Shown: positions 1 through 21,658 of the stretch, piece by piece
Layout: each line of letters begins with the position of its first letter
How positions within the stretch are numbered: position 1 is the first letter of the stretch
Origin: a virus
IMG/VR virus record: IMGVR_UViG_3300030090_002600
Span: 1-21,658 of that record
DNA: 21,658 nucleotides
Direction: 5' to 3' (one strand)
Position numbers and translations under genes: made by a program
The notes under the pieces: generated by a model
Told to the model about the DNA's origin: nothing
The model's input: the letters and a program-made list of their open reading frames with translations, nothing else
Database searches by the model: none

Positions 1-727
1 CATAGGTACTCAAATCTCCATCAATAGTTTTAGCTACTTCTGTTGAAGTAATATCTGAGCCGTATGATGAATCATAAACGGGAGCTACATGAGTTCCGTA
101 ACTTTCCGTAAATTCCTTCGGCTGCCAAACATTGTTGTCGTCGTATTCACCAAAGTCAGAAGCAGCAAGGGCTTGACCGTCGATAAAATGTACTTCGGCT
201 AAGTAGCCGTCAAGATAATCGTAGCTAAGGTAATTACCAATGCGATGCTCTGCGGCTTGATTTATTGCAAGTTCAGCATTCTGACTAGGGTTGTTAAATG
301 TTGAAAATTGGGTTATCTGAGTTCCGTTCACATACACTTTAATCCTGTCATCAGCAGTAGCATTTGTGGTGTCTACAGCCACAACTACATGATGCCATGC
401 ACTAAAGTCGCGGAAAACTTGAGTAGTGTATCTCCAACCAGTAGACCAACCAAGCACTCTTAAGGAACCATCACTTAAGTAATCAATGAAAAACGCTCCA
501 GTGTCGCTTTGTGCGCTGTAGGAGTGAAATAATACTTGCCCTTTGTTTTTGCAGAGTTTTACCCAGCCGCTCCAAGTCCACGTCTTGCGGTTGCCTGCAG
601 AGGCAGGAGTTCTGGAAAGATGGCTGGAATCTCCTGAGTTGAACCTAAGCGATCTTGAAATTTTGTAGTCAGCAGCGCCACCTTGTCCTGCGGCACCTGC
701 TAGTTGATTATTACTAATTACACTCAT
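1..727 (-). CDS. LamG-domain tail-fibre-type protein (3' end outside window)
   Basis: An open frame starts with ATG at 727 and runs off the left edge, giving 242 codons with no stop. The start overlaps the stop of the previous gene as ATGA. After a flexible Gly/Ala-rich start (residues 1-20), residues about 21-195 show a concanavalin A-like/laminin-G (LamG) fold. SLRFNSGDSSHLSRTP opens it, WTWSGWVK (50-57) follows, then the hallmark AWHHVVVAVD ... DRIKVYVNGTQ (110-138) and YLDGYLAEVHFIDGQAL (171-187). In cyanophages such domains are common in tail-fibre and distal-tail proteins, where they are thought to bind cell-surface glycans. The position after two other fibre genes supports a receptor-binding role at the virion surface. 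Function is inferred from the domain and context; the C-terminal part is not visible. Confidence 0.85.
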   Translation of the reverse strand, partial: MSVISNNQLAGAAGQGGAADYKISRSLRFNSGDSSHLSRTPASAGNRKTWTWSGWVKLCKNKGQVLFHSYSAQSDTGAFFIDYLSDGSLRVLGWSTGWRYTTQVFRDFSAWHHVVVAVDTTNATADDRIKVYVNGTQITQFSTFNNPSQNAELAINQAAEHRIGNYLSYDYLDGYLAEVHFIDGQALAASDFGEYDDNNVWQPKEFTESYGTHVAPVYDSSYGSDITSTEVAKTIDGDLSTY

Positions 728-1305
728 GAATAAGCAAGGGTTGCGACTGCATGGATAGAAATAGAACTGCGAACGACATAATCAATACGATCTACAGCGG
801 ATGCAGTTGTAGTCAAAGTCGGTGCAGTACCTCCAGCAAATTCCCAGTAAGAACCCCACGACGCCAAACGACTGCCGGATCCATCTTGGACAAGGAAGAT
901 AGAACCAGATTGACCAGCAGTAAGGTTGGTAGGGTTAGCAATAGTTAAATTTTGATCGAGTACTAAATTAAAGTTATTTGAGTTATTGAAGTCAGGCGTT
1001 ACGGTCGCACCTGATGTCAATGTAGTAATAGTACCGCGTTGAGCAGCAGTGAAGATTTGAGCAACATCAGTCTTTGCTGTATCAGCATCAAACGCTTGGA
1101 TGGTTGATCCAATGTCTGAATCCTGTGCATAACCAGTTAGGTCAGCTTGTGTAGAAACAAGGCTTGACCCTTCCTTGACATACAGTTTGTCTTGATCAGT
1201 TGCGTAACAAATTTCGCCTTCTTGAATATCAGAGAGCGAGCCATTAAGATTAGAATATGTACCTCGTGCAACACGCAGAGGAGTTCTGTTAGTAGGTGTA
1301 GGCAT
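724..1305 (-). CDS. Tail-fibre-type structural protein, 193 aa
   Basis: A 193-aa protein whose ATG overlaps the stop of the fibre gene upstream (TAATG) and whose own stop overlaps the LamG gene (ATGA). The N-terminal part (about residues 7-50: RTPLRVARGTYSNL, then EGEICYATDQDKLYVKEG) is a module I recognise from many marine phage fibre and appendage proteins. The C-terminal part (about 125-193: GQSGSIFLVQDGSGS, ASWGSYWEF, VDRIDYVVRSS) is another recurrent module found at the end of such proteins. No signal peptide, membrane segment or cysteine-rich region is seen apart from a single Cys33. It is probably a distal part of the fibre or a separate short appendage. The exact role is unknown. Confidence 0.82.
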   Translation of the reverse strand: MPTPTNRTPLRVARGTYSNLNGSLSDIQEGEICYATDQDKLYVKEGSSLVSTQADLTGYAQDSDIGSTIQAFDADTAKTDVAQIFTAAQRGTITTLTSGATVTPDFNNSNNFNLVLDQNLTIANPTNLTAGQSGSIFLVQDGSGSRLASWGSYWEFAGGTAPTLTTTASAVDRIDYVVRSSISIHAVATLAYS

Positions 1306-2684
1306 TAGTCGAAAGATCCTCCGTCGTAAGTAGTAGAAGTAGAAACAAGTGAAGTACCGCTAGCAAAATTGCCACCATCAGCAACAAGAGTCCCGCCACC
1401 AGAACCCGATACAGTACCTGGCATCCAGTGACTCATTGATTGATTCCAAACCAAAGCTTGACCATTACTCGGAACATGTCCAGATGAGGAAGTATCAACG
1501 TCAGTTAAATCACTAATAGAATCTGGAATGGTTGGTTTATTACTCAGGTCGTTGTAGTTACCAGAAAATCCACCACCACCACCTGTAGTTGCGTCGAGAT
1601 TAATTTCAGTGTTACCAGACTGGTTAACAGTAAATGTACCTTTAGTAGTGCCTCCCTGTTTGAGGGTAATAGTGCCGTCACCAACTGTAGGAATCGTTGG
1701 TTGGTTAGTTAGATCGTTGTAATTACCACTAAACGCAGCAGGTACAGCTTCCCAAGCTGCATCCTTACGACCGTAGAGGACACCGTCATTAGGAACATCA
1801 GCAAACCCAGGATTACCAGTATCTCCTTTGTCACCTTTAGGACCAGACTTAGAGACTGCCACCCACTGAGCACTTTGCTCATCTACATAGTAGACATACA
1901 TAATGGCTCGATAGGAATCAAACCAAAGGTCTCCACTTTCAAGTGATCTAGCAGTATTACTGCCAACAGCAGGATATTGAGTCGGAGGATTGTCACCAAC
2001 TATTACTTTACCTGGAGGACCGAAGTCACCCTGTACACCGGAAGGACCTGAGGCAGTAAAACTAACCCAAGCTCCTACACTTGCATCCCAGAAATAATGA
2101 CGAAGATCATCCGTATCATTCCAGATTTTACCGTCTTGTTCGTATGCAACTGCAGCGGGTTGGTCGTCTTGAACGTAAGCATCATGCCTAGCTGCTATTG
2201 CAGCTGCATCGAATATATGAGAACTATCTAGTAGTGCTTCGGCCTGACCACTAGTCTGCTGCTCATATTTAATTGTGTCGTCTGTTTTGGTCCAATACTT
2301 TTGATCAGAGGCATCACTGTATCGTTCTTGATAGCAGCGTGCCTCTTCAATAGCAGCTTGGAGGACAAAAAAATTGTTGTTAAGGTCTTGTGCTTTGATT
2401 GCATGACCAGGGAAGAACTCTGCAGGCAGTGGTTCTAGGTCAGTGCAGCGGTAGATAATAAACTCTTGATTGAATGCCGGTGCCTCATTAAATCGAATTA
2501 GAGTATCGTGTTGGAAGACCCACTCTGAATCAGAGATTTTCTCCCAAGCGGCAATGTCCTCATTAAAAAAAGCAACTGCGATGTGTTCTTTTTTGTAGTA
2601 TTCAAATGTAATTAAGTATTCTCTTTGTACACCATTACCGGTGTATGCGTCTCTTGCGCTATCGCAATTGTGACATAGAGCCAT
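1305..2684 (-). CDS. 17: T7 gp17-like tail fibre protein
   Basis: 459 aa. Residues about 8-120 are a T7-type tail-fibre N-terminal domain (AYTGNGVQREYLITFEYY, then IKAQDLNNNFFVLQAAIEEA), which attaches the fibre to the tail. Two short collagen-like Gly-X-Y stretches follow, at 213-226 and 281-293. Two copies of FSGNYNDL(T/S)N(Q/K)PTIP occur at 318-332 and 373-387, a repeat common in phage fibre shafts. The tail end is Gly/Ser/Thr-rich with no obvious adhesin tip, so receptor binding may lie in the next two genes. At 459 aa it is shorter than T7 gp17 (about 550). A CxxC pair (Cys4, Cys7) sits at the N-terminus. The start ATG is two bases after the gp16 stop within the shared string TAACTATGG. 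Confidence 0.93.
   Translation of the reverse strand: MALCHNCDSARDAYTGNGVQREYLITFEYYKKEHIAVAFFNEDIAAWEKISDSEWVFQHDTLIRFNEAPAFNQEFIIYRCTDLEPLPAEFFPGHAIKAQDLNNNFFVLQAAIEEARCYQERYSDASDQKYWTKTDDTIKYEQQTSGQAEALLDSSHIFDAAAIAARHDAYVQDDQPAAVAYEQDGKIWNDTDDLRHYFWDASVGAWVSFTASGPSGVQGDFGPPGKVIVGDNPPTQYPAVGSNTARSLESGDLWFDSYRAIMYVYYVDEQSAQWVAVSKSGPKGDKGDTGNPGFADVPNDGVLYGRKDAAWEAVPAAFSGNYNDLTNQPTIPTVGDGTITLKQGGTTKGTFTVNQSGNTEINLDATTGGGGGFSGNYNDLSNKPTIPDSISDLTDVDTSSSGHVPSNGQALVWNQSMSHWMPGTVSGSGGGTLVADGGNFASGTSLVSTSTTYDGGSFD
1524..1568 (-). repeat. Fibre shaft repeat, copy 2
   Basis: Encodes FSGNYNDLSNKPTIP (fibre residues 373-387), matching copy 1 at 1689-1733 in 13 of 15 residues. Both copies are followed by a stretch rich in Thr, Asp and Gly. 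In-frame repeats of this kind are usual in trimeric phage fibre shafts. Confidence 0.8.
1689..1733 (-). repeat. Fibre shaft repeat, copy 1
   Basis: Encodes FSGNYNDLTNQPTIP (fibre residues 318-332), the partner of the copy at 1524-1568. The two differ at Thr/Ser and Gln/Lys only, and the DNA is clearly similar. Confidence 0.8.
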
Positions 2685-2686
2685 AG

Positions 2687-5600
2687 TTATTTAACAGGCA
2701 AATTTGTAATGTTTTCAAGTTGTTCTTCTCTCGTCTGGCGATACTGATTGGCATCATCAAGACTGTTTCTGCGAGTAGCATCCTTCTGCATACCTTCGAG
2801 AGCTTTAGCATTGCCGACAACTTTGTTGTTTTGCAACTTCCAAGCCGCCCAGGCTGCGTCAAAGTATTTCTTTTTAAGCCTTGTTAGTTCTTCATGAATA
2901 TAGCTGTCTTCGATTTTCAGGTCTCTGCCTGATTGCTTCCATTCTTTAGCAAACTTACCTCCATCCTGTTCCATCAGCTTCGTGATGTCAGATACCCATT
3001 GTCCTTTTAACTCTTGACCGATGTACCTATTGATCCACTGACGAGTATCAGGAGTAATCTCCTCACCAGTTTCTTTGTTGATCATAGGTTCAGATAGACC
3101 AGTCCAGCCAGTAGAAAGCATCCACTTGCGCCAGTCTTCAGTACCACCTTTGGTGTTCCAGAATGGCATCACACGACCCACCAGTGCCTCTAGAGGACCG
3201 ATATTACCGTAGATAGGTTCACCAGTAAAGGGATCGATGTCATCCTGCAGCAGCGGGTCAGTGATAAACCTGTTGCGGTTAGCAAGATAAGCCAGGAAGT
3301 TATCCTCTACATCCTGCAGTTGTGGTGTAATCACATTGTTAAGAGCACTGCGTACACCAGCACCAGGGATCATAGTATCCACCAATCCAGAGAAGTACCT
3401 CTCCATACTACCAGGGTCACCATTGATGAGACCTGATAGAGTTTCTACCTCAGAACCAAAGTATTCATTACCTACATTAGCTGACAATGCAGTAGCAATA
3501 GCACGGAACCAGTCCTGTGATTGCTCACCATCAACACCAGCAAAAGCATTAGTAATGTCAGCAGTCAAGCTAAGTGACATCTTAACCCAGTCAGGAGCAT
3601 TCTCATAGGAACGACCGAACAGCATATAGGGTTTATATCCAGCACGAATAGCACGCTTCTTATCAGCAGGTGACATATTAGAGCCACTACCAGTCAGTTC
3701 TCCTGACATAGCAGCCATAGCACCGGTCATTACAACACCACTGGTAGCCATCTTGCGACCAATGTACTCAGACTTAAGCATCAGGAAGTCATCCATTGTA
3801 CCTCCCTTAAAACCATGCTCCTCAAGAACTGACTTGACAGCAGCAGGGTCACCAGCATCAGCCATGATAGTCTTGAATGACCTGTTCTGCCACAGGCTTA
3901 GGACACCTGTAGGATCATAGGTCTGCACCACAGAGATAGCATTGATCTTGGTGCGAGGGAACATAAAGATACCCTTGAGAATAGGGAACTTATCCATTGC
4001 CTTCTCAATAGCCTGGATAGCAGGGACATCAGCATTTAGTGCGATTTCCTCACTAGCAAACTTGGCGTAACCATCTTTCAGTACACCATCATCATCAAAG
4101 GCTTGAGAGTATAAATCCTTTTCCAGCTTTACAAAGTCCTCTTTTACAAAGGCACCGTTGTTCTGTGCAATGACATCATCGTATGCCTTAAGGCGAGAGT
4201 CAAAGCTAGCCATGACAGACTTCAGGAATCCATCAGCACTATACATGGCATTAATTCCCCAACGATTGAAGTTTCTACCATTCCATGTATTCAGCCATTT
4301 AGTAGCATTCCATAGTGCTTTCCTACCAGGACTAAAGGTTTCTGATAATTCCTCCAGTTCCTCGAAGTCAGCCAGTGTCTTCTTAGGATCAGATGTACCT
4401 TGAGCAGAAAAGTCATAGTCCTTACGACCACGCTTCATAGCAGAGTTAGGGTTAGCGTTAGCAAAACGCCACTCACTCCGTGCCATAGCAGTAGCACGAC
4501 GGATAGTTTCTCTCAGCTGACTAAAGGCGTTGAGTGATCTTTGCAATTGCTTGAAGTCACCTGTGGCAACACCAAGAGCAACAGAGCCAGACAGTTGTGT
4601 CATAGGTCTGAGTCCAACAGCAGCAAGGTTTTGTACCCAAGCTACAGCAGGTGCAGTACCGTTGATCATGTTAGCGGTCCTAGCAGACTGCATCTCTTTC
4701 AGAATCAGTGATGGTACTTCAGGGTCACCATCAGCAATAGCTTTACGCAAAAGTCCCAGTCTTTTATTCAAGTACTGGTTTAGCTTATACATGCTATCAA
4801 CTTCACCATTTGTCTTAGCAAACAGACGGTAGACAGGCTTTAGGAATGATGGATTCTCCTTAGCCATTTCAGTAAGCTCATCAACAAAGTCGTCAATGGC
4901 TATTGATTTCGCCTCAACAGACTTGGTGTAAGCATCGAACATTTCGTTCATATACTTCTCATCAACCTCCAGAGCACCCTCAATAGTGCTTACATCTTTT
5001 GCCAGTTTCTTCTGTAGTGTGGTAGACATTGACTCAGAGATCTGTGATGTAGCTTGTTCTTTGAGCAGCACCCGTAGGCGTGGCATCATAATCTCCTGCA
5101 GACGTGAGGTGTCAGCAACAGGTTCCATCAGGTCTACATTCCTAGCAATATCAGAAACACCAGCAGCAGTCTGTGCCTGGATAGCAGCAGATGTACGGAG
5201 TCGCTGTGGACTCATAGCATCTGTCAGCCGTTCTATGGTCTTACCAATGACCTTTCTACCACCACGACTGGTGACAGTGTCAGTCATATTACCGACCTTC
5301 AGTTCGAGGTCTCGAAACTGTTTAACAGTATCATCAAAAGACTTACCAATAGGAGCAATAGCAGCATCATAGAGATTATTAATAGCCTGATTAATTTCTG
5401 CTGAAGTCAGTTTCTTACCACCAACCACAACATCAAACTCAGCACGAAGTGCTTCCTCAGCTTGTTGCATGATAACCTTCCGACCACCAGCATCAGCTCT
5501 AGACAGGATCTCCTGTGTGTCGTTGTCCAGCAGAGGTCTAGCTCTACCTTCATAGGTGCCTACATTGTTCTGGATTCGTGCTTGGTCAGCCATGAAGTCT

Positions 5601-6595
5601 ACAGCATCACCGGTTTCATCCAGGGTGATACGTGCTACATCCTCAGCAGGTTCATTGACAAATGCATTATAACCATTAACACCCTCAGGATCAGCCTCTA
5701 ATACACGCTTACCAATCTTCAGTTGTTCAGCTTGCTTCTTAGCACGGTTACGTAGGATAGCATCCTGGACAGAACCTGGACCTGCTGGCTTAGCATCCAC
5801 TGCAGCTTGTGCTACATTATTCTTAGGGATGATCTTATTAGTACCCTTACCAAAGGTGAGAGCAGTAACAATAGGATCAGCAAAGCCAAGAACCATGTTC
5901 TCTGCCATGTTCTTCCAGTAGATGACATCAGGAGAATCAGTGTCTCTTGACGCCCAAGGAATCCTAACTCCACCTGGCGCAACCTGTTCTATCAATGAAC
6001 CAAGGTTACCAGCTTCACTGGTGGTGTCAGATGTACCAGAGACAATAGCATCTAGACCTAAGTTGAGAGCAGAATCTGTCAGTAGCTTAGTCTTACCAGT
6101 CAGACCAGCAGCTTTTGTACCGGCACCAATGACACCAGCACCAGCAAACATAGGCACGACAATAGCAGCCATGTCTCGCTCTGCTTTCTTGAATGGATCT
6201 GACTCTTCCTTGCGACCACTTACCTCATCCCACCAGTCAGCAGGACCCTTCATAAATGGAAGGAATTTAGAGGTCATGTCCATGACGGTATCAATAGCAC
6301 CGGCAACAGCGCGTTGCTTACCACCCATCTCGTCAGTGGTGATCTTACCATCAGCACCTTGTTCAGCATAGCTGGGAAGGTCATCTAGCATTCCATCAAG
6401 GAACTTACCACCTTTCTTTTTAGCAGGTTTAGGTTCAGGCTGTTGTGGTTCCGTAGAACGACCCTGCCTAAGCTCTGCCATCTGTTGTTCACTTTCAAGA
6501 CGAGCTTGTTCAATACGCTCATCCTCTTTCTCTTGCTCGTAAGCAGAGTCATCAAAACCACTGAGATTAGGGTCTTGAGGATTTAATGTTGTCAT
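2687..6595 (-). CDS. 16: Internal virion protein D (T7 gp16-like), ejectosome
   Basis: 1302 aa, close to T7 gp16 (about 1318 aa), and placed between the gp15-like and gp17 genes as in T7. In T7 this protein is part of the inner core and is ejected with gp14 and gp15 to form the channel for DNA entry. The first 60 residues are highly charged and rich in Glu/Gln/Lys. The rest is mostly helical, with apolar Gly/Ala-rich stretches at about 142-165 and 949-975 that could touch a membrane. A motif near the middle (FPRTKINAISVVQTYDP) resembles sequences in large podoviral internal proteins. I see no SLT transglycosylase motif at its N-terminus, where T7 gp16 has one; that domain is in the preceding gene. 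The ATG overlaps the gp15 stop as ATGA. The call rests mainly on size and order. Confidence 0.85.
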   Translation of the reverse strand: MTTLNPQDPNLSGFDDSAYEQEKEDERIEQARLESEQQMAELRQGRSTEPQQPEPKPAKKKGGKFLDGMLDDLPSYAEQGADGKITTDEMGGKQRAVAGAIDTVMDMTSKFLPFMKGPADWWDEVSGRKEESDPFKKAERDMAAIVVPMFAGAGVIGAGTKAAGLTGKTKLLTDSALNLGLDAIVSGTSDTTSEAGNLGSLIEQVAPGGVRIPWASRDTDSPDVIYWKNMAENMVLGFADPIVTALTFGKGTNKIIPKNNVAQAAVDAKPAGPGSVQDAILRNRAKKQAEQLKIGKRVLEADPEGVNGYNAFVNEPAEDVARITLDETGDAVDFMADQARIQNNVGTYEGRARPLLDNDTQEILSRADAGGRKVIMQQAEEALRAEFDVVVGGKKLTSAEINQAINNLYDAAIAPIGKSFDDTVKQFRDLELKVGNMTDTVTSRGGRKVIGKTIERLTDAMSPQRLRTSAAIQAQTAAGVSDIARNVDLMEPVADTSRLQEIMMPRLRVLLKEQATSQISESMSTTLQKKLAKDVSTIEGALEVDEKYMNEMFDAYTKSVEAKSIAIDDFVDELTEMAKENPSFLKPVYRLFAKTNGEVDSMYKLNQYLNKRLGLLRKAIADGDPEVPSLILKEMQSARTANMINGTAPAVAWVQNLAAVGLRPMTQLSGSVALGVATGDFKQLQRSLNAFSQLRETIRRATAMARSEWRFANANPNSAMKRGRKDYDFSAQGTSDPKKTLADFEELEELSETFSPGRKALWNATKWLNTWNGRNFNRWGINAMYSADGFLKSVMASFDSRLKAYDDVIAQNNGAFVKEDFVKLEKDLYSQAFDDDGVLKDGYAKFASEEIALNADVPAIQAIEKAMDKFPILKGIFMFPRTKINAISVVQTYDPTGVLSLWQNRSFKTIMADAGDPAAVKSVLEEHGFKGGTMDDFLMLKSEYIGRKMATSGVVMTGAMAAMSGELTGSGSNMSPADKKRAIRAGYKPYMLFGRSYENAPDWVKMSLSLTADITNAFAGVDGEQSQDWFRAIATALSANVGNEYFGSEVETLSGLINGDPGSMERYFSGLVDTMIPGAGVRSALNNVITPQLQDVEDNFLAYLANRNRFITDPLLQDDIDPFTGEPIYGNIGPLEALVGRVMPFWNTKGGTEDWRKWMLSTGWTGLSEPMINKETGEEITPDTRQWINRYIGQELKGQWVSDITKLMEQDGGKFAKEWKQSGRDLKIEDSYIHEELTRLKKKYFDAAWAAWKLQNNKVVGNAKALEGMQKDATRRNSLDDANQYRQTREEQLENITNLPVK

Positions 6596-9222
6596 AGTCC
6601 GGGTCTCATGTTGTTAGGACGCCTCCAGGGTGAGGGATGCCGATGCCGTAGCACCTTGGCAGAAGCCTCTGCTTTAGTGACTGAACCGTCACCATTACTA
6701 TCAAGTCCTTTGTTCTGTCGATATGCTGCACTACCTGCACCGTAGCCACGGGTAGTAGCACCATTACCAAAGAGAACAAAGTCGTCAGGTTGTCCGACCG
6801 CAGCAGGGAATAGAACTCCCATATAGATGTCAGACAATCCCTTGCCTTTCAAATTTTTGTTAGACAAGTACTTTTCAACATATTGCATCTGCTCTGCTCT
6901 AGGCATCTGTGCCAGAGCTTGTGTAGTAGTACCCAATCCTTTTGCAGTAGATGGCATAAACTGGATCAAACCAGTAGCACCTGATCCTGCAGCATTACGA
7001 ATGCCAGGGTTAAATGTACCGCCAGTCTCAAAGGACATGACAGCCATTAGGTCTGCTTCTGAAATACCTAGCCTACCCGCCACGGCAGACACTTCCTGTT
7101 GAAACTCCATATCAGAAGCTACGTCAATAGGTAAGGATGTGCTGTAGACAGGTTCTTGTCCGGCATTGACCATGCCGATGTCAGTCCTAGTAGGATTAGG
7201 CTTGTAGTTAATATACTTATATGTATCTTCATCAAAAGTACCCTCCACTGCTCTCATAGGTTCTGTTATTTCAGAAGGTAGTTCGTCATAGCCATTTGCT
7301 TTAAGCCGCATATTGACTATATCTACCATACTTTTGGTTGGGTAAAATTTACGGCGCAGCTCGTAATAAACATCAGGGATAGTCCCGATTTTACCAGTGG
7401 TTGTAAATGAGTTTGTAAGTTTTTCAAGGTCTGTATTCTCGGCTTGGTATAAGCTAGGTGTATTATTAAGGACATCTTCCCTGCCACTTCCATATGTAAA
7501 CTTTTCCTCAACCTGTGTCATATTAGGTGTGGTGTAACTTTCTACACCTGAGGCGTTATATGCTGCATAGACACCAACATCACCATCTGCTGGGTTATCA
7601 ATCAGTGCATACTCACCTTTCGTTTTATCTGTACCAAAGGCTGACTTAAAGTCACTCATAGCAATTTCAGCTGCCTCGTCCTCAGTCTTACCGTTGCGGA
7701 TCTGTGCATTATAGACCTGCCTGTATCGTTTCCAGGCATAGTAGTTCCGCTCAGTAGCACCAGGATGCTGTTTACCCACAGGTGTAATACCAGCACGACT
7801 GTTGATAGACTCTTTGATCTGTTCCTTGTGACTCTTAGACAGTTCAGTCTTAGGCTCCTGCATACCAGTTGCTCCAGCCTTCTGTACCAGCTCACGCTTA
7901 GCATCCATAGTCAGAGCAGGATTCTGCATGATCTCCTCTCTAGAGGGTATCACACCCATCTCCATCTCATTAAGGATCTGCTCCTTAGCAGCTTCGCTGT
8001 TCTTCATATGAGCAGTCTCACCGATCTGACTCTGCCAGAAGTCAGCAGTCTTCTCATTACCAGCAGCACGAGCTGCATTGGCTAGTTCTTTCAGTCGCTC
8101 AGGGTTAGCGTCAAAGCTACCATCTTCACGGTCTTTGATAACAGCTTCTTTAGCTTGAATTAGGCTTTCACGGTCCTGTGTTTGGAGTGCCATCTCCTTC
8201 TCTTGCACACCACGTTGCAGGAATTGCCGCCGATTGACACGTAGTTCAGCTGCTTCCAGTGGGTACTGCTTCTCAAAGGCTTGACCATTAGGACCATAAG
8301 GTGTAGCCATCAAGGCTTCAAACTCATCGTCACTCTTGATCTTAACCATCTCACCTACAATGTAGGCTCGTATAGTCTTGTTATCATACCCATCATTCCT
8401 AAGTGTATCACTCAGTTCCTTCATGGAGTCAGGAGTAGGACTACCACGGAATGCAGTCTGTGCAGCATCTAGACGGTTTGCTCGTAGAAGCTTGGCGCTA
8501 TCTTGTGCAGCGCTGTTGATTGCACTCTGCATACCCTGCTGCATACCAGGGTACAGGTACTTACCAAGGAACGACTTGTTCATGTTACTGAACGGTTTCA
8601 TATACTCAGTCGCCATCTTAGCAGCTACAGCCTGACGAGTAGGTTGATCAGGAGCACTAGCTAATGTGTACATCTGACCACCAACATTGACAGCGTACTC
8701 CTCGTTAGACTTATTTGACTCCATAAAAGAACCAAAGCCTTTGGCAGCCATCTCCATCTGTGCCTTAGCGTGACCGTATTTCTTCCAGCCAGTCAGGCTG
8801 CGAACACGCTCAGCAGTCTCTACATCACCAGTCTGTTGCTCATAGGCATTAGCATTAGCATTGACCTTCTCACCTTCTCTCTTGATCTCAGCTTCTCGCC
8901 TGTCAAACTCTTTGTCAACAGGGACACCCTCAGTAAAAGCAATCATGGCACCTTCTGCCATATCATCCTCTTTACGGCGTTCAATCTCCTTACCGACAAT
9001 GCCTTCCAGGGTCTTACTAAACCTAGCCAGTTCCTCCACAGGGAACGCCTGGTCTCTCATATTCTGCAGTCTAACAGCAGCGTTTCGATCCATCTGCTGC
9101 AGACGCCGATTCATATCACGAATAGATCTATCGTGATTAGCCTGCATAGCAGCAGTGCTATCTACCTGTTTGACTGGACTAAACCCAGCCTGTGGTGCCT
9201 CAGGATTGTATTGTACTTCCAT
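6592..9222 (-). CDS. 15: Internal virion protein C (T7 gp15-like) with C-terminal lytic transglycosylase
   Basis: 876 aa, longer than T7 gp15 (about 747). The N-terminal two thirds are charged, helical, gp15-like sequence (for example RSLTGWKKYGHAKAQM near residue 141). Residues about 718-790 form an SLT-type lytic transglycosylase: LMAVMSFETGGTFNPGIRN contains the expected catalytic Glu (Glu732), followed by GSGATGLIQFMPSTAKGLG. This would cut peptidoglycan glycan strands to let the ejected channel reach the cytoplasmic membrane. Residues 841-852 (DSNGDGSVTKAE) match an EF-hand/dockerin-type calcium loop. A short, very basic Arg/His/Pro tail follows. The start ATG lies two bases after the gp14 stop in the string TAACTATGG. 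The extra length over T7 gp15 is explained by the added C-terminal enzyme. Confidence 0.9.
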   Translation of the reverse strand: MEVQYNPEAPQAGFSPVKQVDSTAAMQANHDRSIRDMNRRLQQMDRNAAVRLQNMRDQAFPVEELARFSKTLEGIVGKEIERRKEDDMAEGAMIAFTEGVPVDKEFDRREAEIKREGEKVNANANAYEQQTGDVETAERVRSLTGWKKYGHAKAQMEMAAKGFGSFMESNKSNEEYAVNVGGQMYTLASAPDQPTRQAVAAKMATEYMKPFSNMNKSFLGKYLYPGMQQGMQSAINSAAQDSAKLLRANRLDAAQTAFRGSPTPDSMKELSDTLRNDGYDNKTIRAYIVGEMVKIKSDDEFEALMATPYGPNGQAFEKQYPLEAAELRVNRRQFLQRGVQEKEMALQTQDRESLIQAKEAVIKDREDGSFDANPERLKELANAARAAGNEKTADFWQSQIGETAHMKNSEAAKEQILNEMEMGVIPSREEIMQNPALTMDAKRELVQKAGATGMQEPKTELSKSHKEQIKESINSRAGITPVGKQHPGATERNYYAWKRYRQVYNAQIRNGKTEDEAAEIAMSDFKSAFGTDKTKGEYALIDNPADGDVGVYAAYNASGVESYTTPNMTQVEEKFTYGSGREDVLNNTPSLYQAENTDLEKLTNSFTTTGKIGTIPDVYYELRRKFYPTKSMVDIVNMRLKANGYDELPSEITEPMRAVEGTFDEDTYKYINYKPNPTRTDIGMVNAGQEPVYSTSLPIDVASDMEFQQEVSAVAGRLGISEADLMAVMSFETGGTFNPGIRNAAGSGATGLIQFMPSTAKGLGTTTQALAQMPRAEQMQYVEKYLSNKNLKGKGLSDIYMGVLFPAAVGQPDDFVLFGNGATTRGYGAGSAAYRQNKGLDSNGDGSVTKAEASAKVLRHRHPSPWRRPNNMRPGL

Positions 9223-9224
9223 AG

Positions 9225-9908
9225 TTATTCAGGAATTTCAGGGTCAGGGATTTGTGCGTCTTGGAAGGACCCAGCAAGACCAAGTAGAGAGTTACCAATA
9301 CCCATAATCATACCAGCGCTACCAGGTCCAGACAGTTGTGCAGGTTCCATAGGAGCCATAGACACAGTAGGAGCGATAGCCACATTACTATATGCTGTAT
9401 TGCGTGCACTCTGCAGTTGGTCAGCAATACCCAGCTCTCTGTATTGTCTTGCAACTTCTGCACTCAGCAGGTTCTCAACAACCATTTCATTACCTCTAAC
9501 AAAAGCTGCCTCAATGTTTCTATCACCTCGTGAGACGCTTCGTCCTGATTTACCAGATGCAGCACCAACACCAGCCTTACGGGTCATCTGTCTGTTCAGC
9601 TCCTGTGTAGTGAATGCAGCTTTCTTCAGACGCTGTGATTGTTTCAGATCTTCCACACCATAGGCACGGGATGCAGCACGATCTGCTGCGTTCATCTGAA
9701 GGTCATAGTTTGACAGCTTAGTAGACCAAAGTTGGTTTTGGTTTAAGTTTTCTCGTTCTCTAATCTTTAGTTGATACTTGTAGCGCTCAACAGCAGCTTT
9801 ATTCTGTGCTCTAGCTTGTGCAACAGCATCACGCTGTCCTGCTATAGCTCCGAAGATACCCATACCAGCCTTGGCAGCACCAAGACCTAGTGTCAATGGA
9901 TCTAACAT
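9225..9908 (-). CDS. 14: Internal virion protein B (T7 gp14-like)
   Basis: 227 aa (T7 gp14 is 196). In T7 this is an ejected core protein that inserts in the outer membrane. Here residues 5-24 are apolar and Gly/Ala-rich (LTLGLGAAKAGMGIFGAIAG), consistent with a membrane-contacting helix. A long charged helical region follows (about 25-120) with many Gln, Arg and Ala, then a Gly/Pro/Met-rich tail. The ATG overlaps the gp13-like stop by seven bases (ATGTTAG). The gp15-like gene starts directly downstream. The family call is from order, size and composition. Confidence 0.85.
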   Translation of the reverse strand: MLDPLTLGLGAAKAGMGIFGAIAGQRDAVAQARAQNKAAVERYKYQLKIRERENLNQNQLWSTKLSNYDLQMNAADRAASRAYGVEDLKQSQRLKKAAFTTQELNRQMTRKAGVGAASGKSGRSVSRGDRNIEAAFVRGNEMVVENLLSAEVARQYRELGIADQLQSARNTAYSNVAIAPTVSMAPMEPAQLSGPGSAGMIMGIGNSLLGLAGSFQDAQIPDPEIPE

Positions 9909-10333
9909 CTCTGAAATCTAATAAAGGGTAATTGATTTGGTCCAAAGGGTACCTCTTCTAAGAATGTGAACCCAAGGAATTTAAGTAGTTTTATGTGAAC
10001 AGTGTTGCGCTTGTCAACATAGTTCCACAGTACACTTTCTGTTCTGCTTTCGATGAATCGTTTAGCCTCCCTTGCAAAAGTGACAGGGAAGTCAAGGATA
10101 GCAGGTGTGGTAAGCATCCATACTTTACCATCATCTTCTATCCCAGCTAGTCCGGCAATCCTGCCGTCAGGTACTGTGAAGTGTACGCAGAATCCCTCCA
10201 GAGAGGCGAGAGGTATGGCTATGGTAGGTTGTAACCCATAACCCTCTACCACCTCTCTCAGGTCCTCCTGGCGTAGGTTGGAAGCCACATAGTATGCAGC
10301 CTCCAGCGTACAAGGATGGATGTAATCAGACAC
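9902..10333 (-). CDS. 13: T7 gp13-like protein (GNAT-like fold), internal protein A
   Basis: 143 aa (T7 gp13 is 138). The C-terminal half matches the pattern of T7 gp13: LWNYVDKRNTVHIKLLKFLGF aligns by eye with LWNYVWVGNTSHIRFLKTIGA, followed by a FxEE stretch and Q.PF. The family has an acyltransferase (GNAT)-like fold but no proven enzyme activity; in T7 the protein is needed for a complete infectious particle. The reading frame starts with GTG at 10333, overlapping the gp12 stop by eight bases, and no earlier ATG is available. It sits between gp12 and gp14, exactly as in T7. Confidence 0.85.
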   Translation of the reverse strand: MSDYIHPCTLEAAYYVASNLRQEDLREVVEGYGLQPTIAIPLASLEGFCVHFTVPDGRIAGLAGIEDDGKVWMLTTPAILDFPVTFAREAKRFIESRTESVLWNYVDKRNTVHIKLLKFLGFTFLEEVPFGPNQLPFIRFQRC

Positions 10334-13109
10334 GTTTATAGAATGGTGGGTTCCAGTCTCCCTCCCAGGTCATCGACCGTAGGGTCAATGGTGCATTGTA
10401 GGAGGTAGACATAGTAAGGTTTAGATTCTTGTTCTTAGTATAGATAGGTATAGTTTCTATATGCTCACCATAGATAGGTTGCGCATTACTAGCATACTCA
10501 TCAGCAGGTGTCTGTTCTACCAAGATCTTATAGTCATCATATCCCAACCTATTGATAGCTAGTTCATAGGCACCAATGTCAGCAGTGCTCATCTTGATCC
10601 TATGTACAGTCACATTAGATGTATAGTCATATGATTGCTCACCACGCGGGTAGATGGTAGGGAAGGTGATACGGGATTCGTACGGTACACCATTACTGTC
10701 AGCACTATACTCGTCATAGTAGTTATCCTCAACTTTAGGGTCCAGCTTTAGTAGCTTGAACCCGTCGTCTGAGTGTGTCACCACAAACATCTTGTCTCGT
10801 GGTAGGCTCACATGGCAGACAGGATTAGGTGTAGTCCACTTAACCCAAGATGTCTGACTACTTTCCTGACTGCTCTCCTGGCGGAACTTGTAAACAAGCA
10901 ATTCATTTGATCCAGTTCCAGAGTGTTTTTTGTATATCACAACTTGTGACTGCTCACGAGAAGAGACAGGCATGTTAAATCCCTGCGCCATCAATGCCTT
11001 GATCTGCTGTGACCTTTCATTAATATCCACAGGACCTCGATCATAGATATTAGTCATCTCGTAGAACTTCTTCTCACCTCTACTGACAAACCCCAGGTTA
11101 GTGCCAAGATAAATTGGGTCAGATACAGAGTCAAATGTAAAGTTAGAGATTTTTGTAAGGGTAGCAGTCCCAGATGTTAGCAAGCTATTATTAGTAGATA
11201 ATGAATACTGCTCAGTATCCCCAAACAGTACCATAGCATTGTTTACAACTGAAGAGCCATGAATAGCTACTTTTTGATTACTATTAGCAATTAAATCAAT
11301 AGGATCACTAGGGCTAATCTCAATAGCTGTATTAAGGAAAAGATTGTCAATCTCACCTGCTACACTACTGACAAGAGTACCCTCGCTTGTCATGAAAAAC
11401 AATCTGTTTTTGTAGTAATTTACCTCTGTAATTTTTGAATTATCTACAAATAAAGATGGGTTGTCATTAGCAGTACCAGCTGTCCTATCTTTATACATAA
11501 TAGGAGAGACGATAAAAGCAAATCTAGTTTGATCAGACTCCCTAGCAATAGTAATCATATGTGGCAAGGTGCCATTGTTAGGTGTCGTTTGCTCAAACGG
11601 TTTTGCAACTTCCCTCCAGTAACCATCTGATTTTGTAAGTTTTGATACAGTTGATGTACTGGTAAAGGTAGATTCAATATCTGCTTGTGACTCAGATACA
11701 TACTCTAAGTAATAATTATTTTTGTTGTCAAAAGAATTTGCTACTTCAACAATAAAACCAGAGTAGCATTCTATAGGCAACTCGGCTACGGTATTAACAC
11801 GTACAATAGGAGCTGGCTCACCGTCTAGTTTCTGTGAATTTATAACATCAGCTACCGCTATTTCAGAGGTACTGATAGAAAAAGGTGAGCTGTTTTCTAG
11901 GTAGATACCATTACCTACAACCACGACTTTATCTATACCAGACTGCGCAAATTTGCGAGCTAGTTCTTGTAAGATGTCGAGTGCAGTGCTAGCAGACGTT
12001 AAACCAGACGGTACGATATCTTGGTTTTGGGTTGAAATAACCTTAGCAACTTCTTTAATACTAAAAGTTAAAGTAAGGTTTGGTAAATTTATAGAAGGAT
12101 CACCAGTAGGAGCAACTAATGTTTCTGTTACTGTACCTTTTTGGAACCCTTTACCAGCATTAATAATCCTAACGCTCCAGCTATATCGTGCCTCGTTTCT
12201 ATAACCACCGCTGTCTTGGCTTTGTAGTTGAACGATTTGACCACGAAAAGTTACCTCTATTGTAGCACTTTGATTTGCAAGACCAGTTGTACCGCCTTGT
12301 GGTGCTACTGTAAACGTAAACGGACCTTGAGTTTGAAGAGGTAAAGTTAGATCTTCATCGTAACCATCACCTAAATCCGAAACTGCATCAAGTTCAATGC
12401 TCTTGATGTAAGCATATTCATCTACTGAAGTATCTGCATAAAACCTGCGAAAGGTGTAGTCATAGCTAGAAGTATCAACAACTTTTAAATTTACAAAACT
12501 ATAATATTTATTTGCCTGGGCTGTGGTTGGGATAATTGCTTGTGCAAGGGTAGGCGTTTCTATAGGGTTAGTGAAAATAACTTGATCTTTACTTACGCAA
12601 TATTTTAATGGGATCTCAGGGCTGTTCCTGAAGTAACCATTGTCATTGGTTAAACCTGCATTAACTGATTGTATAACATCACCATTATCATCAAAAACCT
12701 CCATAACCCCAGAGTTATAAAGGTAGTCTTTGTGTGGGATTACAGCCTCATTGGTGTAACGAACAGCCTGTTGCTCTCCGTCCTGATTAAAAATAGTGAT
12801 ATCACCATCAGTCCCGCGGACACAACCAAAGTATAAATAATCCTCATTTACTGGATTTTTATAATCTAATTGAAACCAAGTTCCTTTTGCTTGAAGTGCG
12901 GTATTTGCTTCTGTTAATGGTGTTGAAATAACTGTGCCATCAACGTTTTTCCAAACAATGTTTTCAAAACCCTTACGGCGTGTCAAACCTCGTGTTACAT
13001 CAGGTATAACATTAAGGGCTTCTACCACCTGACCCGGTTTTTTTACTTCATCTGGCTGTTCATTCAACCCACCCAGATAATTTTGATAGGTTTGAGAAAC
13101 AGCAGTCAT
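10326..13109 (-). CDS. 12: Tail tubular protein B (T7 gp12-like)
   Basis: 927 aa against about 794 in T7 gp12. The start MTAVSQTYQNYLGGLNEQPD is typical of the gp12/nozzle family: a short lead, then NYLGG(L/V) and a statement of Pro/Asp. The protein is beta-rich throughout (many Thr, Ser, Val, Tyr). GFENIVWKN near residue 50 and a region around residues 520-560 (RTRFAF, then EVNYYKNRLFFMTSEGTL) fit the propeller-like core that forms the tail nozzle. The last 10 kDa is also beta-rich and ends WNPPFYKRV. Its ATG overlaps the gp11 stop (ATGA). The extra 130 or so residues appear to lie in the first half (about 180-480) and may form surface domains; this is an inference. Confidence 0.93.
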   Translation of the reverse strand: MTAVSQTYQNYLGGLNEQPDEVKKPGQVVEALNVIPDVTRGLTRRKGFENIVWKNVDGTVISTPLTEANTALQAKGTWFQLDYKNPVNEDYLYFGCVRGTDGDITIFNQDGEQQAVRYTNEAVIPHKDYLYNSGVMEVFDDNGDVIQSVNAGLTNDNGYFRNSPEIPLKYCVSKDQVIFTNPIETPTLAQAIIPTTAQANKYYSFVNLKVVDTSSYDYTFRRFYADTSVDEYAYIKSIELDAVSDLGDGYDEDLTLPLQTQGPFTFTVAPQGGTTGLANQSATIEVTFRGQIVQLQSQDSGGYRNEARYSWSVRIINAGKGFQKGTVTETLVAPTGDPSINLPNLTLTFSIKEVAKVISTQNQDIVPSGLTSASTALDILQELARKFAQSGIDKVVVVGNGIYLENSSPFSISTSEIAVADVINSQKLDGEPAPIVRVNTVAELPIECYSGFIVEVANSFDNKNNYYLEYVSESQADIESTFTSTSTVSKLTKSDGYWREVAKPFEQTTPNNGTLPHMITIARESDQTRFAFIVSPIMYKDRTAGTANDNPSLFVDNSKITEVNYYKNRLFFMTSEGTLVSSVAGEIDNLFLNTAIEISPSDPIDLIANSNQKVAIHGSSVVNNAMVLFGDTEQYSLSTNNSLLTSGTATLTKISNFTFDSVSDPIYLGTNLGFVSRGEKKFYEMTNIYDRGPVDINERSQQIKALMAQGFNMPVSSREQSQVVIYKKHSGTGSNELLVYKFRQESSQESSQTSWVKWTTPNPVCHVSLPRDKMFVVTHSDDGFKLLKLDPKVEDNYYDEYSADSNGVPYESRITFPTIYPRGEQSYDYTSNVTVHRIKMSTADIGAYELAINRLGYDDYKILVEQTPADEYASNAQPIYGEHIETIPIYTKNKNLNLTMSTSYNAPLTLRSMTWEGDWNPPFYKRV

Positions 13110-13744
13110 CGCGCAAGAGTTCTATAAGGTTGATAGGATCGGTAAGACGTATGGTCAGGTGTGCCAAAGTAGGTATGGTCACCTTGGTTACATTCATATT
13201 CCATACAAGCTGCACGTGCTGCAGCCTCTTGTGTGCCTAGAAGTTGTACCAGCTGAGGGTTGGCAACAAGTTGTGCAGCACAGCGACCGCCAGCACGTAA
13301 AGTGATATAACGCTTAAATGCAGAAGGTAGTTCTTCATACTCCCACTTCCAAACAATGTTAAAATAGATTGACTTGAGTGGGTCGAACTGGTAGGTATGG
13401 TTCAGTTTATCATAAAGTTTGTCACCACGTTTGACCAGATCAGTTGTGCGATATACATCATTCTCATAGACATCCATACGCAGGACGTTCTCGGGAATAT
13501 AGATACAACCATCTGACTCAGGTGTCAGAGGATAATTATTTTCTCTATTCCATACCCACCCTTCGTTCTGTACATCAGTACTTACTTCCATCAAGATCTG
13601 GTGGATGATGGCTACTTCAGGGTTCACATAGACCAGCTCACCTTCAGTGTCCTGGTAGATGCGGCTGATTGGTGCTTGCCCGATTGCCATTAGAATCGAG
13701 TTTACACTGGAAAGTTCCGTTTCAGTTGTTATTGTTGTATTCAT
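13106..13744 (-). CDS. 11: Tail tubular protein A (T7 gp11-like)
   Basis: 212 aa (T7 gp11 is 196). It is the adaptor ring between portal and nozzle. Family features include SSVNSILMAIGQAPISRI at residues 12-29, VNPEVAIIHQILMEVSTDVQNEGWVWN (about 40-66) and a helical part with PSAFKRYITLRAGGRCAAQLV. The frame is open up to 13846, but I take ATG 13744 as the start. The upstream extension would run through the intrinsic terminator and the 55-aa gene in another frame, and the family begins near TxxxxSSVNxIL. The start lies 10 bases beyond the terminator T-run, so the gene needs read-through or a new promoter. Confidence 0.93.
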   Translation of the reverse strand: MNTTITTETELSSVNSILMAIGQAPISRIYQDTEGELVYVNPEVAIIHQILMEVSTDVQNEGWVWNRENNYPLTPESDGCIYIPENVLRMDVYENDVYRTTDLVKRGDKLYDKLNHTYQFDPLKSIYFNIVWKWEYEELPSAFKRYITLRAGGRCAAQLVANPQLVQLLGTQEAAARAACMEYECNQGDHTYFGTPDHTSYRSYQPYRTLAR

Positions 13745-13753
13745 AATGACAAT

Positions 13754-13775
13754 AAAAAAGGGACCCGAAGGTCCC
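13754..13775 (-). terminator. Intrinsic terminator after the capsid operon (T7 T-phi-like position)
   Basis: Read on the minus strand: GGGACC, loop TTCG, GGTCCC, then six T. The stem is six perfect G/C-rich pairs with a stable UUCG-type tetraloop. It lies after the capsid and its two accessory genes and just before gp11, the same place as T-phi in T7. In T7 that terminator is only partly efficient, so capsid is made in excess over tail proteins. Confidence 0.93.
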
Positions 13776-13782
13776 GTATAAA

Positions 13783-13950
13783 TCAGGAGGTAGGAGTCAG
13801 ACGACTCGTGCTCGTAGCAGGAGGATAGGCAACGTTGCCATTCCAATCTTCAGTTTCACTCTTGACGGTAGAACCAAGTACAGCATCAACGCCAGAAGCG
13901 GAGTAGCTCTTCTTAGTTTTAGCGACAGAGAATCGTGTTACAGTAGCCAT
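13783..13950 (-). CDS. Small conserved-position protein, 55 aa, unknown
   Basis: A 55-codon frame begins with ATG 13950, two bases after the stop of the 138-aa gene in the shared string TAACTATGG, and ends at TGA 13783, eight bases before the terminator stem. The sequence is Ser/Thr-rich (MATVTRFSVAKTKKSYSASG ... TSTSRLTPTS) with one Trp and no Cys, and has no membrane segment or domain I recognise. It replaces an upstream extension of the gp11 frame as the coding sequence of this interval. As the last gene before the T-phi-like terminator it would be made at capsid levels, so a head-associated role is possible. Confidence 0.72.
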   Translation of the reverse strand: MATVTRFSVAKTKKSYSASGVDAVLGSTVKSETEDWNGNVAYPPATSTSRLTPTS

Positions 13951-13952
13951 AG

Positions 13953-14369
13953 TTATGAGATAGTAGCAACTTTTACAGTGACGCCAGTGTCACCCACAAC
14001 AGTCAGGACTTCATTAACAGCGTAGTTAGATCCCGTAGCAACGAGAGTAAAACCACTTGCTGCATTAGAAGAGACAGTGTAAGTAACGGTAGCTCCAGTA
14101 CCAATACCGCTGGACGTGGTAGCCACAGCAGTTTCAGTACCATCACCCTTAGTGGAGACAGTACCAACGCCAGTGATAGTGGCGACGGGTCCGAGATCAA
14201 GTTCAGGGACAAGCGGGTCACTAGAGGTGACCGTGGTGTACTTAGACTTAGCAGCAGTCTCACCATACTCCACAGGCGTCAGCGGATTCTGTGTAGTAGA
14301 AACCGCCTTCGCCGGAGGGTTAGTAATGGTAGCGTGCTGCCCAACACCTGGTGTAATATTCGTAGCCAT
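13953..14369 (-). CDS. Putative capsid accessory/decoration protein, 138 aa
   Basis: 138 aa, directly after the capsid gene and preceded by the strongest Shine-Dalgarno sequence in the window. The N-terminal third is Pro/Thr-rich and may be extended (residues 1-60). Residues about 60-138 are beta-rich and Gly/Thr/Val-rich (TVSSNAASGFTLVATGSNYA, then NEVLTVVGDTGVTVKVAT), a pattern I know from structural proteins of marine phages. A single small beta domain next to the capsid and before the terminator suggests a head decoration or fibre protein. It could also be a T7 gp10B substitute, since no frameshift extension of the capsid is evident. The function is an inference. Confidence 0.78.
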   Translation of the reverse strand: MATNITPGVGQHATITNPPAKAVSTTQNPLTPVEYGETAAKSKYTTVTSSDPLVPELDLGPVATITGVGTVSTKGDGTETAVATTSSGIGTGATVTYTVSSNAASGFTLVATGSNYAVNEVLTVVGDTGVTVKVATIS

Positions 14370-14376
14370 GTGTCAG

Positions 14377-14383
14377 ACCTCCT
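14377..14383 (-). promoter_or_regulatory. Strong Shine-Dalgarno site of the 138-aa gene
   Basis: AGGAGGT on the minus strand, seven bases before ATG 14369 and directly after the capsid stop TGA. Most other starts in the window have no such match, so this gene is likely translated at a high rate. Confidence 0.85.
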
Positions 14384-14384
14384 A

Positions 14385-15473
14385 TCAGTCGGCTGCCTGC
14401 AGTTCAATAGCAGCAGCAGGGTTGAGCCAGTCGGCACCCATTGCGAGGCGTCCGATGATCATGTCACCTTGGTACATTGCCTTCACGTCACCACCAGTGG
14501 TTTGGACGGAGGGACCAATGCCTTCGACAACAGCAGCAGCATCACGCTGATAGATCAGACCACAGTGAGCAGAGAAGTCACCAGAGTAGTCGTTGTTCTC
14601 ACCATCGACACGTGCAACAGTACCAGCCATGAAAGGCAGGTTGTTGGAGCGCTTGATGGAGATACCAGCAATCTCATAGAGACCTTCACCGCTGTTCATG
14701 TTACCACCAGTGGCACCATAGTCACGGTTCAGGATGTTGGTATCAACTTGAGAGATGAGTGCGTAGTACTGACGAGGAGACAGCACTGCGGTACGTCCAG
14801 CAGAGGGAACGTTCTTTTCATCGAGAATCGAAGCAGCTTCAAAGAAGCCATCCACCAAAGCCTGAGCGTTGAACTCATTACCAGCACCCAGCTTGATGAT
14901 AGAACCACCAGGCTCGGGACCAGGAGCAGCAGTGATGGGATGTGCCTGACGAGCAGACTTCGCAATGATGCGGAAGATCTTCTTGTCATATGCTTCAGCC
15001 AGAGCGTGACCGATCTTGGCAGAGATCTCGCTACGCAGAGAATAGTGTGCGAGGGTCTCGTCCAGGTCATACAGGAAGGCACTGGAGACCAGCAGATCAT
15101 CCATGATGACGGTCTTCTCAGCCACCGGAGGATCACCAGATCCAAGGATGGGAGTACCAGGCTGATGGTAATCAGCAGTCATGCGTCCCGTGTAGATGAA
15201 CTGAAGGCTCTTACCATTACGGAGAGAGCGAGTCTGAACAGTTCCTTTAGCGATGCACTGACTCTCGTAAGCTTTGATCATCTCTCCACTGAACAGTTTG
15301 AGATACGTCGCATACTTAGCGTCGTAGTCAGCACCACCTTGGGTGAGACCAAGACCAGGAGTCTTGTTAATATTACCAGTTGCGGTAATACCTTGGTCGG
15401 CTTTAGTGCCGTAGTTACGGGTTACACCCGTGTTGATTTCGGTAATAGAATTACCTTGTTGAGAAAATGCCAT
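14385..15473 (-). CDS. 10: Major capsid protein (T7 gp10A-like)
   Basis: 362 aa (T7 gp10A is 345), HK97-fold family by similarity to T7 gp10. Matching parts are YLKLFSGEMIKAYESQ (57-72), SLRNGKSLQFIYTGRMTADY (83-102) and EKTVIMDDLLVSSAFLYDLD (119-138). These are followed by ETLAHYSLRSEISAKIGHAL, then PRQYYALISQ for the peripheral domain. It assembles on the acidic scaffold encoded upstream. The gene is the first after the structured 158-base intergenic region. ATG 15473 lies in ATAACAATGG, one base different from the shared start string; no Shine-Dalgarno is seen. The Ala/Leu-rich end has no slippery site for a gp10B-type extension. Confidence 0.97.
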   Translation of the reverse strand: MAFSQQGNSITEINTGVTRNYGTKADQGITATGNINKTPGLGLTQGGADYDAKYATYLKLFSGEMIKAYESQCIAKGTVQTRSLRNGKSLQFIYTGRMTADYHQPGTPILGSGDPPVAEKTVIMDDLLVSSAFLYDLDETLAHYSLRSEISAKIGHALAEAYDKKIFRIIAKSARQAHPITAAPGPEPGGSIIKLGAGNEFNAQALVDGFFEAASILDEKNVPSAGRTAVLSPRQYYALISQVDTNILNRDYGATGGNMNSGEGLYEIAGISIKRSNNLPFMAGTVARVDGENNDYSGDFSAHCGLIYQRDAAAVVEGIGPSVQTTGGDVKAMYQGDMIIGRLAMGADWLNPAAAIELQAAD

Positions 15474-15502
15474 TGTTATAATGTAAATGTATAGACAGGT
15501 TC

Positions 15503-15514
15503 TCTAGATCTAGA
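15503..15514. repeat. 12-base perfect palindrome TCTAGATCTAGA
   Basis: Perfect inverted repeat in the A/T-rich part of the capsid leader, about 30 bases before the capsid ATG. It could be a protein-binding site or a weak hairpin; no function is known to me. Confidence 0.6.
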
Positions 15515-15548
15515 ATAAAATTTTTTTCGGAATTTTTACGGTCTTCCT

Positions 15549-15562
15549 TACCGCTAGCGGTA
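15549..15562. repeat. 14-base perfect palindrome TACCGCTAGCGGTA
   Basis: Perfect palindrome in the leader. It overlaps one arm of the 7-bp stem formed by 15559-15565 and 15581-15587, so the two hairpins exclude each other in RNA. This may allow two alternative leader folds. Confidence 0.75.
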
Positions 15563-15587
15563 GTGGTATCGGCGTACCGGCACTACC
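15559..15587 (-). repeat. Inverted repeat GGTAGTG ... CACTACC with inner stem
   Basis: Seven perfect pairs between 15559-15565 and 15581-15587. The inner stem CGG-CGTA-CCG is at 15570-15579. It is part of the capsid leader. Confidence 0.75.
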
Positions 15588-15596
15588 AATGCTGAT

Positions 15597-15615
15597 GGGA
15601 GGACTTGCACCTCCC
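15597..15615 (-). repeat. Hairpin GGGAGG-TGCAAGT-CCTCCC (T-arm-like)
   Basis: Six perfect pairs and a seven-base loop. The loop resembles the T-loop of a tRNA (TTCRANY) but with G in the second place. No acceptor, D or anticodon arm can be drawn around it, so it is listed as a hairpin only. Confidence 0.75.
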
Positions 15616-15624
15616 TGTCCGCTT

Positions 15625-15633
15625 TTACGGGTC
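15625..15633 (-). promoter_or_regulatory. Candidate phage RNA polymerase promoter core (ACCCGTAA)
   Basis: Minus strand GACCCGTAA just at the stop of the 35-aa gene and upstream of the structured capsid leader. From memory, the promoter of the cyanophage Syn5 RNA polymerase is ATTGGGCACCCGTAA; the last eight bases match here, while the upstream half does not. A related ACCGTAAAA occurs about 90 bases downstream. Another ACCCGTAA lies inside the capsid gene, so chance cannot be excluded. Confidence 0.4.
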
Positions 15634-15739
15634 AGCCTATCTCTTTGTAGGTCACGCCACGATAGCGCAGAGCATCAGTGTGATAACGCTGAGCACGCTT
15701 CTTTTGATTGGCGAGGAAACGAATGAGATTAATTGACAT
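15632..15739 (-). CDS. 35-aa protein with YRGV motif
   Basis: ATG 15739 is preceded by GGAG at seven bases' distance (GGAGAACTATTATG), a good ribosome binding site, which supports a real gene. The product is 35 aa: a short apolar start (MSINLIRFLA), a basic centre (NQKKRAQRYH) and the end ALRYRGVTYKEIG. The LRYRGVxY string is the hallmark of a small cyanobacterial domain that I know as DUF4278, of unknown function. It lies between a 62-aa gene and the capsid leader. I cannot assign a role. Confidence 0.72.
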   Translation of the reverse strand: MSINLIRFLANQKKRAQRYHTDALRYRGVTYKEIG

Positions 15740-15753
15740 AATAGTTCTCCGTA

Positions 15754-15777
15754 ACTGTGCCCCGTTCCATGCACAGT
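15754..15777 (-). repeat. Intergenic hairpin ACTGTGC/GCACAGT
   Basis: Seven perfect pairs with a ten-base loop, in the 40-base gap between the 62-aa and 35-aa genes and ending just before the GGAG ribosome binding site of the latter. There is no T-run. It may be an RNase processing site or a barrier protecting upstream psbA mRNA. Confidence 0.65.
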
Positions 15778-15779
15778 CG

Positions 15780-15968
15780 TCATGCGTCTCTGTCGATTAG
15801 GTAGCTTGCGTCAAGCATAGCTCTGTCGATCTCAAGACACATAGCTTTGATGGCTTCCTGTTCTACAGGAGAACCACCAGGCCATTTCTCAAGATACTGT
15901 TTCACTGCTTTGTTTAGCAGTAGGAGAGCTACGTGATTGACTTCAAACTTGAAAGTGTAATCAGACAT
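15780..15968 (-). CDS. Small protein after psbA, 62 aa, unknown
   Basis: 62 aa, starting 18 bases after the psbA stop. The sequence is helical and amphipathic: KFEVNHVALLLLNKAVKQYL (residues 7-26), then PVEQEAIKAMCLEIDRAMLD. There is no signal peptide and no full membrane helix. The aliphatic run LLLLNKAVKQYLEKW might be a dimer interface. I do not recognise a family. It is translated with psbA, so a link to photosystem function or capsid assembly are both possible; neither is shown. Confidence 0.75.
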   Translation of the reverse strand: MSDYTFKFEVNHVALLLLNKAVKQYLEKWPGGSPVEQEAIKAMCLEIDRAMLDASYLIDRDA

Positions 15969-15985
15969 AGATGAACGTACGAAGA

Positions 15986-17044
15986 TTAACCGATAGCTGG
16001 TGCCTTATAGGTAGCCAGGTCTAACGGGAAGTTGTGAGCATTGCGTTCATGCATGACTTCCATACCGAGACCAGCTCGATTAAGGATGTCAGCCCACGTA
16101 TTGATCACATGTCCTTCAGAGGACTGGATCGATTGATTGAAGTTGAATCCGTTCAGGTTAAAAGCCATGGTAGATACACCAAGAGCAGTGAACCAGATAC
16201 CAACAACAGGGAAAGCAGCAAGAAAGAAGTGGAGACTCCTACTATTGTTAAAGCTCGCATATTGGAAGATGAGTCTGCCAAAGTAACCATGCGCCGCCAC
16301 AATGTTGTAGGTTTCTTCCTCTTGTCCAAACTTGTATCCATTGTTATGACTCTCCTGTTCTGTAGTTTCACGAATGAGACTAGACGTAACCAGTGAGCCG
16401 TGCATAGCAGAGAACAATGCTCCACCAAACACACCTGCTACACCCATCATATGGAAGGGATGCATCAGGATGTTATGCTCAGCCTGGAAGACTAGCATAT
16501 AGTTAAAGGTACCACTGATTCCAAGTGGCATTGCATCAGAGAATGAACCCTGACCAAAGGGATAAACCAGGAACACGGCGCTAGCTGCTGCAACAGGTGC
16601 AGAGTAAGCGACGAAGATCCAGGGACGCATACCTAGTCGATAACTAAGCTCCCATTCTCGTCCCATGTAAGCAAAGATACCGATAAGGAAGTGGAAGATA
16701 ACGAGCTGGAATGGTCCACCGTTGTAGAGCCACTCGTCGAGGGTGGCTGCTTCCCAAATCGGATAGAAGTGCAATCCAATAGCGTTGCTAGAGGGAACGA
16801 CTGCACCTGAGATGATGTTGTTTCCATAAAGTAGAGACCCTGCTACGGGTTCACGGATGCCGTCGATATCGACAGGCGGAGCTGCCACGAAGGCAGTAAC
16901 AAAGCAAATGGTTGCAGCCAGAAGGGTAGGGATCATAAGGATTCCGAACCAACCGACATACAACCTGTTGTTAGTGGATGTAACCCACTTGCAGAACTCA
17001 TCCCAGGATGACTGGGTATTCTGCCGTTGTAAAACTGCGGTCAT
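15986..17044 (-). CDS. psbA: Photosystem II D1 protein
   Basis: 352 aa, a complete D1. Key residues sit at their standard numbers: Tyr161, Asp170, Glu189, His190, His198 (P680 ligand), His215, Ser264 (QB pocket), His272, His332, Glu333, His337, Asp342 and Ala344, the C-terminal processing site. Five membrane helices are visible. Residue 130 is Glu, as in high-light D1 forms. After Ala344 only eight residues follow (TYKAPAIG), shorter than the roughly 15-16 of most cyanobacterial D1 precursors. In cyanophages this gene replaces the fast-turning host D1 to keep electron flow going during infection. It lies between scaffold and capsid genes with hli nearby. No Shine-Dalgarno precedes the ATG, which overlaps the stop of a 12-codon mini-ORF. 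Confidence 0.99.
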
Positions 17045-17082
17045 TAGTTAAGTATGTAAGAAGACCAACCCACCCACCACAT
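17044..17082 (-). CDS. Possible 12-codon leader peptide coupled to psbA
   Basis: In the 43-base gap before psbA, ATG 17082 opens [12 protein letters not shown] and ends at TAA, whose last A is the first base of the psbA ATG (TAATG). The same overlap type joins scaffold to hli and hli to the next gene. Three Trp codons in the first six are unusual. No ribosome binding site is seen. It may equally be chance, so it is offered as a candidate only. Confidence 0.3.
17065..17078 (-). other. G-rich tract before psbA (possible two-quartet G-quadruplex)
   Basis: Minus strand GGTGGGTGGGTTGG has four G-runs with one- or two-base loops, 21 bases before the psbA ATG, in the non-template (mRNA-like) strand. 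It could fold into a two-layer quadruplex in RNA. It also codes for part of the mini-ORF. Confidence 0.45.
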
Positions 17083-17087
17083 AATGC

Positions 17088-17330
17088 TTACAGTCTGTCC
17101 ACCAAGTTGCAGCCAACAACATTCTCAGCTCCGTCATTCCAGCAGGAGTCCTTTTCAGGAGAGAGGGTTGATTGCAATTCAATGAATGGCATCAGAGGTG
17201 CAAAAATAATCTTGACGGGAAAGGGAACACCGGGACGACGGTCTGGTTGACCGAAGCCTTCATCAACTCGTGCCATAGCACCAGGTGTGATCAGCGCGGT
17301 AGCTGCGAGGATAGAGAGGATAGTTTTCAT
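17088..17330 (-). CDS. Small exported protein upstream of psbA, 80 aa
   Basis: 80 aa with a clear signal peptide: Lys2, an apolar core (ILSILAATALITPG) and AMA before the likely cut after Ala20. The mature part is about 60 residues, with a Pro-rich start (FGQPDRRPGVPFPVK) and an apolar stretch IIFAPLMPFI (41-50). Two cysteines (63 and 74) are spaced for a possible disulphide. It would go to the periplasm or thylakoid lumen. The ATG overlaps the previous stop (ATGA) and the gene ends 43 bases before psbA. I do not recognise the family. A lumenal role near photosystem II, or an envelope role in lysis or exclusion, are both only guesses. Confidence 0.8.
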   Translation of the reverse strand: MKTILSILAATALITPGAMARVDEGFGQPDRRPGVPFPVKIIFAPLMPFIELQSTLSPEKDSCWNDGAENVVGCNLVDRL

Positions 17331-17476
17331 TTTTTCTTAGCGGTCTTAGCTGACCGGACGAAGTTTGCTTTGGTTGGTGCACCTTTAGCACCAGGGTTTC
17401 TCATTTTTTCACCACTGCCAGCAGCGATACGCTTACGCTTGGCGTGGATGTTTGCATAAAGTCCTTGCTTAGCCAT
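17327..17476 (-). CDS. 49-aa basic phage protein (GLYANIHAKRKRI family)
   Basis: ATG 17476 overlaps the stop of the 39-aa gene as TGATG, and its own stop overlaps the next start as ATGA, so the reading frame fits exactly between neighbours. The product, 49 aa, begins MAKQGLYANIHAKRKRIAAG and continues SGEKMRNPGAKGAPT; it is very basic. I recognise this string as a small protein that recurs in many tailed phages and prophages, usually in the structural region, with no known function. The charge suggests binding to nucleic acid or to an acidic partner such as the scaffold. Confidence 0.85.
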   Translation of the reverse strand: MAKQGLYANIHAKRKRIAAGSGEKMRNPGAKGAPTKANFVRSAKTAKKK

Positions 17477-17595
17477 CACTTTTTCTTCATGTTTTTTGCA
17501 ATTGCTGATGCCACCTTTGCAGGCATCTTAGGGTTCTTAGCTTTGAGCTTTGCTGCAGTTTTAGATGCAGGCTTCTTTCCATAATGTCCAGGCAT
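17476..17595 (-). CDS. 39-aa basic protein (MPGHYG type)
   Basis: ATG 17595 lies three bases after the stop of the 79-aa gene, and TGA 17476 overlaps the next ATG. The product has 39 residues, starts MPGHYGKKPASK and ends in AKNMKKK; about a third of it is Lys. I have seen MPGHYGKK starts in other tailed phages next to the GLYANIHAKRKRI protein, so this is probably a real gene. Function unknown; it could bind DNA or RNA. Confidence 0.75.
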   Translation of the reverse strand: MPGHYGKKPASKTAAKLKAKNPKMPAKVASAIAKNMKKK

Positions 17596-17597
17596 GA

Positions 17598-17837
17598 TTA
17601 ACATTTCCATTTACGAAGAGCAAGTGCCTTTCTGGTAGGCTTACCATTTTTTCTCATCGGTCCTTTGACTCCTGACATCCTGGCACAGAAGGACCGCTTG
17701 CGTGGTCCTCCACCAGGTTGAGGTGCTTTCAGGTTAGAACCTGTCGCTCGATTGTACTTCTCACGACCTGCTTTAGTCAGACCGCCAGAGCGGGACTTGT
17801 GTTTGCCCATCTTGAGTGACACATTCTTCTTATCCAT
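17598..17837 (-). CDS. 79-aa basic protein with SFCARMSG ... ALRKWKC motif
   Basis: 79 aa, strongly basic. Conserved-looking parts are KSRSGGLTKAGREKY (14-28), LKAPQPGGGPRKRSFCARMS (36-55) and GKPTRKALALRKWKC (65-79, ending in Cys79). I recognise this as a small phage protein family (I believe DUF6321) with no known function, found in many tailed phages. Cys51 and the terminal Cys79 are its only cysteines. The ATG overlaps the hli stop (TAATG), and the 39-aa gene follows after two bases. A later ATG (codon 10, MGKHKSRSGG) is the other possible start. Confidence 0.85.
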   Translation of the reverse strand: MDKKNVSLKMGKHKSRSGGLTKAGREKYNRATGSNLKAPQPGGGPRKRSFCARMSGVKGPMRKNGKPTRKALALRKWKC

Positions 17838-18028
17838 TACCAGATCCCAGGAATGAGCTGACCGGTAACGGCGTACGCACCCAGTGCGGCGACCACACCA
17901 AGCATAGCCAGGCGTCCATTAAGTTTTTCAGCTTTTTCGTTGTGAGTTTCAGTAACATTCATAATAATCATTGGTGGTTCTTTTGCATAGAGATTGGCGC
18001 GTCCGCCATCTTCGATAACGTAAGTCAT
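17837..18028 (-). CDS. hli: High-light-inducible protein (Hli)
   Basis: 63 aa with one membrane helix. Residues 34-63 carry the chlorophyll-binding LHC-type motif ExxNGRxAMxG (Glu34, Asn37, Arg39) and the typical end YAVTGQLIPG. The N-terminal part (MTYVIEDGGRANLYAKEPPM) is like that of other cyanophage Hli proteins. Hli proteins sit in thylakoid membranes, bind chlorophyll and carotenoid and protect photosystem II and newly made D1. The start shares the A of the scaffold stop (TAATG) and the stop is shared likewise with the next gene. It lies 1 kb upstream of psbA in the same direction, so the two are likely co-transcribed. Confidence 0.97.
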   Translation of the reverse strand: MTYVIEDGGRANLYAKEPPMIIMNVTETHNEKAEKLNGRLAMLGVVAALGAYAVTGQLIPGIW

Positions 18029-18795
18029 TAGTATTGGATGTTTGAACGACCCAGTTTCTGGAACACATCGTTCCTGTATGCAGGGTCATTGTCGTAACGT
18101 GGATCTTGCATGGCTGCAACAACTTCAGCCTGTGAACGGAAGACATCAGCCTGTGGTTGTGCTGCCTTACCGGTCAGCATCTCACCTTCATAGCCATTCT
18201 GTCTTTCATACTCAGCTTGTAGTCCTGCTACAGCCAGCTCAATCATACGCATATCACCAGTCTCTACAATATTATCATAGGCGGTGATATAGCTTTCATC
18301 AAGAGTACCAGCCGCCCATTCAGTAAGAGCAGCGTAACCCTCATCACCACCAACCATGCCTCTGATCTCAGCAGCTTGCTGATCAGTCAGGTCATTGTTC
18401 TGGGTGGTCTGTCCCTGCAGATCGATGTATGCAGCGATCAAATCAGTGCTATCAAGTTGTGACAACTCATCGATAGTCTCTTGACTAAGAGTACCATCAT
18501 TAGAGTAATACTCTTCTGATGCTTTGTTCAGTAACTCATAGTTAGGATTTACTTCTTCTTCGGCGGTCTCTTCTTCCCGCTGCAACCCTTCATCTTCTTC
18601 AGGTTCATTGGATTCTCCTAGTTTCTTTTGTAGTTCGATGTAGGCTTGCTCAAGTGCTTCTGCATCCTTGAACTTACCAGCTAGCATCTGTTGTTGTTCA
18701 GCTTCAGCAGCCTCACCAATAGCGATAGCCTCTTGCTCCGCCTCGTTGAATTCAGGCTGATCCGCTGGAGTGGGATCATACGTCAGTGTAGCCAT
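18028..18795 (-). CDS. 9: Capsid assembly scaffold protein (T7 gp9-like)
   Basis: 255 aa (T7 gp9 is about 307), strongly acidic, helical and without Cys, as scaffolds are. An acidic middle (EEDEGLQREEETAEEEVNPN, about residues 65-84) follows a Gln/Glu/Ala-rich start. The C-terminal end carries the family signature DVFRSQAEVVAAMQDPRYDN (216-235) and DPAYRNDVFQKLGRSNIQY, the part that binds capsid. It is placed between portal and capsid, with the photosynthesis cassette inserted in between. ATG 18795 overlaps the end of the basic 82-aa gene. Confidence 0.93.
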   Translation of the reverse strand: MATLTYDPTPADQPEFNEAEQEAIAIGEAAEAEQQQMLAGKFKDAEALEQAYIELQKKLGESNEPEEDEGLQREEETAEEEVNPNYELLNKASEEYYSNDGTLSQETIDELSQLDSTDLIAAYIDLQGQTTQNNDLTDQQAAEIRGMVGGDEGYAALTEWAAGTLDESYITAYDNIVETGDMRMIELAVAGLQAEYERQNGYEGEMLTGKAAQPQADVFRSQAEVVAAMQDPRYDNDPAYRNDVFQKLGRSNIQY

Positions 18796-19024
18796 TAGCA
18801 GTTTCTACTTTTAGTTTACCAAGACCAACAGTCTTTACATAGTTAGGTGAGCGTCCCAGTTTGGGAGTACCCACCTTTTCTTTTGGAGCATACTTGTTTG
18901 GCTCCGGTGTTTCCACCTTAAGCACTGGTTTCTCAGTAGGTGGATGTTCAATTGTTTCTGTGGTCCTCTTAGGTTCAGCCTGCGTCGGCTTCCGTCGGGA
19001 CCGGCGTTTGGGTGTCTCCGCCAT
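18776..19024 (-). CDS. Basic 82-aa protein between portal and scaffold, unknown
   Basis: 82 aa, rich in Lys, Arg, Pro and Thr, probably disordered (MAETPKRRSRRKPTQAEPKR, then many Pro-Glu-Lys). It ends in a Gly/Lys/Val stretch (SPNYVKTVGLGKLKVETANG). It overlaps the portal 3' end by 50 bases in another frame and the scaffold start by 20. The ribosome binding site GGAG lies seven bases before ATG 19024. Without it, 179 bases between portal and scaffold would be empty, which is unlike the rest of the window. No family recognised. Its charge is opposite to that of the scaffold next door. Confidence 0.72.
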   Translation of the reverse strand: MAETPKRRSRRKPTQAEPKRTTETIEHPPTEKPVLKVETPEPNKYAPKEKVGTPKLGRSPNYVKTVGLGKLKVETANGYTDV

Positions 19025-20579
19025 TCATTAGCTCCGGGTTTTTACTTGGGTCCATCATCGGTGCACTAGCAAATTGACCAGCTTGATCCAACAGGGACTG
19101 CTGCTGTGCCATCTGTGCCGCCTGCTCACTCTCAGCTTGTACATCACTGACACTCTTGACGAGATTCAGATAGTCAATGCCTTGTGCAGCAGCCAGACGC
19201 TTGATGTATTCATCAGGGTTGATGAACCTAGCTAGGGTCTCAGGACCCATCGTCTGTGCAATGGTTGTGATGAATTGGATAAGTGATTCCCTGTCTTGAC
19301 CACGACCCAGTGCATTTACACCAGCCACGATCTCAGGTCTCACGATACCTTTAGGTAGTTTAGGTAGCTGACCATTACGTTGCAGCACCATCAGCGTACG
19401 CTCAAGGTATGGTTTTAGGAACTCATCAGTCAGCAGGGAGAACATACCACCCAGCTGCTGCTCTAGCTCCAGTTGTGTCAGCCGTACCTCTTCAGCAGTG
19501 GTGCGCTCTGACTGTCTGATGTTCAATACCATGAAGGCATCAGAGATGCGCTGACCAAGAGTGGTTGCCATTTCATAGGCAGTCCTGAAGTCAGCTGTCT
19601 TGCCAACCTGCACAACCTGCACATCATCAGGTCTACCCTGGATGATAGCACCGTTGCCAGCTTGCGCCAGGGTCTGCGGTTTGGTAGTGGATGAGGGTGA
19701 CACTAGGAAGACCACCTTAGCAGCTGCTGCAGAGCCTTCTATCAATGCCTGAGAGAGTCCATCGAGTGACTTGAGATCACCCAGAAACTCCTCTACCCTG
19801 CCGCGTCCGTATGCTTCACCATCAAAGGAGACAAAGCGGAGAGGTAACCATGGACTAGCATTCTTAGGCGCTGTGCTCCGGCTGTTAGGCAGCACCTTAT
19901 CCAAGCACTCCTGATACCAGACCCAGCGTCCATTCTTACTGTCCATCTTGACGTGCGTGTACACTTCCACGTCATCATCCTTAGTGCCTGCACCTGTCCT
20001 TCCATTCAAACCACCGCCAGCACTAACTTCGTTTGGTTTGGGTTCGGGTACGTTGACAAGTTTACGACTGATAAGTTCTTTAGTCACGATCTCAATGACA
20101 TTGCCATTGCCATCACGTTCCAGAACATATCTGTTAAGTGGGAAGTTCTTCAGTCCATCCTTACCCATAAAGATAAGACTATTACCAGCAACAATCAAAT
20201 GCTTCATTGCTTGGTGAATCACCACACGATCATTAGATGCGTTGATGTATCCCATGACCATCCGTTCAATCTTACTGAATGACAGGTCGATCTCACTTCT
20301 GATTGTAGGGTCCAGTTCCTCACCCAGTTTATCATCACGTACTTGCAGTTTGAAGAACGTGGTTTGTGGTGGGAGCAGAGCAAGCATTAGCTTGGATGCC
20401 AATGTTACCACTGCTTTGGCACCAACTGATTGCCAAGGTGTCTTTAGGTTTGAGTGTGTGGCTGTGTCTCCCTCATTCTTCATGAGATAAGGGAGAGTCA
20501 GCTCAGCACACGTGTTAGCTACATCCAAAAACGTTGCACGATCTGTTGATAGCTCATTGTAACGACGTCGTGCATTCAT
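18975..20579 (-). CDS. 8: Portal / head-tail connector (T7 gp8-like)
   Basis: 534 aa, the usual length of T7 gp8 (536). Strong matches by eye include TPWQSVGAKAVVTLASKLML (47-66, T7 has TPWQAVGARGLNNLASKLML). YGRGRVEEFLGDLKSLDGLS is near residue 256 (T7 YGRSYIEEYLGDLRSLENLQ), and a stretch TTAEEVRLTQLELEQQLGG is close to T7 VTAEEIRYVASELEDTLGG. It forms the dodecameric ring through which DNA is packaged and ejected. The end is Gln/Ala-rich, like T7. ATG 20579 overlaps the gp7.3-like stop as ATGA, with AGGG upstream. Confidence 0.97.
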   Translation of the reverse strand: MNARRRYNELSTDRATFLDVANTCAELTLPYLMKNEGDTATHSNLKTPWQSVGAKAVVTLASKLMLALLPPQTTFFKLQVRDDKLGEELDPTIRSEIDLSFSKIERMVMGYINASNDRVVIHQAMKHLIVAGNSLIFMGKDGLKNFPLNRYVLERDGNGNVIEIVTKELISRKLVNVPEPKPNEVSAGGGLNGRTGAGTKDDDVEVYTHVKMDSKNGRWVWYQECLDKVLPNSRSTAPKNASPWLPLRFVSFDGEAYGRGRVEEFLGDLKSLDGLSQALIEGSAAAAKVVFLVSPSSTTKPQTLAQAGNGAIIQGRPDDVQVVQVGKTADFRTAYEMATTLGQRISDAFMVLNIRQSERTTAEEVRLTQLELEQQLGGMFSLLTDEFLKPYLERTLMVLQRNGQLPKLPKGIVRPEIVAGVNALGRGQDRESLIQFITTIAQTMGPETLARFINPDEYIKRLAAAQGIDYLNLVKSVSDVQAESEQAAQMAQQQSLLDQAGQFASAPMMDPSKNPELMNGGDTQTPVPTEADAG

Positions 20580-20836
20580 AATGTCATCCCTTGGCTATCA
20601 CCAATAGTAAGAGAGGCAGTGGCACGATTGGTTGTAGTGGTAGACCGTGATTTACGATCAGTAGCAGCTGCTTTCTTGGCAGCTCCAATCTTGATGTCAG
20701 GTTTAGCACCAACGTCCATCACCTGACGTGGTGGTGGTGCAGCCGCTGGCGGTGGTGGCGGTGCGGGTAGTGGTGGTGGTAGTGGCGCAGGTTTGGGTAC
20801 GGGTACCTTAGCGGACCCTCCTCCTCCCATACACAT
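20576..20836 (-). CDS. 7.3: gp7.3-like virion protein with polyproline stretch
   Basis: 86 aa. The start MCMGGGG, basic centre (IGAAKKAAATDRKSRS) and Ser/Thr-rich end (NRATASLTIGDSQGMTL) resemble T7 gp7.3 (end KKSLSVARSSGGGINI), a small virion protein required for adsorption and tail assembly. The gene lies directly before the portal, as in T7. Unusual are residues 12-36, with 16 prolines in 25 residues. ATG 20836 has GGAG eight bases upstream, inside the end of the previous gene; the in-frame ATG two codons later would be too far from it. The family call is by position and pattern, not by strong identity. Confidence 0.75.
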   Translation of the reverse strand: MCMGGGGSAKVPVPKPAPLPPPLPAPPPPPAAAPPPRQVMDVGAKPDIKIGAAKKAAATDRKSRSTTTTNRATASLTIGDSQGMTL

Positions 20837-20838
20837 AA

Positions 20839-21018
20839 TTAATTCTCCATTTGTTGTTGAATGTATTCCACGACCGAGCGTTGACCTGCACGATACATGA
20901 TTGTGGTGAGATCGTCGGCTGGCGTAGGGTTGACGGGTGGGAAAGTTTCGTTGAGCTGAGTCATCATAGCCTGGAGTTCCATGGCTCGTGACTCAAGCAT
21001 ATTGAGGGAGATTGACAT
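20839..21018 (-). CDS. 59-aa protein with IMYRAGQRSVVEYI motif, unknown
   Basis: 59 aa from ATG 21018 (MSISLNMLESRAMELQ), overlapping the 3' end of the R2-like gene by 26 bases; ATG 21000 is an alternative. The frame is open upstream to 21087 within the R2-like gene, but that part is unlikely to be used. The C-terminal half DDLTTIMYRAGQRSVVEYIQ is a motif I have met in short phage proteins near the portal gene. There is no Cys and no membrane segment. Function unknown. Confidence 0.75.
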   Translation of the reverse strand: MSISLNMLESRAMELQAMMTQLNETFPPVNPTPADDLTTIMYRAGQRSVVEYIQQQMEN

Positions 21019-21658
21019 TACTATGTTCAAAGAATGCTGGCATCCTTGCTGACCTGGTGGCAGCAAGTTCGGGTGCTTTACCCTCATACATCAGCCGGTC
21101 GCTAGAATCCAACCAAAATTTTTTTGCCAAATATTTATCGGGATTGTCCATAGTGAGCGGTTGCATCACCCAGTTAATAGTAGCCTTGCGGAGTTTATCC
21201 AGTGAGGGAGAGATGCTGAGGCCAAGCTCAGAACACACAAGACTATTGCTCGCGACGTGGATTTGTTCATCTCGGCTTATATCAGCTGAGGTTGTACGCA
21301 TAGCCGCGTCACCGTTAAAACGGAAGAATGGTAGTAGCACGAAGAAAATTGCACGCTCAGCAACCATGGCTTTGAGTACTGTGTGATCAGGATGTGCAAC
21401 CCAGGCTTCTTTGAGCTTGAGTGCTTCCCTCTCAGCTTGTTCGTCAACGCCGTAAGCATCGGCGATGAAACCGAGTGCAGCGTCGTGGTTCTCTTCATCC
21501 CGTACATTACTGACGAGTATTTCTCTCGCTGCAGACGGAATATCGGTGGAAAGTGCATCAGTAATAAAGTCTCCTACTGGGAGTTCCATATGTCGCAAGG
21601 CAAGAGCACGGTGGATTGTCTCCTCCGCCCCTTCCTTGCAGATACCAGCAACAGGTTT
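20993..21658 (-). CDS. nrd: Ribonucleotide-reductase R2-like (ferritin-like di-iron) protein, 5' end outside window
   Basis: The frame is open to the window edge, so 221 C-terminal codons are visible. Numbered from the first visible codon, metal-ligand motifs follow the R2 order. These are EETIH (Glu12/13), EENH (Glu55, His58), Glu101 in AERAIFFVLLPFF, and DEQIH (Glu131, His134) in SADISRDEQIH, which mirrors IARDEALH of E. coli R2. R2 proteins supply the radical for making deoxynucleotides. Here the residue four after the first-pair His (position 62), where R2 has the radical Tyr, is Leu. P-SSP7-type phages carry a gene of this kind before the portal. The protein may not act as a normal R2; other di-iron roles are possible. 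Confidence 0.85.
   Translation of the reverse strand, partial: KPVAGICKEGAEETIHRALALRHMELPVGDFITDALSTDIPSAAREILVSNVRDEENHDAALGFIADAYGVDEQAEREALKLKEAWVAHPDHTVLKAMVAERAIFFVLLPFFRFNGDAAMRTTSADISRDEQIHVASNSLVCSELGLSISPSLDKLRKATINWVMQPLTMDNPDKYLAKKFWLDSSDRLMYEGKAPELAATRSARMPAFFEHSNVNLPQYA

Follow-up and report, generated by a model that had tools for sequence, protein, structure and literature searches.

No auxiliary gene of cyanophages is better known than the photosystem II gene psbA, and the genes beside it are easily mistaken for photosynthesis helpers. In the available portions of two published studies, the psbA region of myoviruses is described as one hot spot for Synechococcus-enriched genes, with DUF680 among the genes present in 15 genomes (PMC3037559), and psbA is reported for all MPP-B phages and for no MPP-A phage of the set (PMC4646655).

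The two closest described kinds of protein encoded next to psbA are an outer-membrane barrel (OMP) family and RlpA-like proteins. Among 50,697 phage records, 469 contain a match to the OMP family (Pfam PF24653, phrog_417; annotated as DUF680 in many of them), and 458 of these are named Synechococcus, Prochlorococcus or Cyanophage. A structural model from 40 sequences, used only to judge this neighbour, has six long strands and a mean pLDDT of 86.5. Its nearest PDB structures are the outer-membrane barrels FapF, OmpX and OprF, all weak matches (E 0.018 or worse, none below 0.001), and its named viral structure neighbours at E < 0.001 belong to the same family. Of 101 Cyanobiaceae genomes, 17 have a match over the Pfam cut-off, in most cases lying within an open frame of 324-340 aa; in G013, G017 and other Cyanobiaceae genomes (L273, L274) such host frames, about 330 aa long, show a partial-length match to the phage family, and by this likeness they are a possible origin of the phage protein. 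The best Cyanobiaceae match lies on a contig of genome G071 (L272) that carries hli, psbA, OMP and capsid genes in phage order and is likely of phage origin, having been binned together with the host.

The DUF680 gene of phage S-TIM4 (ORF224) has been followed during host passage. According to the available text of PMC6224464, it gained 13 mutations, many of them expected to be disabling, only on Synechococcus WH8102, and their summed frequency was about 100%; the authors of that study speculate that DUF680 lowers fitness on WH8102, term it a nutrient-response gene, and describe it as without homologues in the studied host strains. The same text denies an association with the particle, whereas the available part of PMC9146016 counts a DUF680 protein among those of the S-SZBM1 virion proteome.

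In S-CBP4, the RlpA-like protein passes both TIGR00413 (114 vs. 82 bits) and Pfam PF03330. The DSL-LC07 record annotates the corresponding gene as rare lipoprotein A, and the deposited records of S-CBP4 (L002, 6372-6665), S-CBP1 (L254) and S-CBP3 (L258) have no CDS for this gene before psbA. To our knowledge, neither the outer-membrane barrels nor the RlpA-like proteins work on photosystem II.

A predicted exported protein encoded before psbA

The window analysed here, a virus record, spans 21,658 bases, and all its nameable genes lie on the minus strand in the order of a T7-like cyanopodovirus: ribonucleotide reductase beta, portal, scaffold, hli, a DUF6321 protein, a phrog_16028-type protein, an 80-aa protein (T80), psbA, a 62-aa protein and capsid (Table 1). 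The top-ranked phage record for positions 14001-21658 is that of S-CBP4 (64% query cover, 70.5% identity).

Table 1. Features of the window around the T80 gene
Feature	Position	Strand	Basis or remark
Capsid scaffold protein	18028..18795	minus	phrog_1052
hli, high-light-inducible protein	17837..18028	minus	phrog_178
79-aa protein with DUF6321 (PF19846)	17598..17837	minus	profile match
44-aa lysine- and alanine-rich ORF, between the DUF6321 and phrog_16028-type genes	17476-17610		no PHROG match at E 1
50-aa basic protein, phrog_16028 type	17327..17479	minus	left border of the slot in many relatives
ATGA, stop of the upstream gene over the T80 start	17327..17330	minus	ORF coordinates
T80, 80-aa exported protein (predicted)	17088..17330	minus	ATG start; stop codon 17088-17090
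Predicted Sec signal peptide of T80, residues 1-20, cut after AMA	17271..17330	minus	rule-based score and controls
Mature part of T80, 60 aa, Cys63 and Cys74	17091..17270	minus	sequence, comparison with the relative
43-nt gap between T80 and psbA	17045..17087	minus	ORF coordinates
psbA, photosystem II D1, right border of the slot	15986..17044	minus	phrog_182, E 7.6e-192
62-aa protein, between psbA and the capsid gene	15780..15968	minus	phrog_628, E 1.5e-8; matched by 15 ORFs of relatives
Major capsid protein	14385..15473	minus	as seed matches 81 ORFs; gene order as in annotated relatives

T80 begins with MKTILSILAATALITPGAMA, followed after the predicted cut by RVDEGF. The best cut falls after residue 20 (AMA), with a score of 12.18 on a rule-based scale that is not a trained predictor, and the Sec-type signal peptide, the mature part of about 60 residues and the two cysteines described by the first-pass annotation were all recovered. 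The rule was passed by 59 of 61 OMP-family ORFs when later ATG starts were allowed (55/61 from the first start only), and by very few ORFs of the control families: scaffold (0/140), capsid (0/81), portal (0/131), hli (1/124) and psbA (1/158). By this score and its controls, T80 has both marks of an exported protein, a Sec signal peptide and a signal peptidase I site. The mature part is acidic (6 K/R vs. 9 D/E), and its two cysteines lie within PEKDSCWNxGxxxVxxC, a stretch common to T80 and its only relative.

The start codon overlaps the stop of the phrog_16028-type gene by ATGA, and the T80 gene ends 43 nt before the psbA ATG at position 17044, exactly as had been annotated. On present evidence the ORF is a real gene, because the ATGA overlap, the high signal-peptide score and a relative at E 5e-11 with common motifs, including both cysteines, coincide. 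That the ORF is no gene at all seems very improbable, even though it is short, has a single relative, and passes a rule that 128 of 3319 unclassified ORFs of 60-200 aa also pass, 13 of them with scores of at least 12. Structure prediction, which the first-pass annotation had proposed as a check, gave a helices-only model with a mean pLDDT of 50.4 from two sequences, which was unusable and was discarded.

From these features we propose that T80 would be translationally coupled to the small basic gene upstream, given the ATGA, then exported by Sec and cut after AMA as the rule predicts. In the infected cell, the acidic mature part would then act either in the periplasm or on the inner side of the outer membrane, with Cys63 and Cys74 probably joined by a disulphide.

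Occupants of the slot beside psbA in related phages

The genomic position was compared across loci sampled by the scaffold profile (the best 80 of at least 583), by psbA (the best 80 of at least 600) and from 18 phage records, a sample that leans to near relatives of the window. ORFs were classified with iterated profile models at E 1e-4, and loci with psbA and a podovirus marker were kept. This left 113 of 146 psbA loci, or 110 after dropping L014, L057 and L104, whose psbA protein is identical to that of another locus; these three remain in the signal-peptide family tallies and in the alignment-end counts. The 33 psbA loci set aside as lacking podovirus markers include two with OMP and none with an RlpA-like gene.

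In this survey, the gene just before psbA often encodes an envelope protein, and the two kinds never occur together. Forty-nine of the 110 loci carry OMP and 33 carry an RlpA-like gene, whereas T80 is found in one (the window) and none of the three in 27. If OMP and RlpA-like genes were independent, 14.7 loci with both would be expected against the zero observed; the nominal probability of 1.5e-11 overstates this exclusion, as the loci are kin of unequal length and do not represent 110 independent events. Sixty-two loci are complete from scaffold to capsid, with OMP before psbA in 21, an RlpA-like gene before psbA in 20, OMP after psbA in 11, neither in 9, and T80 in 1. The classified gene just before psbA in these complete loci is RlpA-like (20), OMP (19), hli (11), of the phrog_16028 type (4), DUF6321 (1) or T80 (1), with none in the remaining 6.

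The position of T80, between the phrog_16028-type gene and psbA, is that of the OMP or RlpA-like genes in, e.g., S-SBP1 and S-CBP4. OMP proteins share with T80 the slot before psbA in many loci, a Sec signal peptide and small size, but their beta strands end in an aromatic residue. The RlpA-like proteins share only the slot; they have a 98-aa peptidoglycan-type enzyme domain (DPBB; PF03330, TIGR00413), and just 2 of 35 pass the signal-peptide rule, the N end being short. At the DNA level, the likeness of the window to its relatives ends at the T80 start (query 1463-1471) in 59 of 61 alignments, duplicate loci included, and T80 is covered by none; since a conserved gene finishes there too, this left end would be expected anyway, and its sharpness alone says little. 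For the 42 loci aligned on both sides, the aligned stretches are 35 to 1619 nt apart, the right-hand stretch often starting about 40 nt inside psbA.

We read T80 as a putative third occupant of an interchangeable envelope slot beside psbA, judging by position and the predicted signal peptide; T80 lies in the place that is filled in relatives by an outer-membrane barrel or an RlpA-like domain. In the available portions of the literature searched, no paper describing the exclusive slot pattern or T80 was found.

Among 16 isolates, nine have OMP, four an RlpA-like gene, and three neither (7B11-B, S-B28 and P-SSP7). The OMP isolates are recorded on hosts WH7803 (two), WH8109, WH8101, WH8017 (P-SSP2), NATL1A, NATL2A (two) and MIT9515, presumably marine or coastal strains. 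Of the RlpA-like isolates, three grow on the estuarine-clade strain CB0101 and one on a Synechococcus from a lake. The distribution suggests that the slot type is matched to the host, but three of the four RlpA-like phages share one host strain. For P-SSP2, the table in the available text of PMC4646655 gives Prochlorococcus MIT9312 as the host. The S-B28 record probably mislabels one gene (L260, 42-758), which stands at the ribonucleotide reductase beta position but bears the annotation periplasmic thiol:disulfide oxidoreductase.

Two clade A phages that lack psbA, Syn5 (22 kb part) and S-CBP42, have no match to OMP, RlpA-like or T80 models, and the slot may therefore travel with psbA. S-CBP42 nevertheless holds other ORFs that pass the signal-peptide rule, e.g., one annotated as a 159-aa hypothetical protein (L269, 32056-32535), so exported proteins are not tied to psbA.

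A family of two known proteins

The only relative of T80 found is a 97-aa protein (38% identity, E 5e-11) on the contig IMGVR_UViG_3300048136_000084 (L001; 11,266 bases). The two proteins each have a signal peptide (rule score 12.1 for the relative), VDExFG after the cut, the PEKDSCWN stretch with both cysteines and an acidic mature part, although the relative is 17 residues longer and its gene adjoins the capsid gene. The family thus has two known members, and its conservation rests on one pair. The first-pass annotation had proposed asking whether homologues sit near psbA: one homologue was found, but its contig, a fragment, has no psbA match (best chance match E 4.3), whereas the window and a Synechococcus genome locus match psbA at full length. 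The contig also carries a phrog_16028-type gene (E 2.4e-15). Its host is likely cyanobacterial, because its capsid protein is closest to those of the marine virus AG-345-A17 (47% identity) and of cyanophages S-2L (43%) and KBS-S-2A (37%). Homologues in phages of non-photosynthetic hosts, which had been named as an argument against a photosystem role, were thus not what the search returned.

Accessory "moron" genes often stand between terminator-like hairpins. The relative, behind the capsid gene, lies between two such hairpins; the two terminator-like matches in this stretch are no excess over shuffles (mean 1.8). By eye, two near-identical short hairpin-like copies (ACTCCGAAGYCTCGG) are seen at 4505-4519 and 4876-4890 of the contig, one directly 5' of the ATG of the relative and the other 5' of an in-frame ATG (4892) of the next ORF, 4811-5029.

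Profile searches assigned neither protein to a described family. T80 has no PHROG match at E 1 and its relative none at E 0.01; neither has a Pfam family or a PADLOC model at E 1; and the profile of the pair found none of the PDB sequences at E 10. In NCBIfam, T80 has only a lipoprotein-signal match, LP_plasma, below the cut-off (16.8 vs. 24 bits), and the relative two matches far below theirs. Against 50,697 phage records, tblastn with T80 returned three records, all at E 6 or worse, and the protein of the relative two records at E 3. IMG/VR searches by T80, by the relative, by a PEKDSCWN DNA pattern or by the pair led to the same single contig each time, and none of the 168 pattern matches in bacterial and archaeal contigs was confirmed. 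Cyanobacterial genomes searched with the pair gave one match at E 0.18 among 5 genomes, one among 400 Cyanobiaceae genomes (E 0.004) and none among 386 genomes across the phylum. The Cyanobiaceae match, of 12.5 bits, runs across a stop codon within a longer, unrelated-looking protein and was taken as chance. A control search with the pair recovered both known records, with the reservation that similarity searches may leave out records very near the window. On these searches, the protein family of T80 appears new.

T80 also stands apart from its slot-mates. Against PF24653/DUF680 it has no profile match (Pfam at E 1), it is not taken by the iterated OMP model, and its best blastp match to the family (E 2.3) is not significant and covers the signal peptide. 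Its C-terminal residue is L, not aromatic, and the helices-only model at pLDDT 50 is too weak to show a fold. No DPBB or RlpA profile match was obtained from Pfam or NCBIfam. The first 66 nt of the T80 gene score 22.5 against OMP genes at the DNA level, compared with a mean of 15.8 (sd 1.8, maximum 23.5) in 100 codon shuffles. A derivation of T80 from an OMP gene that kept its signal peptide and lost its barrel is not claimed, as signal peptides resemble each other.

Possible roles in the infected cell

The first-pass annotation considered exported phage proteins outside the lysis module uncommon, and took the proximity of psbA to suggest a target in the thylakoid lumen or periplasm, possibly the lumenal side of photosystem II, with superinfection exclusion as an alternative. 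The first premise fails: the OMP family, which has a signal peptide, occurs in 49 of the 110 psbA loci of this phage group. Since exported proteins are common at psbA loci, a place next to psbA argues only weakly for photosystem II, and since envelope proteins are usual there, the photosystem reading loses its main support. Export to the lumen or periplasm is supported, as far as a predicted signal peptide goes; the photosystem II role is not, given that the slot-mates are envelope proteins.

A partnership of T80 with the phage D1 protein, at photosystem II or elsewhere in the thylakoid lumen, accordingly strikes us as improbable. Sec export in cyanobacteria can lead to the lumen, and this counts in its favour together with the 43-nt distance from psbA and the blank result for all three slot proteins in psbA-less Syn5 (part) and S-CBP42, by which the slot may travel with psbA. 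But T80 resembles no known lumenal subunit of photosystem II (neither Pfam at E 1 nor the PDB sequences at E 10 gave a match); the chance-level match in 1 of 400 Cyanobiaceae genomes and none in 386 phylum-wide leave no recognisable copied host subunit; and the fragment with the relative lacks a psbA match.

To judge from sequence and gene order, the target of T80 is probably the cell envelope and not photosynthesis. With moderate confidence, we take it for an accessory envelope protein of a T7-like cyanophage, in a swappable slot, whose most likely job would be to change the envelope of the infected cell to the benefit of the phage. Against this role, a shared position is no proof of a shared function: hli precedes psbA in 11 of the 62 complete loci, 27 of the 110 loci have none of the three proteins, and the RlpA-like proteins mostly have no signal peptide by the rule (2/35). 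Within an envelope role, the specific options would rank with superinfection exclusion first, lysis help second, and envelope or nutrient physiology third, each a special case of it and none of them favoured outright.

Superinfection exclusion or receptor masking, in which T80 in the periplasm or outer membrane would block DNA entry or adsorption of a second phage, is a tentative first candidate. Small accessory envelope proteins of this kind are encoded by superinfection exclusion morons, e.g., HK97 gp15, with which T80 is compared by analogy only, no likeness being shown. T80 is predicted to be exported, small and accessory, and occurs in two unlike cyanophage types, which would agree with such a function. 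The mutations in the slot-mate DUF680 of S-TIM4, for the most part disabling and gained only on WH8102 according to the available text of PMC6224464, would be consistent with a cell-surface cost specific to that host, but the authors read DUF680 as a nutrient-response gene. Moreover, T80 matches no PADLOC model, and DUF680 has no homology to it.

Help in lysis, by action on peptidoglycan or the outer membrane, is rather doubtful. RlpA-like domains occupy the same slot in 33 of 110 loci, an endolysin gene follows psbA in 7B11-B and S-B28, and a Phage_lysozyme2-type gene stands directly before OMP and psbA in S-RIP1 (L257) and nine viral-contig loci (L017, L019, L026, L126, L131, L133, L134, L137 and L158). 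T80 itself, however, is no usual disruptin or spanin and probably no usual holin. Disruptins are cationic lysis peptides, and T80 is not net positive; as an outer-membrane spanin it lacks a lipobox, its +1 residue being R and not Cys; and its mature part has no clear second membrane span (best 19-residue hydropathy mean 1.44, by hydropathy only). The whole genomes of S-CBP4 and S-SBP1 also have no match to endolysin or lysozyme models, and the idea that the psbA neighbourhood is a fixed lysis module was rejected for that reason.

An effect of T80 on nutrient uptake or envelope stress, as proposed for DUF680 under phosphate limitation, is an unlikely third option. The slot-mate DUF680/PhCOG173 is linked to phosphate limitation in the available parts of PMC6224464 and PMC9146016, but T80 is linked to DUF680 by position only, and a study of S-PM2d (PMC10976474) calls predicted pho boxes in phage genomes unreliable in its available text. 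The word DUF680 is absent from the main text of that study.

The envelope reading could extend to the whole phage group, although we hold this wider version only tentatively: T7-like cyanophages would keep a host-matched envelope slot, in which unrelated proteins are swapped according to the host envelope, and T80 would found a third family remodelling the infected-cell surface. In this form, a set of hypothetical proteins turns into one testable question, namely, what phages need at the host envelope and whether the host decides which protein is carried. The question can be asked in phages such as S-TIP37, which has an OMP gene (gp29) in the slot and for which gene deletion is published (PMC8776855, as far as its available text goes).

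A different ORF was noticed at locus L149, which also has an OMP gene: it encodes 101 aa with a signal peptide and several cysteines, matches neither Pfam at E 1 nor PHROGs at E 0.01, and ends 223 nt before psbA, possibly representing a further cargo type.
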